Assembly (NCBI GenBank): GCA_947499635.1
Contig: CANMPD010000009.1
Span: 1 to 64,000 of the forward strand
DNA from: an uncultured Paracoccaceae bacterium
Lineage (GTDB): Bacteria > Pseudomonadota > Alphaproteobacteria > Rhodobacterales > Rhodobacteraceae
Direction of reading: 5' to 3'
Length of the DNA: 64,000 nt
Numbering within the stretch: position 1 is the first letter of the stretch; the number at the start of each line of letters is the position of its first letter. Below the pieces are notes generated by a model. It was not told the DNA's origin and did no database searches. It saw only the letters and a program-made list of their open reading frames with translations. A program made the position numbers and the translations under genes. This document shows positions 1 to 64,000 of this stretch, in pieces.

Positions 1-124
1 GGGGGGTGGTGGGGGTGACGTGTTGCGGTGCGTGACCGTCCAACGGGGTCGATACAGGTGATATTTTTTGTATCTGGACAGCATCAATTGTTCGCCCAAA
101 AGGCGTGACGGGCATATATCCCAT
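1..124 (-). CDS. repC: RepC replication initiator, N-terminal fragment (runs off left edge)
   Basis: An open minus-strand frame starts at an ATG at 124, with a second in-frame ATG at 115, and stays open to base 1. The peptide begins MGYMPVTPFGR. A TPFGR motif close to the N-terminus is typical of alphaproteobacterial RepC, the initiator that binds the origin inside its own gene. It follows repB in the order repA-repB-gap-repC, and the gap holds a ctRNA-like element, as expected for repABC. No clear ribosome binding site is visible, which fits expression controlled by antisense RNA. Only about 41 codons are inside the window, so the call rests on the start motif and gene order. Confidence 0.75.
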   Translation of the reverse strand, partial: MGYMPVTPFGRTIDAVQIQKISPVSTPLDGHAPQHVTPTTP

Positions 125-184
125 GATTTTATTCACGAAGACAAAGAAAATCCGATCCGCGAATCAAATATGACTTGCGGTTAG

Positions 185-259
185 GCGGTCCTGACACTAG
201 CTTGAGGGTGTGAGAAACAAGTTAGGGTCCTGTGGAGCGTCGTCTTTGCGGGGCCTTTT
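185..259 (+). ncRNA. ctRNA-like antisense incompatibility RNA between repB and repC
   Basis: The repB-repC gap contains two adjacent plus-strand hairpins. The first pairs CTAGCTTG (197-204) with CAAGTTAG (218-225), with one wobble. The second is a terminator at 226-259. RepABC plasmids carry a small counter-transcribed RNA in exactly this gap, antisense to the repBC message, that limits RepC synthesis and causes incompatibility. The 5' end given here is a guess because the promoter is not obvious. Confidence 0.55.
226..259 (+). terminator. Intrinsic terminator of the ctRNA
   Basis: GGTCCTGT (226-233) pairs with GCGGGGCC (248-255) with several G-T wobbles and is followed by TTTT (256-259). 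It faces away from repC on the strand opposite repABC. Confidence 0.5.
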
Positions 260-298
260 CTGTTGTCGGGTTCGTGCCTCCTTTTCTATGTGTTGCGT

Positions 299-1297
299 TT
301 AGCGCTGCTGTTGCCAGCGGCGGTGAAGATCGGTGATCAGGTCTTGGGCTTGGTGTTCAACCCAATCGGCAAAGTCGCCTTGGACCAGATCAATTGTTAG
401 GCCTTTTGCTGTACGTTTTACGGTGCCAGTTTGCGTTCCCTCGACTTTAAGCGCACGTGATTTTGCGGTGCTGCGTTTGGAGGGCGTTTGCGTGGCATCC
501 GATGGGGCAGGGGGCAATGCGGCCTCGACGGCCTGAAAGGCGGCGGCTGAGGTGTCTGCGTTTTCCGGTGGGCGGCCTTCGACGTGGGCAAGGTCTGCAT
601 CGATGTAGACGCGTTCAGCCTTTTCAATCAGCAATGGGATATTTGCACTGCGTTCAGCGATTGCCTTTGCCAGCGCATCCCAACGGGGGCGGCCGATGCC
701 TTGGGCGGGGCCAATGGCGCGGATCAATTCTGGGGTAACGGTGTCCACAATGGCCAGCGCCATAGAGATTGCGGATTTGGCAACCGTCAGCACGTCGGCG
801 ACTTGGGATTGATTGCCAAAGCCCTGGTCGATCAATTCGCGTGCAAAGAGCGCCTTTTCAATAAAGGTCAGATCACGACGTGCCATGTTTTCAGAAATCT
901 GCGCACGCGTGGATTGGTCATCGTTCATATTGGCGACGATGGCGCGCACCTTGGTGACCTTATCCGAATTTCGGATCGCCTCAAGCCGGCGACGCCCATA
1001 GACCAGCAGATAGCGGTCATCATGGGCGGGGTCGCGGCGCACAAGAATGGGAACGGTTTGACCGTTGGTTTCGATTGCGTCCTGCAGATCGGCGGTGTCT
1101 TCGGGGTTCAGGCGATCCTCGACACGGTGATTGCTGACCTGATTTGGGTCAAGTTCCCAAACGCGGTGTGAATCAACCGCATCCCGCGCCGAGCGCAAGG
1201 CCCGGTTTGACGTCATCATCGAGGGTGTCGTGGTTGCAGCCCCTGCGGATGCGAGGGTGTCCAGCATGGACATGCGTTTCTTTTTGCTTGTGGTCAT
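299..1297 (-). CDS. repB: Plasmid partitioning protein RepB (ParB family)
   Basis: This 332-aa ParB-family protein binds parS and loads onto plasmid DNA for segregation by RepA. The ParB/Sulfiredoxin-like N-terminal domain is visible as a VPILVRR...YLLVYGRRRLEA segment (about residues 80-110), followed by the SENMARRDLT segment and a helix-turn-helix region near NQSQVADVL. The start at 1297 was chosen because its ATG overlaps the repA stop by four bases (ATGA), implying translational coupling; an upstream in-frame ATG at 1309 lies inside repA. It is followed by the ctRNA gap and repC. Confidence 0.93.
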   Translation of the reverse strand: MTTSKKKRMSMLDTLASAGAATTTPSMMTSNRALRSARDAVDSHRVWELDPNQVSNHRVEDRLNPEDTADLQDAIETNGQTVPILVRRDPAHDDRYLLVYGRRRLEAIRNSDKVTKVRAIVANMNDDQSTRAQISENMARRDLTFIEKALFARELIDQGFGNQSQVADVLTVAKSAISMALAIVDTVTPELIRAIGPAQGIGRPRWDALAKAIAERSANIPLLIEKAERVYIDADLAHVEGRPPENADTSAAAFQAVEAALPPAPSDATQTPSKRSTAKSRALKVEGTQTGTVKRTAKGLTIDLVQGDFADWVEHQAQDLITDLHRRWQQQR

Positions 1298-2481
1298 GTG
1301 CGCCCCCATGTTTGTTGCATCAGAGTTGCGATTTCATCGTTTACGGCGTTCAGGCTTTCGATCGCGCGATCATAAGTGGCGCGGGTAAAGGCGCTGCGCT
1401 CGACCTCGTAGAGGGTTTGTTTGGTCAGGCCGGCATCTGAAATCGCGGTGGATTTCAACATCTGCGCGTTGAGGACCTGTTCGCCATACATGGTGCGCAA
1501 AAACGCAACGATCCTGTTTTGTGGCGCGTCCGAGGGCTCGTATCGGGTGAGTACATAGCGCATCCAGTCATGAGACATATCGGCACCGCTTTCTGCAATA
1601 ACATCCATCAGATCAGCGGTCATACGCAGGAATTGCGACATCGACATCACGTCCAGCATCTCGGGGTGGATGGTGACCAGCACGCCGGTGGCGGCGGACA
1701 GGGCGGACATGGTGAGAAAGCCCAGTTGCGGAGGGCAGTCAATCACCACAACATCGTAATCATCATCAACCTGCGCGAGGCTTTCTTTGACACGGAAAAA
1801 GAACAGACCAGCGTTGCCCTGCGCCAGGGCGCGGGGGGTGTCGTGTTCGAATTCCATCAGTTCGAGATTGCCGGGAATGAGGTCAAGGTTGGGGATATAG
1901 GTTTTGCGAATAACCGAGCGAATGGGCAGGGGATCATCATAGCGGATCGCGTCATAAAGAGTGCCGCCGCTGACAAGATCAACCTCGGGCTGGACGCCGT
2001 GCAGTGCCGTCAACGAGGCCTGTGGATCAAGATCGATCGCCAAAACGCGATAGCCACGCAGAGCAAGGCGTTGTGCCAGATGCGCAGAGGTGGTGGTTTT
2101 TCCGGACCCCCCCTTAAAGTTCATCACGCCGATGATCTGCATATGATCGCCCTCGCGGCGACCAGGAAGGTAGTCGCCGGGGCTGCGGGCTGTTTTCTCG
2201 AGCAGGTGACGCAGATCAAGCAGGTCTTGGGCAGAATAGAGACGACGGTTGCCGGGGGTGAGTTCGGGCGAGGGGCCTTTGCCATCCAGATGCAATTTGC
2301 GCAGGTAGGAATCGTTTACACCCAACAGGCCTGCGGCCTCGCCGGAGGTGAATTTACGCATCATTTTCGAGGCGTCTGGCGGAAACAGGCTCTCACGTTG
2401 CGATTGCAACTGATTTGCCAGCCATTCGGAATGCATACGGATCAGCTTATTCAGATCCTCATGCGGTGTTCCTGTGGTCAT
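1294..2481 (-). CDS. repA: Plasmid partitioning ATPase RepA (ParA family)
   Basis: This 395-aa ParA-type ATPase drives plasmid segregation and represses the repABC operon. It has an N-terminal MerR-like winged-helix region (FTSGEAAGLLGV...NRRLYSAQDLLDLR), then a deviant Walker A (FKGGSGKTT) and a Walker B-type segment (VVVIDCPPQLGF). The length is normal for RepABC RepA. The ATG at 2481 is preceded at good spacing by GGAG, whereas the longer ATG at 2493 has only a poorly spaced AGAGG; either is possible. It is first in the repA-repB-repC order. Confidence 0.93.
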   Translation of the reverse strand: MTTGTPHEDLNKLIRMHSEWLANQLQSQRESLFPPDASKMMRKFTSGEAAGLLGVNDSYLRKLHLDGKGPSPELTPGNRRLYSAQDLLDLRHLLEKTARSPGDYLPGRREGDHMQIIGVMNFKGGSGKTTTSAHLAQRLALRGYRVLAIDLDPQASLTALHGVQPEVDLVSGGTLYDAIRYDDPLPIRSVIRKTYIPNLDLIPGNLELMEFEHDTPRALAQGNAGLFFFRVKESLAQVDDDYDVVVIDCPPQLGFLTMSALSAATGVLVTIHPEMLDVMSMSQFLRMTADLMDVIAESGADMSHDWMRYVLTRYEPSDAPQNRIVAFLRTMYGEQVLNAQMLKSTAISDAGLTKQTLYEVERSAFTRATYDRAIESLNAVNDEIATLMQQTWGRT

Positions 2482-2541
2482 CTTGGTCTCCATCGCCTCT
2501 ACTTTACGCGGGACAGATTGGACGGTTTATGTCACATTAGG

Positions 2542-2557
2542 CCACGCACATGCGTGG
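2542..2557. promoter_or_regulatory. 16-bp palindrome, candidate parS centromere
   Basis: CCACGCA at 2542-2548 and TGCGTGG at 2551-2557 form perfect 7-bp arms around CA. RepABC plasmids carry 16-bp palindromic parS sites bound by RepB, often near repA. A RepA operator is the alternative. Confidence 0.5.
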
Positions 2558-2646
2558 GAATAGACAATTCAACTGTGTCTTCTCTGCTCAACGTGTTCAC
2601 GCTTTTTCGCGTTTATGCACTTCTTTTCGTGACTATTGCCGGAAGA

Positions 2647-2655
2647 TTATCCACC
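2647..2655 (+). promoter_or_regulatory. DnaA box (8 of 9 matches)
   Basis: TTATCCACC differs from the consensus TTATCCACA only in the last base. Confidence 0.45.
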
Positions 2656-2783
2656 TGGCAAGTTTTTTTTAACAGTGGCACGATCGGCGGAAAATACATA
2701 AGGGCTATTTTTCAACGTGTTATGAGCCTGTGAACCCGAAGCAGAGTGGAAATTTTCGGTGAGAACCTCGATTGGGATAACTC

Positions 2784-2792
2784 TGTGGATAA
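2784..2792 (-). promoter_or_regulatory. DnaA box (perfect)
   Basis: TGTGGATAA is the exact reverse complement of the consensus DnaA box. Together with the box at 2647 it suggests DnaA participation near repA, although RepABC origins usually lie inside repC. Confidence 0.55.
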
Positions 2793-2890
2793 CTTTTGGC
2801 ACCATGTTTTTCCCAAATACCTGCCGCGATTCGGCTGAAACCCCATGTGTGACTGTGTAGATGTCAGGAGCTCGCGTCGCACAGGTATCT

Positions 2891-2925
2891 TGACATATCA
2901 CACCCAATGACGCATATATATGTCA
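2891..2925. promoter_or_regulatory. Inverted repeat upstream of antitoxin, candidate operator
   Basis: TGACATAT (2891-2898) is repeated in inverted orientation as ATATGTCA (2918-2925), ending 16 bases before the antitoxin start. Xre-type antitoxins autorepress through such repeats, so this is the likely binding site. Confidence 0.5.
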
Positions 2926-2941
2926 GTTTTTGAGGTGTTAT

Positions 2942-3292
2942 ATGACGTTAGCTGATTTTTCCTCTCAGGGGCAGTTTGCTCCGAAAAAGATCGCACATGT
3001 GCTGCGCACCACAAGCGAAGAGGTTGCGCGCAGCGTCGGCTTGGGGCGTGATGCTGTGCAACGCAAAGACCGGATCTCTTCGGACAAGACGCAGCGGCGT
3101 TTGCGCGAAATGGTCGAAATTATCAATAAAGTCACCCCGCGTTTTGGATCTGAGTTGATCGCTTATGCGTGGTATCGCAGTGAACCGCTGGCCGGGTTTT
3201 CAGGTCAAACAGCGATGGCGCTGGTGCGGGAAGGGCGGGCGCTGGAGATTCTGGATTACATCGACGCAGTGGATGCGGGCGTTTATGCCTAA
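2942..3292 (+). CDS. Xre/MbcA/ParS-type antitoxin (DUF2384-like)
   Basis: A 116-aa DNA-binding antitoxin of the RES-Xre module. The N-terminal part (about residues 15-55) resembles an Xre-like helix-turn-helix, ending in a SSDKTQRRLREMVEI-like helix. The C-terminal part has the GSELIAYAWYRSEPLAGFSGQTAMALVREG pattern seen in the toxin-binding DUF2384 domain, here read in two pieces. The ATG at 2942 follows GAGG at good spacing. It overlaps the toxin start by eight bases, so the pair is co-translated. It likely neutralises the RES toxin and represses the operon through the inverted repeat just upstream. Confidence 0.85.
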   Translation: MTLADFSSQGQFAPKKIAHVLRTTSEEVARSVGLGRDAVQRKDRISSDKTQRRLREMVEIINKVTPRFGSELIAYAWYRSEPLAGFSGQTAMALVREGRALEILDYIDAVDAGVYA

Positions 3293-3773
3293 ATTCGAAG
3301 GCACGGCATTTCGTGCAATCAATCCGATTTGGGCGCGTCAGCCCCTATCGGGTGAGGGCGCTGCGCGTTTTGGTGGTCGGTTTAACCCCAAAGGCACGCC
3401 GGCTTTGTATATGGCATTGTCCCCTGATACGGCCATTCGTGAGGCCAATCAGGTTGGGCATTTACAACCAACAACGCTGGTCTCTTATCTGTGCAGTATC
3501 GCGCAGGTTTTTGACACCCGCGATGATGTGCAGATGGCGCGGTTTGACGTGGCACTTGATAGTCCCACGTGGCGCGATGAAATGCAGACGCAGGGTTTGG
3601 CGCAGACACAGAAATTTGCGATGGAATTAATCGGCGAAGGTTACACGGCCATGCTGGTGCGCAGTTTTGTGCGCGGGGCAGGGGGGCATGATGTCAATCT
3701 GGTCGCCTGGCATTGGGGCGCGGGGCCGGACTCACAGATTACGCTGATTGACGATGAAAACCGTTTGGGCTGA
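3285..3773 (+). CDS. RES-domain toxin (NAD-degrading type)
   Basis: This 162-aa RES-family toxin matches the family in its core: an N-terminal FRAINPIWARQPLSGEGAARF segment followed by GGRFNPKGTPALYMA, with the conserved Arg and Tyr near the start, and a TAIREANQ segment carrying the conserved Glu. Characterised RES toxins deplete NAD+ and stall growth. The start at 3285 overlaps the antitoxin stop; a longer frame from 3165 lies inside the antitoxin and is rejected. Position beside repABC suggests a plasmid-stabilising addiction module. Confidence 0.88.
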   Translation: MPKFEGTAFRAINPIWARQPLSGEGAARFGGRFNPKGTPALYMALSPDTAIREANQVGHLQPTTLVSYLCSIAQVFDTRDDVQMARFDVALDSPTWRDEMQTQGLAQTQKFAMELIGEGYTAMLVRSFVRGAGGHDVNLVAWHWGAGPDSQITLIDDENRLG

Positions 3774-3804
3774 TGTTGTAGGCTTTGGAGGGGAATTCAA
3801 TATC

Positions 3805-3840
3805 AAACGCCCGCAGTACAATGCTGTGCTGCGGGCGTTT
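3805..3840. terminator. Bidirectional terminator between RES toxin and esterase
   Basis: AAACGCCCGCAG (3805-3816) and CTGCGGGCGTTT (3829-3840) form a perfect 12-bp stem with a 12-base loop. It sits between convergent genes, and the A/T ends of the stem serve as short U-tracts in both directions. Confidence 0.8.
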
Positions 3841-3910
3841 GGTGGACAGTTTCGACAAGGTTGGGGGACCGGTAACTTGAGTGTTGTGACGACGCCGTCC
3901 TAGACGTGAT

Positions 3911-4735
3911 TTAAGAGCCGCGAGACGTTGCTCTGTCAAAGAATGCTTTGGCCCGCGCGGTCCAGGTTTGTGGTAAGCCGTGACCGCCATTGTGGACGTC
4001 GATACGCACTGGCGCACCCGAGCAGGAGGCCTCCCACGAACGGGTGCGGAAATCGTCGCTTATTTTAATCTCGTCGGGGTGAGATCGGCATCCGTTTGCT
4101 GCGCGGGCACGCTTTAGCGAGTCCCAAACACTGCCTTGGTGCCAGTCACGAATGGCGCGACCTTCTAGGGGCACTTGGTTGTCTGCAAAGCCGTGAACCT
4201 GCATGATTGGCAGATCGACAAGGCCACTACATTCTGTTTGGTTTGGACTGCGCAGCGCGCCTGCGACACTGACCATCCCCGAGAGTTTTTCGCCAGCTTC
4301 GCAAGCAAACAACCAAGCCATGGATCCACCAGCCGAGAACCCGGCGGCATAGAGGTGATCCAAGTCAAGATCCGCACGTTCTTGCGCGGCTTCTAGGACG
4401 GATAAGGTAAAAGCGACGTCGTCGCGAGCAGAGCCATCGCGACCGGGAAAGAAAAACTGTGTGGGGCCTCTGTTTGGTCTGTTTTGTCCGTTGGGGGCAA
4501 GCAGAGCATAACCCTTATCGAGAAAATCCCGTTGCAGCCCGCCGCTGCGGTGGATCGACGAACCGTTGTTATTTGCGCCGTGAAACCAAATCAGAACCGG
4601 ATGAGGGCCCTTACCTTCTGGTATGTTTAAGTAATATGTTCCGCCATCGATTTCACAGGGGCCATCGGGTCCACAATCTTGGGCGGTGACCGCACTTGCG
4701 GTACAAGCGGCGATGAAGGCAAGCGCAAATCGCAT
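3911..4735 (-). CDS. Secreted PHB-depolymerase/LpqC-like esterase
   Basis: A 274-aa alpha/beta-hydrolase with a cleavable signal peptide (first ~18 residues, ending AVTAQ). The nucleophile elbow GFSAGGSMAW, the oxyanion region LIWFHGANNNGSS, a late Asp in MQVHGFADNQVP and the C-terminal His in HNGGHGLP give a full Ser-Asp-His triad. The family includes extracellular polyhydroxybutyrate depolymerases and feruloyl/acetylxylan esterases, so the substrate is uncertain. AAAGGAT precedes the ATG at 4735. It stands alone and converges on the toxin-antitoxin pair. Confidence 0.78.
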   Translation of the reverse strand: MRFALAFIAACTASAVTAQDCGPDGPCEIDGGTYYLNIPEGKGPHPVLIWFHGANNNGSSIHRSGGLQRDFLDKGYALLAPNGQNRPNRGPTQFFFPGRDGSARDDVAFTLSVLEAAQERADLDLDHLYAAGFSAGGSMAWLFACEAGEKLSGMVSVAGALRSPNQTECSGLVDLPIMQVHGFADNQVPLEGRAIRDWHQGSVWDSLKRARAANGCRSHPDEIKISDDFRTRSWEASCSGAPVRIDVHNGGHGLPQTWTARAKAFFDRATSRGS

Positions 4736-5133
4736 AAATACTATCCTTTCAAATGGTTATGTAAAAACAACCTGTGGTAAAAAACGAATTTAAAGAACCT
4801 AACATAGATCCCAAAAGGGGCACTGCTTAACAAAGCAAGTCATGGTTGTGGAAAGATGTGTGGATGACTGGTTGTAATGCAAGACGTTTTCGCATGTGTT
4901 TCGAATATGTGATCAGAAGGTGCCTATGTCAGACTGGTTTAGCGGTGGTGGGCAGCGGGGTTAGATTGTCGTAATAGCGTGACTTTAGCACATGTATTTC
5001 AGGTCATGCGTGTTCAACAACCTGTTCATTGATACGAACCCTTGGTATGCAATAAGAACATTCCAGACCTTTCCGATGCTGCTCTTTGAGCCGTGCTTTC
5101 GGAGCGAATTTACAGTCTTATTAACTTGGGCCT
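4736..5133. other. Intergenic region between divergent esterase and amidase
   Basis: 398 bases that must hold promoters for both flanking genes. I see no convincing -35/-10 pair, hairpin or gene; one 12-codon ATG frame at 4926 has an AGAAGG upstream but is too short to support. Confidence 0.4.
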
Positions 5134-6312
5134 ATGATGCAAAAAATTGACCTTAATGCTTGGTGTGATTACAAAAAAGTAGATGTGCCTCATGCTGCGT
5201 CAGGGCCTTTGTCGGGGCTGACGCTTGCGGTGAAGGATATTTTTCAGGTGGTTGGATACCCCAATGGCTGGGGGCACCCTGCGCGTCTGGCCGAAGCGGA
5301 AATTGACACGGTGACACAGCCCGTTGTGCAGCAGATGCTGGACGCGGGGATCGAGTGTATTGGCAAAAGCCAATGCGAAGAGCTGTGTTATTCATTGATG
5401 GGAAACAATGTACACTACGGCGCGCCTTATAATTCAGCGGCCCCAGACCGATTAACAGGGGGCTCGTCATCGGGATCCGCGTCGTTGATCGCCGCGGGAG
5501 AGGTCGATGTCGCAACGGCCTCAGATACAGCGGGATCTGTACGTGCGCCCGCATCGTTTTGTGGGTTAATTGGCCTGCGAGCAACCCATGGTCGGCTGTC
5601 GTTAGACGACAGTATGGCATTGGCCCCGAGTTTTGATTGTTTCGGGTGGTATGCCAAGGATATCACGACCTATCAGCGGGTGGCTGAAACGGTGATGGAG
5701 GCAGATGCGGACCAGACCCCGTTGGAGCGCCTGATCATCGTGGACAGTTTCCAAGATCAGCTGCTTGGGCCTGAAGAGGTCACAGCCTATGCGGCGTGCC
5801 TGTCGCAAATAAAGGCGAATTTTGCGACGTCACGCCAGTTGGACCAACTGCCTTTTACGTTTGAACATGCGGTGCAGACATTTGTGACCTGCCAGTCCTA
5901 TGATGTCTGGGCTACGTTGGGGGAATGGGTGACCGCACGTACGCCCAAGTTTGGGCCAGGGGTGAACGATCGGTTGGATCTGGCCAAGTCGATCACCGCA
6001 GAGCAGTTTCGACTTGGTGATGCGGATCGCAACCAAATCACCGCCGCTTTGTCCGATTTGGTTGGCAAAGATGCGGTGCTGGTTTTACCAACGGTCCCAA
6101 GCTGTGCCCCTTTGAAAACCGCGGATCAGGACGATCTGCATATATTCCGGTTGCAAATGATCCGGCTGCTGTCTCTGGCATCGCTGAGCGGCCTGCCGCA
6201 GATCACGTTGCCCTTGGGGCAGGTGCATGGTGCGCCCTTTGGGATCAGTTTGTTGGGGCCGCGCGGCAGTGATCGGCGGCTGATTGATTTAGCCGCGAAA
6301 ATTATGGCTTAA
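5134..6312 (+). CDS. Amidase-signature family amidase
   Basis: A 392-aa amidase with the Ser-cisSer-Lys machinery: Lys34 in LAVKDIF, the serine cluster GGSSSGSA at about 109-116, and the nucleophile region SDTAGSVRAPASFCG with Ser135. These enzymes hydrolyse amides to acids and ammonia and often follow nitrile hydratases, turning the amide product into a carboxylate. It converges on the nitrile hydratase operon with two bases between stop codons. An ATG at 5137 is equally usable; no strong ribosome binding site is seen. The family also includes AtzF/allophanate-type and GatA-like enzymes, so the substrate is unknown. Confidence 0.85.
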   Translation: MMQKIDLNAWCDYKKVDVPHAASGPLSGLTLAVKDIFQVVGYPNGWGHPARLAEAEIDTVTQPVVQQMLDAGIECIGKSQCEELCYSLMGNNVHYGAPYNSAAPDRLTGGSSSGSASLIAAGEVDVATASDTAGSVRAPASFCGLIGLRATHGRLSLDDSMALAPSFDCFGWYAKDITTYQRVAETVMEADADQTPLERLIIVDSFQDQLLGPEEVTAYAACLSQIKANFATSRQLDQLPFTFEHAVQTFVTCQSYDVWATLGEWVTARTPKFGPGVNDRLDLAKSITAEQFRLGDADRNQITAALSDLVGKDAVLVLPTVPSCAPLKTADQDDLHIFRLQMIRLLSLASLSGLPQITLPLGQVHGAPFGISLLGPRGSDRRLIDLAAKIMA

Positions 6313-6314
6313 AA

Positions 6315-6650
6315 TTACCGCGCCCCAAGCACGATTGGGGCGCCATGCGGTGTTGCAGCGGCGGCCGCGTGCCAGTCTTTTTGCCGTTGATGCAAATCCT
6401 CGGCAGAGGTCAGCTTTTTGGCGGCGACGATTTTCTCTAGGGCGCAGAGCCAGTGTTGGTAATAAGGGCGTTCAAGACCGCTGTGGACTTCTTTTGATAG
6501 AAAATCCGCCCATTCGGACCAATCAAAGACGCCGTGTTGATGCAGGTCAATCACCATAGCAAAGGCTTGGGCTTCCCATGGTTCGCGAAACACCGGTTCG
6601 TCGTTTTCAAGCGCCATGTCAGGGAGGGCGGTTAGATCTGGGTGAGTCAT
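6315..6650 (-). CDS. Nitrile hydratase accessory protein (cobalt-insertion activator type)
   Basis: A 111-aa protein resembling the N-terminal half of nitrile hydratase beta (FREPWEAQAFAMVIDLHQ, then YYQHWLCALEKIV), the pattern of P14K/NhlE-type activators. In cobalt nitrile hydratases this partner carries the alpha subunit and allows Co incorporation and cysteine oxidation by subunit exchange. The ATG at 6650 overlaps the beta-subunit stop by four bases; the longer ATG at 6680 is inside the beta gene. Last gene of a tightly coupled alpha-beta-activator operon. Confidence 0.85.
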   Translation of the reverse strand: MTHPDLTALPDMALENDEPVFREPWEAQAFAMVIDLHQHGVFDWSEWADFLSKEVHSGLERPYYQHWLCALEKIVAAKKLTSAEDLHQRQKDWHAAAAATPHGAPIVLGAR

Positions 6651-7312
6651 GATGCAGGGTCCTTTAGATACGATTCCCATAGGTCTAGCGTAACCGTGTC
6701 GATATCATTGCCTTGGTCCCCCCAAAGCGTGCGCGTGGAAAAGGTCACTTGATATAGCCATTGCGGATTTTCGCCGGTGCCTTGGGCATTGCTGTCCGCA
6801 AAGACGTGAAATCCATGAACTTTGGTAACTGTCCCACGTTTGTCGCGGGCATAACGTGCCATGCGCGTATGAGCCTGTGGGTGATTGTTGATCGTGTGCA
6901 CGGTGTCGCCAACTGCAAACAACGGCTGGCCTTGTTCGGGTCGATTTGCAGGGGCGCCGGCGCCCAGTACAGCTTCTACATCGGCTGCCGCAAGGGTACG
7001 GGCCACGGGGACGGGGGGCACCTGTAGGGTGGCGGTGTCGATTTCTTCTTGGGTGATCATACCGCGTTCCAACATGAGATTAAGCGCGGCATCCAACCAG
7101 ATGATGTAATAAGGCAGGGACATATAGTCAGCGGGTGGCAGGCTTTCGCGTGCGGCGCGTGACATGTCGATCGACCATTTTCCGCATGCACCCAGTGCCA
7201 CAACGATCCCGAGAACCCGTGCTTCCCATGGGGCATCAAAGAACGCGTCTTTGGGGTTTTCGACAACCGGGCCAAACCCCATCATGCCGCCCAGATCGGC
7301 GCCGCCATTCAT
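6647..7312 (-). CDS. nthB: Nitrile hydratase subunit beta
   Basis: A 221-aa beta subunit that begins MNGGADLGGMMGFGPV, the classic start of this subunit. An N-terminal helical half (DAPWEARVLGIVVALG, YYIIWLDAALNLML) is followed by a Pro-rich linker and a C-terminal SH3-like barrel (VGDTVHTIN...RYARDKRGTV). The start at 7312 overlaps the alpha stop (ATGA); a longer in-frame ATG at 7396 lies inside alpha and is rejected. It forms the active heterodimer with NthA to hydrate nitriles to amides. Confidence 0.92.
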   Translation of the reverse strand: MNGGADLGGMMGFGPVVENPKDAFFDAPWEARVLGIVVALGACGKWSIDMSRAARESLPPADYMSLPYYIIWLDAALNLMLERGMITQEEIDTATLQVPPVPVARTLAAADVEAVLGAGAPANRPEQGQPLFAVGDTVHTINNHPQAHTRMARYARDKRGTVTKVHGFHVFADSNAQGTGENPQWLYQVTFSTRTLWGDQGNDIDTVTLDLWESYLKDPAS

Positions 7313-7917
7313 GATGAAACCTTGGGCGTGCGTGCGAAACCGGTCCCAATCATAGAGTTGCGTGTGACCAGTTGGGCAAGGTCTTCGCTGCTCCACCCTT
7401 GGGTGCCTGCGGGGCGTTGTGGGATGACCAGATAACGCATTTCCGAAGTTGAATCGTGGACTTCGATCTTGGTTGTTGCAGGCATGGAGATGCCAAAATC
7501 TTCCAGCACACCGCGGGGATCAATGACCGCTTTTGACCGAAACGGTGGTGATTTATACCAGCTGGGCGGCAGGCCAAGGACAGACCACGGATAACAGGAA
7601 CACAGGGTGCAGACGACAAGGTGATGGGTGGCATCACTGTTAAAGACGGCTTCGATATGTTCGCCTTGGCGCGAGGTATACCCAAGCGAATGGATCGCAG
7701 CGGTTGAATCGGTTTCCAACCACTCCCGAAATGCCGGATCCGTCCACGATTTTGCCACCACATGTGCCCCGTTTTGAGGGCCGATTTTCGTTTCATAGGT
7801 CTGCACGATTTCATCGACGGCGGCGCTGTCAATATAGCCCTTCTCGCTGAGTAAACTTTCTAAGGCCCGAACGCGGGCTTCGGTTTCTGTCAGATGAGAA
7901 TGGTCGTGCGAGGTCAT
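7309..7917 (-). CDS. nthA: Nitrile hydratase subunit alpha, cobalt type
   Basis: A 202-aa catalytic subunit. The metal-claw motif VCTLCSCYPW places Cys103, Cys106, Ser107 and Cys108 as metal ligands; Thr between the first two cysteines marks the cobalt form, where iron enzymes have Ser. The start at 7917 follows GGAAG at good spacing; the ATG at 7947 lacks one. It lies 82 bases downstream of a HIU-hydrolase-like gene on the same strand. Thiocyanate hydrolase shares this motif, but a full-length beta subunit argues for a nitrile hydratase. Substrate unknown. Confidence 0.92.
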   Translation of the reverse strand: MTSHDHSHLTETEARVRALESLLSEKGYIDSAAVDEIVQTYETKIGPQNGAHVVAKSWTDPAFREWLETDSTAAIHSLGYTSRQGEHIEAVFNSDATHHLVVCTLCSCYPWSVLGLPPSWYKSPPFRSKAVIDPRGVLEDFGISMPATTKIEVHDSTSEMRYLVIPQRPAGTQGWSSEDLAQLVTRNSMIGTGFARTPKVSS

Positions 7918-7999
7918 AGTGTTCTTCCAATCGTTTTCGACATGCAAAAGACAGGCATCATGTCACGTGTGTGTATAACGTTTATAACGGGGTAAGGGG

Positions 8000-8374
8000 T
8001 TAAGCGCCGCCGCGAAACAGTGAAAAGCCCCATGGTGTGAATTTGAAGGGCAGGTGAAAATGCTCTGACACCCGATCCACGCCAAATCTAAAGGTCGCGA
8101 TATCTAAAAAAGCCGGATCGGGGATTTCAATTTTGGCGGCGCGATAGTAGGCACCACAGTCAAAGGCAACTTCATAGACGCCGCGTACGACGCCTGTGCC
8201 TGTGGTGATTGGGTGGTCAAACTGTCCGGTGGCGCCACATGCACCTGCCGCGATTTCGTAAGGTTGTTCGCCCAACAGGGACAGGCGCAGGGTTAAGCCG
8301 GATGCGGGGATGCCTCGGGAAATATCGACGGCATGGATCGAAATGCCTCCTGCTAAAGTCGATTTATTAGTCAT
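8000..8374 (-). CDS. Transthyretin-like protein, divergent 5-hydroxyisourate hydrolase
   Basis: A 124-aa protein of the HIU hydrolase/transthyretin family, without a signal peptide. The N-terminal ISIHAVDISRGIPASG matches the family start (His14 conserved) and the C-terminal HFHLPFKFTPWGFSLFRGG matches its end. Two active-site features differ: the conserved Arg after the first strand pair appears as Gln51, and the terminal YRGS is FRGGA. True HIU hydrolases open 5-hydroxyisourate to OHCU in urate breakdown. The changes suggest a related but different substrate, or loss of activity. It is the first gene of the nitrile hydratase operon and divergent from a LysR gene. Confidence 0.8.
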   Translation of the reverse strand: MTNKSTLAGGISIHAVDISRGIPASGLTLRLSLLGEQPYEIAAGACGATGQFDHPITTGTGVVRGVYEVAFDCGAYYRAAKIEIPDPAFLDIATFRFGVDRVSEHFHLPFKFTPWGFSLFRGGA

Positions 8375-8474
8375 TGTGCTTAAACCTTATGCGCCCGGGC
8401 TTATTTTCCTGAGGGGTTGGTGTCATCTTAACCAAAGGTGGAACTGCGATCCATGCGGAACACGGCAATTGCGT

Positions 8475-8491
8475 ATTCTGCTTTTTAGAAT
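8475..8491. promoter_or_regulatory. LysR-type operator candidate
   Basis: ATTCT (8475-8479) and AGAAT (8487-8491) form an inverted repeat that includes a T-N11-A core, in the gap between divergent lysR and the HIU-hydrolase/nitrile hydratase operon. It lies just upstream of the lysR ribosome binding site, a usual autoregulation position. Confidence 0.45.
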
Positions 8492-8505
8492 GCAAGGGAG
8501 AGCCG

Positions 8506-9432
8506 ATGTCGCTAAATCTCGTACCAAAAGCGTTGATCTATCTGGAACGGGTTGCTCAACTTGGATCTATCCAAGCAGCAGCAAAGGATCTGAACATATC
8601 GGCATCTGCTATTCACCGCCAGATTGCCACGCTGGAAGAGACCTCGGGCGAGCAATTGTTTGAGCGCACCCCTAAAGGAATGGTCGTGACGTCGCAGGGG
8701 CAGCTTATGCTGGATATGGCCCTGTCATGGCGGTTGGAAGCGGCCCGTCTTTGGACTCATATTCAGGAAAACCGCGGCGTCGAACATGGGCGCATCAAGC
8801 TGGCTGCGATGGATGCAATGGCCAATGGTGTTGTGCCGTCCCTTTTGAAGGAAGTGGCCGACAGGTTGCCCTTTGTGCAGGTTGAAATTGATATTCTCAG
8901 CCCAGATAATGCCGCGAAAGGTGTGCTCAGAGGGGAATATGACCTCGCTATGGTGTCCAATGCCCCGCCAGAGCGCGACCTTATCTTTCATTGGAAAGAA
9001 GGCTTTCCCCTTGGTTGTATCGCGGCCCCGATGCATCCAGTTGCCACAGCGGAGACGTTGTTTTTGGAAGAGTTCGTGTCCCATCCAGTGGTTTTTCAAA
9101 GCAATTATATTGCGATCCGCCAACATCTGGAGGTGCGCCATGGTTGGATTTTTGAGAAAGCAAAACGTGCGGTGACGGTGAATTCGCCCCATTTGATCAA
9201 GGAATTGGTGGCGGCGGGAGAGTATATCGCGCTGACCTCTGCGCTGGATGTAAACCCTGAAATTAGCGCAGGGCGGCTGCGTTTTATTCCTATTCGCGAC
9301 GAGAATGCCTTTGAACAATCCATCAGCGTTATCTCGAATAAAAACACACATCAGACCGAGTTGATTACGACGGTTATTGGGATTGCGGTTGCCAAGCTGA
9401 CAGAGATTACCAAGTCAATCCGGGGCATCTAG
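8506..9432 (+). CDS. LysR-family transcriptional regulator
   Basis: A 308-aa regulator with an N-terminal winged helix (LERVAQLGSIQAAAKDLN, then SASAIHRQIATLEE) and a C-terminal periplasmic-binding-like effector domain. GGGAG precedes the ATG at 8506. Divergent from the HIU-hydrolase/nitrile hydratase operon and 121 bases upstream of uraD-tctBAC, so it is placed to control both arms; the effector is probably a pathway intermediate, which is inference. Confidence 0.9.
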   Translation: MSLNLVPKALIYLERVAQLGSIQAAAKDLNISASAIHRQIATLEETSGEQLFERTPKGMVVTSQGQLMLDMALSWRLEAARLWTHIQENRGVEHGRIKLAAMDAMANGVVPSLLKEVADRLPFVQVEIDILSPDNAAKGVLRGEYDLAMVSNAPPERDLIFHWKEGFPLGCIAAPMHPVATAETLFLEEFVSHPVVFQSNYIAIRQHLEVRHGWIFEKAKRAVTVNSPHLIKELVAAGEYIALTSALDVNPEISAGRLRFIPIRDENAFEQSISVISNKNTHQTELITTVIGIAVAKLTEITKSIRGI

Positions 9433-9553
9433 CCGTTGCAACTTTCCGAATGCGTTCTGTTTTTGTGAATTTCAAAGTGAATAAAATCAAATAGACGGCA
9501 ATATGAGCCAGCCATAGCGTGATTTTGACAAGATCAGCCAAGGATATGGAACA

Positions 9554-10093
9554 GTGTCGACATCACTTGAACGTTTGAACAGCGCAAGCCAAGCCGAGGC
9601 GGTGACGATGATTGAGCCGCTGATTGAACGATCGCCGCAGATTGCGTCTGTCGTCGCGTTGAAACGTCCCTTTGCGGATGTCGCAGATTTGTCGCGGACC
9701 ATTGAGGGCGCGTTGAGAGATCTAGATGACATGGCGCGGATTGCGTTTTTCCGGGCCCATCCTGAGTTGGCGTCGGATCACCCACTTGCCATGACCGCAG
9801 AGTCACAGGCTGAGCAAGGGCGGTTAAACCTGACACGGGCACCTACAGTGGCTGGGCAACGCATCAAAGAGATGAACCGCAGGTATCGTGAGAAATTTGG
9901 ATTTCCATTTATCACGGCTGTTGTCCGTCACGAGTCAATTGACAGTATTCTGAATGAGCTTGAACAGCGTCTCACCGCAGATCTGCGGGATGAGATGAAC
10001 AGCGCGTTGGACCAAATTGTCATCATCATAAAGGCGCGCGTTGCCAATTTATTCCCAACCTCACTGACACCGGAGGCGCGCCATAATGCCTGA
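9554..10093 (+). CDS. uraD: OHCU decarboxylase family protein (UraD)
   Basis: A 179-aa protein matching 2-oxo-4-hydroxy-4-carboxy-5-ureidoimidazoline decarboxylase: LNSASQAEAV start, RPFADVADL, the catalytic His69 in AHPELA, TAESQAEQG with Glu83 and Glu87, and the MNRRYREKFGFPF segment. The enzyme yields S-allantoin at the end of urate oxidation, and its partner HIU hydrolase has a divergent relative 1.2 kb away. No uricase or xanthine dehydrogenase is in the window. GTG start at 9554. It overlaps tctB by eight bases, tying decarboxylase and transporter into one operon. Confidence 0.85.
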   Translation: MSTSLERLNSASQAEAVTMIEPLIERSPQIASVVALKRPFADVADLSRTIEGALRDLDDMARIAFFRAHPELASDHPLAMTAESQAEQGRLNLTRAPTVAGQRIKEMNRRYREKFGFPFITAVVRHESIDSILNELEQRLTADLRDEMNSALDQIVIIIKARVANLFPTSLTPEARHNA

Positions 10094-10562
10094 AGCAGCG
10101 GTTTCTGAAACTGACAAAACATCGCATATCGGATGGCAAGGGGCGATTGGCAGCGCGCTGCTGCTGGGTCTGAGCCTTGTGTTCATGCTGGGGGGGCTTC
10201 AACTTGGGCTTGGTTCGCCGTTTCGATTGGGCACAGGCGCATTTCCCTTTATTTCGGGACTTTTGTTGGCGGGCTTGTCGACCTTGAACCTTATCATAGA
10301 TCTGCGCGGATCGCAGTTGGCAGAGGTGCCGGATTGGATCGGATTTCTTGCGATTAGTGCTGCTTTGGCCATCTTTGCACTGACGGCTGAACGGTTTGGG
10401 TTGGTGCCTGCGGCGTTCTTGACAACGGTTGTGGCCAGCCTGCCAGATCGAAGCCTGCCACTGTTTAAGAAGGTTATTCTTGGCGGGGTTGTCGCCACGG
10501 GGGCGTGGTTGCTCTTTATCCAAGCCTTGAACCTGCCGTTCAAAGCCTTTGTGGGGGTGTAG
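10086..10562 (+). CDS. tctB: Tripartite tricarboxylate transporter small membrane subunit TctB
   Basis: A 158-aa protein with four predicted membrane segments in the TctB pattern (for example LLLGLSLVFMLGGLQLGLG near the N-terminus). It pairs with TctA as the small subunit of TTT uptake systems for carboxylates. Its start overlaps uraD by eight bases and tctA begins two bases after its stop. Confidence 0.88.
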   Translation: MPEAAVSETDKTSHIGWQGAIGSALLLGLSLVFMLGGLQLGLGSPFRLGTGAFPFISGLLLAGLSTLNLIIDLRGSQLAEVPDWIGFLAISAALAIFALTAERFGLVPAAFLTTVVASLPDRSLPLFKKVILGGVVATGAWLLFIQALNLPFKAFVGV

Positions 10563-10563
10563 C

Positions 10564-12066
10564 ATGGATATCTTATCAAGCTTCTATGGTGGATTGCTGG
10601 TTGTCCTTGAGCCGCAAAACCTGATGTACTGTTTCGCCGGTGTGTTCCTTGGCACATTCATCGGTGTTTTACCGGGCATTGGGTCGCTTGCGGCGATTGC
10701 GATGATCCTGCCATTGACGTTTTATCTAGAGCCCACATCGGCATTGGTGATGATTGCGGGTGTCTATTATGGTGCCGAGTATGGCGGGTCTATTGCGTCG
10801 ATCCTGATGAATATTCCAGGCACGCCTGCCGCCTCGATTACCTGTATCGATGGGTATCCATTGGCGAGAAAAGGCCGGGCGGGTGTTGCCTTATTCTCCA
10901 CCGCAACGGCGTCTTTTGGTGGCGGGATCATTGGAATGATTGTCATGGCCGCGCTGTCGCCGTCCCTTGCGACACTGGCCTTATCCTTTGGGCCGGCGGA
11001 TTACTTTGCGGTTATTCTACTTGGCCTTGTCGCAGCTTCGGCTGTGGCAAACGGAGGGGCGTTGCGCGGGATCAGCATGGTTGTGGCCGGGTTGATGCTG
11101 GGAACCATCGGGATTGATCTGACAACCGGCGACCTGCGCTATACCATGGGTATTCCCGAGCTGCGCGATGGTGTGCATATCGTTATCGTCGCGATGGGAT
11201 TGTTTGGCGTAACAGAGCTGATCGTATCCATCAAAGCCAATGTTGGCGGGAAATCGACCCAAAAGATTGATTACGCGGATTTCTACCCGTCGAAACAGGA
11301 ATGGAAATCCCTGTTCGCGCCGATCCTGCGCGGTGGGTCGATCGGATCGTTTTTTGGCGCATTGCCCGGCACAGGTCAAACCATTGCGGCCGCTATTGCC
11401 TATGCAGTAGAAAAACGGGTGTCACCGCAACGCAAGGATTTTGGCACGGGGGTTTTACCCGGCGTGGCGGTGCCCGAGGCGGCCAACAACTCTGCAACAC
11501 AGACGGCATTTATTCCCACGCTCACGCTGGGTGTGCCTGGTAGTCCTCCGATGGCATTGGTCATTGGGGCGCTGATGATCCACGGGATCACGCCGGGCCC
11601 GCGTCTTTTGGTCGAGCAACCCAATCTGTTCTGGGGATTGGTTGCCAGTTTTCTCATCGGCAATGTCATGTTGTTGGTGCTGAATATCCCGCTGATTGGC
11701 CTGTGGGTGCGACTGCTGCAAATCCCTTATAAATACATGTACCCAACGATCATCGTTTTGATTTGCATGGGTGTGTACAGCCTGAACAACAATGTCTTTG
11801 ACATCTGGCTAACCCTTGTGATCGGAGCCGCGGGCTATGTGATGCGGCTGTTCAAATTCGAACCTGCGCCTTTGCTGATCGGCTTTGTATTGGGCCCGAT
11901 CATGGAAGAACAATTGCGGCGTGCGATGTTGTTGTCGCGCGGAGATCCAATGGTCTTTCTCGAGCGCCCTATCAGCGCAACGCTTTTGGCGATCACGGCG
12001 CTGATCCTGATCGGTGCCAGTTTTGCAGCCTTTCGATCCTACCGAATGACCCGAAACCAAACTTAA
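10564..12066 (+). CDS. tctA: Tripartite tricarboxylate transporter large permease TctA
   Basis: A 500-aa integral membrane protein, normal length for TctA, with about 10-12 membrane segments. The family signatures FLGTFIGVLPGIGSLAA near the N-terminus, the SILMNIPGTPA motif and a second GALPGTGQTIAAAI repeat are all present. It forms the Na+- or proton-coupled channel for a ligand delivered by TctC. The ATG at 10564 is preferred over a GTG at 10549 inside tctB. Confidence 0.93.
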   Translation: MDILSSFYGGLLVVLEPQNLMYCFAGVFLGTFIGVLPGIGSLAAIAMILPLTFYLEPTSALVMIAGVYYGAEYGGSIASILMNIPGTPAASITCIDGYPLARKGRAGVALFSTATASFGGGIIGMIVMAALSPSLATLALSFGPADYFAVILLGLVAASAVANGGALRGISMVVAGLMLGTIGIDLTTGDLRYTMGIPELRDGVHIVIVAMGLFGVTELIVSIKANVGGKSTQKIDYADFYPSKQEWKSLFAPILRGGSIGSFFGALPGTGQTIAAAIAYAVEKRVSPQRKDFGTGVLPGVAVPEAANNSATQTAFIPTLTLGVPGSPPMALVIGALMIHGITPGPRLLVEQPNLFWGLVASFLIGNVMLLVLNIPLIGLWVRLLQIPYKYMYPTIIVLICMGVYSLNNNVFDIWLTLVIGAAGYVMRLFKFEPAPLLIGFVLGPIMEEQLRRAMLLSRGDPMVFLERPISATLLAITALILIGASFAAFRSYRMTRNQT

Positions 12067-12092
12067 AATCGACTCCAACAGAGGACTTCAAA

Positions 12093-13067
12093 ATGAAACT
12101 TACACGCAGAACTTTCGTCGCCGCCAGTTTGATGTGCACCACATTGCTCAGCGCGCCTGTTGCTATGGCTGAACCGGGCGCCTGGAGTGATGAACCTGTT
12201 CGCATCGTTGTCACCTTCCCTCCGGGTGGAACCAGCGATTTGGTCGCACGGCTTGTTGCGCAATATCTGGACACTGAATTTGGTCAAAAAGCGGTTGTTG
12301 ACAACCGTCCCGGTGCCGCAGGTACGGTGGCTGCTGATTACGTTGCCACGCAGCCTGCAGATGGCACGACCTTTATCCTCGCCAATAATGCGCCTTTCAC
12401 CATCGCGCCAACACGGTTTCAAACCATTCCTTATGAGCCGGTAGAAGGCTTTACCCATGTCGCCTATATCGGGGCGTCTGCGCCGGGGTTGTTTGTGCAG
12501 CCGGGCCTCGGGATTACGAGTGTTGATGATTATCTGGCGTATGCGAAAGAAAACCCACCCACCTATGGGTCCAGCGGTGTTGGATCCATTTCTCACATTC
12601 TGGGTGAGGCGGTGAACGCGAAGTTGGATATTGAGACAATCCACGTCCCATACCAAGGCAGCGCGCCCGCAATTCAGGATTTCCGCGCCGGTGTTTTGGA
12701 CACCTTCTATGATATGGTTGTTCAAAACAGCGACATGATCGAAGACAAAGAAGCTGTCGCGATTGCTATCGCATCACCTGAACGCAACCCTGAGCTTCCT
12801 GATGTTCCGACATTTGCAGAGCAGGGCTATGACGTGGTTATTGAAAACTGGGTTGGCTTGTCTGCCCCTGCGGGTCTTGACCCTGCGGTTGCCGATCAGG
12901 TGAATGAAACTGTGTTGGCTGTTTTTGCACTTCCTGAGGTCCAACAACGCCTGACCGATCTGGGGATTACGCATACGGCGATGTCTGTGGGCGATTACAC
13001 CACGTTTGTTGAAGAGCAGATCGATGTATGGAAGCCGCTGATTATTTCCGCGGGTATTGCCGAATAA
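12093..13067 (+). CDS. tctC: Tripartite tricarboxylate transporter binding protein TctC (Bug family)
   Basis: A 324-aa exported binding protein. The signal peptide has a TRRTFV motif that could direct it to the Tat pathway, with cleavage near AMAEP. The Bug-family ligand motif VTFPPGGTSDLVAR and the VDNRPGAAGTVAADYVA segment are clear. It captures the substrate in the periplasm for TctAB. Sitting in an operon with uraD and near nitrile hydratase, the ligand may be a carboxylated nitrile or ureide, which is inference. Confidence 0.92.
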   Translation: MKLTRRTFVAASLMCTTLLSAPVAMAEPGAWSDEPVRIVVTFPPGGTSDLVARLVAQYLDTEFGQKAVVDNRPGAAGTVAADYVATQPADGTTFILANNAPFTIAPTRFQTIPYEPVEGFTHVAYIGASAPGLFVQPGLGITSVDDYLAYAKENPPTYGSSGVGSISHILGEAVNAKLDIETIHVPYQGSAPAIQDFRAGVLDTFYDMVVQNSDMIEDKEAVAIAIASPERNPELPDVPTFAEQGYDVVIENWVGLSAPAGLDPAVADQVNETVLAVFALPEVQQRLTDLGITHTAMSVGDYTTFVEEQIDVWKPLIISAGIAE

Positions 13068-13083
13068 AACCAAATGAACCGCA

Positions 13084-13109
13084 GGCCCGCCGCCTTTGTC
13101 AGGCGGGCC
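13084..13109 (+). terminator. Hairpin after tctC
   Basis: GGCCCGCC (13084-13091) pairs perfectly with GGCGGGCC (13102-13109). No long T-run follows, so termination may be partial. Confidence 0.55.
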
Positions 13110-13238
13110 AAGCCCCCCGTTTGTCGCATTATGTCGCGTAACTCTTGGAGCACACTGAATACTTTTTAATAAAAAAGTAGATAGTGCCAGATATACGATC
13201 ATGATACGGCAGCTAGGGGCGGCGGAGAATATATCTTG

Positions 13239-13613
13239 ATGGTGACAAGCGCAAAAAGAGTGTTGAGTACATGTCTTGTGCTTTTCGTGCTTTTTGCAGG
13301 CATTGCCCGCGCGCCGGGCGTGATGCTGACGTCGGATCAAGGGGTGATGGTCTTTGAGATCTGCACCGGAGCTGGCACCAAAGTTATTTCTGTCGCGATA
13401 GAGGCCGAGGACGACCCGGACGGCCCACAACATCACGACCCTGGCTGTGATTTCTTTTCTGCGCAAGTGGCAGCGTTTCTTAAGGGCGTTGAGTATACGC
13501 GCCTTGATGTTAAAGGCGCCAACCTTGCCTACCAATTGCCGTATCGCGATTTCGCGGTCGAACGCGTGGCGCAAAACGCGAATTTGACGCGTGCCCCTCC
13601 CTTTTTAAGCTGA
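13239..13613 (+). CDS. Small exported protein with Cys/His cluster (DUF2946-like, tentative)
   Basis: A 124-aa protein I cannot name firmly. It starts with a signal peptide or membrane anchor (RVLSTCLVLFVLFAGIARA), then a MVFEICTGAGTKV segment and an acidic stretch leading to PQHHDPGCDFFSA, which could bind metal. The layout recalls DUF2946 proteins, which occur near metal genes. The ATG at 13239 is preceded by GGCGGAG. It lies 38 bases upstream of the ABC binding protein of a nickel/peptide-type importer, so it may be part of metal uptake. Function unknown. Confidence 0.55.
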   Translation: MVTSAKRVLSTCLVLFVLFAGIARAPGVMLTSDQGVMVFEICTGAGTKVISVAIEAEDDPDGPQHHDPGCDFFSAQVAAFLKGVEYTRLDVKGANLAYQLPYRDFAVERVAQNANLTRAPPFLS

Positions 13614-13651
13614 TTTCCTATCTGAAAAATCAACTTATTTGGGACACTTTT

Positions 13652-15190
13652 ATGTTCAACTCAAAATTGGCGACACGCCTTGGCGTCGCGGCTGTTTCTG
13701 CGCTTGTACTTACACATAGCGTTCAGGCTGAAACACATTTAAATGTAGCGGTGAAGGCTGACCGTTATAGCATTAAGTCGGATAAATTCACATTCACGAC
13801 CCGCCGTCCTGCCGCCCAAATCGCGGAGACGGCTGTTAAGCCGGATGCAAATTTTAACCCAAGTCCGCTTTTGTTCAAGGATTGGGAGTATCGTGACGGG
13901 ACATATACCGTGACCCTGCAAGAGGGTGTCACCTTTTCAGATGGCACCGTCTTTGACGCCGATAGCGCGATTGCTTCGTTGAAGCTCTATGATCAAAATA
14001 AATCGGATTTCCTGCAGCTTGATCAGGCAAGCTTTGAAAAGCTGGGGGAGTATCAGATCTCTTTTCGGTCCGAGGTTGAGTCTGCGTTGGTTATTGAAAA
14101 CATGACCCATCGCGGGGCGTCGTTGTTTCTGCCATCAGACACCATGGCAGACAATCCGATCGGCACGGGGCCTTATACGCTCAAAAGCTATGAACCCAAG
14201 AAACAGATTACCGTGACCCGTAATCCAGATTATTGGGGCGAGGCGCCCAAGGTCGATACTTTGACTTTCCATTTTATTGGCGATGACAATGCGCGCATGT
14301 TGGCATTGCAAAACGGCGAAGTGGATGTGATTGGCGAAGTCACGCCGCAAATGATGCTGTCGATGCCACAAGATGGTTCGGTTATTTTAAATGAAAGCCG
14401 CCCCATTCGCTATGCGGCGCTGATGTTCAATATGCTGGGCAAGGCGCCTTATGATATTACCGCTGATCTTAAGGTCCGTCAGGCCTTGGCCTATGCGATT
14501 GATCGCGAGACCTTGGCGCAGGTTTTATACGGCGGCAAAGGGCAGGCGGCAAAAACAATCCTGCCGGGTTGGATGTTTGATTTGGGTGATGACCACGCCA
14601 AGGGCTTTGGCTTTGATACCGCCAAATCCAATGCGTTGCTCGACGAAGCAGGCTGGCGCGCAGGCGTTGATGGTATTCGTGAAAAGGACGGTCGCAAGCT
14701 TAGCCTGCGCATGGTTGCGGCCTATCCCAATGTCTCGACAGTTAAGCCTATGCCGGAAATGTTGGACCAGATGTTTGCCGCGATTGGTGTCGATATCGAG
14801 ATCATCGAGGTCGATGACAGCGGCGTCTACAATGACACGTATTTTGGCCCCGGGGCCGCGGATATGTATCTTGAGTTCGCATCAAACAATAACACGGACC
14901 CGACCTATCTGCTGTATAATGTCTTCACAACCATGAGCCCTTGGGGCTATGCCGTCACCTCGCCCGGTGGCAATGTAGACGAGCTGGCCAAGGCCGCGCG
15001 TGTTGCATCAAGCCGCACAGAGGCTGTTGATCTGGTGCGTCAGGCCTATAAATCCATCGTGGACGAGCACACTTCGACGATACCGATTTTGTTGGTGCCC
15101 AATTTCACCTTGTCACGCCCTGGTGTCACCGTGCCGATGTCAGAATATGCGGATTGGATCGGTTACGGCGACGTAACATTCGCACAGTGA
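13652..15190 (+). CDS. ABC transporter binding protein, peptide/nickel family (SBP_bac_5)
   Basis: A 512-aa exported family-5 binding protein with a signal peptide ending SVQAE. The family pattern YTVTLQEGVTFSDGTVFDAD is followed by GTGPYTLKSYEPKKQITVTRNPDYWGEAP (in two pieces) and a DLKVRQALAYAIDRE segment. The family binds oligopeptides, nickel, dipeptides or heme. It heads the SBP-permease-permease-ATPase-ATPase operon and is separated from the permeases by a hairpin, so it is probably made in excess. The ligand cannot be told from sequence. Confidence 0.88.
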   Translation: MFNSKLATRLGVAAVSALVLTHSVQAETHLNVAVKADRYSIKSDKFTFTTRRPAAQIAETAVKPDANFNPSPLLFKDWEYRDGTYTVTLQEGVTFSDGTVFDADSAIASLKLYDQNKSDFLQLDQASFEKLGEYQISFRSEVESALVIENMTHRGASLFLPSDTMADNPIGTGPYTLKSYEPKKQITVTRNPDYWGEAPKVDTLTFHFIGDDNARMLALQNGEVDVIGEVTPQMMLSMPQDGSVILNESRPIRYAALMFNMLGKAPYDITADLKVRQALAYAIDRETLAQVLYGGKGQAAKTILPGWMFDLGDDHAKGFGFDTAKSNALLDEAGWRAGVDGIREKDGRKLSLRMVAAYPNVSTVKPMPEMLDQMFAAIGVDIEIIEVDDSGVYNDTYFGPGAADMYLEFASNNNTDPTYLLYNVFTTMSPWGYAVTSPGGNVDELAKAARVASSRTEAVDLVRQAYKSIVDEHTSTIPILLVPNFTLSRPGVTVPMSEYADWIGYGDVTFAQ

Positions 15191-15207
15191 GGGGCCGGAA
15201 GGATCTG

Positions 15208-15233
15208 GGGGCGGCATCCGTGCTGCCCCTTTT
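15208..15233 (+). terminator. Attenuating terminator between binding protein and permease genes
   Basis: GGGGCGGCA (15208-15216) pairs with TGCTGCCCC (15221-15229) through nine pairs including one wobble, with a 4-base loop and a following TTTT. It ends 7 bases before the permease start, so it likely reduces readthrough into the membrane genes. Confidence 0.75.
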
Positions 15234-15239
15234 GTTCAG

Positions 15240-16178
15240 ATGTTGAAATTTCTGCTCACCCGTTTTGCGACAGCCCTTCCCACGGTGTTGGGCATGTCTT
15301 TTGTTGCCTTTGCGATTGTGGCGCTTGCGCCGGGTGATCCGGTGCAAATGGAGCTGCGTGCGATGGGGGTTGTGCCAAAGCCAGAAGATATCGCTGCCCT
15401 CAAAGCGGAGTACGGCCTCGATCAGCCCTTTTTCATTCGCTACGGCGCATGGTTGTGGCGTGCGTTGCATCTTGATTTTGGCACTTCGGTGGCCACTGGA
15501 CGCAGTGTGATTTCGGAGATTGGCCTGTATATGCCCGCGACTTTGACATTGGCACTGAGTGCTTTGTTTGGCGCGGTGGTGATATCTCTGGTGCTTGGCA
15601 CTTTGGCCATTATGGCCCATCGGTTTACCGCAACCGGTGTCCGTGTCTTGACGATATTGTTGGTGTCGGTGCCGTCATTTTGGCTGGCCTTGCTGTTCAT
15701 CCATATCTTTATTCTAAACCTTGGTTGGGCAAGGCTGATTGGCGACGGGACGGTCTATGATCTGATCCTACCCGCGCTGACACTTAGCCTTGGGGCAGGG
15801 GCTGCCTTGGGGCGATTTGTCTATGAACGTGCCTATGCCGAAGCCTGCGAAGACTATGTGCGTCTTGCCATTGCCAAAGGCGTTACGCCGGTTCGTATTC
15901 TTGTGTGTCACATCGGTCCGCGGATCATCGGCCCCTTGACCACGGTGTGGGCCAACGCGCTGGGTGGGTTGCTGGGTGGGGCGGTGATCGTCGAGAGCAT
16001 CTTTGGCTGGCCGGGCTTGGGACAATTGATTTTGCAAGCGATTGGGCAGCGGGATTTTCCGGTGATCCAAGGGTATCTTGTGTTGATGGGCTTGATCTTT
16101 TTCGCAATGTCCTTTGTTGCGGATATTGTTGTGATCCTTGCGGACCCTCAATTGCGGCGGAAGGTGTCAAATGACTGA
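15240..16178 (+). CDS. ABC transporter permease, DppB/NikB type
   Basis: A 312-aa permease with six expected membrane segments, an N-terminal FLLTRFATALPTVLG segment and the EAA loop around YVRLAIAKGVTPVRILVCH. The GDPVQMELRAMG periplasmic segment after TM1 is characteristic of the DppB/OppB/NikB group. Forms the channel with the following DppC/NikC-type subunit, whose start overlaps this stop by eight bases. Confidence 0.88.
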   Translation: MLKFLLTRFATALPTVLGMSFVAFAIVALAPGDPVQMELRAMGVVPKPEDIAALKAEYGLDQPFFIRYGAWLWRALHLDFGTSVATGRSVISEIGLYMPATLTLALSALFGAVVISLVLGTLAIMAHRFTATGVRVLTILLVSVPSFWLALLFIHIFILNLGWARLIGDGTVYDLILPALTLSLGAGAALGRFVYERAYAEACEDYVRLAIAKGVTPVRILVCHIGPRIIGPLTTVWANALGGLLGGAVIVESIFGWPGLGQLILQAIGQRDFPVIQGYLVLMGLIFFAMSFVADIVVILADPQLRRKVSND

Positions 16179-17031
16179 TATGCCACGGCGATACACAATG
16201 CTGAATAGGCATCTCGCGCCGGGGCGGGTGGGGCTTGTTGTTGGCCTGATCCTGCTGGGTTGTTTTGTGGCGCTGTTCTTGTCGCGCGGGGCTATGGGCC
16301 TTCCCGGGCCGGAAAAGATGGATTTGATTGCACGTCTGGCACCCCCCTCACCGGCACATCCATTGGGCACCGATCATCTGGGGCGAGATTTGGCCGCACG
16401 GCTATTGGCGGCGATTTCCGTATCACTGGGAGCGGCGTTAACGGCGATGAGTATGATCCTTGCCATTGCTTTGCCTTGGGGCGGTATCGCGGGTTTGGTC
16501 GGAGGCCGGACAGATACGGTTCTGATGCGGTTGGCAGATATCATCATGGCCTTTCCAACGCTGGTTTTGGCATTGGCGGTTATCGGGTTTATGGGGGCTT
16601 CCCTCGAGGCGTCTATTATCGGTGTTGCCGCCGCATGGTGGCCCTCTACGGCGCGGTTAATTCGATCACTTGTCCTCTCTGCGAAAGAACGCGATTTTGT
16701 GCGTGCGGCCTATTTGTCGGGGGCGTCACGGCAACGCGTGATCCTGCGTCACATAGTGCCACAGATCCTGCCGCCTCTGGCGGTGATTGTCTCGCTTGAG
16801 ACGGCTTCGGTTTTATTGGCGCTGTCATCGCTGAGCTTTCTTGGCATCGGGGCGCAGCCGCCAACGCCAGAATGGGGGGCAATGCTGAACGAAGCCCGCC
16901 CGTTCTTTACACAAGCCCCCCATATGTTGATCGCACCCGGCGTGGCTGTGGTTTTGGCGGTTGTAACCTTTAATCTGATTGGGGAGGGGATGCGCGACAT
17001 TTTGGACAAAAGACAGGCTTATCAATGGTGA
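16171..17031 (+). CDS. ABC transporter permease, DppC/NikC type
   Basis: A 286-aa permease of the DppC/NikC group with the HPLGTDHLGRDLAARLL motif after TM1 and the EAA loop near DFVRAAYLSGASRQRVILRH. The ATG at 16171 follows GGAAGG; an upstream frame from 16138 lies in the preceding gene. Overlaps both neighbours, so translation is coupled across the operon. Confidence 0.88.
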   Translation: MTDMPRRYTMLNRHLAPGRVGLVVGLILLGCFVALFLSRGAMGLPGPEKMDLIARLAPPSPAHPLGTDHLGRDLAARLLAAISVSLGAALTAMSMILAIALPWGGIAGLVGGRTDTVLMRLADIIMAFPTLVLALAVIGFMGASLEASIIGVAAAWWPSTARLIRSLVLSAKERDFVRAAYLSGASRQRVILRHIVPQILPPLAVIVSLETASVLLALSSLSFLGIGAQPPTPEWGAMLNEARPFFTQAPHMLIAPGVAVVLAVVTFNLIGEGMRDILDKRQAYQW

Positions 17032-17789
17032 ATGCACTGCGTGTTTCTGGGCTGTCGGTCGGCGTGCAAGGCGGTAAGCGGTTGCTTGACAACGTAAGCT
17101 TTGACCTCGCTCAGGGGGAGCGGATTGGTTTGATTGGCGAAAGCGGATCCGGCAAATCTTTGACGGCAGCTGCGTTGACCGGCTTGTTGCGCCCGCCTGT
17201 TGTCAGTGCCTGCGTATCGTTGATGTTAAATGGGCAAGAGATGAGGCGTGCAAGCCCACGTCACTGGCGACAGCTGCGCGGCGATCAGATCTTTCAAATA
17301 TTTCAAAGCCCGGGGACGGCGCTAACCCCAGCACGGCGCATTGGCCCGCAACTCAAGGAGGCCGCACGTCGCGCGGGGCGGGGCATACAGACAATTGATA
17401 TGGCTCTGGACATGGTGTCTCTGCCACGCAGCGTGTCTGGGCAGTTTCCCTATCAACTGTCGGGGGGCATGCGCCAACGTGTCTTGATTGCCATGGCATT
17501 GATTTTACGGCCTGCTGTCTTGATCGCGGACGAGCCGACAACTGGATTAGATATTTTGACTGAGAGCGGCATTCTAGAGGCCCTTAATGAGATGGTCGAT
17601 CAATCGGGTACGGCGCTTGTGTTCATCAGCCATGATCTGCGTGCTGTGCGTCAGGTTGCGGATCGGGTTTTGGTGTTAGAGGCGGGGCAGCTTGTTGAAG
17701 ACGGACCTATCGCCCATTTGGGGTCTTCGACAGCGCAAGCCGCACGAGATTTGGCGCGGGCGGCACAGGTGTTGCAAACATCATGTTAA
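17025..17789 (+). CDS. ABC transporter ATPase, DppD/NikD type
   Basis: A 254-aa ATPase with Walker A GESGSGKS, signature LSGGMRQRV, Walker [13 protein letters not shown] and the H-loop HDL. It has no C-terminal oligopeptide extension, being the short NikD-like form. It heterodimerises with the next ATPase, whose start overlaps its stop by seven bases. Confidence 0.88.
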
Positions 17790-18544
17790 ACGTCACCGGT
17801 CTTACAAAGCAGTATCAGGGCAAGGATGTTTTGCGAAATGTCTCGTTTGATCTTGCCAAAGGCGAAGTGGTCGCATTGATCGGGCGCTCTGGTGCAGGGA
17901 AATCGACATTGGGGCGGTGTCTTGTTGGTTTGGAGACTGCGGATGCCGGACAGATTGCATTAGACAACACGCCCGTCGCCGTCGGGAGGGGAGCAGCGCG
18001 CCAGGATATTCAGTATCTCTGGCAGGACCCGCTGCAATCGCTTAGCCCGTATCTGACAGCCCGTGAGGCAGTTCTTGAAACATTAAACGGATTTGGAGTT
18101 GGGGCTGCACATACACGACGAGAGGTGGCGGCACGTGGGCTGAGCCAACTTGGGCTTTCAGATAAGATGCAGCAGCGCCGGCCGCATGATTTGTCAGGTG
18201 GGCAATGCCAGCGGGTGGCTTTGGCACGTGCGTTGGCTGCGTGCCCTAAGTTGCTACTTTTGGATGAGCCATTTTCGGCGCTGGATTTGTCGACACAGCT
18301 CAAGACCATTGATCTGTTAAAAGACCTTCATCAGGCCACTGGGGTTGCAATGCTTATCGCAAGTCATGACTTGGCGCCGTTGCGTCATTTGGCCCAGAGG
18401 GTATTGGTGTTAGATCACGCTGAGATCGTGGAGGATATTCCGATGGACCGTTTTATGACCGAGGCGACGCATCCACTGGCGCAAGCCTATGCGAATAGTT
18501 TGGCACCAAAGACCCTAAACAGCAGCGCAGAGCATCGCGATTAA
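17783..18544 (+). CDS. ABC transporter ATPase, DppF/NikE type
   Basis: A 253-aa ATPase with Walker A GRSGAGKST, signature LSGGQCQRVALARAL, Walker B LLLLDEPFSALD and SHDL. Like its partner it is compact, closer to NikE than to OppF. Last gene of the importer operon, convergent with a LysR gene 20 bases on. Confidence 0.88.
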   Translation: MLNVTGLTKQYQGKDVLRNVSFDLAKGEVVALIGRSGAGKSTLGRCLVGLETADAGQIALDNTPVAVGRGAARQDIQYLWQDPLQSLSPYLTAREAVLETLNGFGVGAAHTRREVAARGLSQLGLSDKMQQRRPHDLSGGQCQRVALARALAACPKLLLLDEPFSALDLSTQLKTIDLLKDLHQATGVAMLIASHDLAPLRHLAQRVLVLDHAEIVEDIPMDRFMTEATHPLAQAYANSLAPKTLNSSAEHRD

Positions 18545-18564
18545 TCCGCGATCAGATGCCTTGT

Positions 18565-19488
18565 TTATGCCAAGGGTATCGCGGGTTTGCTGCGTTTTTG
18601 AAGGTTTTCCCGTAGGAAATCGATCATAATTCGAACCTTTTGAGGCAGGTATGTTCGGTTCAAATAAAGTGCCCAAGCGGCAGTATCAAAGACGGTCGCC
18701 GTGCATTCAAAGTCAGGACATAGCGCAACAAGTCGCCCCTCACGCAAGTCGTCTTGAATGAGCCAATCCGCTAAGATCGCCACCCCAAGCCCCGTTTGTG
18801 CGGCCTGCCTTAACGCAAGCGCATTGGAGATCATCAGATTGCCTGTGACGTTCACATCAAACGGGGCATGACCAGCCTGTTGGAACCTCCAGACATCTTG
18901 CAAGCCGGGCAACGCAAAACGAAGACAATTCAAGTGTGCAAGGTCTTTGGGATGCGAAATGGCAGGCTGGGTGCTGAGGTAGTGCGGGCTGGCAACGATG
19001 TGATATCGGGTGTGCATCAGACGGGTCGAGACCAAATCACCCTTTGGCGCGGGGGCCAACCGGATCGCGAGATCAATGCCGTTCTCTGCTAGATCAAGGT
19101 TTACGTCGCTGCTTTGTATATCGAGGGTTATGTCAGGATAAAGCGCCTGAAAGGTTGGCAAAAGCGGCACAATGACGTGATGCGAAAAAGCGACCGAGGC
19201 GGTCATATGCAGAACCCCTGCAGGCTTTTGGCGCAGGCCGCGGGCCTCTTCTTGGGCGGCGTCCATTTCTGCCACCAAAGGCGCAAGGCGGCCTAGGTAG
19301 GTTTGTCCCTCTTCTGTTACCGTCAAACGGCGTGTCGTGCGCTGAAATAATCTGATCCCCAAATCCGCCTCAACGGCAGCGACAACGCGTGAAACTGAAG
19401 AGGGGTCAATATCAAGGGCACGTGCGGCTCCGGCTATGCTGCCATGGGTTTGGACAAGCAAAACTGTCTTGAGAGAGGTGATTTCCAT
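18565..19488 (-). CDS. LysR-family transcriptional regulator
   Basis: A 307-aa LysR protein with the usual N-terminal winged helix (GSIAGAARALDIDPSSVSRVVAAVE, two halves) and FQRTTRRLTVTEEG wing, followed by an effector domain of the group where many members act on adjacent divergent oxidoreductase or stress genes. It is divergent from yceI, 139 bases away, which is the likely target. Effector unknown. Confidence 0.9.
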   Translation of the reverse strand: MEITSLKTVLLVQTHGSIAGAARALDIDPSSVSRVVAAVEADLGIRLFQRTTRRLTVTEEGQTYLGRLAPLVAEMDAAQEEARGLRQKPAGVLHMTASVAFSHHVIVPLLPTFQALYPDITLDIQSSDVNLDLAENGIDLAIRLAPAPKGDLVSTRLMHTRYHIVASPHYLSTQPAISHPKDLAHLNCLRFALPGLQDVWRFQQAGHAPFDVNVTGNLMISNALALRQAAQTGLGVAILADWLIQDDLREGRLVALCPDFECTATVFDTAAWALYLNRTYLPQKVRIMIDFLRENLQKRSKPAIPLA

Positions 19489-19627
19489 TCATGCAAAATA
19501 CGCACGAAACTCATATCAGATCAATCATTTTTCGCAATGCTGACATTAGCTAGACCAAGCTTATGCCAAGTGAACAGGTGGTGACGGCCCGTTGCTGACC
19601 TTTCAATTGACCCCAAAGGAGCATTCG

Positions 19628-20293
19628 ATGAAACATTTGATTCAAGCAGCCGTTGCTGCATCTGTTGTCACGTCCGCCGCCCAAGCCGACGTGAAGGAAT
19701 GGACACTCGATCTGGGCCATGCCTATATCGGCTGGGAGATTGACCACATGAACTTGTCACCCACCGTGGGGCAGTTTCGTGACTTTGACGGCACTTTTTT
19801 GATTGACGAAGACGCGCCGGAAAATTCGAAGATCACCTTTACCGTACAGGCTGCGTCGGTTGATACCAACCATGTTGGCCGCGACACACATTTGCGCAAA
19901 CCTGAATATCTTGCGGCCGAGGAACATCCTGAAATCACCTTTACGTCGACCGAAGTGCAGATGTTGACGCCGACATCTGGAAAGCTGCACGGGGATGTTG
20001 AGATGCGGGGTGTGACCGCGCCTCTGACGCTTGATTTCACCATGGTGCAGGACAAACATTACCCAGACTTTATCCCGAATTATGACGAGTTGCGCGTGAT
20101 TGGGTTTGAAGCAAAAGGCGAAGTGTTCCGTTTGGATCACGGTATGGATTTTATCGCCTTTCTCGGCTCACCAACGGGTTTGTCGATTGATCTCGATCTG
20201 AACTTTGATCTGGTTGATTGTTCTGGAGCCCCGGACACAAACATTCCGTGTAACTGGGGCCGCGTCGAGGGCTTTGTCGGTCCAAACGAATAA
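19628..20293 (+). CDS. YceI-family periplasmic lipid-binding protein
   Basis: A 221-aa secreted YceI-domain lipocalin-like protein: signal peptide ending SAAQAD, then LDLGHAYIGWEIDHM, VQAASVDTNHVGRDTHLRKP and the AAEEHPEITFTST stretch diagnostic of the family. YceI proteins bind isoprenoids or fatty amides in the periplasm. The ATG at 19628 follows AGGAG; the longer frame from 19592 has no such site. A strong terminator follows. Confidence 0.9.
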   Translation: MKHLIQAAVAASVVTSAAQADVKEWTLDLGHAYIGWEIDHMNLSPTVGQFRDFDGTFLIDEDAPENSKITFTVQAASVDTNHVGRDTHLRKPEYLAAEEHPEITFTSTEVQMLTPTSGKLHGDVEMRGVTAPLTLDFTMVQDKHYPDFIPNYDELRVIGFEAKGEVFRLDHGMDFIAFLGSPTGLSIDLDLNFDLVDCSGAPDTNIPCNWGRVEGFVGPNE

Positions 20294-20303
20294 CTGACCA
20301 AAC

Positions 20304-20361
20304 AGCAGCACTGCGATTTCGTTGGCTTTGACCATCGGGGACCATCGCGGTGCTGCTTTTT
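20304..20361 (+). terminator. Intrinsic terminator after yceI
   Basis: A 14-bp stem, AGCAGCACTGCGAT (20304-20317) with ATCGCGGTGCTGCT (20344-20357), one wobble, large loop, followed by a T-run. It separates yceI from the SDR gene. Confidence 0.8.
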
Positions 20362-20402
20362 CAAACAGGGTATCTTCTCTTCTTATTCGCAAAAGGACCG
20401 AC

Positions 20403-21173
20403 ATGGATTATCTTATTGAAAAAGTGGCAATTATCACAGGCGCGAGCCGTGGAATTGGTGCGGCTACGGCACGTTATTTGGCCAAACACGGTGCAAAGGT
20501 TATCCTCGCGGCCCGGTCCAAAACGGAGATTGATGAGATCGCGGAGGACATTCGAAATGGCGGGGGCGCGGCCAAAGCTTTTGTCTGCGATGTAAGTGAT
20601 CATCAGGCAGTTGCGGCCCTTGTGCAATATACGCAAGACACCTATGGGCGCGTCGATATTTTGGTGAACAACGCAGGCCTGATCGATCCAATTGACCGCA
20701 TTGCCGACAGTGATCCCGAAGCTTGGGGGCGTGTGGTCGATGTGAATGTGAAAGGTGTTTATCACGGGCTAAGGTATGCTCTCCCGATTATGCGGGACCA
20801 AGGTGATGGCACGATAATCAATATCTCGTCCGGCGCGGCCAATTCGTTTCTGGAAGGCTGGTCGCATTATTGTGCAACCAAGGCAGCGGTTTTGCGGCTT
20901 ACGGGTGTCGCACATAAAGAATATGCGGCTGATGGCATTCGTGTCATAGGCCTGAGCCCCGGCACGGTGGCGACCGATATGCAGGTTGCGATCAAAGCCT
21001 CAGGCATCAACCCGGTCAGCCAGCTTGACCCTAGCGTGCACATTCCAACGCAATGGGTGGCCCAAGCGATAGCATATCTGTGTGGGCCCGAAGGCGTTGA
21101 ATTTTCAGGAACTGATTTCTCTTTGAAAACGGAAGATGGCCGCAAGCGGGTTGGTTTGGAAATGATAGAATAA
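20403..21173 (+). CDS. SDR-family oxidoreductase
   Basis: A 256-aa classical short-chain dehydrogenase: cofactor motif TGASRGIG, structural NNAG, and the catalytic Ser-Tyr-Lys (SSGAANSFLEGWSHYCATK). Arg in the ASR motif and a basic residue at the end of the second strand suggest NADP(H), not certain. The ATG at 20403 follows AAAGGA; the longer frame from 20322 overlaps the upstream terminator and is rejected. Substrate unknown. Confidence 0.88.
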   Translation: MDYLIEKVAIITGASRGIGAATARYLAKHGAKVILAARSKTEIDEIAEDIRNGGGAAKAFVCDVSDHQAVAALVQYTQDTYGRVDILVNNAGLIDPIDRIADSDPEAWGRVVDVNVKGVYHGLRYALPIMRDQGDGTIINISSGAANSFLEGWSHYCATKAAVLRLTGVAHKEYAADGIRVIGLSPGTVATDMQVAIKASGINPVSQLDPSVHIPTQWVAQAIAYLCGPEGVEFSGTDFSLKTEDGRKRVGLEMIE

Positions 21174-21256
21174 CACGTGTCACAAGACTGGTAACCTGTG
21201 GTCACAGAATGTGACCAACGGCTGAAAGGCGCGGCCATGGCCCATGCGTCAGTGGA

Positions 21257-22282
21257 TTACTCCTCCTGACGCAGCGCAACCCCGGCACTGTCAAACGCGT
21301 GCAAAAGATGAGTTGGAACCGAAAGACCAACGGTATCCCCCGGCTTTAGGGCGATTGACCCGGGGGTACGCACGGTGATTTGTCCGGCATCACCACAAGA
21401 ACAGATCACATAGGTGTCGGCCCCCAGATATTCCAACAGGTCAACGGTGCCTGTGATTTTCCCGTCAGCCGCCGCGACGATGTCGATATGTTCGGGGCGC
21501 ATGCCTACTGAAACCGTCTGTTCAGGCAGATCAAATGCCGTGGCTGCAGTGGCGGGTATGATGTTCATCGAAGGCGATCCGATGAACTGTGCCACAAACA
21601 GATTTGCAGGTTTTTCATACAGCTCTCGTGGTGTGCCGACCTGTGCGATTTTGCCAAATTCCAACACGACGATCCTGTCGGCCAGTGTCATGGCCTCGAC
21701 CTGATCATGGGTGACATAGATCATCGTCGACTTAAGCGTTTGGTGCAGTTTGGCGATCTCGTACCGCATCTCGACGCGCAGTGCTGCATCGAGGTTTGAA
21801 AGCGGCTCGTCAAACAAAAACGCTGTAGGGTCGCGCACGATGGAGCGGCCAATAGCCACCCGCTGGCGCTGCCCGCCGGACAGGTCTTTGGGGCGGCGTT
21901 CCATATAGTCGTCAAGTTTCAAAATACGCGCGGCATCCCCAACCTTGGCGTCGATCTCAGCTTTGGGCAGCCCTGCGGATTTCAAGGGAAACCCTACATT
22001 TTCGCGCACAGTCATATGCGGGTAGAGCGCATAAGATTGGAACACCATCGCCAACCCCCGTGCGCTGGGGGGCTGTGCTGTGACGTCGCGATCCTCAATC
22101 AGGATTTCCCCGCGCGAGGTTTCCTCTAGTCCGGCAATCATACGCAACAGCGTGGATTTCCCGCAGCCAGAGGGGCCGACAAAGACGATAAATTCAGCAT
22201 CTTTGATTTCAAGATCCACGCCTTTGATGACCTGTGTGGAGCCAAACCATTTTTCAACGGCCCGTAGGGTGATGGATGACAT
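21257..22282 (-). CDS. ABC transporter ATPase, MalK/UgpC type
   Basis: A 341-aa sugar-type ATPase with Walker A GPSGCGKST, signature LSGGQRQRVAIGRSI, Walker B FLFDEPLSNLD and a C-terminal TOBE/MalK regulatory domain (GMRPEHIDI). Last gene of a minus-strand operon after SBP, MalF-like and MalG-like genes. Such ATPases energise uptake of sugars, polyols or glycerol phosphate. Confidence 0.9.
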   Translation of the reverse strand: MSSITLRAVEKWFGSTQVIKGVDLEIKDAEFIVFVGPSGCGKSTLLRMIAGLEETSRGEILIEDRDVTAQPPSARGLAMVFQSYALYPHMTVRENVGFPLKSAGLPKAEIDAKVGDAARILKLDDYMERRPKDLSGGQRQRVAIGRSIVRDPTAFLFDEPLSNLDAALRVEMRYEIAKLHQTLKSTMIYVTHDQVEAMTLADRIVVLEFGKIAQVGTPRELYEKPANLFVAQFIGSPSMNIIPATAATAFDLPEQTVSVGMRPEHIDIVAAADGKITGTVDLLEYLGADTYVICSCGDAGQITVRTPGSIALKPGDTVGLSVPTHLLHAFDSAGVALRQEE

Positions 22283-22367
22283 TAGGGGCGTCCTTTTTGC
22301 GTAGTATCACGGTGCGTCAACGCCACGCAGGCGGCGTGGCAGTGTGTGGAATAGGTTGGTAGGTGTC

Positions 22368-23576
22368 TCATCCTTTGACCGATCCGGCAGTCAGCCCTTT
22401 GGTCATGAAGCGTTCCAGACCCAAGAACAGTGCCATGATGGGCACGGTTGCAATCACGGATCCCGCCATCAGGTGCTGGCGTGGGATTTCTGACGAATTC
22501 AACGCTGCGATCCCGCGCGTGAGGGTGAATTTGGATGGATCATCCAGCAGCATAAATGCCAGTAGAAATTCGTTCCAGGCGATCATGAACACATAAAGCG
22601 ACACAGACGCGAGGGCCGGCAGAGACAGCGGCAGGGTGATCTTCCAGATCACCGCCAATCTTGACAGACCATCCATCAGCCCGGCCTCTTCGACCTCGGC
22701 AGGTAGGCCGCGAAAATAGCCCTGCAACATGTAAAGCGCCACAGGAATGGTTGTAACCGGGTAGATCATGACGATGCCCCAGAACGAATTGCGCAGACCG
22801 GTCATGGAAAAGGCGATGTAGATTGGCAGCGCAAGAACGATCATCGGAACCATATAAATCAGCAAGATCGAGCGCGAAAAGGCAGCGCGTCCCCGAAACC
22901 GCAGCCGCGCAACTGCATAGGCGCCCGGGATGGCAAAGGCCAATGTGATCGCCACAGTCAGCACCGAGATAAAGAACGAGTTGAACAGATAGGTGCCAAA
23001 ATGGAACTGAGTGAACAGCTCGTGATAGGATCGCAACAACGCGGTGCCTTGGGTTAGGTCAATCGAGAAATCCAACGGATTTTGCATCAGTTCTGATTGA
23101 TTTTTCAGGCTGGTCATCACCATGACGTAAAACGGGATCAGCACAATGGCGGTAAAGAAGATATAGCCGAAACCGGTGAGAAACCGGATGATTGCGGCTT
23201 CGAATATGTGGCGCGAGAGACTGTGCGGCCCCACGTCTGTCAGGATCATCTTGAGCGTGATGGCAAAACTGGCGGCAAGGAGTGCGGCCGCAATCACGCT
23301 GGCGGGTAAGCTTGCGGTTGGCCCAAAGGAGATCGGACCTATTGCGACCAGCGTCACAAGGGCAAGCGCCGCCCCGACTGCGAGCTGAGCTGTGCGCCCA
23401 GTGCCAAAGCGGGTCATCCCCATACCAAGGGCCGCGCCCCATAACAGCGCCCATAAGATATGCGGGCGAAACGGATCGCCTGTGGCAAAGGAGAGCGTGA
23501 CGGCAATGGTCGTCGCCAACACCACCATCCACAAAGCCCCAAGGACAGGTGCAGTGATATAGCCGTGACGGATCAT
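22368..23576 (-). CDS. ABC transporter permease, MalG type with extra N-terminal membrane segments
   Basis: A 402-aa MalG-like permease; the family is usually 270-300 aa. The standard part runs from about residue 130 (ITLKMILTD, FYVMVMTSLKNQ) with the EAA loop EVEEAGLMDGLSRLAVIWKI. The extra 110-120 N-terminal residues are hydrophobic and look like about four membrane segments (for example FGYIFFTAIVLIPF follows them). It overlaps the MalF-like gene by four bases. The role of the extension is unknown. Confidence 0.85.
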   Translation of the reverse strand: MIRHGYITAPVLGALWMVVLATTIAVTLSFATGDPFRPHILWALLWGAALGMGMTRFGTGRTAQLAVGAALALVTLVAIGPISFGPTASLPASVIAAALLAASFAITLKMILTDVGPHSLSRHIFEAAIIRFLTGFGYIFFTAIVLIPFYVMVMTSLKNQSELMQNPLDFSIDLTQGTALLRSYHELFTQFHFGTYLFNSFFISVLTVAITLAFAIPGAYAVARLRFRGRAAFSRSILLIYMVPMIVLALPIYIAFSMTGLRNSFWGIVMIYPVTTIPVALYMLQGYFRGLPAEVEEAGLMDGLSRLAVIWKITLPLSLPALASVSLYVFMIAWNEFLLAFMLLDDPSKFTLTRGIAALNSSEIPRQHLMAGSVIATVPIMALFLGLERFMTKGLTAGSVKG

Positions 23577-24817
23577 AGGCCTTCCTCTCTGCTGATGTAT
23601 TTCATGAATAAAATGGAAAAGGACAGCAGACAGCCAAATATGACCACCGCAACCGCTGCACCTGCGCCAATGTTTGAAACGTCAAAGGCCTGTTCATAAA
23701 CATTCACAGTCAAGGTGCGTGTGCCTGCGTTGCCGCCGGTCAGCAGGAAGATATCGTCGAACTTGTTAAACGTCCAAATAAACCGCAGTAGGAACAACAC
23801 GCTGAGAATACCCAACAATTGCGGCACGCTGAGGTACCAAAACTGTTGGAACGGCGAGGCTCCGTCCATGTCGGCGGCTTCATACATATCGGTATCTATG
23901 CTTTGCATCCGCGCGAGGATGAAGAGGAACGACAGCGGGAAATAGCGCCAGATTTCAAACACGGTCACCATGATCAGGGCCAGAGGACGTTCACCGAAAA
24001 AGTTGATGGCTTCGCTGGTCACGCCCATCTGGATCAACAGCGCATTGGCCGATCCCGAGAACGGATCAAATAGAATGAGCCATGCAAAGGCCACCGCAAT
24101 AACCGGCGCGACGTAGGGAAATAGATAAAGCCCGCGCAGGATACCTTGGCCGCGGAAGGATTTATTTAACAACATCGCCGCAAACAGACCAACCAGCAAC
24201 GCGCCGACTGTGCCGAAGACGGTATAAAACAACGTGACCCAGAGGACTTCGAAAAACTCGTCGCCTTGAAAGATGCGGGCAAAGTTTTCCAAGGTAAAGG
24301 TGTCATTTGTCAGGACATTAGATCCGGTCCCCGTGGTTGTGGCAGGGCTGTCTTGGGGGCGTAACCCGTTGGTCAAATAGGCCTGTTCAAGGGTGACAGG
24401 GATGGTCAAGGTTTCGCGCGTGCCGGGATCCCAATCGCCCAAATCACAAAACAGCGCGCGTTCGTCTAATGTGCAGCGCGGGTCTAGGGTTTGAACGATC
24501 AACCCCAAGGGCAGGGTGTCGGACAGGGTGACCCCTGTGATGGGCTTATCACGCGACGAATTTCGCAGACGATAGCGAATGTTGGCCTGATCGCCGACGG
24601 CTTTGGTATCGCCGCGGATGTCTTCGCGGGCAACGACTTCGGGGGCGCGCAGGTCGGCCAGTTCGACCGGCTTAAATGAAATCCAAAAAATGGACAAAAG
24701 CGGCAGCAAGACCACTAGGGCCACCGATGCGATGGTTGGGAACAGCAAGCCCCAAGCGAGGCGGGCCTCGCGTTTGGCAAGGGGGCCTGCACCGTGCACA
24801 GGACGCGGTTTCGTCAT
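23573..24817 (-). CDS. ABC transporter permease, MalF type with DUF11-like periplasmic insert
   Basis: A 414-aa MalF-like permease with its EAA loop at YEAADMDGASPFQQFWYLSV. Between TM1 (about 20-48) and TM2 lies an insert of about 130 residues. Its pattern, YRLRNSSRDKPITGVTLSD followed by TLPLGL, then CTLDERALFCDLGDWDPGT, matches DUF11-type immunoglobulin-like repeats. E. coli MalF has its periplasmic domain in a different loop and fold. The insert probably faces the periplasm near the binding protein. Paired with the extended MalG-like gene downstream. Confidence 0.85.
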   Translation of the reverse strand: MTKPRPVHGAGPLAKREARLAWGLLFPTIASVALVVLLPLLSIFWISFKPVELADLRAPEVVAREDIRGDTKAVGDQANIRYRLRNSSRDKPITGVTLSDTLPLGLIVQTLDPRCTLDERALFCDLGDWDPGTRETLTIPVTLEQAYLTNGLRPQDSPATTTGTGSNVLTNDTFTLENFARIFQGDEFFEVLWVTLFYTVFGTVGALLVGLFAAMLLNKSFRGQGILRGLYLFPYVAPVIAVAFAWLILFDPFSGSANALLIQMGVTSEAINFFGERPLALIMVTVFEIWRYFPLSFLFILARMQSIDTDMYEAADMDGASPFQQFWYLSVPQLLGILSVLFLLRFIWTFNKFDDIFLLTGGNAGTRTLTVNVYEQAFDVSNIGAGAAVAVVIFGCLLSFSILFMKYISREEGL

Positions 24818-24849
24818 TCGGGATCTCCGGCTGAAGTGATGAGCATGGG

Positions 24850-24875
24850 TTGGGCACCCAATCTAGGGTGCCCAA
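24850..24875 (-). promoter_or_regulatory. Hairpin between binding protein and permease genes
   Basis: TTGGGCACCC (24850-24859) and GGGTGCCCAA (24866-24875) form a perfect 10-bp stem with a 6-base loop, just after the SBP stop on the minus strand. No T-run follows, so it is more likely an mRNA-stabilising or attenuating hairpin. Confidence 0.6.
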
Positions 24876-24886
24876 AAGCCTATGCG

Positions 24887-26239
24887 TTACTGGACGGCGG
24901 CAATTGCGCTGTTCAGTTCGGCGACAGTTGCGGCTGCGTCCCGTTCTCCATCAATGTATTCGCGCACAAGACGGTTCACGACCTGACTGTTGATGATGGC
25001 CGAGGCTGCGGCCAACTGACCATCGGCGACACCCCAACGTTGCGCCACATCGAGACCGCTGACGATTTCATCAATCATTTCAGGATCATAGAGCGCACCA
25101 AGAGAGGCTTTGCGATCGACACCTACGTCAAGGGTGGCCCAAAGGTCAGCGTATTGGGTTGCATTCTCTGCGGTGCCACGCCGCACGGGGAATTTGCCCT
25201 CAGGGGCGATGGCTAGTGTCGCGCTGTAGCCGTCGCTGAGCGAATATTCGACAAACTCCATCGCCGCATCTGTTGCTGCATCAGCGGTGATCCCAAAATA
25301 GTTCACATCCGCCCAAGCTGCGCCAGCAGGATTTGAAGGCCCTGAGAAATTGGTGACGATCCCTGTCGCCGCCGCCAAGGCAGGAGACGTTGGGTCATCG
25401 TTGAGTGTTGGTGGCGCGCTGTCACGCAGGCCGGCCAACTCGTCCAAGATAAAGGGGGACCAGATAATCATGGCCGCATCGCCTGCGAAATAGAGTGTGC
25501 GAGACTGATCCCAATACAAGTCACCGGGTGGTGAAGCTTCGGCGATGGCTTTGTAGAATTCCAAAACTTCGATGGTTGCGGTTTCATCCAGCGGCTGTAC
25601 GCCGTCGGGCCCCACAGGCGATACACCATTGGCGAGGAACACATGTTCCAGAACTTGGCTCATGAAGTTCTCGTCAATCTTGGTGGCGGCGACAAAGCCA
25701 TACATTTCCGGTGGATTGTGCAACGCCTTGAGCGCGGCGGTGACATTGGCAAACGAGTTCGGAGGCGCGAGGCCTTTTTCTGCAAACAGATCCGCGCGAT
25801 AGACCACCATTTGTGTCCAGCCATCGACCGGCGTAGAGGCATAGCCGCCATCGACGGCAGCCATTGCCAGCGCACCGGGGGCAAAGGTGTCTGCGCCAAG
25901 GTTTTCAATGACGTCGGTTGCGGCATCAATATCGAGAATACCAGCCTCGGCCCAAGGGGCGGCATATTGTAGAGTGTGATAGATCACATCCGGTAGATCA
26001 CCGGCCGCGAAAGCCGCAGTGGCGCGCGTGCCCAAGTCGTTTTCCGAGACAGGAATTACTTCGACGGAATGGCCCGTTTTGGCGGCAAAATCTGCGGCCA
26101 TTTCCTGTTGACGTGCAAGGCGCTCGGGTTGTTCTTCGGTTGTCCAGAAACGCAGATCCTCTGCTGTGGCTGTGGACGCTGCAAGAACAAGCGCCAGTGC
26201 CGCGCCAGATCGCAGGACGGATGTTAGATTTAAATGCAT
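24887..26239 (-). CDS. ABC transporter sugar-type binding protein (family 1)
   Basis: A 450-aa exported family-1 extracellular binding protein. The signal peptide ends TATAED, followed by LRFWTTEEQPERL and GDLPDVIYHTLQYAAPWAEA, typical of the ligand cleft start. First gene of a four-gene importer operon on the minus strand. Ligands of this family are oligosaccharides, sugar alcohols or glycerol-3-phosphate; nothing in the sequence specifies which. Confidence 0.88.
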   Translation of the reverse strand: MHLNLTSVLRSGAALALVLAASTATAEDLRFWTTEEQPERLARQQEMAADFAAKTGHSVEVIPVSENDLGTRATAAFAAGDLPDVIYHTLQYAAPWAEAGILDIDAATDVIENLGADTFAPGALAMAAVDGGYASTPVDGWTQMVVYRADLFAEKGLAPPNSFANVTAALKALHNPPEMYGFVAATKIDENFMSQVLEHVFLANGVSPVGPDGVQPLDETATIEVLEFYKAIAEASPPGDLYWDQSRTLYFAGDAAMIIWSPFILDELAGLRDSAPPTLNDDPTSPALAAATGIVTNFSGPSNPAGAAWADVNYFGITADAATDAAMEFVEYSLSDGYSATLAIAPEGKFPVRRGTAENATQYADLWATLDVGVDRKASLGALYDPEMIDEIVSGLDVAQRWGVADGQLAAASAIINSQVVNRLVREYIDGERDAAATVAELNSAIAAVQ

Positions 26240-26676
26240 AGTTTTCCTCCCTAAAAATTATTAGATATTCCGGTGATCGCCGCGGATGTTACCGCCATGA
26301 TCAGGTCAGACCATGCGGCTGTTCGTCGCCGTTATTTTGTGCGGACATCATTCAGCCTATTCAATTGGCTGATCCTCATCAGATGTCGGAACAGATAGGC
26401 TCTGATCACTTGAAATTCCGTTTGTACACGACCAATGTGGCCGGTTCCCATGAGATCGCAGTTAAATGCGGTGACATAGATCCCTCCTTGTTGGGCATGC
26501 TGGGGGGCAAAATCAGATTTGACAAGAAATTTGTCTTAAATGTACGTGAGATAATATAATTTGCATAATATTTCAGACCGTATGTTTTAGATCGTGCGGA
26601 TCTGTCGGAATCTTGGTTCTGGTTTGCCTTACTCACCTGATTAAGTTACCGTCTGGTCTGGACATCGGAGAGCGCT
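26240..26676. other. Intergenic region between divergent ABC and MFS genes
   Basis: 437 bases with AT-rich stretches that should hold two promoters. No regulator gene, convincing operator, hairpin or small gene is visible. Confidence 0.4.
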
Positions 26677-27954
26677 ATGAAACAGGTACGAACCAACGGT
26701 TCAAGGGATGCGTTGGGGCCAAGGGTGCATTACGGCTGGATCGTGGCTTTTGTCGGTGGGATCTCGGTGTTTTGCGGGCTGGGATTGGCGCGTTTTGCGT
26801 TTGGGATCTTATTGCCATCGATGTCCTCAAGCCTTGACTGGAGCTACGCACAGGCCGGGTTTTTGGGCTTTGCCAATCTCTTGGGCTATCTGGTTTCGGT
26901 GCTCATTATTCCGTCAATCCTTGGGCGCTGGCGAACACGGGTTACTGTGACGCTTGGGCTGCTTTTGGTGGCTGGATCTATGTTTTCAATGGTCTTTGCA
27001 CAGAGTTTGCCACTGCTGAGCGCGCTGTATTTCCTAACGGGTATTGGCAGCGGAGTTGTTGTTGTTCCATCCATGAGTGCGATGGCCAATTGGTTTGCCC
27101 CGTCGTCCCGTGGGCTTGCAACGGGACTTGTAATGACGGGTCCGGGATTTGGTATCATCTTCAGCGGGACAATTGTCCCCCATCTGAGCGCGTTTCACGG
27201 TATCCTAGACTGGCAACTCGGTTGGCTTGTCTTTAGCGGCATCACGGTTTTCGTGGCCGTAATCGCATTTGCCTTTTTGCGCGACCACCCGGATCAGCTG
27301 GGTTTATCGCCCTATGGGCAAGGGACCTTACAGGCCAAGACAAAACAGGCAAAGACAAAAACGCGTGCAGGTGTGACCCCACCAACTGGTCGGGCGCGAT
27401 TTCGGCTTATCGCGCATATGGGGGTGATCTATAGCATCTATGGCGCGACCTATATGTTATATGTGACCTTTATCGTGACCAGTATGCACGACAGCTATGG
27501 CATGAGTTATGAGCAAGCTGGGGCACTGTGGTCATGGTTTGGCGTTCTGTGCATCCCGTCTGGGTTGGCCTTTGGCGCCTTGTCTGACCGGCTGGGTCGG
27601 CGGGTTGGTCTTATGCTGGGCTTTGCGACATTGGGCATAGCCTTTGCCTGTGTTGGATTTAGCACTTGGCTTATCACACTGTATATTTCTGTCGTACTCT
27701 TTGGCGCCGCCGCCTGGAGCATACCTGTTGTTATGTCAGCGGCAGCGGGGGATTATTTTGGGCCTGCTGGCACTGCCAAAGCGCTGGCGACCTTAACGCT
27801 TATTTTTTCTGCGGGGCAGGCATCGGGACCAGCCTTGGCAGGGGCCCTGGCTGAATATTCAGGTGACTTCTCGTCCAGTTATATGTTGGCGGCCGTTCTC
27901 GCAGGCCTCGCAATCGCATTTGCTGCGATGTTGCGTGACCCAGTCTGCGAGTGA
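26677..27954 (+). CDS. MFS transporter
   Basis: A 425-aa major facilitator with 12 predicted membrane segments; the YGWIVAFVGG start, the loop 2-3 region after NLLGYLVS and the cytoplasmic FGALSDRLGRRVGLMLG motif (MFS motif A of the second half) are visible. GGAGAG precedes the ATG. It resembles YbfB/OFA-type organic-anion carriers, but the substrate is not determinable. Next downstream is a chemoreceptor gene 100 bases on. Confidence 0.88.
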   Translation: MKQVRTNGSRDALGPRVHYGWIVAFVGGISVFCGLGLARFAFGILLPSMSSSLDWSYAQAGFLGFANLLGYLVSVLIIPSILGRWRTRVTVTLGLLLVAGSMFSMVFAQSLPLLSALYFLTGIGSGVVVVPSMSAMANWFAPSSRGLATGLVMTGPGFGIIFSGTIVPHLSAFHGILDWQLGWLVFSGITVFVAVIAFAFLRDHPDQLGLSPYGQGTLQAKTKQAKTKTRAGVTPPTGRARFRLIAHMGVIYSIYGATYMLYVTFIVTSMHDSYGMSYEQAGALWSWFGVLCIPSGLAFGALSDRLGRRVGLMLGFATLGIAFACVGFSTWLITLYISVVLFGAAAWSIPVVMSAAAGDYFGPAGTAKALATLTLIFSAGQASGPALAGALAEYSGDFSSSYMLAAVLAGLAIAFAAMLRDPVCE

Positions 27955-28054
27955 AAGTTACATAAAATTACGCATGTCTGGAAAGCGTGAACTAAGGATT
28001 TCTTAGGGAAGCTATGAAAGTGTTTGAACAACTAAACCGGAGTTCAATCCTATC

Positions 28055-29818
28055 ATGAAGAACGCTTTTAAAGGCCTTGCGGCCCGAATATATCTTATTG
28101 TTGCGCTCGCTCTTATCACGTCTGCGGGTTTAACGCTTTTCTTGTTAGATCGTTCGAAAAGCCAGGCGGACGGCCTTTTGGTGAAAGAGCTAAAACATGT
28201 TACAGATGTTGCCGTCAGTCAGATAGCTGGCTTTCAAGCACGGGTTGATGCAGGTGAGTTGACCCTCGAAGAGGCGCAAACACAGGCGCACAATATCCTG
28301 AGCGATCTGCGTTTTGGTGACAGTGGATATGTGTATGCGTTTACAGATGATATCATATACAAAGTTCACCCTATGCGGCCCGAGTGGGAAGATGCGGAGT
28401 CAAAACGGGATTTAAAAGACACTTATGGTGATTTGATTTTTGATGCGATTCTTGGCGGAATGAATTCGGAAAATCAGTCCTTGTCGTCTATTTTCTTTGA
28501 AAATCCCGCAACGGGTAAAGTTGAAGCCAAGGTCACCTATGTACAGCTTTATGCGCCTTGGGGTTGGTATATTGGGACCGGAGCCTACGCGACAGAAATA
28601 AACGCCTATCAAGCTGTGATGCGTCTCAGTGCCTTTGGTGGTCTGGCAGCTGGTCTGACGCTATTGCTCGTGACATCATATCTGATCAGCCGCAGCATGT
28701 TACGACCAATTATGGCACTGAATGCCCGTATGATCTCGATGAGTGAAGGTGACCTTGATGCGGATGTTCCTGCTGTTTTGGATAAAAGTGAAATTGGAAC
28801 AATGGCGAAGTCAGTCGAAGGTTTCCGACAGGGGCTAGAGATGCAACGCGCCATGGAAGACAAGCAAAAACAACAGGACGAAGATCGCCAACGGGTCATT
28901 GGTATTCTGAGCCATCGTTTGGCGCAACTGGCAGAAGGTGATCTGTCTGTGCGTATTGATGATGATATTCCAGATGAATTTTCACAAGTGGCATCTGATT
29001 TTAATGCCGCAGTTGGTCGCGTCTCCGAGGCGATTTCAAATATTGTTTCAGGCGTATCTGCTTTGCACCAAGAAACAAATGTGCTGGATGAGGCCTCAAA
29101 TGAGTTGGGCATGCGTACAGAAACTCAGGCTGCCTCTCTTGAGGAGACAACAGCTGCTTTGACAGAATTGTCTGGTTCCGTGAAAAGCTCTGCTGCTGAC
29201 AGTAAAATGGCGGCTCAGCGTGTGGAACAAGTCAGCAAACGTACCGAAAGCGGTGCAGAGGTTGTACAACGTACCATTGCCGCAATGAAAGGTATCGAGG
29301 AAAGTTCGCAAAAAATCTCGAATATTATCTCGCTCATCGATGATATTGCGTTCCAAACCAACCTGTTGGCCCTAAATGCAGGGGTCGAAGCGGCGCGTGC
29401 TGGGGAAGCTGGACGAGGATTTGCAGTTGTTGCCGGTGAAGTTCGTGGACTTGCAGGAAAATCAGCGGATGCGGCGCAAGAAATTGCTACCTTAATCAGC
29501 CGTGCAAGCCAGGAAGTAGAGACAGGCGTATCACTGACACAAGAATCCGGTGAAGCGTTAACTGAAATCAACAATCTGATTATGGCTGTCAAAGATACCG
29601 TGGTCATGCTTGCGGACTCTGCCCAAGAACAGGCGGTTAGCTTAAGCGAGATCACAACAGCGGCGGACCAACTGGACAAAGTTACGCAACAAAACGCGGC
29701 AATGTTTGAAGAAACCTCTGCAGCCACGCAACGTCTGCGCGATGAGGCCAATCAACTGTCGCAGGATGCTCAGCGGTTCTCTGTCTCGAATACAAACGAG
29801 ATTGAAAACGCCGCGTAA
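28055..29818 (+). CDS. Methyl-accepting chemotaxis protein with single Cache sensor
   Basis: A 587-aa chemoreceptor: TM1 at about 10-30, a periplasmic single-Cache domain ([33 protein letters not shown]), TM2 near 195-215, HAMP, and a cytoplasmic signalling domain with the highly conserved [22 protein letters not shown] hairpin tip. No NWETF-type CheR-tethering pentapeptide at the C-terminus. sCache domains often sense carboxylates. Its genes for CheA/CheW are not here. A strong terminator follows. Confidence 0.92.
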
Positions 29819-29825
29819 TCAATTC

Positions 29826-29858
29826 GAGAATACGGGTATTCTTTGTTCCCGTATTCTC
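29826..29858. terminator. Terminator after the chemoreceptor gene
   Basis: GAGAATACGGG (29826-29836) and CCCGTATTCTC (29848-29858) form a perfect 11-bp stem with an 11-base loop. No long T-run follows. Confidence 0.65.
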
Positions 29859-30062
29859 AACCATAACTAATGATTGGCATTACTACTTTGAATTACAATT
29901 AGTGACATTGGCAATATGTGTTAAGCTCCTGCAGCCAAATATCTTCTCGTTGGGGTTGCGTTCGACGACCTTATGGCAAAAGAAGTGGGTCAGATGATGC
30001 ATTTTAAACAGTTTTGCTGATTTGCGTATGTCTTGCATTTTTACTGTCATAAGCCTATCTAA

Positions 30063-30075
30063 TACTTGGTCAGTA
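30063..30075. promoter_or_regulatory. Candidate TetR operator upstream of its own gene
   Basis: TACTTGGTCAGTA has TACT/AGTA inverted ends and sits immediately before the ribosome binding site of the TetR gene. A wider pair, TTACTG (30041-30046) and CAGTAA (30071-30076), flanks the putative promoter. Confidence 0.35.
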
Positions 30076-30086
30076 ACGAGGTTGTC

Positions 30087-30662
30087 ATGCAAGCACGAAA
30101 CCCAAGTGGGAAGGCTATGGATATTCAACACGCGGCGCGCGTGTTGATGATGGACCGTGGCTTTAATGGATTTAGCTTTCGCGACATCGCCGCTGATGTG
30201 GGGATCAAAAGCGCAAGTATTCACTATCATTATGCGACCAAGGCTGATTTGGCCGAGGCCACTATGCAGGCGTATCGCGAGGTTTTCAACGAAGCTGTTT
30301 TACAGATCGAGGCCACATCTGCCCCGGATCGGTTGCGCGCATATGGTGCATTGTTTGTGACAACTCTGCGAGATCAGGGGCACTTGTGTCTCGGAGGTAT
30401 GCTGGCCGCGGATGTGGCTTCGCTGCCCAGCCAAGTTCGCAACGAAGTCGTTAATTTCTTTGAGGCCCAAAACGAATGGGTTGAAAGCGTCGTGCGTGAA
30501 GGTCAAGCCGCAGGGGATCTTCGCCAAGATGTGGATGCGACAAAGTTTTCCAAGATGTTTGTCTCCAGCCTTGAAGGCGCAATGATGATTTCGCGTGGGC
30601 TTAAGCAGCCGCAAGATCTTGAAGATGCACTAGAGATGGTTATTCAACTGGCACAAGCCTGA
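30087..30662 (+). CDS. TetR/AcrR-family transcriptional regulator
   Basis: A 191-aa TetR protein with an N-terminal helix-turn-helix (GFNGFSFRDIAADVGIKSASIHYHYATK, two halves) and a C-terminal ligand domain of the group with CLGGMLAADVASLP. The ATG at 30087 follows CGAGG; a TTG at 30066 is possible. It lies between a chemoreceptor and an amino-acid importer but is separated from both by hundreds of bases, so its target may be itself. Confidence 0.88.
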   Translation: MQARNPSGKAMDIQHAARVLMMDRGFNGFSFRDIAADVGIKSASIHYHYATKADLAEATMQAYREVFNEAVLQIEATSAPDRLRAYGALFVTTLRDQGHLCLGGMLAADVASLPSQVRNEVVNFFEAQNEWVESVVREGQAAGDLRQDVDATKFSKMFVSSLEGAMMISRGLKQPQDLEDALEMVIQLAQA

Positions 30663-31082
30663 CCAAATGGGTGCTGATGGGTGACTGACGTTGGTTGCCA
30701 ATCAGTACAGCCCTATGTGATATTTCTCGCTGGCAGGTGACTACATCAAAATTGCCGAAGTTAGGTGTGGTTACTCGTTTCCTGTGAGCGGTGACTTGCT
30801 TCTGTCCTCGACGTCCTATCTGTGGAATTCACCCATGAACCGCCCGATGTCTGGGTGTTCAGTACTATTTTAGCCCCAAGATATCTGGTCAATGAATCAC
30901 TGTGAATATCTTTGATATGTAAGTGCCGGGTTTTCGTTTTGTGACCCTGACGCCCAAATAGTGTGCGGTAAATATACCTTAAATGACACTCGTGGGGAAA
31001 ACTGTTGACTCGTAGCTGCTTTCAAGAAATTTTATATATCAATACGCTTGTGCTAATATAGAGAACATACGGGGAGATGAAG
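30663..31082 (+). other. Intergenic region upstream of the amino-acid importer operon
   Basis: 420 bases without a credible gene. AT-rich near the end, with a possible promoter around 31005-31050 (TTGACT, then TATATA-rich sequence), and GGGGAG as ribosome binding site for the next gene. No operator recognised. Confidence 0.4.
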
Positions 31083-32114
31083 ATGAAAAATTTATTTGCG
31101 GCGAGTGCAATGGCAGCGGTGAGCATTTTCACGCCACAATTGGCTGCGGCACAGAGCACCACGGTACAGCAGATTATGGATCGTGGTTCCATGTTGTGTT
31201 CTGGTCACAACGGCAGCTATTTTGGTTTCGTCGAGGTCAACGATCAAAACGAATGGAAGGGTCTTGATATCGACCTGTGCCGCGCTTTGACGACGGCTAT
31301 TCTGGGTGATCCAGATGCAAACCAGATTGTTCCGCTGAGCTGGGCACAACGTTTCCCCGCGCTTCAATCTGGCGATGTTGACATCATCATCAAAGCAACG
31401 GGCTGGACAATGGGTCGTGATACTGAACTGGGCCTGCAGTTCAGTCTCCCATATTTCTTTGGTGGTGCGCAAATCATGACGCATGGCGATTTGGGAATTA
31501 CGGATGCCACGGGCCTCGTTGGCGGAACTGTCTGTGTTGAAGCGGGCACGACGATTGAACGTTTGGTTGCAAATTATCTGAAAACAATCGACGTTGAGCA
31601 CACGATGGTCTCATACGAGAGTGCAGCTGAGCTGCGCTCTGCATATCTTGCGAACCGCTGCGATGCATTTGCAGCATGGGGTCCAAGCCTTGCGGTTCTG
31701 CGTGCAACTGAGCTTGATAACCCTGACGCACATGTTATTTTGAGCGACCAACTCTCAAGTGAGCCAATCTCTGCTGCGATGCGCCAAGGTGACGAAGGTT
31801 TCGTGGACACCGTCAACTGGGCAATTGCAGCGCTTCTGATCGCAGAAGAAGAAGGTATCACCTCTGCAAACGTCGAAGACATGGCTGCAACTCCACCAAA
31901 TCCACGTGTGGCACGTCTGCTTGGTGTTGAACCAGGTATGGGAGAACGCCTTGGCATGCGCGACACATGGGCCCGCGAAATGATCGCGGCAGTTGGCAAT
32001 TTTGGGGAAATTTATGATCGTAACCTTGGTAAGGATAGCCCTTACAATCTGGAGCGCGGTTTGAACAACTTGTGGAGCCACGGCGGCGTTCTTTACGCTC
32101 CGATTCTCGACTAA
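31083..32114 (+). CDS. aapJ: Amino-acid ABC transporter binding protein, AapJ type
   Basis: A 343-aa exported family-3 binding protein with signal peptide ending LAAAQS and the AapJ pattern VQQIMDRGSMLCSG, GLDIDLCRALTTAILGD, WAQRFPALQSGDVDI. AapJ proteins are larger than HisJ/GlnH and serve broad-specificity L-amino-acid uptake. The ATG at 31083 is spaced correctly from GGGGAG, unlike the ATG at 31077. Followed by a strong hairpin and two AapQ/AapM permeases; the matching ATPase is 14 kb away. The specificity here may be narrowed to a non-standard amino acid. Confidence 0.9.
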   Translation: MKNLFAASAMAAVSIFTPQLAAAQSTTVQQIMDRGSMLCSGHNGSYFGFVEVNDQNEWKGLDIDLCRALTTAILGDPDANQIVPLSWAQRFPALQSGDVDIIIKATGWTMGRDTELGLQFSLPYFFGGAQIMTHGDLGITDATGLVGGTVCVEAGTTIERLVANYLKTIDVEHTMVSYESAAELRSAYLANRCDAFAAWGPSLAVLRATELDNPDAHVILSDQLSSEPISAAMRQGDEGFVDTVNWAIAALLIAEEEGITSANVEDMAATPPNPRVARLLGVEPGMGERLGMRDTWAREMIAAVGNFGEIYDRNLGKDSPYNLERGLNNLWSHGGVLYAPILD

Positions 32115-32132
32115 GGCATCAATTAAAATACA

Positions 32133-32159
32133 AGACCGCCCTTTTTAAGAGGGCGGTCT
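32133..32159 (+). terminator. Attenuating hairpin between aapJ and aapQ
   Basis: AGACCGCCCT (32133-32142) and AGGGCGGTCT (32150-32159) form a perfect 10-bp stem with a 7-base loop; a T-rich ATATTCGTTTT follows. It likely lowers permease expression relative to the binding protein. Confidence 0.7.
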
Positions 32160-32190
32160 ATATTCGTTTTGACAATTTGAGGCTTGCACG

Positions 32191-33327
32191 ATGGCAACGG
32201 CACAAGAACTGCGCGCGAAAGCAAAGCAGCGGCAGATCATGATCCAAAGCGCGCTGATTGTTTTTTCACTCACTATCCTTTGGGTGGCTGTCTCAAATGC
32301 GCAGTCCAATTTAACCCGCCTAAACATGACAAGTGGGTTTGCATTTTTAGATCGTGGCACTGGGTGGGATTATTCGTTCTCGCTTATCGATCGCGATATC
32401 AATGACCGATATTCATACACGCTGTTTGTCGGTTTTCTGAACACCGTTTTTGTCGGGTTCATTTGCATCGTTACCACGACATTTTTCGGATTTATCATTG
32501 GAACACTGCGCGATGCGCAACACCCAGCACTTCGTTTCGCGGCCAATGTTTATGTTCAAATCTTTCGAAATATCCCGCTTATTTTGCAAGCGGTCTTTCT
32601 ATATGCGCTCTTGATCCATTTGGGGGGGCCACGCCAAGCGATCAGTATCGCGGACGTCGCGTTCTTGTCAGGGCGCGGGATGATGTTGCCGGGCTTGAAC
32701 ATATCAGCAACTGTGGCGATCAGTCTGGTTCTTGCGTCAATTCTGTTTGGTATTGTTTTACTGTGTACGAAGATAACCATGTGGCGTGGGCTTTTGGTTT
32801 GGTGTTGCGGGAGCGTTCTTGTCGCTTTGGTGGTTGCGCTGATTGTTAAACCAGCAGGCGAAAGTGTGTTTTCGGTTCCAGTTTTGCAGGGATTGCGATT
32901 TCAGGGTGGCATTAATTTACCGATCGAGCTGCTGGCAATGATCCTTTCCATCACGCTTTATGGCAGCGCCTATATCGCTGAAATCGTCAGAGGGGGGCTG
33001 AACCAAGTGCCACGCGGACTGGTTGAAGCGGGGCAGGCGTTGGGTTTGACGCGGATGTCGATCTGGACACGTATCAAGGTGCCAATGGCCTTACGCAGCA
33101 TCATTCCACCTCTGGGGAACCAGTGGATCTTTATGATGAAGGCAACAACCATTGGGATTGCGATTGGCTTTAGCGATCTGTTCTACATCACGGTGACGTC
33201 CATTAGCCAATCTGGTCAGACCTTGGAATTGATCATGCTGTTGATGCTGACATTTCTTGCAATCAATTATGCCATTGCCTTGTTCACAAACTGGTTGAAC
33301 ACCCGCATGAAGCTGAAGGAGAATTAA
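32191..33327 (+). CDS. aapQ: Amino-acid ABC transporter permease, AapQ type
   Basis: A 378-aa permease of the long HisM/GlnP subfamily typical of AapQ, with about eight membrane segments, the NVYVQIFRNIPLILQ motif and the EAA loop VPRGLVEAGQALGLTRMSIW. Forms the heterodimeric channel with AapM, which starts one base after its stop. Confidence 0.9.
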   Translation: MATAQELRAKAKQRQIMIQSALIVFSLTILWVAVSNAQSNLTRLNMTSGFAFLDRGTGWDYSFSLIDRDINDRYSYTLFVGFLNTVFVGFICIVTTTFFGFIIGTLRDAQHPALRFAANVYVQIFRNIPLILQAVFLYALLIHLGGPRQAISIADVAFLSGRGMMLPGLNISATVAISLVLASILFGIVLLCTKITMWRGLLVWCCGSVLVALVVALIVKPAGESVFSVPVLQGLRFQGGINLPIELLAMILSITLYGSAYIAEIVRGGLNQVPRGLVEAGQALGLTRMSIWTRIKVPMALRSIIPPLGNQWIFMMKATTIGIAIGFSDLFYITVTSISQSGQTLELIMLLMLTFLAINYAIALFTNWLNTRMKLKEN

Positions 33328-33328
33328 A

Positions 33329-34414
33329 ATGGTCGGGACTGCTATGCCACCCCAGAGCCAATTTGAAGTCGCACGTGCTCGGTTTAAAAAGAACGCGTTT
33401 GGTACTCCGGTTGCGACGGCAATCTCGATTGTTGTCTTTACAGGCTTGGCATATGTTCTATGGAACTTTTTGAACTGGGCTGTGTTTCAGGCCGTTTGGT
33501 CCAAAGAGAATGTGGATATGTGTGATGCGCATAGTGGCGGTGCGTGTTGGTCGGTGATCGACGCGCGGTATCGTTTGATTTTGTTCGGCACATATCCATT
33601 TGACGAACAATGGCGTTCGATCACTGCCGCAATTGTCATAGTCCTTACAGTTATCGCGTCGTGCTTTCCGGCTATGTGGCAGGCAAAGCGGTTGTCGCTT
33701 CTTTGGGTCGCAGGTTTTGTAGGTTACTACCTTTTGATGGAAGGCAGTCTGATCGGTTTTGAACGGGTCACGACAGATGGGTGGGGTGGCTTATCTTTGA
33801 CCTTGTTCCTTTTTGCTGCGGTTGTTTTGCTGGGCATGCCAATGGGATTGGGCTTTGCACTGATGCGGCGTTCTGAGATGCCGGTTGTTCGCTGGTTCGC
33901 AGTTATTTTTATCGATACGCTTCGCTCCCTCCCGCTGGTCACGACACTGTTTACGGCCGCAGTGGTTGTTCCACTGTTCTTACCAGACTGGCTTGTCGGT
34001 GATAAAATTTGGCGGGTGATCGTTGGTTTTGCTCTGTTCTTTGCGGCCTATCAAGCCGAGGTCTTTCGTGGTGGTTTTCAAGCAATTCCAAAAGGTCAGC
34101 TCGAGGCAGGCAAGGCACTGGGTATCAACTACTGGAGCATCATGGGGCGTATTATTTTGCCTCAAGTGTTTCGGCACGCCCTGCCAAGTACAATCAATAT
34201 GGTGGTTGTAACCTTCAAGGAAACTGCGATCGTAACGATCATTGGTTTCTTTGACATTCTTGCATCGGGCAAGGTCGCATTTGGCGCACCGGAATGGTCT
34301 CCGTATTACATCGAAGTCTTTTTCTTTGTAGCTGCAATCTACTGGGTGTTTATTTTCTCGCTTGGTCAATATGGCGAATATTTGAAACGCCGGATGGCCC
34401 TTGCATCACACTAG
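33329..34414 (+). CDS. aapM: Amino-acid ABC transporter permease, AapM type
   Basis: A 361-aa permease with the RWFAVIFIDTLRSLPLVT motif and EAA loop IPKGQLEAGKALGINYWSI. Long AapM-like N-terminal region with extra membrane segments. GGAG precedes the ATG at good spacing. The usual next gene, aapP, is missing here and appears at 48814. Confidence 0.9.
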   Translation: MVGTAMPPQSQFEVARARFKKNAFGTPVATAISIVVFTGLAYVLWNFLNWAVFQAVWSKENVDMCDAHSGGACWSVIDARYRLILFGTYPFDEQWRSITAAIVIVLTVIASCFPAMWQAKRLSLLWVAGFVGYYLLMEGSLIGFERVTTDGWGGLSLTLFLFAAVVLLGMPMGLGFALMRRSEMPVVRWFAVIFIDTLRSLPLVTTLFTAAVVVPLFLPDWLVGDKIWRVIVGFALFFAAYQAEVFRGGFQAIPKGQLEAGKALGINYWSIMGRIILPQVFRHALPSTINMVVVTFKETAIVTIIGFFDILASGKVAFGAPEWSPYYIEVFFFVAAIYWVFIFSLGQYGEYLKRRMALASH

Positions 34415-34439
34415 GGCCAAACCCGTGTAAAATGTGCAG

Positions 34440-34485
34440 AAACAAAAAGAGCAAAGTGGGACACCCGACTTTGCTCTTTTTGTTT
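34440..34485. terminator. Strong bidirectional terminator
   Basis: A perfect 18-bp stem (34440-34457 with 34468-34485) whose ends are A-rich and T-rich, giving U-tracts in both directions, between convergent aapM and the metallo-hydrolase gene. Confidence 0.9.
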
Positions 34486-34578
34486 TGCCTATGGCAGTGA
34501 TGTGATCTTATGTTGTGTCGCTTTGGCCAGCGCCTGCGACCACATCGCACAGCCAGAAGAGACTGAACGCCTGTCGCA

Positions 34579-35466
34579 TCATAGTTTGTTGACAGGCACT
34601 TTCAGCATCATATCGCCTTGATCATCCTTGGGAATTTCACCAGCTCGGATGTTGACCTGCAGGGATGGGACGATAAGTTTTGGCATAGACAGTTGCGCAT
34701 CGCGGGTTTGACGCATCTGGATAAATGCTTCGCGTGTTGCATTGCCGCCAACGTGAATGTTGGCCTCGCGTTGTTTGCCGATGGTGGTTTCCCAAGCAAT
34801 CTCGCGACCGCCAGGGGCGTAGTCGTGACACACGAACAAACGTGTCTCAGGGGGCAGGGCTAAGACGCGCGAGATGCTGTCGTATAATTGACCTGCATCC
34901 CCACCTGGAAAATCGGCGCGTGCGGATCCGCCGTCAGGCATAAACAGGGTGTCACCCGCAAAGGCCGCATCCCCGATAACATGCACCATACACGCCGGAG
35001 TGTGACCAGGCGTGTGTAGGGTCGAACAGTTCAAAGCCCCGATTTCATAGGTATCATTGTCCTTGAAAAGCCGATCAAATTGCGATCCATCGCGGGCAAA
35101 TTCGGTGCCTTCGTTGAAAATTTTTCCAAAGGTATTCTGCACCGTTAGAACATGTTCACTGATGCCGATTTTGCCGCCAAGTTCACGTTGAATATAAGGC
35201 GCACCAGACAGGTGATCGGCATGGACATGGGTTTCAATGATCCAGTCCAGCCGCAATTGATGCGCTTTGATATGGGCGATAATTTCATTCGCACTGTCGT
35301 AGGTTAAGCGACCCGCAGCATAATCAAATTCCATGACTGCATCAATAACGGCGCAAGCATTGCTGTCAGGATCTTGGACGACATAGCTAATCGTGTTGGA
35401 TTGATCATCAAAGAAGGCTTTGACGTTGGGTCTTTGGTTCGTTTGCTGTGTTGACGAAACAGTCAT
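34579..35466 (-). CDS. MBL-fold metallo-hydrolase, persulfide-dioxygenase-like
   Basis: A 295-aa metallo-beta-lactamase-fold protein with ETHVHADHLSGAPYI (HxHxDH), the HTPGHTPACMVH strand and a late HDYAPGG His. This is the ETHE1/Blh-like group, which oxidises glutathione persulfide to sulfite, or links to sulfide signalling. It differs from glyoxalase II by its longer N-terminus. GGAGA precedes the ATG. First-listed of a minus-strand set with VOC and PLP genes, with 17 bases to VOC; the gene order implies transcription PLP-VOC-MBL. Confidence 0.8.
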   Translation of the reverse strand: MTVSSTQQTNQRPNVKAFFDDQSNTISYVVQDPDSNACAVIDAVMEFDYAAGRLTYDSANEIIAHIKAHQLRLDWIIETHVHADHLSGAPYIQRELGGKIGISEHVLTVQNTFGKIFNEGTEFARDGSQFDRLFKDNDTYEIGALNCSTLHTPGHTPACMVHVIGDAAFAGDTLFMPDGGSARADFPGGDAGQLYDSISRVLALPPETRLFVCHDYAPGGREIAWETTIGKQREANIHVGGNATREAFIQMRQTRDAQLSMPKLIVPSLQVNIRAGEIPKDDQGDMMLKVPVNKL

Positions 35467-35483
35467 GCAGGGTCTCCGATTGA

Positions 35484-36122
35484 TTAGTCGAGCGTGACAG
35501 CTCCATTGGGAGTATTCAATGCAAAGGAAAGGCCAGTCTCACCTTTTGTGACCTCTGCCAAATGATCGACATTCAGAATTTTTAGAATGTTAGAGAGCTC
35601 TTCGGGGTTTGGACAGCTTAACTGGACTTTGTCCAAGGTTACAGCAAGATCCTGCTGGCCTGTGCTTGGGTGTGGGCCGGGGGACCATTCAATAAATGCC
35701 GGAAGCAGGCCAGACATAGGCAGGCTGCCGTCTTTGGGGACGGTTAAACGCCAAGATCTCTCGCCACGTGTGAATAAGACAACTTCGCCTAAATCCACAG
35801 GGCTGGACTGAATGATTTCATCCAGATTATCAGTACCGACAACCCAGCACAATGCGCGTGGACGATCGGCGAGACGGGCCTGTGTCGCAGGGTCGTCAAG
35901 GGTAAACCAACGCACGCGACCGGGATCTGCGGGGGCGTCGGGATCAATGGCGATCAGCTCGAGAAAGCTTTCGTTACCTGACTGCATGACGCAATTATGT
36001 GTGCTCATGGCGTCGTGTTTGCTGCCTTTTGGTATGGTCACGCCCAATGCGGTTTCCATTGCAGCAACACCTTGTTCCAACGTGTCAGCGCCAATGGCGA
36101 AGTGATCAATCTTATTGTGCAA
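35484..36122 (-). CDS. VOC-superfamily protein (glyoxalase-like domain)
   Basis: A 212-aa protein with a glyoxalase-like/VOC pattern: IDHFAIGADTLEQGVAAMETALG at the start and a matching C-terminal half. Members bind a metal and act on diverse small molecules, or serve as ligand-binding proteins. Three bases separate it from the PLP enzyme upstream, so they are co-transcribed. No function can be assigned. Confidence 0.7.
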   Translation of the reverse strand: MHNKIDHFAIGADTLEQGVAAMETALGVTIPKGSKHDAMSTHNCVMQSGNESFLELIAIDPDAPADPGRVRWFTLDDPATQARLADRPRALCWVVGTDNLDEIIQSSPVDLGEVVLFTRGERSWRLTVPKDGSLPMSGLLPAFIEWSPGPHPSTGQQDLAVTLDKVQLSCPNPEELSNILKILNVDHLAEVTKGETGLSFALNTPNGAVTLD

Positions 36123-36125
36123 AAC

Positions 36126-37310
36126 TTACTCCGATGCGGTGTTGAGGAAGGGGAGGGCGGCCGAAAGATCCGCTTTGAGGCTGTCGAGATCTTCAAGACC
36201 AATATTGAAACGAACAAGCTGGCCATCTTCGGCCCAGGTGCCCGCGCTGCGTTGCGGGACGACTGGCAGTACAAGGCTCTCGTATCCGCCCCAACTGACG
36301 CCAATGCCAAAGTGATGTAGGCTGTCCACAAACTGGCGGATTTGATCATCATGGCAAGAATGGAAAACAACTGAAAACAAACCAGATGCGCCGTTGAAAT
36401 CACGCAGCCAATTTTCATGACCCGGACAGGTTTCAAGGGCGGGGTGTAAAACTGTTTTGACTTGGGGCTGGCGAGCGAGCCAACGCGCCATTTCGCGTCC
36501 GGCCTTATCGAAATACTCCATACGCATTTTGAGGGTGCGCAAACCGCGCAGCGCTAAGAACACTTCTTGGCCGCCGGTTTTGTCCCCAACAGCCATAACT
36601 GTTTTGCGAATGGTTTCGGCATAGATATGTGTAGAGGCGATCATTCCCATCATGCAATCGGAGTGCCCGCTTAGATATTTGGACATCGAGGCCACTATTA
36701 TATCGACGCCAAGTGTGATGGGTTGGCAGAAAATTGGCGTTGCCCATGTGCTGTCCAAAATCGTGGGTATACCTGCCGCACGTGCCGCTTTTGCAATTGC
36801 GGGGATGTCAGGTACTTCGAATGTCCCTGATCCGGGGGCTTCGAACATGATTGCACAGGTTGTTTCTCGGATGAGCTTTGTAATATCCGCGCCTATCATG
36901 GGGTCGAAATATTCGATTGAGACACCCATGCGGGTTAATACGCCTTCGCAGAACGCACGGGTGTTGCCGTAAACGTGATCGGCAACAAGCAGATGTGCAC
37001 CGGGCGTGACAAATGCCATTAACGTCAAGGTGATCGAGGCCACACCAGACGATGTAAGCGTGACGGCATCGGCATTTTCAAGCGTGGCTAAAGTCTCTTC
37101 CAGCTTAAAGGTCGCGGCATTTCCATAGCGGCCATAATACATTGTGCCAGAAACGTAACGTGCATCACGCGCGGTTTCAAAGGCTTCTAATGTGTCGAAT
37201 ACATTGGTGGATCCTAATTCGATAGGCATGTTAACATGCCGTCCTTCTTTATGGTCAGGGCGGCCCATCTGGACCAAAATATCTGCTACATTTTTGGAAG
37301 GTTCGCGCAT
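36126..37310 (-). CDS. PLP-dependent C-S lyase, cystathionine beta-lyase family
   Basis: A 394-aa fold-I enzyme of the Cys/Met metabolism group (MetC/MetB/MGL). The Schiff-base lysine lies in ASMSKYLSGHSDCMMG, the phosphate-binding region is TSSGVASITLTLM and the YGRYGNAATFKLEE segment is typical. It could release pyruvate, 2-oxobutyrate or thiols from sulfur amino acids. The ATG at 37310 opens the conserved sequence; a longer frame to 37592 covers an operator and promoter region and is rejected. It is divergent from the molybdoenzyme gene. Confidence 0.88.
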   Translation of the reverse strand: MREPSKNVADILVQMGRPDHKEGRHVNMPIELGSTNVFDTLEAFETARDARYVSGTMYYGRYGNAATFKLEETLATLENADAVTLTSSGVASITLTLMAFVTPGAHLLVADHVYGNTRAFCEGVLTRMGVSIEYFDPMIGADITKLIRETTCAIMFEAPGSGTFEVPDIPAIAKAARAAGIPTILDSTWATPIFCQPITLGVDIIVASMSKYLSGHSDCMMGMIASTHIYAETIRKTVMAVGDKTGGQEVFLALRGLRTLKMRMEYFDKAGREMARWLARQPQVKTVLHPALETCPGHENWLRDFNGASGLFSVVFHSCHDDQIRQFVDSLHHFGIGVSWGGYESLVLPVVPQRSAGTWAEDGQLVRFNIGLEDLDSLKADLSAALPFLNTASE

Positions 37311-37360
37311 TAATGACTCGCATGTATTGTCTTTCAAGAAGATAGCGGTCAAAGTGAGTT

Positions 37361-37371
37361 GTGTCAATATT
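37361..37371 (+). promoter_or_regulatory. Candidate IclR operator half, GTGTCAATATT
   Basis: This 11-mer in the divergent PLP-lyase/molybdoenzyme promoter is repeated exactly, in reverse orientation, at 40973-40983 in the other divergent promoter of the island. Confidence 0.45.
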
Positions 37372-37410
37372 TGGCATGATCGTATTATATAACGGCACAA
37401 TGAGGCGGCT

Positions 37411-39726
37411 ATGAGTGACGACCTTACAAAAATCACTTCGAACCATTGGGGGATCGGTGTTGCAACGATCTTAGATGATAGGATTGTTGCGGTGAAGGGG
37501 CATCCAAGTGATCGGGCGGCCTCTGAGATTAACGACAATATCCCCGGAAGCTTGCACGGTGCTGCGCGTGTTTTGCGCCCCGCTGTTCGCAAAAGTTGGT
37601 TGAACGGAACGCGTCATGCCGTTCCACGCGGGCGTGATAGTTTTGTCGAAGTCAGCTGGGATCGTGCCCTAGATTTGATCGCAGATGAATTGACACGTGT
37701 GCGCAAAGACCACGGGAATACGTCTATTTTTGCAGGGTCCTATGGGTGGGCAAGTGCGGGTCGTTTTCATCATGCCCAAAGCCAGTTAAAGCGGTTTTTG
37801 AACACGCAAGGCGGATTTGTGCGATCCGAAGGGAATTATAGCTATAATGCAGCCCTCGGCTTGATGCCGCATATTGTTGGCCCATTTCGTCAACACATAG
37901 CCCAAGCAACCCGATGGCCAGTTATTGCGAAACACAGCGACCTTGTTGTTTTATTCGGGGGTATGGCGCTGCGAAATACACAGGTGAGCGATGGTGGCGT
38001 CTCGGAACATCGCATGTCCGCCAACCTTGAAAAATGCGTAAAAGCGGGTGTGCAGTTTGTGAATATCAGCCCATTGCGCAGTGATGCAGCGGATGTGTTG
38101 AATGCGGAATGGATGGCTGTTCAACCCGGAAGTGACACGGCTTTGATGATGGGACTTGCCCATACCTTGCTGGTCGAAGGTCTATGTGACCGCGCATTTT
38201 TGCAAAAATACACTGTTGGGTATGACAGAATTCGCGCGCATCTGTTGGGGGAAGACGACGGGCAGCCCAAGGATGCGCAATGGGCGGCTCAGTTGACAGG
38301 CATCGATGCCGCAGACATTCAAGCGTTGGCGCGACGTATGGCAAGTGGTCGGACGATGATCAATGTCGCGGCAAGTGTCCAGCGCACGGATTTTGGCGAG
38401 CAGCCTATGTGGATGGCCGTGACTTTGGCCGCAATGCTCGGGCAGATCGGTTTGCCCGGCGGCGGCTACACGGTCTGTTATGGGGTCAATGCCAATGTGG
38501 GCAACATGGAGCGCCCATTCCGTTGGGGGAACTTTCCCCAAGGCCAGAACCCCGTTCAGGAATTCATTCCTGTCGCGATGATTAGTGATATGTTGCTGAA
38601 TCCGGGAAAGCCCTTTGAATACCAGGGCGAGACCTTAACGTTTCCAGATGCGAGGCTGGTGTGGTGGGCCGGGGGGAACCCTTTCCATCACCATCAAGAT
38701 CTGAACCGATTGCACAAAGCGTTTCAGACGCCAGAAACGGTTATTGTAAACGAGTTAAACTGGACGTCGACAGCGCGCCATGCGGATATCGTTTTGCCAA
38801 TTGCCGCGGCTCAGGAGCGGATGGACATTGGTGCTGGGAAGTCTGACAATGCTTTGGTCCCGATGCCGCGACTGGTTCCACCTGCCGGAGAGGCGCGGGT
38901 TGAATATGATATATATGCCGACCTGGCGGCAAGGCTTGGACATGAACACGCCTTTACCGAAGGGAAAACCAGCGACGATTGGCTGCACGAGATTTGGGAT
39001 GTCACCTGCGCGCGCGCGCAGGAGGCGGGTGTTGATTTACCCAATTGGGATGAATTCATTGCTGGGGATGCTATTCGTCTGCCAGACCCAAGCCCCGATC
39101 AGGTGTTTTTAGCGGATTTTCGAGCGGATCGTTTGAAAGCTGCGTTGCCCACGCCAAGTGGCAAGATTGAGCTGTTTTCTGAAACCATCGCTGCGTTTGA
39201 TTTGCCCGACTGCAAGGGGCACCCAGCCTGGTATCCGCCGCGGGATCGTGCAGATGGCTTGAGCCATAAATACCCGCTTGCACTGCTTTCGGGTCAACCC
39301 AAAACGCGGCTGCACAGCCAATTGGATAATGGGGCTTATAGTCTCAGTTATAAAATTTCCGGCCGTGAACCGGTTTTAATACACCCGATGGATGCCTCCG
39401 AAAGAGGGATCAAGGATGGCGACGTTGTTGAGTTGCTTAACGGGCGCGGGCGATGTCTTGCAGGCGCGCGGGTCACGGATGAGATTAAACAAGGCTGTGT
39501 CTTTTTGTGGACAGGGGCATGGTACGATCCCGATTTTGATGCCCCTCAGGCACGGGATCGTCACGGGAACCCAAACGTCTTGACGCATGATCATCGAACC
39601 TCTTCGTTAACACAAAGCCCTGCGGCACATTCTACGATGATTGAACTGCAACGTTTTCACAGCCCGCCCCCACCTATCGAGGTTCATGACCCACCGTCTT
39701 TTGATCTCAATGAGGAACTGTTATAG
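37411..39726 (+). CDS. Molybdopterin-dependent S-/N-oxide reductase, BisC/TorA type, cytoplasmic
   Basis: A 771-aa DMSO-reductase-family enzyme. FAGSYGWASAGRFHHAQSQ and RSEGNYSYNAALGLMPHIVG (in part) match the BisC/TorA/DmsA group; the Ser in NYSYNAA aligns with the Mo-ligand serine. Mid- and C-terminal MGD-binding segments (ARHADIVLPIAA, GRGRCLAG) are present. No N-terminal Fe-S motif and no Tat signal, so it is cytoplasmic, like biotin sulfoxide/methionine sulfoxide reductase BisC. It may reduce an imported sulfoxide or N-oxide. IclR follows 25 bases downstream. Confidence 0.88.
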   Translation: MSDDLTKITSNHWGIGVATILDDRIVAVKGHPSDRAASEINDNIPGSLHGAARVLRPAVRKSWLNGTRHAVPRGRDSFVEVSWDRALDLIADELTRVRKDHGNTSIFAGSYGWASAGRFHHAQSQLKRFLNTQGGFVRSEGNYSYNAALGLMPHIVGPFRQHIAQATRWPVIAKHSDLVVLFGGMALRNTQVSDGGVSEHRMSANLEKCVKAGVQFVNISPLRSDAADVLNAEWMAVQPGSDTALMMGLAHTLLVEGLCDRAFLQKYTVGYDRIRAHLLGEDDGQPKDAQWAAQLTGIDAADIQALARRMASGRTMINVAASVQRTDFGEQPMWMAVTLAAMLGQIGLPGGGYTVCYGVNANVGNMERPFRWGNFPQGQNPVQEFIPVAMISDMLLNPGKPFEYQGETLTFPDARLVWWAGGNPFHHHQDLNRLHKAFQTPETVIVNELNWTSTARHADIVLPIAAAQERMDIGAGKSDNALVPMPRLVPPAGEARVEYDIYADLAARLGHEHAFTEGKTSDDWLHEIWDVTCARAQEAGVDLPNWDEFIAGDAIRLPDPSPDQVFLADFRADRLKAALPTPSGKIELFSETIAAFDLPDCKGHPAWYPPRDRADGLSHKYPLALLSGQPKTRLHSQLDNGAYSLSYKISGREPVLIHPMDASERGIKDGDVVELLNGRGRCLAGARVTDEIKQGCVFLWTGAWYDPDFDAPQARDRHGNPNVLTHDHRTSSLTQSPAAHSTMIELQRFHSPPPPIEVHDPPSFDLNEELL

Positions 39727-39751
39727 TTACTTAAACAAGGGCTAGGACTAT

Positions 39752-40522
39752 ATGAGCATCGAAAAAGCAAAAGAGCCAAAGGTCGATTCAACGCTTTCTA
39801 AAGGCTTGTCCATTCTGGAAAATTTGGCAATGTCACGATCTGCAAAAGGCGTGACAGAGCTGTCCAAAGAACTGGATTTGACCAAATCGAATACCTTTAG
39901 ATTGCTTCAGACACTGACTACCCTTGGATATGTGAGGCGTCGCGAAGATAAATTATATGCTGCGACGTTGAAGACATGGCAGATTGGCCGTGCATCGGTT
40001 GAAAACTTCAACCTTCGCGAGATTGCGGCCCCTGAGTTATCGTTTCTCTCAAAGGAAACAGGCGAAGCGATCTATCTTGCTGTGCGTGAAAATTTGAACG
40101 TTATTTATATCGACAAGATAGATAGCCAAAAACCGATCAGGTCGTGGAATACCATTGGCGGTTCGGCCCCTATACATTGTGTTGGAACGGGCAAAGCCAT
40201 GTTGGCGGCTGAGTTTCCGTTGCTTCAAGAGAAGATTAGGACATCTTTGACGTCCTATACGCCAAAAACAATCACGGATATGGCCTCGCTAGAGGAGGAT
40301 ATACAAAGGACACAGGAGCGCGGTTTTGCATATGATTGTGGTGAGTTCCGTGATCGTATCTTAAGTTTTGGTGCTGCCATAACTCTGCCAGGTGGCGAGG
40401 TCGTTGGCGCGTTGGGTATATCCTTACCAGATATCAATCTGCCAGAGGGCGGCGTTGAACATTTTGGCGGTTTGGTTGTTCATGCGGCCCGTAGCGTCTC
40501 TGCAAAGCTGGACCGCATTTGA
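39752..40522 (+). CDS. IclR-family transcriptional regulator
   Basis: A 256-aa regulator with an N-terminal winged helix (GVTELSKELDLTKSNTFRLL) and a C-terminal IclR effector domain (LAVRENLNVIYIDKIDS; PIHCVGTGKAMLA; RGFAYDCGEF). Probably controls the flanking divergent operons, in line with the shared 11-mer. It is co-oriented with the molybdoenzyme and may be read through from it. Confidence 0.9.
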   Translation: MSIEKAKEPKVDSTLSKGLSILENLAMSRSAKGVTELSKELDLTKSNTFRLLQTLTTLGYVRRREDKLYAATLKTWQIGRASVENFNLREIAAPELSFLSKETGEAIYLAVRENLNVIYIDKIDSQKPIRSWNTIGGSAPIHCVGTGKAMLAAEFPLLQEKIRTSLTSYTPKTITDMASLEEDIQRTQERGFAYDCGEFRDRILSFGAAITLPGGEVVGALGISLPDINLPEGGVEHFGGLVVHAARSVSAKLDRI

Positions 40523-40530
40523 TATTTGGA

Positions 40531-40935
40531 TCAGGATTTCTTCTCTGGGAACTCAACAGGTCCGCCCTGCTTTTCCCATGTGGAAAAACCTTCTTTGAGG
40601 TGTGCCGCATCAAAGCCCATATCTTGCAAGGTGGCCGTTGTAAGGGCTGAGCGCCAACCTGAGGCACAATGGAATACGAATTTCTTGTCTTCTTGGCCGA
40701 AAATATCTTTGTAATAAGGGCTGTCAGGGTCGACCCAAAATTCGATCATACCACGAGGCATATGAATGCTTCCTGGAATAAAGCCACTGCGCTGGCGTTC
40801 GCGCACATCGCGGATATCAATGATCACAACATTGGGGTCATTCACCATGGAAATGAGGGCGGCAGTTTCAACCTCCTCAATTCGAGCGCGGGCATTTGCA
40901 ACCATCTCGGCTGATGAAATTTTAAGCTTAGTCAT
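40531..40935 (-). CDS. Rhodanese-like sulfurtransferase
   Basis: A 134-aa single-domain rhodanese with the active-site loop CASGWRS and the VIIDIRDVRERQRSGFIPGS segment. It moves sulfane sulfur, fitting the persulfide and C-S lyase genes nearby. The ATG at 40935 opens the conserved sequence with GAGAG upstream; a longer frame reaches 40983. Divergent from the FAD oxidase gene. Confidence 0.88.
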   Translation of the reverse strand: MTKLKISSAEMVANARARIEEVETAALISMVNDPNVVIIDIRDVRERQRSGFIPGSIHMPRGMIEFWVDPDSPYYKDIFGQEDKKFVFHCASGWRSALTTATLQDMGFDAAHLKEGFSTWEKQGGPVEFPEKKS

Positions 40936-40972
40936 AGGGGCTCTCGTGTTGTTATATGGAACATCTATTTCG

Positions 40973-40983
40973 AATATTGACAC
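40973..40983 (-). promoter_or_regulatory. Second copy of the GTGTCAATATT motif
   Basis: Exact reverse-complement copy of the 11-mer at 37361, in the gap between divergent rhodanese and FAD oxidase genes, overlapping a TTGACA-like element. Confidence 0.45.
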
Positions 40984-41047
40984 GAATAATGTGCTGGTGC
41001 AACTTAAACCAATACAGTTGAGTATCTCACATTTGGAGAGTCAAAAC

Positions 41048-42322
41048 ATGGCAGGACAGGATTCCATTTCATTGTGGAACGCATCTGCGCAAGAGCCGGA
41101 TTATCGCTCAGCAATGGACACAGATATTGCTGTTGATGTTGCGATTGTGGGTGGTGGTTTTACCGGTCTATCGACCGCTTTGCATTGCGCGGAAAAAAGT
41201 TTGTCTGCTCATGTTTTAGAAGCTGAGCAAGTTGGTTATGGCGGGTCAGGGCGAAATGTTGGCCTTGTGAACGCAGGTGTTTGGCTGCCGCCAAAAGATG
41301 TTAAGGAAAAGCTTGGATCGTCCTTTGGTTCCCGGTTTTTAAAAACCTTCGGTGAAGGCCCTGATTTGGTCTTTTCGCTTATCGAGAGACACCAGATCAG
41401 ATGCGAAGTGACAAAGACGGGCACGATCCATGCCGCGCATTCGATGCGAGGGTTTGCTGATCTGGAAGGGCGCTGGAAAGAATGGAATGCGATGGGTCAA
41501 CCTGTTGACCTGTTAAACCGCGAAGATGTCTCCAAGCTCATTGGATCCGAGGCCTTTTATGGTGGGTTGGTTGACCATCGGGCTGGAACCATTAATCCAA
41601 TGGGATACTGTCGTGGCCTCGCCCGAGCCGCCTTGGGGGCTGGTGCTAAAATTAGCACAGGCGTTCGTGTCCAAGCGTTGCGAAAAGATGGCGAAGTTTG
41701 GAAAGTTGAAACCGACCAAGGTGTTGTCACAGCGAAATATGTTGTGTTGGGCACAAATGCTTATACGGATACGCTTTGGCCTGATTTAAAGCGTGTTTTT
41801 ACACCCATTCCCTATTTCCAACTCGCGACCAAGCCAATGGGCGAAGATGCGGCGCATATTCTTGCGAGCCGTCAGGGGTTGTGGGATACTGGGCAGATCA
41901 TGTTCAGTCTGCGCCGTGACGCTTTTGATCGTTTGGTTATTGGGTCTATGGGCAAGGTGGTTGGTGACGTCGATAGCGGGCTTTCACAACGCTGGGCACG
42001 CAAACAACTTGCGCGGATATTCCCTGAGCTGGGGGAGGTCACGTTTGAAGAGGCATGGCACGGCCAAATTGCCATGACGCCGGATCATATGCCACGGATT
42101 TATAACCTTGATGAAAACCTATACACCGCAATCGGTTACAACGGTCGAGGGATCACAACAGGCACGATCTTTGGTAAATCTATGTCTGAACTCTTGACCG
42201 GTATGTCGCCGGAAGATTTACCTATGCCAATGACAAAAATGTCGACTGTCCCAAGTGCGCCGATTATGTCGCGCCTGTACGAGGCAGCATTTACCGCAAA
42301 CCAAGTTCTGAAGAGCATTTAG
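41048..42322 (+). CDS. FAD-dependent amine/D-amino-acid oxidoreductase (DAO family)
   Basis: A 424-aa DAO-family flavoenzyme with the dinucleotide-binding motif VAIVGGGFTGLSTALHCAE and GYGGSGRNVGLVNAG. The fold resembles gamma-glutamylputrescine oxidase (PuuB) and sarcosine oxidase-like enzymes, which oxidise secondary or primary amines. GGAGAG precedes the ATG at 41048; a longer frame from 40766 covers the divergent promoter. First gene of an operon with hyuA, hyuB, SDR, acyl-CoA synthetase and possibly aapP; hyuA starts three bases after its stop. Confidence 0.87.
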   Translation: MAGQDSISLWNASAQEPDYRSAMDTDIAVDVAIVGGGFTGLSTALHCAEKSLSAHVLEAEQVGYGGSGRNVGLVNAGVWLPPKDVKEKLGSSFGSRFLKTFGEGPDLVFSLIERHQIRCEVTKTGTIHAAHSMRGFADLEGRWKEWNAMGQPVDLLNREDVSKLIGSEAFYGGLVDHRAGTINPMGYCRGLARAALGAGAKISTGVRVQALRKDGEVWKVETDQGVVTAKYVVLGTNAYTDTLWPDLKRVFTPIPYFQLATKPMGEDAAHILASRQGLWDTGQIMFSLRRDAFDRLVIGSMGKVVGDVDSGLSQRWARKQLARIFPELGEVTFEEAWHGQIAMTPDHMPRIYNLDENLYTAIGYNGRGITTGTIFGKSMSELLTGMSPEDLPMPMTKMSTVPSAPIMSRLYEAAFTANQVLKSI

Positions 42323-42325
42323 GCA

Positions 42326-44413
42326 ATGACAAATATCTCTAATCGCGTTGGTGTCGATATCGGAGGCACCTTTACAGATGTTGCGCTTGCCCATGCGGGC
42401 GGGTTTGCGACGTGTAAGGTCTTGACCAATTACGCGCAGCCTGAACAGGCCATTCTGGACGGAATTCAAATTGCGGTCGAGAAGGCTGGCATCGCAATGG
42501 GTGATATTGGGCAGGTGATCCATGGGACAACCCTTGTCACCAATGCGCTGATTGAACGCCGTGGCGCAAAGCTGGCCTTTATCACGACGGAAGGGTTCCG
42601 TGATGTTATTGAGATGCGGTCTGAGAACCGCTTTGAACAGTATGACCTGAACCTAACCCTGCCCAAGCCGATGGTTCCTCGGGAAGATCGTTTAACCTTA
42701 AACGAACGTATGGGGCCAAATGGCGAGGTGTTGCTGGCACTTGATCCTGCCGAAGTCGATGCGATGGTGCAAACCATTCTGGCGGGAGATTATGAAGCCG
42801 TCGCGATTGGTTTGATGCACTCATACGCCAATGATGCGCACGAAGTGCAGATGGCAGACGCTTTGCGTGCCGCTGCGCCGGATATGTCGATCTCGATATC
42901 CTCAGTTATTTCGCCACAAATGCGCGAGCTGCCGCGCTTTAACACCGTAATTGCAAATGCCTATGTACAGCCACAGGTGGCAGATTATCTGGGCCGGCTT
43001 GTGAGCCGCCTACAAGATCATGGCGTCACAGCGCCGGTCTTTATGCTTCATTCTGGTGGTGGTCTGATTTCTGTTGACTCAGCTGCTGAACAACCTGTTC
43101 GATTGCTTGAGTCAGGCCCTGCGGGCGGCGCTATTTTTGCAGCCGATTTTGCCCGTGGCCACGGGTTGGACAGTGTATTGTCCTTTGATATGGGCGGCAC
43201 AACCGCCAAGATTTGCCTGATCGAAGATGGCGCGCCCAAAACCGCCAACACATTCGAAGTTGCCCGCACGTATCGTTTCAAAAAAGGGTCAGGCATGACC
43301 GTGTCCACACCAGTGGTTGAGATGGTCGAGATCGGTGCAGGTGGTGGCTCTATTGCATCCATTGACGCCTTAGGGCGCATTCAGGTTGGCCCCCGTTCTG
43401 CGGCTTCCGAACCCGGGCCTGCCTGTTACGGTCGCGGCGGCGAAGAGCCCACCGTGACAGATGCGAACCTTCTTTTGGGGCGGCTTGATCCGGACAATTT
43501 TGCAGGCGGGGCTATTCCTTTGTCTCCCCAAGCATCCGAAGTTGCCGTGAATGCCAAACTTTCGAACACGCTTGAAATTTCTGCATCAGATGCGGCCTTT
43601 GGCGTGACCGAAATGGTTGACGAAAACATGGCCAACGCGGCGCGTGTTCATACTGTTGAAAATGGCCGCGATATTGAACATTTTACAATGATCGGGTTTG
43701 GCGGTGGCGCGCCTTTGCATGCGTGCCGTCTGTGCGAAAAACTGGGGATCAAGGAATTGATCATCCCACCCGGTGCTGGTGTGGGTTCGGCGATCGGGTT
43801 TTTAAAAGCTCCCTTTAGCTATGAGGCGACGCGCGGATTGTTCCAGCGACTGGATCAGTTTGATGCAAGCTCTGTGAATGCGACCCTTGCTGAGCTTGAA
43901 AAAGAAGCGACCGCCTTTGTCAGTGCAGGGGCTCAGGATGCGAAAACCACAACGCGTTTAACGGCGTTTATGCGATACTCTGGGCAAGGTTGGGAAATTC
44001 CCGTTGTCTTACCCTATGAGACATTTGTGGATGCAGATGCTGCGAAGATTCTAACGGCATTTGAGGCCGCATACCAAACGTTGTTTGGGCGTGTGATTGA
44101 TGGTTTGGGAATTGAAATCACCAACTGGTCGCTTGTTGTTGCATCGGTCTTGCCGGAAACACCATCGGTGGTTGGCCATACGTCTGGCACACCGGTTACT
44201 GCGCTGCGCAAACGGCAGTTCTTTGACGCGGCTCTGCGCAAAACCGTTGATGCCCAAGAGGTTGAACGCGCTGCGATGACTGCAGGGCAGGCTGTCGAAG
44301 GGCCTGCAATTATTGTGGAAAGTGAAACAACAACTATCGTGACCTCTGGTTATCGTGCCATTGGTCAAGGCGATGGCAGCCTGCGACTGATCCGTAAGGG
44401 AGACAGCAAATGA
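42326..44413 (+). CDS. hyuA: Hydantoinase/oxoprolinase subunit A
   Basis: A 695-aa HyuA-type subunit: ASKHA nucleotide-binding start VGVDIGGTFTDVAL, QVIHGTTLVTNALIERRGA, and the central SFDMGGTTAKICLI with EIGAGGGSIA. With HyuB it forms ATP-dependent enzymes that open cyclic amides such as N-methylhydantoin, 5-oxoproline or lactams. Overlaps hyuB by four bases. The specific ring is unknown. Confidence 0.9.
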   Translation: MTNISNRVGVDIGGTFTDVALAHAGGFATCKVLTNYAQPEQAILDGIQIAVEKAGIAMGDIGQVIHGTTLVTNALIERRGAKLAFITTEGFRDVIEMRSENRFEQYDLNLTLPKPMVPREDRLTLNERMGPNGEVLLALDPAEVDAMVQTILAGDYEAVAIGLMHSYANDAHEVQMADALRAAAPDMSISISSVISPQMRELPRFNTVIANAYVQPQVADYLGRLVSRLQDHGVTAPVFMLHSGGGLISVDSAAEQPVRLLESGPAGGAIFAADFARGHGLDSVLSFDMGGTTAKICLIEDGAPKTANTFEVARTYRFKKGSGMTVSTPVVEMVEIGAGGGSIASIDALGRIQVGPRSAASEPGPACYGRGGEEPTVTDANLLLGRLDPDNFAGGAIPLSPQASEVAVNAKLSNTLEISASDAAFGVTEMVDENMANAARVHTVENGRDIEHFTMIGFGGGAPLHACRLCEKLGIKELIIPPGAGVGSAIGFLKAPFSYEATRGLFQRLDQFDASSVNATLAELEKEATAFVSAGAQDAKTTTRLTAFMRYSGQGWEIPVVLPYETFVDADAAKILTAFEAAYQTLFGRVIDGLGIEITNWSLVVASVLPETPSVVGHTSGTPVTALRKRQFFDAALRKTVDAQEVERAAMTAGQAVEGPAIIVESETTTIVTSGYRAIGQGDGSLRLIRKGDSK

Positions 44414-46056
44414 CCCCTACAGCGATTGATTATCAAATCATGTGGAACCGCTTGATTGCAGTTGTCGAAGAACAAGCAACGACACTGATCCGAACAGCGT
44501 TTTCAACGTCGGTACGCGAAGCGGGTGATTTGTCCGCGGGTCTGTTTGACCGCCAAGGCCGGATGATGGCCCAAGCGGTGACCGGCACACCGGGCCACGT
44601 CAATGCAATGGCCGAAAGTGTGACGCATTTTGTCCGCGAAATCGGCGCTCAGAACATTTTTGAAGGCGATGTCTTTATCACCAATGACCCTTGGCTTGGG
44701 ACAGGGCATTTGCATGACATTACAGTGGTGTCTCCGACATTCCGCGGTGGGAAACATATCGGGTTTTTTGCCTGTACCGCCCATGTTGTCGATATTGGTG
44801 GGCGCGGTTTTGGCCCTGATGCGAACGAAGTTTATGAAGAGGGACTGTTGATCCCAATCATGAAGTTCGCCGAACGCGGAGTGGTCGGCCAAGATCTGAT
44901 CCGGATCGTGCGTGCAAATGTGCGTGAACCTGATCAAGTGGTCGGCGATATGTACTCTCTCGCGGCGTGTAACGAGGCCGGAGATCGCCGCTTGCAAACC
45001 ATGATGGGCGAGTTTGCGATTGCTGACTTGGATGGATTGTCGGATTTTGTGATTGAGGCGAGCCGAAAAGCGACGCTGGAGGCAATTTCCAAAGTGCCAG
45101 ACGGGACATTCAGCCATAAGATGCATGTTGATGGCTATGATGATCCCGTGCTGATGGCGGTACAACTTGATGTTAAGGGTGATAAGATCAAAGCCGATTT
45201 TGCTGGCACATCAGGGATGAGCCGTTTTGGCGTCAACGTTCCCGAGGTCTATACGCGTGCCTATGCCTGTTACGGTCTCAAATGTGCAATTGCGCCGCAG
45301 GTGCCTAACAATACAGGATCTTTGGAACCCTTTGAGATCACCGCGCCGGAAGGCTGCATCCTCGCAGCAAAACGGCCGGCCCCTGTGTCTGTTCGCCATG
45401 TTCTGGGGCATATGGTCCCTGACGTTGTTCTAGGTGCACTGCATCAAGCGTTGCCAAATACGGTTCCTGCAGAGGGCGCGAGCGCATTATGGAACATCCA
45501 AATCTCGGCCCGTCCAAGCGATCCCGAAAGTGGCTTGCGTAACGCTGAAATTTTGATGTTCAACTCGGGCGGGACCGGTGCACGGCCAGAGGCTGATGGC
45601 CTCTCTGCGACGGCGTTCCCATCCGGTGTATCTACGATGAGTGTCGAAGCCACCGAACATGTGGGTCCAATCACGGTCTGGCGCAAAGATCTGCGCGAAG
45701 GATCAGGCGGGGCGGGGGCTCTGCGTGGGGGTCTTGGCCAGACCATCGAAATTGAACCTCGAGAAGGATATGATTTCTTCTTTAACGCAATGTTTGATCG
45801 TGTCGAAAACCCCGCGCGTGGGCGTGATGGCGGCCACACTGGCGACGCTGGACGTGTTGAACTCGCAGATGGTACGAAGCTGCGCAGTAAAGGACGACAG
45901 CTTGTTAAAAACGGCCAGCGCCTTAAACTTAGCCTACCCGGCGGCGGTGGATATGGCGATGCCAAAACCCGGGCGCGCGAAGAGATCACAGCAGACCTAA
46001 GGGCTGGGCTGATTACGCCCGAACAAGCCAAGAATGATTACGGATTTGAAGGATAA
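44410..46056 (+). CDS. hyuB: Hydantoinase/oxoprolinase subunit B
   Basis: A 548-aa HyuB subunit of normal length: PTAIDYQIMWNRLIAVVEEQ start, GDLSAGLFDRQGRMMAQ, ITNDPWLGTGHLHDITV, and a C-terminal LSLPGGGGYGDA. Catalytic partner of HyuA. Fused forms exist elsewhere (5-oxoprolinase); here the two are separate and coupled. Confidence 0.92.
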   Translation: MTPTAIDYQIMWNRLIAVVEEQATTLIRTAFSTSVREAGDLSAGLFDRQGRMMAQAVTGTPGHVNAMAESVTHFVREIGAQNIFEGDVFITNDPWLGTGHLHDITVVSPTFRGGKHIGFFACTAHVVDIGGRGFGPDANEVYEEGLLIPIMKFAERGVVGQDLIRIVRANVREPDQVVGDMYSLAACNEAGDRRLQTMMGEFAIADLDGLSDFVIEASRKATLEAISKVPDGTFSHKMHVDGYDDPVLMAVQLDVKGDKIKADFAGTSGMSRFGVNVPEVYTRAYACYGLKCAIAPQVPNNTGSLEPFEITAPEGCILAAKRPAPVSVRHVLGHMVPDVVLGALHQALPNTVPAEGASALWNIQISARPSDPESGLRNAEILMFNSGGTGARPEADGLSATAFPSGVSTMSVEATEHVGPITVWRKDLREGSGGAGALRGGLGQTIEIEPREGYDFFFNAMFDRVENPARGRDGGHTGDAGRVELADGTKLRSKGRQLVKNGQRLKLSLPGGGGYGDAKTRAREEITADLRAGLITPEQAKNDYGFEG

Positions 46057-46059
46057 ACC

Positions 46060-46806
46060 ATGACCGATAAACCTCTCGCACTTGTAACGGGTGCAGCCCA
46101 AGGTATTGGCCTCGCATGTGCACAGGCCTTGATCGAAGATGGCTATAATGTCATTTTGTCGGATGTGAATGCACAGGGCGTCGCGGAGTCGGCTGACAAA
46201 TTGGGAGCCACAGCGATTGTCTGTGATATGGGCGATCTGGATCAAATCAAAGCGATGTTTGCACAGATTGCTGCGGACTACGGCCCAATCTCGGCGCTTG
46301 TTAACAACGCAGGGGTTGCCATGCCTGGTGATTTTCTAAGCTATGACATTGAGACCTTTCAAAAGGTGATTGATATCAACCTGCGCGGTGTTTTTGTAGC
46401 CACCCAAATGGCGGCCCGTGTTATGGTGGAGAACAAAATTGCAGGTGCAATCGTCAATATGTCTTCGATTAACGCGCAGGTTGCGATCCCGGCGATCCCT
46501 GCTTATTGCGCCTCTAAGGGCGGTGTTATGCAGCTGACCAAAGTTGCGGCGCTTGCACTGGCGAAAGACAATATTCGTGTGAATGCCGTAGGTCCCGGTT
46601 CTATTGACACCGAGATGATGGCGGGCGTGAATGCGAACCCAGAAGCCTTTAAAATGGCCATGTCGCGTACGCCGCTAGGCCGCGCAGGGGATGCGCGCGA
46701 AATTGGCGATGTTGTTGCGTTTCTATGCTCAAAGAAATCTAGCTATATCACAGGTGAAACCATCTATGTTGATGGCGGGCGTCTTGGCTTGAACTACACC
46801 TGCTAG
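46060..46806 (+). CDS. SDR-family oxidoreductase
   Basis: A 248-aa classical SDR: TGAAQGIG, NNAGVAMPG, and catalytic Ser-Tyr-Lys in SSINAQVAIPAIPAYCASK. Three bases after hyuB and 11 before the acyl-CoA synthetase, so operonic. In this setting it could oxidise an alcohol or carbonyl intermediate produced after ring opening; this is inference. Confidence 0.88.
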   Translation: MTDKPLALVTGAAQGIGLACAQALIEDGYNVILSDVNAQGVAESADKLGATAIVCDMGDLDQIKAMFAQIAADYGPISALVNNAGVAMPGDFLSYDIETFQKVIDINLRGVFVATQMAARVMVENKIAGAIVNMSSINAQVAIPAIPAYCASKGGVMQLTKVAALALAKDNIRVNAVGPGSIDTEMMAGVNANPEAFKMAMSRTPLGRAGDAREIGDVVAFLCSKKSSYITGETIYVDGGRLGLNYTC

Positions 46807-46817
46807 GGTCATTGAAC

Positions 46818-48731
46818 ATGTCAAAATACCTCGCCACATATTCTGCTTGGCAATCTGATCCGGTCGGCTTCTGGGAAGACGCCGGCAAACAGATCGATTG
46901 GGTGACGCCGGCCACATCTACATTTAATCCTGACAGCGGTGTCTATGGACGTTGGTTTGACGGAGCGACCTGTAACACCTGTTACAACTGTATCGATCGT
47001 CACGTTGAAGCTGGGCACGGTGACCGCTTGGCGGTTGTTTACGACAGCCCCGTTACAGGTCAAGTGCAGCGTTTCAACTATGGCGAATTGAAAGATCAGG
47101 TGAGTGCGCTTGCCTCGGTGCTGCGCGGTCTTGGTGTAGAAAAAGGTGACCGTGTTGTCATCTATATGCCGATGGTCCCGCAGGCGATATTTGCGATGTT
47201 GGCATGTGCCCGTCTTGGGGCGGTTCACTCGGTGGTATTTGGCGGGTTTGCGCCCCAAGAGCTTGCTACACGTATTGATGATGCGACCCCCAAAGCGATT
47301 GTTTCAGCGTCGTGCGGGATCGAACCTGGACGGACCATTGCATATAAGCCGTTGTTGGATGAGGCAATTGACCTGTCGACGCATAAGCCGGAGGCTTGCG
47401 TCATTTTGCAACGCGAGACGCTGACCTGCGATTTGATCACAGGGCGTGACCATGATTATGCGGTTGCGGTTGATGCGGCTTTGGCTGCGGGTGAAGGGAC
47501 GGAATGTGTCCCCGTCGCAGCGACTGATCCACTGTACATCCTGTATACCTCTGGGACTACGGGCCAGCCCAAAGGGGTTGTCCGCGATAATGGCGGGCAC
47601 ATGGTGGCGCTGAAGTGGACCATGGAAAACCACTATGGCGTGAAACCAGGCGAGGTTTTCTGGGCTGCGTCTGATGTGGGCTGGGTCGTTGGGCATTCTT
47701 ACATTTGCTACGGACCCTTGTTGCACGGTGCCGCGACTGTTGTGTACGAGGGAAAACCCATTGGCACGCCGGACGCGGGTGCGTTCTGGCGGGTGATCCA
47801 GGATCACAAAGTGGTTGCGATGTTCACGGCGCCTACGGCATTTCGCGCGATCAAAAAGGCCGATCCAAAAGGCGCGTTGATTGCAGATTATGATCTAAGT
47901 TGTTTCCGCACCTTGTTTCTGGCTGGGGAACGGTCTGATCCAGCAACGATAGAATGGGCGCAGGCAAAGCTGGACCGCCCTGTTATCGATCACTGGTGGC
48001 AAACTGAAACGGGATGGGCAATGTCGGGTAATCCAGTTGGATTGGGCGCGTTTCCTATCAAATTGGGCTCGCCCGGCAAACCAATGCCTGGGTATGATAT
48101 TCAGGTTCTTGATGACGAAGGTCATGAGGTTCCAGCTGGCACGCTTGGCAACATTGTGTGCAAACTGCCTTTGCCGCCATCAGGTTTTCCAACACTGTGG
48201 AATGCGCCTGAGCGGTTCATTTCGTCCTATATGGCTGAATATCCCGGTTATTACGCGACCTCTGATGCAGGCATTATTGATGAAGATGGCTATGTTTTCA
48301 TCATGGCGCGTACGGATGATATCATCAATGTGGCAGGTCACCGCTTGTCCACCGGGGCGATGGAAGAAGTGATTGGTGCGCACCCTGACATCGCGGAATG
48401 TGCGGTGGTGGGTAAGGCTGATCCTTTGAAGGGTCAAATGCCGCTTGGGCTTTATGTCACCAATGATGGTACGAACCGCGACGAGGCTGAGCTTGAAGCG
48501 GAACTGGTTAAGCTTGTCCGCGCCAAGATCGGGGCGGTTGCCTCTTTTAAATGCGCGGTTGAAGTCAAACGCCTGCCTAAAACACGTTCAGGTAAAGTCC
48601 TACGTGGGACGGTGCAAAAGATTGCAGATGATGAGGCGTTTAAAATGCCTGCGGCAATCGATGACCCGGCGATCTTGACTGAAATCAAAGCGGTGCTGGT
48701 CGCGCGCAACTTGATTGGACACATAGCGTGA
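46818..48731 (+). CDS. Acyl-CoA synthetase, propionyl-CoA synthetase (PrpE) type
   Basis: A 637-aa adenylate-forming enzyme with YTSGTTGQPKGVVRD and a C-terminal Lys in LPKTRSGKVLRGT. The HWWQTETGWAMSGNP stretch and overall layout match the PrpE/ACSS3 short-chain group rather than long-chain ligases. It would activate a C2-C3 acid left after the upstream steps. The ATG at 46818 has AGGG upstream; a TTG at 46812 is possible. Its stop codon lies in the base of a hairpin. Confidence 0.87.
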   Translation: MSKYLATYSAWQSDPVGFWEDAGKQIDWVTPATSTFNPDSGVYGRWFDGATCNTCYNCIDRHVEAGHGDRLAVVYDSPVTGQVQRFNYGELKDQVSALASVLRGLGVEKGDRVVIYMPMVPQAIFAMLACARLGAVHSVVFGGFAPQELATRIDDATPKAIVSASCGIEPGRTIAYKPLLDEAIDLSTHKPEACVILQRETLTCDLITGRDHDYAVAVDAALAAGEGTECVPVAATDPLYILYTSGTTGQPKGVVRDNGGHMVALKWTMENHYGVKPGEVFWAASDVGWVVGHSYICYGPLLHGAATVVYEGKPIGTPDAGAFWRVIQDHKVVAMFTAPTAFRAIKKADPKGALIADYDLSCFRTLFLAGERSDPATIEWAQAKLDRPVIDHWWQTETGWAMSGNPVGLGAFPIKLGSPGKPMPGYDIQVLDDEGHEVPAGTLGNIVCKLPLPPSGFPTLWNAPERFISSYMAEYPGYYATSDAGIIDEDGYVFIMARTDDIINVAGHRLSTGAMEEVIGAHPDIAECAVVGKADPLKGQMPLGLYVTNDGTNRDEAELEAELVKLVRAKIGAVASFKCAVEVKRLPKTRSGKVLRGTVQKIADDEAFKMPAAIDDPAILTEIKAVLVARNLIGHIA

Positions 48732-48756
48732 TCAAAGGGAGCCGCGCCTTTGATCA
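48729..48756 (+). promoter_or_regulatory. Hairpin beginning at the acyl-CoA synthetase stop codon
   Basis: TGATCAAAGG (48729-48738) and CCTTTGATCA (48747-48756) form a perfect 10-bp stem, 8-base loop; the TGA stop is its first three bases. No T-run, so likely an mRNA end or attenuator before aapP. Confidence 0.6.
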
Positions 48757-48813
48757 GATCAGCAACGCCATTATACCTGTCGCCGGCATCTAAAGTTTGT
48801 GAGGAGAACGCCT

Positions 48814-49551
48814 ATGACAGCAGCTGTACAGATGAAGAATGTTAACAAGTTCTACGGCGACTATCATGCGCTTAAGAATATTAATCTTTCTGTCGCCAAA
48901 GGTGAAAAGATCATTGTCTGTGGTCCGTCAGGGTCTGGAAAATCGACAATGATCCGTACGATTAACCAGCTTGAAGAACATCAATCTGGTGAAATCCGTA
49001 TCAACGGTGAGTTGATCAATGGGGATGCCCCAAATATCGAAGAGATGCGCCGCGAAGTTGGAATGTGTTTTCAACATTTCAACTTATTTCCCCATCTGTC
49101 GATCCTTGAAAATTGTACCCTTGCCCCGATGCTAGCACGTAAAATTCCACAAACAGAAGCCGAAGAAACTGCTATGGCGTTCCTGAACAAGGTGCAGATC
49201 GGCAATCAAGCTCATAAATACCCAGGCCAGCTTTCTGGCGGGCAGCAACAGCGTGTTGCTATCGCGCGTGCGCTTTGTATGAAACCTAAAATTTTATTGT
49301 TTGATGAACCTACATCAGCGCTAGATCCGGAAATGATCGGTGAGGTGCTTGATGTCATGGAGACCTTGGCAAAAGAAGGCATGACAATGGTATGCGTAAC
49401 TCATGAAATGGGCTTTGCGCGAAAAGTCGCAGATCGTGTCATCTTTATGGATGCGGGTGAGATCATCGAAGAAGCTGATCCGGAAACATTTTTTACATCC
49501 TCATCCAATGAGAGAACTCGAAACTTCCTCGATCAAATACTAACTCACTGA
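48814..49551 (+). CDS. aapP: Amino-acid ABC transporter ATPase, AapP/GlnQ type, displaced from its transporter
   Basis: A 245-aa ATPase with Walker [10 protein letters not shown], signature [15 protein letters not shown], Walker [14 protein letters not shown] and THEMGFA H-loop, the pattern of polar amino-acid ATPases. GAGGAG at ideal spacing precedes the ATG at 48814. No permease or binding protein is adjacent; the natural partner set is aapJQM at 31083-34414. The catabolic genes lie between, so the transporter may be split on purpose or by rearrangement. Confidence 0.9.
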
Positions 49552-49587
49552 TATAAATTAGTTATTTCACAATTTCATTTGTCTGGC

Positions 49588-49620
49588 ACACCCGGTCAAG
49601 ATCTGATCTTGAGGGGTGTT
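49588..49620 (+). terminator. Hairpin after aapP
   Basis: ACACCC...TCAAGATC (49588-49603) pairs with GATCTTGA...GGGTGT (49605-49619) with a small internal bulge. No T-run. Likely ends the catabolic operon. Confidence 0.5.
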
Positions 49621-49843
49621 CCGTCGTGATTTATAATCTTTGTACACGGATCTAAAGTGACCCTGTCGCCAAGAACCTGTCTGATGGTTGCTTTTACACT
49701 TTCTTGACAAAAATAATCGGTAAAGATAGAGCAAAGTTAAATTGCACTCTCAGCCAGATCTGCGTTGCCATGTATCGCATAGCCAAAGATTGCAACGTGA
49801 GGGGTCCGACGGGGCGCTTATTTTGTTCACTGAGAGATATACT

Positions 49844-50809
49844 ATGCGAAATCCGTCCATACGAAATCTGTTGGCTATTGGTTTTCTCATCACAAGCCCC
49901 TTTACTGCGTTTGCTCAGGCTGTTGATGACACTGCGGATCAAACTCAATTGGTTCAAGCTCCCTCGACCGTTCCGGATCTCGCCGTGCCCAAGGTTGATG
50001 ATCTTGCGATCCCTTCCGTACCTGTGACCACAGGGCTGCCCGAGACGAGCGGGACAGAGCCGCAAGTGGAAACTGAAGGGCAAATTGATGTGGCGGCTCA
50101 AAGCAAATCTGAGCAAGACCTGCAATTTCCCACGGGTCCACAAACCCTTGAAGAACAGGTCACACAGGCCAAAGACGACGCTGTTGAATTTCTCGTTGAT
50201 GGAGGACCCTCAATCTGGGCGATTGGTGCATTGTCTGTGATCACTGTCGCATTGATCTTGTGGAAAATATGGCGTCTGGCCTGTATTGGCGCTTGGTCGA
50301 AAAATCGCGCCATCTATGCTGTGACCCTATACGAACGTGGGGATGCGGCGGCTGCGCGCACTCATGTTATGCGCCGCACGGGTATTCGCTCCAAAGTGAT
50401 CCACGTCGCGCTTGAGGCATTGATGAAGCACCCAGAGGCCACCGCACGTGAAGAAACTGCACGTGTTGCCAAACGTGAGCTTTCCCGCGCAAACAGCGGT
50501 TTGCGCGCGTTGGAATTGATCGCAACCATTGCCCCGTTGCTGGGCTTGCTTGGTACTGTGATGGGTATGATCGCGGCTTTCCAAGCTTTGCAAGAGGCCG
50601 GTAGCCGTGCAGATCCTGCTATTCTGGCTGGCGGCATCTGGGAAGCTTTGCTTACCACAGCAGCGGGCATGGCCGTCGCGATCCCGGCTTCGGCGGCGTT
50701 GACGTGGTTTGAATCTGTGACTGAGCGTATCCGCCAAGATTTAGAAGATAATGTGACCCGCCTTTTTGTCTCAGCTCAGCCACAACCGTTGAAAGTTGCG
50801 GCCGAATAA
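49844..50809 (+). CDS. exbB: ExbB proton-channel protein with exported N-terminal extension
   Basis: A 321-aa MotA/TolQ/ExbB-family protein. The first ~25 residues form a signal peptide (ending AFAQA), followed by about 110 residues rich in Val, Pro and Gln, then three membrane segments including LIATIAPLLGLLGTVMGMIAAF. It powers TonB with ExbD. The ATG at 49844 follows GAGAG; a longer frame from 49742 lacks support. First of exbB-exbD-exbD-tonB. Confidence 0.88.
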   Translation: MRNPSIRNLLAIGFLITSPFTAFAQAVDDTADQTQLVQAPSTVPDLAVPKVDDLAIPSVPVTTGLPETSGTEPQVETEGQIDVAAQSKSEQDLQFPTGPQTLEEQVTQAKDDAVEFLVDGGPSIWAIGALSVITVALILWKIWRLACIGAWSKNRAIYAVTLYERGDAAAARTHVMRRTGIRSKVIHVALEALMKHPEATAREETARVAKRELSRANSGLRALELIATIAPLLGLLGTVMGMIAAFQALQEAGSRADPAILAGGIWEALLTTAAGMAVAIPASAALTWFESVTERIRQDLEDNVTRLFVSAQPQPLKVAAE

Positions 50810-50810
50810 A

Positions 50811-51182
50811 ATGATACTGGGAACTGTACCCCGTGTGAAACGTAAGCCAAGCCTCACACCGATGATCGATGTGGTGTTTTTGCTGTTGGTGTTCTTTATG
50901 CTCGCCTCGCGATTTGGCGCCGAGGCTGTTGCGCCTTTGCCGTTGGCGTCCTCTGGTGGGGAATATTCAGGCCCACCACGGTTGGTGGATGTCACTTTGC
51001 AAACTGTTCGTCTGAACGGGATCGAAAGTGATGATATCGTTGCAGATCTTGCCCCTTTGATGTCGGCGCCAACAGATACAATTATCCTGCGCGCGCGTGA
51101 CGGAGCCAAAGTCCAACGTATTGTCACGGTATCACAGCAGCTTACTGCGGCCGGTTACACGACAATCGTTTTTTTGGAGTAG
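50811..51182 (+). CDS. exbD: ExbD-family protein 1
   Basis: A 123-aa ExbD with a short cytoplasmic start (KPSLTPMIDVVFLLLVFFML), one membrane segment with the key Asp, and a periplasmic domain. Starts one base after exbB. Two exbD copies in tandem are seen here and may form a heteromer. Confidence 0.88.
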   Translation: MILGTVPRVKRKPSLTPMIDVVFLLLVFFMLASRFGAEAVAPLPLASSGGEYSGPPRLVDVTLQTVRLNGIESDDIVADLAPLMSAPTDTIILRARDGAKVQRIVTVSQQLTAAGYTTIVFLE

Positions 51183-51185
51183 CAA

Positions 51186-51569
51186 ATGGATTTCTCTCCG
51201 CCCCCAGTGCGCCCTCGTGGTGAATCTATTGTTCCAATGATCAATGTAGTTTTTTTGCTGCTGATTTTCTTTCTTATGACCTCACAGATTGCCCCACCTG
51301 AACCCTTTGAGGTTGCTCCACCTACGGCAACGTCTCACCAATCAACCGACACGGATGTGACGCTTTACATCGGGAAAACAGGTGATATCGCATACCAAGA
51401 ATATCGAGGCCAAGACGCAGTTGCGCAGGCGGCGCGAGCAGGTGCCGAGGCCAAAACTTTTCGGATCCGTGCGGATGCCGAACTTGATGGCAGCGCCTTA
51501 GCAGCACTGCTCAAATCGCTTTCGGCTTATCCTTTGCGTGCGGTCGAATTGGTTGTGACCCCGCAATGA
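51186..51569 (+). CDS. exbD: ExbD-family protein 2
   Basis: A 127-aa second ExbD; its membrane segment VPMINVVFLLLIFFLMTS has Asn where ExbD usually has the proton-relay Asp, so this copy may be structural. Overlaps tonB by four bases. Confidence 0.85.
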   Translation: MDFSPPPVRPRGESIVPMINVVFLLLIFFLMTSQIAPPEPFEVAPPTATSHQSTDTDVTLYIGKTGDIAYQEYRGQDAVAQAARAGAEAKTFRIRADAELDGSALAALLKSLSAYPLRAVELVVTPQ

Positions 51570-52453
51570 GACAGATACTTGAAACCGGAGCCTTCCTGGG
51601 GCTGGCAGCGGCCGTACATGTTTTAGCCTTTTTCGCCATGTCTGATCAGGATGGTTTGGAAACTGGAGGAGTGGGGGGCACAGACGTTCTTACGCTGGCG
51701 GCAGTGTCTGATGCGGTGGAAACGATGGTCGAAACCTGGGAGGCGCCTTCTAAAACACCAACAGATGTGACCGTAATTGATACGCTATCTTCGGTGTCAC
51801 CGATATCTGATGCGCCGCCTTTGGCACAAGCGTTGTCACAGGATGCGCAGGTCAAAATTGCCGCCATCCAAGCCCTTCCAGATTTACGTTCAGAAACGGA
51901 AGCCTCCCCCTCCGTGCCTCTCATCAACACGGAAACCGCACCGCCCCCTGAGTTAGAGCGCAAGCCGGACCCTGTTGCGAAACCGGAACCAAAGCCAAAA
52001 CCTCAAAAGAACCCCCCGCCTAAAGCCCCTCAGAAAACCGAGCCCAAAGCGAAAAAGAGCAATGTTACTTCGCAAGGCCGTGCTGCTCAAAAAGCGGCGG
52101 GCAGTGGTGGAGGGAAGGCTATTGGGAACAGTGGGAATAAATCACAGACCGCACTTAGCGCGGGTAAAGCCCAAAGCCTCATGCGGGGGTGGCAATCTAG
52201 GATTCAAGCCAGACTTAATCAGCGTCAACGCACGCCACGTGGGGACTTCACGCCAAGTCGTGTGGATATAAACATCACCCTAGATCGTACTGGAAAAGTT
52301 TTAACGAGCAAAATTGTTAGATCGTCGCCGGATCCCAAAGTTAATCAGGCTGCATTGGATACGATCAATCGTGCCGGACGGATGCCAAAGGCCCCGAAAA
52401 ACCTGCCCGGTGGCGCCACATTCATCTTTTCCGTGCCACTTTTCTTTCGCTAA
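51566..52453 (+). CDS. tonB: TonB energy-transducing protein
   Basis: A 295-aa TonB: N-terminal membrane anchor (FLGLAAAVHVLAFFAM), a Pro/Lys-rich periplasm-spanning stretch (KPEPKPKPQKNPPPKAP), and a C-terminal TonB domain (VDINITLDRTGKVLTSKIVR ... AALDTINRAG). It passes ExbBD energy to the outer-membrane receptor encoded nearby on the other strand. Confidence 0.9.
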   Translation: MRQILETGAFLGLAAAVHVLAFFAMSDQDGLETGGVGGTDVLTLAAVSDAVETMVETWEAPSKTPTDVTVIDTLSSVSPISDAPPLAQALSQDAQVKIAAIQALPDLRSETEASPSVPLINTETAPPPELERKPDPVAKPEPKPKPQKNPPPKAPQKTEPKAKKSNVTSQGRAAQKAAGSGGGKAIGNSGNKSQTALSAGKAQSLMRGWQSRIQARLNQRQRTPRGDFTPSRVDINITLDRTGKVLTSKIVRSSPDPKVNQAALDTINRAGRMPKAPKNLPGGATFIFSVPLFFR

Positions 52454-52510
52454 CATCTGATCTAGCATTGTTTGTATACGAAGCTGAGGTTGGCAGCGCG
52501 GTATGTGGCT

Positions 52511-52624
52511 GGATATCACCGCCGTCTGATACGCGCTGACAACATCCAAACCATCGTGTAAATGTACATCAACCTCGCGCAAAATCTTCAACGCATCCTT
52601 ATCCGAATACCGTTTCCGTGCCAT
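52511..52624 (-). pseudogene. Truncated IS3-family transposase OrfA fragment
   Basis: About 38 codons from 52624 read MARKRYSDKDALKILREV then HLHDGLDVVSA, matching the N-terminus of an IS3 orfA helix-turn-helix. The match then stops and the frame continues as unrelated sequence. No orfB or clear inverted repeats remain. Confidence 0.65.
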
Positions 52625-52850
52625 TCTTTATAACGCCATTGATCCATAAGGAGTGGCACAGTTTTAAGAGGGCAAAACAGAACGAGATCGGCATTTCTAC
52701 ACGTCAACTCTAAAGATTATTCGGCAAATATAAACATGACCCTATCGCGATCTGGTAGATTCCACCCAGGCCACGCCAGAATTTTCAACGGCAGAGCGGG
52801 GGATTGTCTACAGGTCGCAATTCGCGTGACGAGATGCCTCCACCTGTGAG

Positions 52851-52887
52851 GCCAAGGTATCCTCGAGACTAACGAGAGCACCTTGGC
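52851..52887. repeat. Stem-loop downstream of the TonB-dependent receptor gene
   Basis: GCCAAGGT (52851-52858) and ACCTTGGC (52880-52887) with inner CTCG/CGAG pairs form a long hairpin, 25 bases past the receptor stop. No T-run; a transcription end or a leftover of the mobile element. Confidence 0.5.
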
Positions 52888-52911
52888 AACAAACGTGACA
52901 GCGGACTGCGT

Positions 52912-55089
52912 TTAGAAGAAAATCGCGTATTCTAACCAGACCCGACGACCCTCATTTGCAACAAGTATATTGTCACCTGTCAGCGGGTTTGTACGTACAG
53001 ACGACCCAGTTGGATTGATCGAATACACGTCAAAGAGGTTGTCGACACCAAAGCTGATTTCACCTGCGCCAATCGCCTTTGCAAGACGTAGGTTGACTGT
53101 AACGGTTTCATCAACTTCGGAAAACCCGGTTTTATCACGCGCACCAGTATAGACGATTTCCGATGCCATCCGAAGACCATTGTCAAAAGCATAATCACCA
53201 TAGAGCGTCATCTTTACGGGTGCTCCGATGCGATTGTTGGGCAGCCAGCTGTCAATTTCACCGTCTTGATCACTGTCCGTACGCCCCTCGGTAAAGGCGG
53301 CGGATAGTCCTAGGTTAAGATCGGAATTCACACGATAATCAGCAATCAGCTCGGCGCCCCAAGTCTCTTCTTTTTGCTGTGTTATGGTATTGGTGGCCGA
53401 GTCAAAAACCGTTCCCTCGTCGGACGTTGCATAAAACGCGGATGCCGCGAGGCTGAGACGATCGCCCTGATGGCGTAGACCAACTTCAAAGGTGTCCACA
53501 ATTTGCGCTTCCGGCGCAATATCCGCGTATGAGACCGTTTGCCCTGCTATAAAGGGATTGGCAGCCAAAGCTCGGCGAGTAAACGCCCCTACATCCGGCA
53601 GCGAGAACCCCTGTGAATAGCCGGCAAAGACATCGACAGTCGGTGCAATTTCATAAACAGCCCCGAGATTAAACACCAAGGCATCGTAGTCAAAGTTGCC
53701 ACCTGTCACATTAAGTGCAGGCAATGCGAATGTCCCCGCAGTCGTGATGAGAGCGGCCGTGGGGCGGGTAAAGCTTTGTACATTGAGGTCAAATCGCTCG
53801 TACCGTAAACCGCCCGAGAGTTCGAGTTTACCAAACTCTGCATCCAGCTGCGCAAAAAGCGCTAGACTGTTTTGCGTCATCGGAGCAATCAAATCGACAC
53901 CATCTAATGTGGTTTGGCTTACGTCATCGCGCCCGATGTCTGCGCCCCATGTTAACAGAACATTCTTGCTTAGCGTGCTGCGGATGGTGGAACGCAGTCC
54001 ATAGGTGGTTGTGTTCAACTCACTTTGCGAATTTGGATCTTGTGTCAGATCCGTGGTGCTGATGGGATAATATAAGGTATTGGCAACACCCGCCAAAGCG
54101 TATGAGGCGCGGCGCGTATTATCGGTGACATAAGCCTGTACCTCAAGCTCACCAATCGCGAGAGCGTCGTTGCTGTATTTCAACGTCAGCGCATTTGTGT
54201 CATCTATGACGTCCTCACCTGTATAAGGTGCTGTGGTGTCAATGCTTGCCACATCTGTAAGATATTCGGTGAAGAACTCGGGGGATTGGCGAAACCGATC
54301 TACGTCAAGACGCAGATCAAAACGATTGTTCCCTACGGTGTAATCAGAGGCCAGCCCAAAGGAATAGTTGTCGAAATTGTCACCGCCGCCTTGACCCAAC
54401 AATGCGTCCGAGGGCAGCTGTGTGCCATTGCCGGCATATTGATTACCGATCCCTTCTACGTTGAGTTCTAGACGCAGACCAAAATTGTCTTTGCGGTAAT
54501 CCCGCGCCGCAAAAACGCTATAACCTAAGCTATCAGAGACGTTTTCACTTTGTGCTGAAAGACCAAACCGCAACTCGCTTTGGCTTATGTCTGCGGCTTG
54601 TTTCGTGACGATATTTATTGTACCGCCAGTCGCCCCATTTCCATATTGCGCATTCGACCCTTTAATAACTTCGATCCGTTTGATTGTGTTGACGTCAATC
54701 AACCCTAACTCACGATCAAAGCTACGCAACTCACTCGTGCGAGCGACCCCATTTATTAGGATCTGCAGGTTGCGACCACGCAAGTTTTGCGATGCCCCCC
54801 CTACTGTCCCATTTGAAACGGACAGACCTGGAACAAGATCAGACAAAATAGCTTCTAGGCCGCGACCCGTTTGAATACGGTCTTTTAGATCACTTGCCGT
54901 GATGACTTGAACGGTGCCAGGTATTGACGCGGCCTCGGCGTTACTGCGGTAGGCGCTAATATAGATTGGGTCTAGCGCGATAACCTCTGTCGCTGCGTCC
55001 TCCTGTGCGAAAAGCGGTGTTGCCAGCGAAAGAGAGACCAATGCGGTTGTGGTGTTACCTACCCACAGAGCCGTCGGTTGCAGTGTCAT
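52912..55089 (-). CDS. TonB-dependent outer-membrane receptor (siderophore type)
   Basis: A 725-aa receptor with signal peptide (ending LFAQE), a plug domain (IPGTVQVITASDLKDRIQTG ... LRGRNLQILINGVAR ... IEVIKGSNAQYGNGATGG, read in pieces) and a 22-strand-type barrel ending in Phe. Closest in style to ferric-siderophore receptors. It follows an MFS importer on the same strand, which fits uptake through receptor, then MFS, then reductive release by the SIP protein. No biosynthesis genes are present, so it likely uses siderophores made by others. Confidence 0.9.
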   Translation of the reverse strand: MTLQPTALWVGNTTTALVSLSLATPLFAQEDAATEVIALDPIYISAYRSNAEAASIPGTVQVITASDLKDRIQTGRGLEAILSDLVPGLSVSNGTVGGASQNLRGRNLQILINGVARTSELRSFDRELGLIDVNTIKRIEVIKGSNAQYGNGATGGTINIVTKQAADISQSELRFGLSAQSENVSDSLGYSVFAARDYRKDNFGLRLELNVEGIGNQYAGNGTQLPSDALLGQGGGDNFDNYSFGLASDYTVGNNRFDLRLDVDRFRQSPEFFTEYLTDVASIDTTAPYTGEDVIDDTNALTLKYSNDALAIGELEVQAYVTDNTRRASYALAGVANTLYYPISTTDLTQDPNSQSELNTTTYGLRSTIRSTLSKNVLLTWGADIGRDDVSQTTLDGVDLIAPMTQNSLALFAQLDAEFGKLELSGGLRYERFDLNVQSFTRPTAALITTAGTFALPALNVTGGNFDYDALVFNLGAVYEIAPTVDVFAGYSQGFSLPDVGAFTRRALAANPFIAGQTVSYADIAPEAQIVDTFEVGLRHQGDRLSLAASAFYATSDEGTVFDSATNTITQQKEETWGAELIADYRVNSDLNLGLSAAFTEGRTDSDQDGEIDSWLPNNRIGAPVKMTLYGDYAFDNGLRMASEIVYTGARDKTGFSEVDETVTVNLRLAKAIGAGEISFGVDNLFDVYSINPTGSSVRTNPLTGDNILVANEGRRVWLEYAIFF

Positions 55090-55146
55090 TGTATATGTCC
55101 TGTGTTTGGTGTCCGTATGCTTGCGATGCGCTGGCTCAAACAGTGA

Positions 55147-56412
55147 TTAGTTTTGAAGTGTGAGATGGGTTTTTGACAGCAGGCGCAGGGCGAACACACC
55201 TGTGATGCAAGCAAGGCCACAAGCTATTATAAAGACCCAAGCATATCCAAAGGCTTGGGCCATAAATCCCGCAACCATCGATCCGATCATGTAAACAAAG
55301 AGGTTTGCACTAGAAAGAATGGTGAAATCTGTGCCTGCTTGCGACAACGATGCGACGCGCATAAATGCGGTGTAGAGGCCCACAATTTCCATATAACGGG
55401 AAAAAGTATTCGCCGCGCTTAAAGCGATCACAACCCAGATCGGTGCCCCGACAAATGCGGCTATTGCATAGCCTGCAAAAATGAATACGCGGGCTAAGAC
55501 AAAGCCGATGAAAAACTGTGTCAGCCCATAATGGCGGATAATCACCATTCCAATAAAGGCTCCCCCCAAACCAACACAAGCGGCAGTGGAGCCTGACACC
55601 AATCCAATCAAGGACAGGGATGCCCCCTGATCAACCAGAAAGGATTGCTCTAATGCTTTGATCAAACCTTCTGGCAGTCTGAAAATCAGTGCAAACCCTA
55701 AGATCGCCAGCGCTTGCGGACGCTGAAAAAACGCCCGCAAAGACGCGCGTGGGGCGTATAATTCAGTCGGGCGTTTTCCCAAAGCTTCGGGGATCAATAT
55801 AAAAAGGCTGACGGCCAGTGCGGATAGGGCTGCAACAATCGTCAGGCTATTTTGCCATCCAATTTGATCGTATAATAGCAGCGTTCCAGTTCCCCCGATC
55901 AAAACACCCGCAGCCACCGCACCGCTTTGGATGGCATTCCCGCCGGATTGCGCAACAGGTGGGAGGTGTTCAACCGCGTATCCATCGGTTGCGATATCCT
56001 GTGTCGCCGAAGCGATGGACATCAGCATTAACAATGGGAAAAATTGCTTCACATCCGCAACCGGGTCCATCTGGCTCAGTTGTAAAATCAACGCGACAAC
56101 AACAAGCTGACTTGCGATGATCACGCCCTTACGTCCAATTCGACATCTGCCCACGGTGAAATGGGCCAATCGGTCGATCCATGGCGCCCAGATTGCCTTA
56201 AGCACCCAAGGCAGCATTAAAATACCCAACCCTCCGATCACAGACAGATCAACACCTTTTGCACGCAAAATAGGGGGTAAGGCCGCAGCAACCAAATACA
56301 GCGGGATCGCCTGCGCAATATATAATCCAATTAACGCAGCCCACACGGGTGTAACTGTCCCCAAACACATGTAAGGGGCAACACGAGCGGATTTCAGTTT
56401 TGTAAAGTTCAT
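55147..56412 (-). CDS. MFS transporter, RhtX/FptX-like siderophore importer
   Basis: A 421-aa 12-segment MFS protein with the AmpG/RhtX/FptX look: ALIGLYIAQAIPLYLVAAAL, WVLKAIWAPWIDRLAH and SIASATQDIATDGYAVE. RhtX/FptX carry ferric siderophores across the inner membrane as single proteins instead of ABC systems. The ATG at 56412 opens the conserved sequence; 56439 is a longer option. It sits between tetR and the receptor gene. Confidence 0.85.
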   Translation of the reverse strand: MNFTKLKSARVAPYMCLGTVTPVWAALIGLYIAQAIPLYLVAAALPPILRAKGVDLSVIGGLGILMLPWVLKAIWAPWIDRLAHFTVGRCRIGRKGVIIASQLVVVALILQLSQMDPVADVKQFFPLLMLMSIASATQDIATDGYAVEHLPPVAQSGGNAIQSGAVAAGVLIGGTGTLLLYDQIGWQNSLTIVAALSALAVSLFILIPEALGKRPTELYAPRASLRAFFQRPQALAILGFALIFRLPEGLIKALEQSFLVDQGASLSLIGLVSGSTAACVGLGGAFIGMVIIRHYGLTQFFIGFVLARVFIFAGYAIAAFVGAPIWVVIALSAANTFSRYMEIVGLYTAFMRVASLSQAGTDFTILSSANLFVYMIGSMVAGFMAQAFGYAWVFIIACGLACITGVFALRLLSKTHLTLQN

Positions 56413-56484
56413 TTTCCCGCCGCTGTGAATGGGCTGCATTGCATTTTGGGAAATACTAATGAAAAAGAGTCAGGATTTCAATAA

Positions 56485-56504
56485 AAATGAGCAAATGCTC
56501 ATTT
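56485..56504. promoter_or_regulatory. Perfect palindromic operator, likely TetR site
   Basis: AAATGAGCA (56485-56493) and TGCTCATTT (56496-56504) are perfect inverted arms around AA, between tetR and the MFS start on the minus strand. This shape is common for TetR-family operators. Confidence 0.65.
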
Positions 56505-56534
56505 AATTTGGATTATACCATTAATATCAATTTA

Positions 56535-57170
56535 TTACGGTGTTTCATTTAGGTTTTTATAGTTAAAAACACTTTGTAGTAACGTACGACACCAGACTCG
56601 CGTGGCTTGTTGAGCATCACTATTTTCCGCCAAAGCGAGGGATTGCAAACACGCGATTGTAACTTGGTTTTGAAACATCGCGAGCGCAGTGCGTTCATCC
56701 GCTGGTACGGTGCAATCAAAGACCTTTTGTAAATCAATGAGACGTTCTAGAATTTCTTTTTGATGCTGTGTCTCCAGCTCAACCAAGGCCTCAGACGTTG
56801 CCATCGCACGCCGTAACTGCCAATTGGCGCGCGAATTTACATCGTCCGACCCTGCCAGCGCCTCAAGTAGAACGTCGATGCAATCTGAAACCGAAAGATC
56901 CGCTGCGATTGCTTGGTCTAATGCCACAAGACGTTTCCGCGTTTTTGCGAGCCAGTCTTTATACAGTTGGTAAAAAATAGCGTCTTTGTTAGGGAAGAAC
57001 TGATACAGCGTCCCAATACTGATCCCTGCCGTTTTGGCAATTGCGTTCGTCGTAATCACTGCCGCAGATTGTTGGGACAACATTTGAAATGTCGTTTGTA
57101 GAATAAGATCAATTTTTTGCTGCGAGCGGCGTTGTTTAGCGATTTTACGAGGCGAAATTGATACGGTCAT
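56535..57170 (-). CDS. TetR-family transcriptional regulator
   Basis: A 211-aa TetR with helix-turn-helix SAAVITTNAIAKTAGISIGTLYQFFPNKDAIFY (two halves). First gene upstream of the MFS-receptor pair and divergent from the SIP gene. The palindrome at 56485 is the probable target. A TetR regulator instead of a Fur-type control is unusual for iron genes. Confidence 0.9.
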   Translation of the reverse strand: MTVSISPRKIAKQRRSQQKIDLILQTTFQMLSQQSAAVITTNAIAKTAGISIGTLYQFFPNKDAIFYQLYKDWLAKTRKRLVALDQAIAADLSVSDCIDVLLEALAGSDDVNSRANWQLRRAMATSEALVELETQHQKEILERLIDLQKVFDCTVPADERTALAMFQNQVTIACLQSLALAENSDAQQATRVWCRTLLQSVFNYKNLNETP

Positions 57171-57443
57171 GGCAATTTAGCTAAGGTCCTTGGTTATGCA
57201 TCCACAAGGTTTTGATACCGAAAGTCTCTTTAAATAGCCATCGCCCAAAATTTATCATAAGACAGCGACTGCATCCGACAAAGGTACGTAAGGCGACTTA
57301 GGCTAAGGCAGAAATATTCGCATAAAGAGCAACAACCTGCACTGGAACTCAGCCATGTGCCGTGGTTTAGAGGTGATAGCACGCCAGATGTCCCCCTGCT
57401 TCGCATCAGCCCGCGGAAAATCCAAACCTAGTGGGTACATCAA

Positions 57444-58463
57444 ATGACAATAAAAGCTTTCAGTGAACTTCAAGGTCTATCATTTGAGGCCGTACAGAAT
57501 TTTATGCTGCATGAAGCTCAAGAGCATGATCTTCCTGTCTTGTCCAAATCTGAAACATCCTTGCAGATTGAAAGCGAATTTGGGGTATTTGGCATTACAG
57601 ATCTACCGGATGGTAAGGTCAGAATGGATGTGGAATCCAAAACAGAAGACCAGCTTCATGCCCTGCGCGACAGTCTGGTTCATCACCTCGTCCATTACCT
57701 GCCAGATGTTGCTAAGAGCATTTCTTGGTCCGATACCATTCACGAAGGTGCGCTTCCGCCGAACTTTCAATTTGCGACAGTTGTATCCGTTGCGCAAGCT
57801 TCTCGCGCTTTTACACGCGTAAAACTAAAGCTCAGAAACGCCGATTTATTCGATGACAGCTCCATCCATTTCCGTTTTCTGTTTCCAAAGAATGAAACGA
57901 TCTCACCTCAGTGGCCCACTGTAGCGGCAAACGGATCGACGAAATGGCCGCAAGGTGAATATGAACTCCACCGGCCGGTCTATACTGTACGAGAAATCCG
58001 AGGCGATATCGCATTCGTTGATATCTTCCATCATGTTGGCGGGTTCACTTGGGAATGGTCAAAATCGGCAAAAATGGGCGATAAGGTCGCCATACTTGGC
58101 CCTGGCGGGAATGGCGTACTCCAAGCCAATGATGTCATTCTTGCCGCTGATGAAACAGCCTATCCGGCGACGGTGCGTATATTAAATGCCTTGCCGGACG
58201 ATGCGACAGCGCGAGTTATTTTGGTAACACATACCAGCGATAATGATTACCCGCTTCCAAAGCGAGCAGGGGTGACGCTGGAATGGGTTGAACCAGAATC
58301 CTTCGGGCCACGTATCGTCGAAACAGTTCAAGAAAACACTCCGGCGTTCTTGTGGGTCGGGGCAGAAGCGCAGCAGGTAAAAGCATTACGAACCGATCCG
58401 ATAATATCAACACTCGACAAATCGCAAAAACGTTTGGCAGTTTATTGGGTCGACGAGCATTAG
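57444..58463 (+). CDS. DUF2218-siderophore-interacting protein fusion (ferric-siderophore reductase type)
   Basis: A 339-aa protein: an N-terminal DUF2218 domain (about 1-95), then the SIP FAD-binding domain with RPVYTVRE, the FAD-contacting motif, and a C-terminal SIP domain. ViuB/SIP proteins reduce ferric siderophores in the cytoplasm to free iron. Divergent from tetR, 273 bases apart. Confidence 0.85.
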   Translation: MTIKAFSELQGLSFEAVQNFMLHEAQEHDLPVLSKSETSLQIESEFGVFGITDLPDGKVRMDVESKTEDQLHALRDSLVHHLVHYLPDVAKSISWSDTIHEGALPPNFQFATVVSVAQASRAFTRVKLKLRNADLFDDSSIHFRFLFPKNETISPQWPTVAANGSTKWPQGEYELHRPVYTVREIRGDIAFVDIFHHVGGFTWEWSKSAKMGDKVAILGPGGNGVLQANDVILAADETAYPATVRILNALPDDATARVILVTHTSDNDYPLPKRAGVTLEWVEPESFGPRIVETVQENTPAFLWVGAEAQQVKALRTDPIISTLDKSQKRLAVYWVDEH

Positions 58464-58681
58464 CGTTACCTACATCGGTTTGAACCAATTGCTGCGCTAA
58501 CCAAACTCTGATCGCTGTCCAAGGCTAAGCTGTCAGTAGTGTTGTAAATTTTGTCAGATGATTGCGTTTCTTGACGGCTGGGCTCAATGGATACGCTTTC
58601 CGCCATTATTATTAGGTTAGGATTTATAACCAGAATATGAGGGTGCCGTAAGAGCGATTGCAGACAGGAATACTTTGGATA

Positions 58682-59593
58682 TTAACGTTCGTAGGTTTCG
58701 CCTAGGCTTGCGATGCCATTTAGTTTCAGCAGACGGCGGTTTGAGGAAATGATCCCCAAGACGATGATCGTGACAAGATAGGGGAGGCTGGCCAAGAGTT
58801 GAGATGGGATAGCGAGACCTGTGAGCTGTACAACAGTTCCTGCCAAAGACAGCATACCAAATAAGCACGCGCCCAGAAACACGCGCCCTACCATCCATGT
58901 GCCAAATACCACCAGCGCCACTGCAATCCATCCGCGACCTGCGATCATACCGTCAGCCCACAGTGGCGTGTAAACGGTTGAAGCATAGGCGCCTGCGATC
59001 CCTGCCATTAGGCCGCCAAACGCGACGGCACCCACACGGATGGCGATAACCGGGTAGCCAATAGATTGAGCGGCTTTGGGGTTTTCCCCCACTGCACGCA
59101 GCAGTAACCCGATTTTGGTATAAGCAAACATATACCACAGACCGGCGCTTGCCAAAAGCGAGAGCCAAACGATACAGTCTTGGGTGAAGAGGCCGCCGAC
59201 AACAGGAATGTTTGACAACACGGGGATCTGGATTTGGTTCAGGCCGGTGACGGTGAAGCTTTCATAAGATTTGCCAAAAAAGGCCGAGAGGCCGGCACCC
59301 AGTATTCCAATTGCTAGGCCGGTTGCCACCTGATTGGCGCGCAAACCCAATGCGACGAAGGCAAAGAGCAGCGAGACAAAGATGCCTCCTAAGGCCGCAA
59401 CGATAAAGCCTTCAAAATGTCCGCCGCCGTTATAGACAACGATAAAGGCCAGTGCCGCCCCAAGGGCCATCATACCTTCGACACCGAGGTTGAGCACACC
59501 TGCGCGTTCGGCCACCAATTCACCCAAGGCGGCTAATAGAAACGGTGTCGCAGCGGCCAACATCCCAGAGAGTATAAATTCGATTGCGTTCAT
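58682..59593 (-). CDS. BMP-type ABC transporter permease (NupQ-like)
   Basis: A 303-aa permease of the BPD_transp_2 group with GELVAERAGVLNLGVEGMMALGA near the N-terminus, the hallmark of nucleoside/guanosine BMP systems. Overlaps the preceding permease by four bases. Last gene of the operon on the minus strand. Confidence 0.9.
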   Translation of the reverse strand: MNAIEFILSGMLAAATPFLLAALGELVAERAGVLNLGVEGMMALGAALAFIVVYNGGGHFEGFIVAALGGIFVSLLFAFVALGLRANQVATGLAIGILGAGLSAFFGKSYESFTVTGLNQIQIPVLSNIPVVGGLFTQDCIVWLSLLASAGLWYMFAYTKIGLLLRAVGENPKAAQSIGYPVIAIRVGAVAFGGLMAGIAGAYASTVYTPLWADGMIAGRGWIAVALVVFGTWMVGRVFLGACLFGMLSLAGTVVQLTGLAIPSQLLASLPYLVTIIVLGIISSNRRLLKLNGIASLGETYER

Positions 59594-60678
59594 GGCTTTA
59601 TCTCAGCAGAGGGACGTGGCCAGTCCAGTCGATGGCGCACAAATGTTGCAAGGATCAGGTAGGACAGCAAAAGGCTGCCCTGAAATACCCGAACGCCAGC
59701 AATAGGGAGATCAGCCGAGACCATGGCTGTGTCGCCGCCAATATATAGCGCGGCCATAAAGAAGGATGACAGCAGGATACCAATGGGGTGTAGGCCACCC
59801 AGATAGGCGACGATAATTGCCGCGTAGCCATATCCGGTCGAGATGGATCGTTGTAATTGTCCGATGGGGCCTGCGACCTCGGCGGCGCCGGCGAAACCGG
59901 CCGCACACCCACCTATCAACAACGACATCCAGATAGCGCCCCCTTGAGAAAACCCAGCATAGGCGGCCGCGCGGGGTGCTAATCCACCAACCTGAAGTTT
60001 GAAACCGATAAAACTGCGCTGCATGAAAACCCAAGCAGCCAGCGACAATCCAACTGCAAATAACAAGGATATATTTACCCTCGTTCCGGGCAAAAGCGTT
60101 GGCACCATTGCGTCATATTGAAACATCACGGATTGCGGAAAGTTAAATCCCATGGGGTCTTTCCATGGGCCAAGTAGGAGGTAGTTTAACAGTTGAACTG
60201 CAACCAAAGACAGCATGAGCGACACAAGGATTTCATTTGCATTCAGACGCACCCGCCAAAAACTGGTAATTGCCGCCCAAGCACCACCGCCTAAGGCGCC
60301 CAACAGCAACATGCTGGGCCAGATCCAAATCCCGCTGGCTTGCGGCGCATAGACGGGGATGGCAGAGGCGCAGATTGCGCCAAGGATGAACTGACCTTCT
60401 GCGCCAATATTAAAGACCTTAGCGCGAAACCCAATTGCCAACCCCTGTGCGATCAGCAGCAATGGCCCGGTTTTAAGCAACACTTCGGAGAAGGCGTACC
60501 AGCTGGTGAAAGGTTCGATCAATAAGGCGTAAAATACTGCAGAAGGGTCTACGTCCAGCGTCAGATAGAGCGTGAAATTGGCAAAAGCTGCGAGAGCCAG
60601 CGCAGCAAAGGGCGCGATGATCATCATCGAAAGCGAGGCGCGTTCGCGTGCAACAAGGCGGGGCAGGATAAGTGTCAT
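59590..60678 (-). CDS. BMP-type ABC transporter permease (NupP-like)
   Basis: A 362-aa permease of the same group, longer as expected for NupP, with FNIGAEGQFILGAI as the paired motif. Overlaps the ATPase gene by four bases. Together with NupQ-like protein it forms the membrane heterodimer. Confidence 0.9.
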   Translation of the reverse strand: MTLILPRLVARERASLSMMIIAPFAALALAAFANFTLYLTLDVDPSAVFYALLIEPFTSWYAFSEVLLKTGPLLLIAQGLAIGFRAKVFNIGAEGQFILGAICASAIPVYAPQASGIWIWPSMLLLGALGGGAWAAITSFWRVRLNANEILVSLMLSLVAVQLLNYLLLGPWKDPMGFNFPQSVMFQYDAMVPTLLPGTRVNISLLFAVGLSLAAWVFMQRSFIGFKLQVGGLAPRAAAYAGFSQGGAIWMSLLIGGCAAGFAGAAEVAGPIGQLQRSISTGYGYAAIIVAYLGGLHPIGILLSSFFMAALYIGGDTAMVSADLPIAGVRVFQGSLLLSYLILATFVRHRLDWPRPSAEIKP

Positions 60679-62183
60679 GCGGCGTCTCCGGTTGCGATCA
60701 TATGTAGGCCGATTTCTTCGGGTTTCGTGTCGACGGTTTTAAAACGCGCACTCAGGCGTCCATGATTAAGAACCTGAATATGGTCACTGACTTCGAAAAG
60801 CTCATCAAGTTCTTCTGATATCACGAGGATTGCACAGCCGTCATTGCGCAAGGCAATCAACTGTTGTCGAATGGCCGTCGCAGCCCCGATATCGACGCCC
60901 CACGTGGGTTGGTTCACAAATAGCAGTTTTGGAGCGAGCATCATTTCGCGCCCAATAATGAACTTTTGTAGGTTGCCCCCCGAAAGCGCCCCAGCCTCTG
61001 CGTGTTCATCTGGGGTGCGGACGTCTTGGGTCGCAATACATGCTTTTGCAAAGGCGGTGGCCTGCCGCATACGAATAAGCCCGTGGCGGACCAGACCTTT
61101 GGAATGCGCAGTGAGTAGGCTGTTTTTGGTTAGGGACATTTCCGGAACGGCACCTTGCCCCAACCGATCCTCAGGGACAAAGGCAAAGCCAAGATGTCGT
61201 CGGGCGGCAGGATTTAGATGTGTGACATCCCGGCTCATCATCATGATGCGCTGTTTTTCGGACCCATGCAGGCGGGCTTCGCCAGAGATCAGAGCGGCAA
61301 GCTCGCTTTGACCATTACCAGACACCCCAGCGATGCCAAGGATTTCACCGGCGCGCACCTGCAGGTTGATCTGCTTGAGAGGGACGCTAAAGGGGTCGTC
61401 ATGGATATGGTCCACGGCGATCAATTCAAGGTGTTTGTTGCCTGTGGAGATAGGTTTTGCAGCAAGCGGGGCAGGGACGTCATGACCGATCATCATTGTC
61501 GCCAAGGCAGATGCATCATGGAGGCGGGGATCGACATTGCCGACCACTTGGCCTGCACGTAAAATTGTCGCGTGATCACAAATAGCGCGGATTTCTTCGA
61601 GCTTATGCGAAATAAACAGGATGGATACACCGTCTGCAGCCAATTTACGCAGCGTTTCAAAGAGGCGGTTCACGGATTGTGGTGGCAAAACCGAGGTGGG
61701 TTCGTCCAAAATCAGCAGTTTGGGGTTGGTGAGAAGGCAACGAATGATTTCAACCCGCTGGCGTTCGCCCACCGATAGGGTATGCACATGGGCCATAGGA
61801 TCTACATCAAGGCCGAATTCCGCACCCAAGACCGTGATCCGCTGGGCGAGATCTTTCTTATCCCCGGGCACGACAAGCGAGACATTCTCGACAACCGTCA
61901 GAGTTTCAAACAACGAAAAATGTTGAAAAACCATCCCGATGCCCAATTGACGGGCGTCCCCCGGCGCATTGAGGTGCAACTGCTTTCCCTGCCACATAAT
62001 CTGACCGCTATCGGGTTTTTCAACGCCGTAAATTAGCTTCATCAATGTGGATTTCCCGGCACCATTTTCGCCAAGGATTGCATGAATCGAATGAGAGGCC
62101 ACATCAAGGTTCACGCCGCGATTGGCGTGAACCTGTCCATAGCTTTTCGATACATCGCGTAAGGAAAGCAGAGGGGCTGTCAT
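60675..62183 (-). CDS. BMP-type ABC transporter duplicated ATPase (NupO-like)
   Basis: A 502-aa tandem ATPase, RbsA/NupO style. First half: Walker A GENGAGKST, LSVGERQRVEI, LLILDEPTSVLPP. Second half: degenerate Walker A GVSGNGQSE, LSGGNLQKFIIGRE. Such halves are normal for this group. Three bases after the BMP gene. Confidence 0.92.
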   Translation of the reverse strand: MTAPLLSLRDVSKSYGQVHANRGVNLDVASHSIHAILGENGAGKSTLMKLIYGVEKPDSGQIMWQGKQLHLNAPGDARQLGIGMVFQHFSLFETLTVVENVSLVVPGDKKDLAQRITVLGAEFGLDVDPMAHVHTLSVGERQRVEIIRCLLTNPKLLILDEPTSVLPPQSVNRLFETLRKLAADGVSILFISHKLEEIRAICDHATILRAGQVVGNVDPRLHDASALATMMIGHDVPAPLAAKPISTGNKHLELIAVDHIHDDPFSVPLKQINLQVRAGEILGIAGVSGNGQSELAALISGEARLHGSEKQRIMMMSRDVTHLNPAARRHLGFAFVPEDRLGQGAVPEMSLTKNSLLTAHSKGLVRHGLIRMRQATAFAKACIATQDVRTPDEHAEAGALSGGNLQKFIIGREMMLAPKLLFVNQPTWGVDIGAATAIRQQLIALRNDGCAILVISEELDELFEVSDHIQVLNHGRLSARFKTVDTKPEEIGLHMIATGDAA

Positions 62184-62186
62184 CGG

Positions 62187-63290
62187 TTAGTTCGGCAAAG
62201 GTGTTGTCACACCCTTCACGTGCCAATCCATCGAGATCACTTCGGGGGTGGTCATAACGCTGCCTGCGGGCACGCCATCGCTGCCGTCAGCCTTAAGGAT
62301 TGGACCGGTGAACGGCGAGAAGCTGCCATCGGCAATTTTGGCCTCGGTCTCTTTGATTTGCGACATGGTATCGGCGGGGATATCTGTGCTCCAGTCGACC
62401 ATTTTGACAACACCTTCGGCCATGCCAAGAAAGGCATTTGCGCCTGTAAATGTATTGGCGACATGCGCGTCAATCGACGCTTTGAAGAACGGCGACCAAT
62501 CGGTTTCTACGCAGCCAAGATAGGTTTTGGGGGCATAGGTCTTCATGGAGGAGTTCAAGTTGAAGGAATAGATACCCAGCTCTTCGCATTGCGCAACAAC
62601 GGAGGGAGTGTCTTGGGCGTTGGAAAAGACCACGTCACAGTCTTGAGCTGCGAGGGCTTTGGTGGCCTCTTGGGCTTTGGCAGGATCAAACCAGGAGTTG
62701 AGCCAAACCACAGAGACTTCGATGTCAGGATTAATGGCCTGCGCGCCCAATGCGAAAGCGTTGATTGAGGTGATCAGCTCGGGGATCGCAAATGCGGAAA
62801 CTGAGCCAAGCTTGCCGGTTTTCGACACTGCGGCTGCAGCCATGCCCAGCAAGTAGGTGCCTTGGGAATATTGCGCAGCAAATGGCGAAAAGTTTGGCGC
62901 AACCATGAAGCCTGACGCATGCAACACGGTGACATCTGGATTGCGGCGGGCAATTTGCATTGCGCCATTTTGATAGCCAAAGGAGCCTGCGACCAGAACC
63001 TTTGCGCCTTCGGCCACGATTTTGTTCATGATACGGTCGGCGTCTGGGCCTTCATAGATGTTTTCCACAATAGTCAGCTGAACTGCGTCACCATAGGCGG
63101 CTTTGACAACGTTCAACCCCTCGGCGAGGGCGTGCCCCCAACCCACATCTGCGACCGGAGAGGGGATTACCAAAGCAATGGACAGCGGGTCTTCGGCTGT
63201 TGCGGCGGCGGCGCGACTGACAAGCGTGCTCATGACGCTGGCCATGGTGGCACCTTTGATAAAGTTTCGACGGTTCATTGGATTGGTCAT
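62187..63290 (-). CDS. BMP-family binding protein with Tat-type signal (purine/nucleoside type)
   Basis: A 367-aa basic-membrane-protein family binding protein. The signal peptide has RRNFIKGA, a twin-arginine motif, so it may be exported folded. VIPSPVADVGWGHALAEGLN and the ADRIMNKIVAEGAKVLVAGSFG stretch are typical. GGGAG precedes the ATG. Binding proteins of this group capture nucleosides, guanine or related purines. Confidence 0.9.
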   Translation of the reverse strand: MTNPMNRRNFIKGATMASVMSTLVSRAAAATAEDPLSIALVIPSPVADVGWGHALAEGLNVVKAAYGDAVQLTIVENIYEGPDADRIMNKIVAEGAKVLVAGSFGYQNGAMQIARRNPDVTVLHASGFMVAPNFSPFAAQYSQGTYLLGMAAAAVSKTGKLGSVSAFAIPELITSINAFALGAQAINPDIEVSVVWLNSWFDPAKAQEATKALAAQDCDVVFSNAQDTPSVVAQCEELGIYSFNLNSSMKTYAPKTYLGCVETDWSPFFKASIDAHVANTFTGANAFLGMAEGVVKMVDWSTDIPADTMSQIKETEAKIADGSFSPFTGPILKADGSDGVPAGSVMTTPEVISMDWHVKGVTTPLPN

Positions 63291-63317
63291 TGGGGGCTCC
63301 CTGTCAGGTTGTTATGT

Positions 63318-64000
63318 TTATCTGTTTAATGTCGCCAGTGCGGCTTCGGCTTGGGTGAACAGTTTACGTTCATCGACGCGTGTAAACACTCCGTTCTCCC
63401 ATACGATCTGACCGTTGATCATGGTCATGTCTGTGGGTGTGCCAATCCCTACCTTGGGGATTAAGCTGATGGGATCATGGCGGGTGCCGACATAATCCAT
63501 ACGACGGGTGTCGATAGCAAAAAGATCCGCCGCCATGCCCGGCGCGAGATGGCCGATATCGAATCGGCCCAAAAGATCCGCGCCGCCTTTGGTGGCAATA
63601 TCTAGGAAATAGCTTGGCTCAGGGATGGGGTGGCTGCGTGTTGTGGCCGCAAGACATTGCAACATATACCCGGAGTGCAGGCAGTGCATGAGGTTCGAAT
63701 TGTCATTTGAGGCCGCGCCGTCCGCACCTAATCCAACCCGCAGATCAAAGGCTGACATCGCAGGAATATCAGGGATTTCGGCGCCGACCAGATATACAGG
63801 CTCGGGACAATGGGAGACACCCGTTTTGCTGGCGGCCATAGCAGCCAGTTCGTCATGGGTCAGTTCCCAACAGTGGGCATAAAACACATCAGGTCCAGAA
63901 AAGCCGATATCTTCGAGATAGGCCACAGTGCGTTTGCCATAACGCTCAGCGATGACAGGGCTTTCACCTTCGCCCACATGGGTATGAAGCATCACGTCTT
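63318..64000 (-). CDS. Amidohydrolase, 8-oxoguanine/hydroxyatrazine deaminase type, 5' end outside window
   Basis: The C-terminal ~227 residues of an ATZ/TRZ-type amidohydrolase. Visible metal-site features: LHTHVGEGE, YAHCWELTHDELAAM, VSHCPEP, and the late VGLGADGAASNDNSN with the catalytic Asp. This pattern is that of 8-oxoguanine and hydroxyatrazine deaminases. The frame is open to the window end, so the start is missing. First gene of the operon with the BMP importer, which fits import and deamination of a purine-like compound. Confidence 0.85.
   Translation of the reverse strand, partial: DVMLHTHVGEGESPVIAERYGKRTVAYLEDIGFSGPDVFYAHCWELTHDELAAMAASKTGVSHCPEPVYLVGAEIPDIPAMSAFDLRVGLGADGAASNDNSNLMHCLHSGYMLQCLAATTRSHPIPEPSYFLDIATKGGADLLGRFDIGHLAPGMAADLFAIDTRRMDYVGTRHDPISLIPKVGIGTPTDMTMINGQIVWENGVFTRVDERKLFTQAEAALATLNR

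Follow-up and report, generated by a model that had tools for sequence, protein, structure and literature searches.

Two domains bear on the locus described here: P2 of the transporter subunit MalF, an Ig-like domain, and DUF11, a family whose present Pfam name is CLIPPER. In Escherichia coli MalF the P2 domain (MalF_P2, PF14785) covers residues 100-260 and lies in the loop between the first core helix and the next; the function of this loop was called unknown in 2008 (PMC2246101, as excerpted). Contacts between MalF-P2 and the binding protein MalE are described in PMC3150292, and an interaction of the MalF loop with MalE is stated in the titles of works cited in the reference lists. DUF11/CLIPPER domains are typically stalks of surface proteins according to the available part of PMC12617251, in the text of which the words "permease" and "transporter" do not occur, and no DUF11-bearing permease was among the matches listed from excerpts of the open-licence literature. 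On the side of the substrate discussed below, glucosylglycerate is a major solute of Prochlorococcus NATL2A, and the Prochlorococcus glucosylglycerate operon includes a putative transporter gene (PMC11631117, as excerpted); a dedicated glucosylglycerate ABC importer of the present type was absent from the matches listed in the open-licence literature. Here we describe such an importer candidate, with a DUF11-like domain inside one of its permeases, in a stretch of 64,000 nucleotides, termed the window, from an uncultured marine Paracoccaceae bacterium.

The importer operon

The permease gene lies on the minus strand, with its ATG at 24817 and its stop codon ending at 23573 of the window (Table 1); the sequence-only reading had placed an ABC permease with an insert after TM1 at exactly these coordinates and left the strand unstated. 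Its core matches Pfam BPD_transp_1 with 56.4 bits and carries, from residue 313, the EAA-x3-G coupling motif in the sense of PMC3150292. The operon also encodes a solute-binding protein, a second permease whose start codon overlaps the stop codon of the first, and a MalK/UgpC-type ATPase. By these features the product is a CUT1-type (MalF/UgpA-like) permease, and the operon a CUT1-type ABC importer made of a binding protein, two permeases and a UgpC-type ATPase. The permease scores 84.7 bits against NF008232, the equivalog model of the maltose permease MalF, and does not reach its cut-off of 392; five full-length plasmid records label the insert-bearing permease "sugar ABC transporter permease". 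The MalG-type partner is itself enlarged by about 120 N-terminal residues, forming three, perhaps four, helices by hydropathy.

Table 1. Features of the importer operon, in window coordinates
Feature	Coordinates	Strand	Basis or remark
Extracellular solute-binding protein, SBP_bac_1 family, first gene of the operon	24887..26239	-	Pfam
MalF/UgpA-type permease subunit with DUF11-like insert	23573..24817	-	414 aa, includes stop
Permease TM1, residues 28-46	24680..24736	-	Hydropathy peak
Predicted inserted Ig-like beta-sandwich domain, residues 60-165	24323..24640	-	Pfam match and predicted fold
Pfam DUF11 match, residues 70-150	24368-24610	-	Within the insert
Stretch between invariant cysteines C115 and C124	24446..24475	-	Alignment
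Permease core BPD_transp_1, residues 207-409	23591..24199	-	Pfam match and motif
MalG-type second permease, 402 aa	22368..23576	-	ORF and Pfam
N-terminal hydrophobic extension of the MalG-type subunit, residues 1-128	23193..23576	-	Hydropathy
85-base gap at the hydrolase position	22283..22367	.	No hydrolase gene in the window operon
UgpC/MalK-type ATPase with TOBE domain	21257..22282	-	Pfam

Family, fold and conservation of the insert

Between TM1 and the core the window permease has 126 residues, close to the 130 or so given by the sequence-only reading, and 122-127 residues lie there in 21 insert-bearing permeases. The eight insertless relatives examined have 12-17 residues at this place, so that the presence of such a domain is no general requirement. 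As a whole, the permease matches Pfam DUF11 (PF01345) with an E-value of 4.1e-5 and 24.3 bits, just below the cut-off of 24.6, and the insert searched alone reaches 27.7 bits, above this gathering cut-off. Run against the whole genome of the window, the DUF11 model found nothing at E <= 0.01, the insert itself included. On a genome-wide scale the match is therefore weak, and this search, which also served to look for a donor of the domain within the genome, gave none at that threshold. The assignment is made because DUF11 is matched at E <= 0.01 by 49 of 65 aligned sequences (the window included; 65 of the 81 available) and because the predicted fold agrees with it.

Since the full-length AlphaFold model has a poor core (pTM 0.34, mean pLDDT 61), the insert region alone was used, and it is predicted as a confident beta-sandwich with block-mean pLDDT of 88-94 over residues 11-100 of the domain model. 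The predicted fold fits an Ig-like CnaA-type beta-sandwich and matches Ig-like domains, with 9ifr, a CLIPPER crystal structure, among its top matches (Z 9.7, rmsd 2.6 over 105 residues, 20% identity). Foldseek gave moderate results, with one match at E <= 0.001 and 9ifr at 1.2e-3. The profile of the insert found only weak matches of no evident relation among PDB sequences (best E 0.19), and the link to 9ifr thus stands on the fold and the Pfam profile. Together, profile and model support the insert as a DUF11/CLIPPER-type Ig-like domain, and both the family and the Ig-like fold proposed by the sequence-only reading are borne out to this extent.

The Lys-Asp-Asn triad of intramolecular isopeptide bonds was sought in the insert. 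Asp100 is kept in 80 of 81 sequences, and in the first-strand columns 58-71 lysine occurs, among the residues listed, in at most two of 81 sequences per column, so that with no conserved first-strand lysine an isopeptide bond is not expected. The triad is reported as not universal among CLIPPER domains (PMC12617251, as excerpted) and is thus no requirement for membership of that family. The residues R83, N86, S88, C115, C124 and G127 are invariant in all 65 aligned sequences, and a disulfide between C115 and C124 is possible.

The insert is present in all 81 sequences compared (the window and 80 loci), with 123-129 residues between two fixed anchor columns; these 80 loci ranked highest in full-length similarity among 570 relatives, and the insert contained one of the search peptides, so the count speaks for conservation and not for frequency. 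Further divergent loci also keep the insert, in searches that covered Pseudomonadota and plasmid records. Permeases of Marinovum and Rhizobium were considered as additional carriers and rejected, as their apparent inserts are in-frame upstream DNA and the open reading frames there have 14-residue loops. In a tree of the core only, the 21 insert-bearing permeases form one group (support 92/80) with MalF far off, and the insertion probably happened once. The insert is about five times more variable than the core (mean distance 0.749 vs 0.152).

Gene context and the probable substrate

At the position of the 85-base gap of the window operon, 72 of the 80 related loci carry a homologue of MGH1-like glycoside hydrolases (blastp) in which both catalytic residues are kept, and the gene is also found in six of six additional divergent loci. 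All three homologues scanned belong to Pfam PF22422 (361-397 bits). Seventeen catalytic or ligand-contacting positions, chosen from the available part of PMC6608630, were mapped by alignment: 16 of them are invariant in the 72 enzymes, and the position of Gln434 is Phe in all 72. These enzymes score higher against the Thermus entry 2z07/4wva (333 bits) than they do against the mycobacterial one (195-202 bits) and so stand closer to the former; with 316-321 bits they stay under the cut-off of 550 of the NCBIfam glucosylglycerate hydrolase model. A search with working controls found no operon-type hydrolase in the window's own genome. The genome of locus L066 matches PF22422 weakly at three places, with 27-28 bits and thus just above the cut-off; these were not counted as the operon hydrolase.

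The genome of the window does encode, unlinked to the transporter operon, a GH13 enzyme that shares 40% identity with E. coli YcjM, annotated as glucosylglycerate phosphorylase, and this GH13 enzyme is by homology a probable glucosylglycerate phosphorylase. It carries PYELN and TETN, which are named as motifs of this activity (PMC10608839, as excerpted), and it adjoins a gene of the mannosyl-3-phosphoglycerate-phosphatase family and a GpgS-like gene, the latter scoring 341 bits under a cut-off of 700; the two resemble genes of glucosylglycerate synthesis. Across the loci, this phosphorylase is present in six of six assessable hydrolase-less genomes against 26 of 73 others (one-sided Fisher p 0.003), a comparison of genomes of unstated completeness. 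Judged by their names, five of these six are presumably close relatives. The phosphorylases of the compared genomes form a group 64-76% identical to that of the window's genome; among the six, PYELN is found in L109, L110 and L111 only, and those of L112-L114 have TETN and lack the PYE motif. Upstream of the Paroceanicella operon (L102), which has no hydrolase, lies a gene related to the same phosphorylase. The transporter family is thus linked by homology, in the operon or in the genome, to enzymes of glucosylglycerate or mannosylglycerate, and from this gene context the substrate is most likely glucosylglycerate, a solute that protects against stress, with mannosylglycerate possible.

Role of the insert and comparison with known systems

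TM1 aligns with the MalF helix that precedes P2 and the permease core with the MalF core, both inserts lying in between. By this analogy the insert is most readily taken for an analogue of P2 with an origin of its own; by position and MalF homology it would be on the periplasmic side, and it could plausibly dock the binding protein. The sequence-only reading knew of no MalF-type permease with such an insert, which has to be narrowed: MalF of E. coli has MalF_P2 at this very place, and what seems new is the type of domain and not the place of insertion. Under this reading, a single DUF11/CLIPPER-type domain would have entered the loop after TM1, probably once, projecting into the periplasm, where its most likely task, similar to that of P2, would be to hold the binding protein on the two permeases, or orient it there, and thereby to help relay the ligand-bound signal to the ATPase. 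With core and ATPase controlled, distances of the insert correlate with those of the binding protein (partial r 0.27, permutation 0.002; 77 loci and the window) and also with those of the MalG-type core (0.18, permutation 0.004; same set), and with the core alone controlled the insert tracks the binding protein (0.39) no better than it does the cytoplasmic ATPase (0.43). As the insert also follows the ATPase and the MalG-type core, these distance correlations hold no docking-specific signal and co-variation was dropped as proof of docking; the roughly fivefold greater variation would be unexpected of a tight interface.

Fast divergence would fit an insert that makes no contact with the binding protein but keeps the transporter anchored or stable in the envelope, by way of peptidoglycan, of a further membrane protein or of subunit assembly with the MalG-type partner and its extension. 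The usual stalk role of CLIPPER domains agrees with this, as does the MalG-type extension, present in four of four insert-bearing outside records and missing in five of five insertless ones. Nevertheless we regard it as rather unlikely: there is one copy of the domain and no repeat stalk, the partial r between insert and extension is -0.006 when core and ATPase are controlled, and the insertion site is the one where MalF has a domain known to contact the binding protein. It is more doubtful still that the domain was captured by chance and tolerated, being neutral or merely stabilising; short loops suffice in the insertless relatives and conservation is below that of the core, but the length is constant in all 81 sequences and also in divergent loci, and the invariant residues speak against neutrality as well. 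A sandwich that captures ligand like a carbohydrate-binding module, concentrating the substrate, would find some footing in fold matches to domains that bind cellulose and chitin, among them 6qfs (Z 10.3) and 3ndy (Z 9.8). These are tied with adaptin, integrin and macroglobulin domains, and such tied scores were rejected as a guide to function; no binding-site residues were identified in the insert, and the importer, whose substrate is a small molecule, already includes a binding protein, all of which makes this role highly improbable.

As for the substrate, another alpha-glucoside or sugar, neither glucosylglycerate nor mannosylglycerate, would accord with the breadth of CUT1 systems, with a window operon devoid of a hydrolase gene and with hydrolase and GpgS-like genes below their NCBIfam cut-offs. 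We consider it unlikely, because two unrelated enzyme types, hydrolase and phosphorylase, both use glucosylglycerate and both accompany the transporter family, and the L132 operon adjoins a GpgS-like gene and a HAD phosphatase. On balance we lean towards a glucosylglycerate-type CUT1 importer whose once-inserted CLIPPER domain serves as a P2-like dock for the binding protein. A bolder version can be offered tentatively, with doubts outweighing confidence: that a CLIPPER stalk domain was recruited once, perhaps in Alphaproteobacteria, and became a binding-protein dock convergent with MalF-P2, which together with the new N-terminal membrane module of the partner permease would make a class of importers elaborated in two ways and dedicated to glucosylglycerate, a charged osmolyte. 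The insert places DUF11/CLIPPER outside its usual surface-protein setting, and the permease family marks a probable route of glucosylglycerate uptake in marine heterotrophs.

Among known systems, E. coli YcjNOP resembles the operon as a sugar importer, annotated as putative only, that comes with the YcjM gene; YcjN is 24% identical to the window binding protein, whereas YcjO has a 14-residue loop and no insert. The six-helix permeases of the UgpA, SugA and GlcT type share the core match and the EAA-x3-G motif. SugA, which is not in the insertless set above, is the best PDB relative of the permease (8ja7, E 1.1e-25) and aligns in two separate stretches, TM1 and core, leaving the insert unmatched. 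The CLIPPER domains of fibrillar adhesins (9ifr) share with the insert the DUF11 profile match and the beta-sandwich, but the insert is one copy inside a membrane permease rather than a stalk repeat, has an invariant cysteine pair and lacks the conserved first-strand lysine. MalF of the E. coli MalFGK2-MalE system is 26% identical to the window permease and has a longer insert region of 168 residues; its N-terminal extra helices (MalF_N_TM) are in MalF itself and not, as here, in the MalG-type partner. Membership of the insert in MalF_P2 was rejected on sequence, with no Pfam match at E <= 1 and an hhalign probability of 0.1% against one MalF-P2 sequence; the lack of MalF chains among the 50 matches listed per fold table is uninformative. 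Both systems are nonetheless CUT1-type importers with a domain of more than 100 residues in the same loop and with binding-protein, MalG and MalK partners, and a sequence-unrelated domain at the MalF-P2 loop offers an independent test of what such domains are for in CUT1 importers.

A DUF11-like domain in a CUT1-type permease

The MalF-type permease in the window (see the table) carries a DUF11-like domain between its first transmembrane helix (TM1) and its core. In Pfam scans the core covers residues 207-409 of the protein and DUF11 matches residues 70-150, with 24.3 bits for the whole protein and 27.7 bits for the insert alone, the Pfam cut-off being 24.6 bits. Together with the gene coordinates, these matches bear out the sequence-only reading, which had placed a DUF11-like domain after TM1. 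Individual scans of 65 of the 81 available family sequences (window included) found the permease core in 65/65 and DUF11 at E <= 0.01 in 49/65. When the own genome was searched with the DUF11 model, no match was obtained at E <= 0.01, neither the window insert nor any other protein.

Coordinates of the transporter genes and of the gene set on contig 6 of the same genome
Feature	Position	Strand	Remarks
Binding protein	26239..24887		same four-gene operon
MalF-type permease with insert	24817..23573	minus	414 residues, operon gene 2 of 4
MalG-type permease	23576..22368		same four-gene operon
MalG-type N-terminal extension	window 23193-23576	minus	from hydropathy; unmatched by Pfam
UgpC-type ATPase	22282..21257		same four-gene operon
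GH13 phosphorylase, GpgS-like synthase and MPGP-family phosphatase	L108:7391-11176 (contig 6, 95390-99175)		different contig from transporter

Modelled in isolation, with 64 of the 81 sequences aligned, the domain reached a mean pLDDT of 82 and a pTM of 0.72; block means were 88-94 for residues 11-100 and fell to 45-66 at the termini. The insert region kept block means of about 84-89 in the full-length model, whose core was poor. Foldseek returned a single match at E <= 0.001 (3ndy), followed at 1.2e-3 by 9ifr, a DUF11 domain solved by crystallography, for which the authors introduced the new name CLIPPER (PMC12617251). VIA-align gave Z scores of 9.1-10.3 to beta-sandwich domains among the 50 matches listed, and 9.7 over 105 residues at 20% identity to 9ifr. 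Structure prediction had been named as the check that could overturn the proposed Ig-like fold, and the predicted beta-sandwich, with 9ifr among its matches, leaves that proposal standing.

The 9ifr domain contains a Lys-Asn isopeptide bond with a catalytic Asp; according to its authors, the bond is not retained in all DUF11 domains (PMC12617251). Across the 81 sequences the first strand of the insert has no conserved lysine, so that no isopeptide bond is expected, and Asp D100 is kept in 80/81. All 65 aligned sequences share the cysteines C115 and C124, and the insert perhaps holds a disulfide instead of the isopeptide bond. In our conservation set (the window plus the best 80 of at least 570 confirmed relatives), the stretch between two fixed anchor columns spans 123-129 residues in 81/81; the insert is the less conserved part, with a mean identity to the window of 0.60 (residues 69-150) versus 0.88 for the core.

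Occurrence and descent of the insert

Within the same genus, full-length matches (58-76% identity) occur in 5 of 17 genomes, and in another two the match is confined to the core. Across Pseudomonadota, with up to four candidates scored per genome, an insert-covering match (E <= 1e-45) was found in 16/398 genomes, own included; below these, coverage shrinks to the core and identity drops from 60% to 36%. An insert-profile search of Alphaproteobacteria recovered 10 of 385 genomes (own included) from eight families, with open frames of 423-487 codons, and insert-bearing permeases are also present in Vibrionaceae (Enterovibrio, Grimontia). Phyla beyond Pseudomonadota were covered solely through plasmid records, where five of 796 matching records reached at least 80% protein coverage, all five Alphaproteobacteria by name. 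This patchy occurrence is as for an accessory operon, mobile or often lost. One of the ten alphaproteobacterial genomes, from the same family (loci L128 and L135), has in addition a 3202-codon open frame that the insert profile matched weakly (E 8.6e-4); it may encode a large surface protein whose repeats resemble DUF11.

On a core-only tree of 30 hand-chosen rows, 21 insert-bearing permeases form one group with support of 92/80, which is below the level that the tool marks with a star. An insertless Nonomuraea permease adjoins this group and E. coli MalF lies distant from it; the outgroup branches are long and their placement is unsure. The loop between TM1 and the core measures 122-127 residues in the 21 insert-bearing permeases, 12-17 in eight insertless ones, and 168 in E. 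coli MalF.

Neighbouring genes and the probable substrate

A glycoside hydrolase homologue is encoded in 72/80 loci, downstream of the MalG-type gene and, in loci long enough to show it, ahead of the ATPase gene, and a LacI-type gene usually comes first in the operon (one-query blastp matches in 64/80 loci, some being low-identity paralogues). The hydrolase is MGH1-like (PF22422, 3/3 scanned), its nearest PDB relatives being Thermus TTHA0978 and then a mycobacterial hydrolase. In the reference hydrolase, Tyr36, Trp40, Tyr88, Arg216 and Tyr375 contact glycerate (PMC6608630). From the positions named in that paper we chose 17, these five as well as Asp182 and Glu419 included; 16 are identical in 72/72 enzymes and the remaining one, Gln434, is Phe in 72/72. 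None of the three hydrolases scored reached the NCBIfam glucosylglycerate-hydrolase cut-off. In six more divergent loci a homologue 33-53% identical adjoins the transporter in 6/6; at one of the six, L132, a HAD phosphatase and a GpgS-like gene also stand beside the transporter. A Paroceanicella plasmid (L102) lacks the hydrolase and carries a GH13 enzyme upstream in its place. An N-acylglucosamine 2-epimerase-type gene lies beside the operon at L131:8867-10048 and L132:9629-10810 (Pfam-confirmed in L132, the L131 counterpart having a similar start); it might isomerise a released hexose, which would fit mannosylglycerate too.

In the own genome (98% complete) the hydrolase was not found. Its contig 6 encodes a GH13 enzyme that shares 40% identity with E. 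coli YcjM, annotated as a phosphorylase of glucosylglycerate, and that has the PYELN and TETN motifs described as characteristic (PMC10608839). Beside it are a GpgS-like gene (scoring 341 bits against a cut-off of 700) and a mannosyl-3-phosphoglycerate-phosphatase-family gene (over its subfamily cut-off), together a probable glucosylglycerate cluster. Window positions 22283-22367, the gap before the ATPase gene where relatives carry the hydrolase, show by eye an apparent hairpin, CCACGC ... GCGTGG.

Eight of the 80 loci have no hydrolase. L027 was left out of this group since its locus ends at a contig end, and L052, with a hydrolase elsewhere in the genome, was placed with the hydrolase-bearing genomes. 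The phosphorylase occurs in 6/6 hydrolase-less genomes versus 26/73 others (one-sided Fisher p 0.003, kinship ignored); five of the six are close relatives by name, and the completeness of these genomes was unstated. Their phosphorylases have TETN in 6/6 and PYELN in 3/6, with no PYE motif in the other three. Three weak MGH1-like matches in the L066 genome (G435 contig 8; 27-28 bits, just over cut-off, in long open frames) were not counted as the operon's hydrolase. The simplest reading is uptake of glucosylglycerate followed by either hydrolysis or phosphorolysis, and the transporter is probably an osmolyte importer. Judged from the protein families, the binding protein would bind glucosylglycerate in the periplasm and dock on both permeases, the UgpC-type ATPase would hydrolyse ATP for its import, and in the window's organism the phosphorylase probably recycles it.

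Role of the insert and comparison with MalF

At its N terminus the MalG-type partner is longer by about 120 residues, in which the hydropathy profile shows three, perhaps four, hydrophobic helices. This extension is present in 4/4 insert-bearing outside records (L093, L094, L101, L102) and missing in 5/5 insertless ones (L097, L099, L100, L103, L104). Trimmed to the window's start, the MalG-type protein measures 390-409 residues in 76/78 cases (77 loci and the window); in L006 and L064 the gene was matched as two pieces, which suggests a frameshift or assembly error.

Aligned to E. coli MalF, TM1 corresponds to residues of about 64-92 and permease residue 176 onward to residue 261 onward. These segments flank the MalF_P2 domain (residues 100-260), and the insert thus occupies the P2 position. 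The 180-residue loop between TM3 and TM4 of MalF is described also for Thermotogales, with other lineages having a shorter loop or none (PMC2246101, 2008), and MalF-P2 touches MalE (PMC3150292). The insert would project from the first core helix, in a position where it could hold the binding protein in the manner of P2.

Docking of the binding protein by the insert is thus plausible, and we give it about an even chance. Two results speak against simple docking. Compared with the core, the insert diverges about five times as fast, and once the core is taken into account its distances follow those of the cytoplasmic ATPase (0.43) no less than those of the binding protein (0.39). After removal of core and ATPase, a link of 0.27 to the binding protein is left, as is one of 0.18 to the MalG-type core. 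A role in the envelope or in assembly is an alternative, to which we assign a rather low probability.

The sequence-only reading knew of no MalF-type permease with such an insert; this fails as regards the site, already known from MalF_P2 in the same loop, and what seems new is the domain, which is of another family. No sequence relationship to MalF-P2 was seen as far as tested, and the P2 domain of E. coli MalF is presumably itself Ig-like. We regard the insert as a convergent P2-like domain from a different family; the importer around it, probably for an osmolyte, also has an unusual partner subunit.
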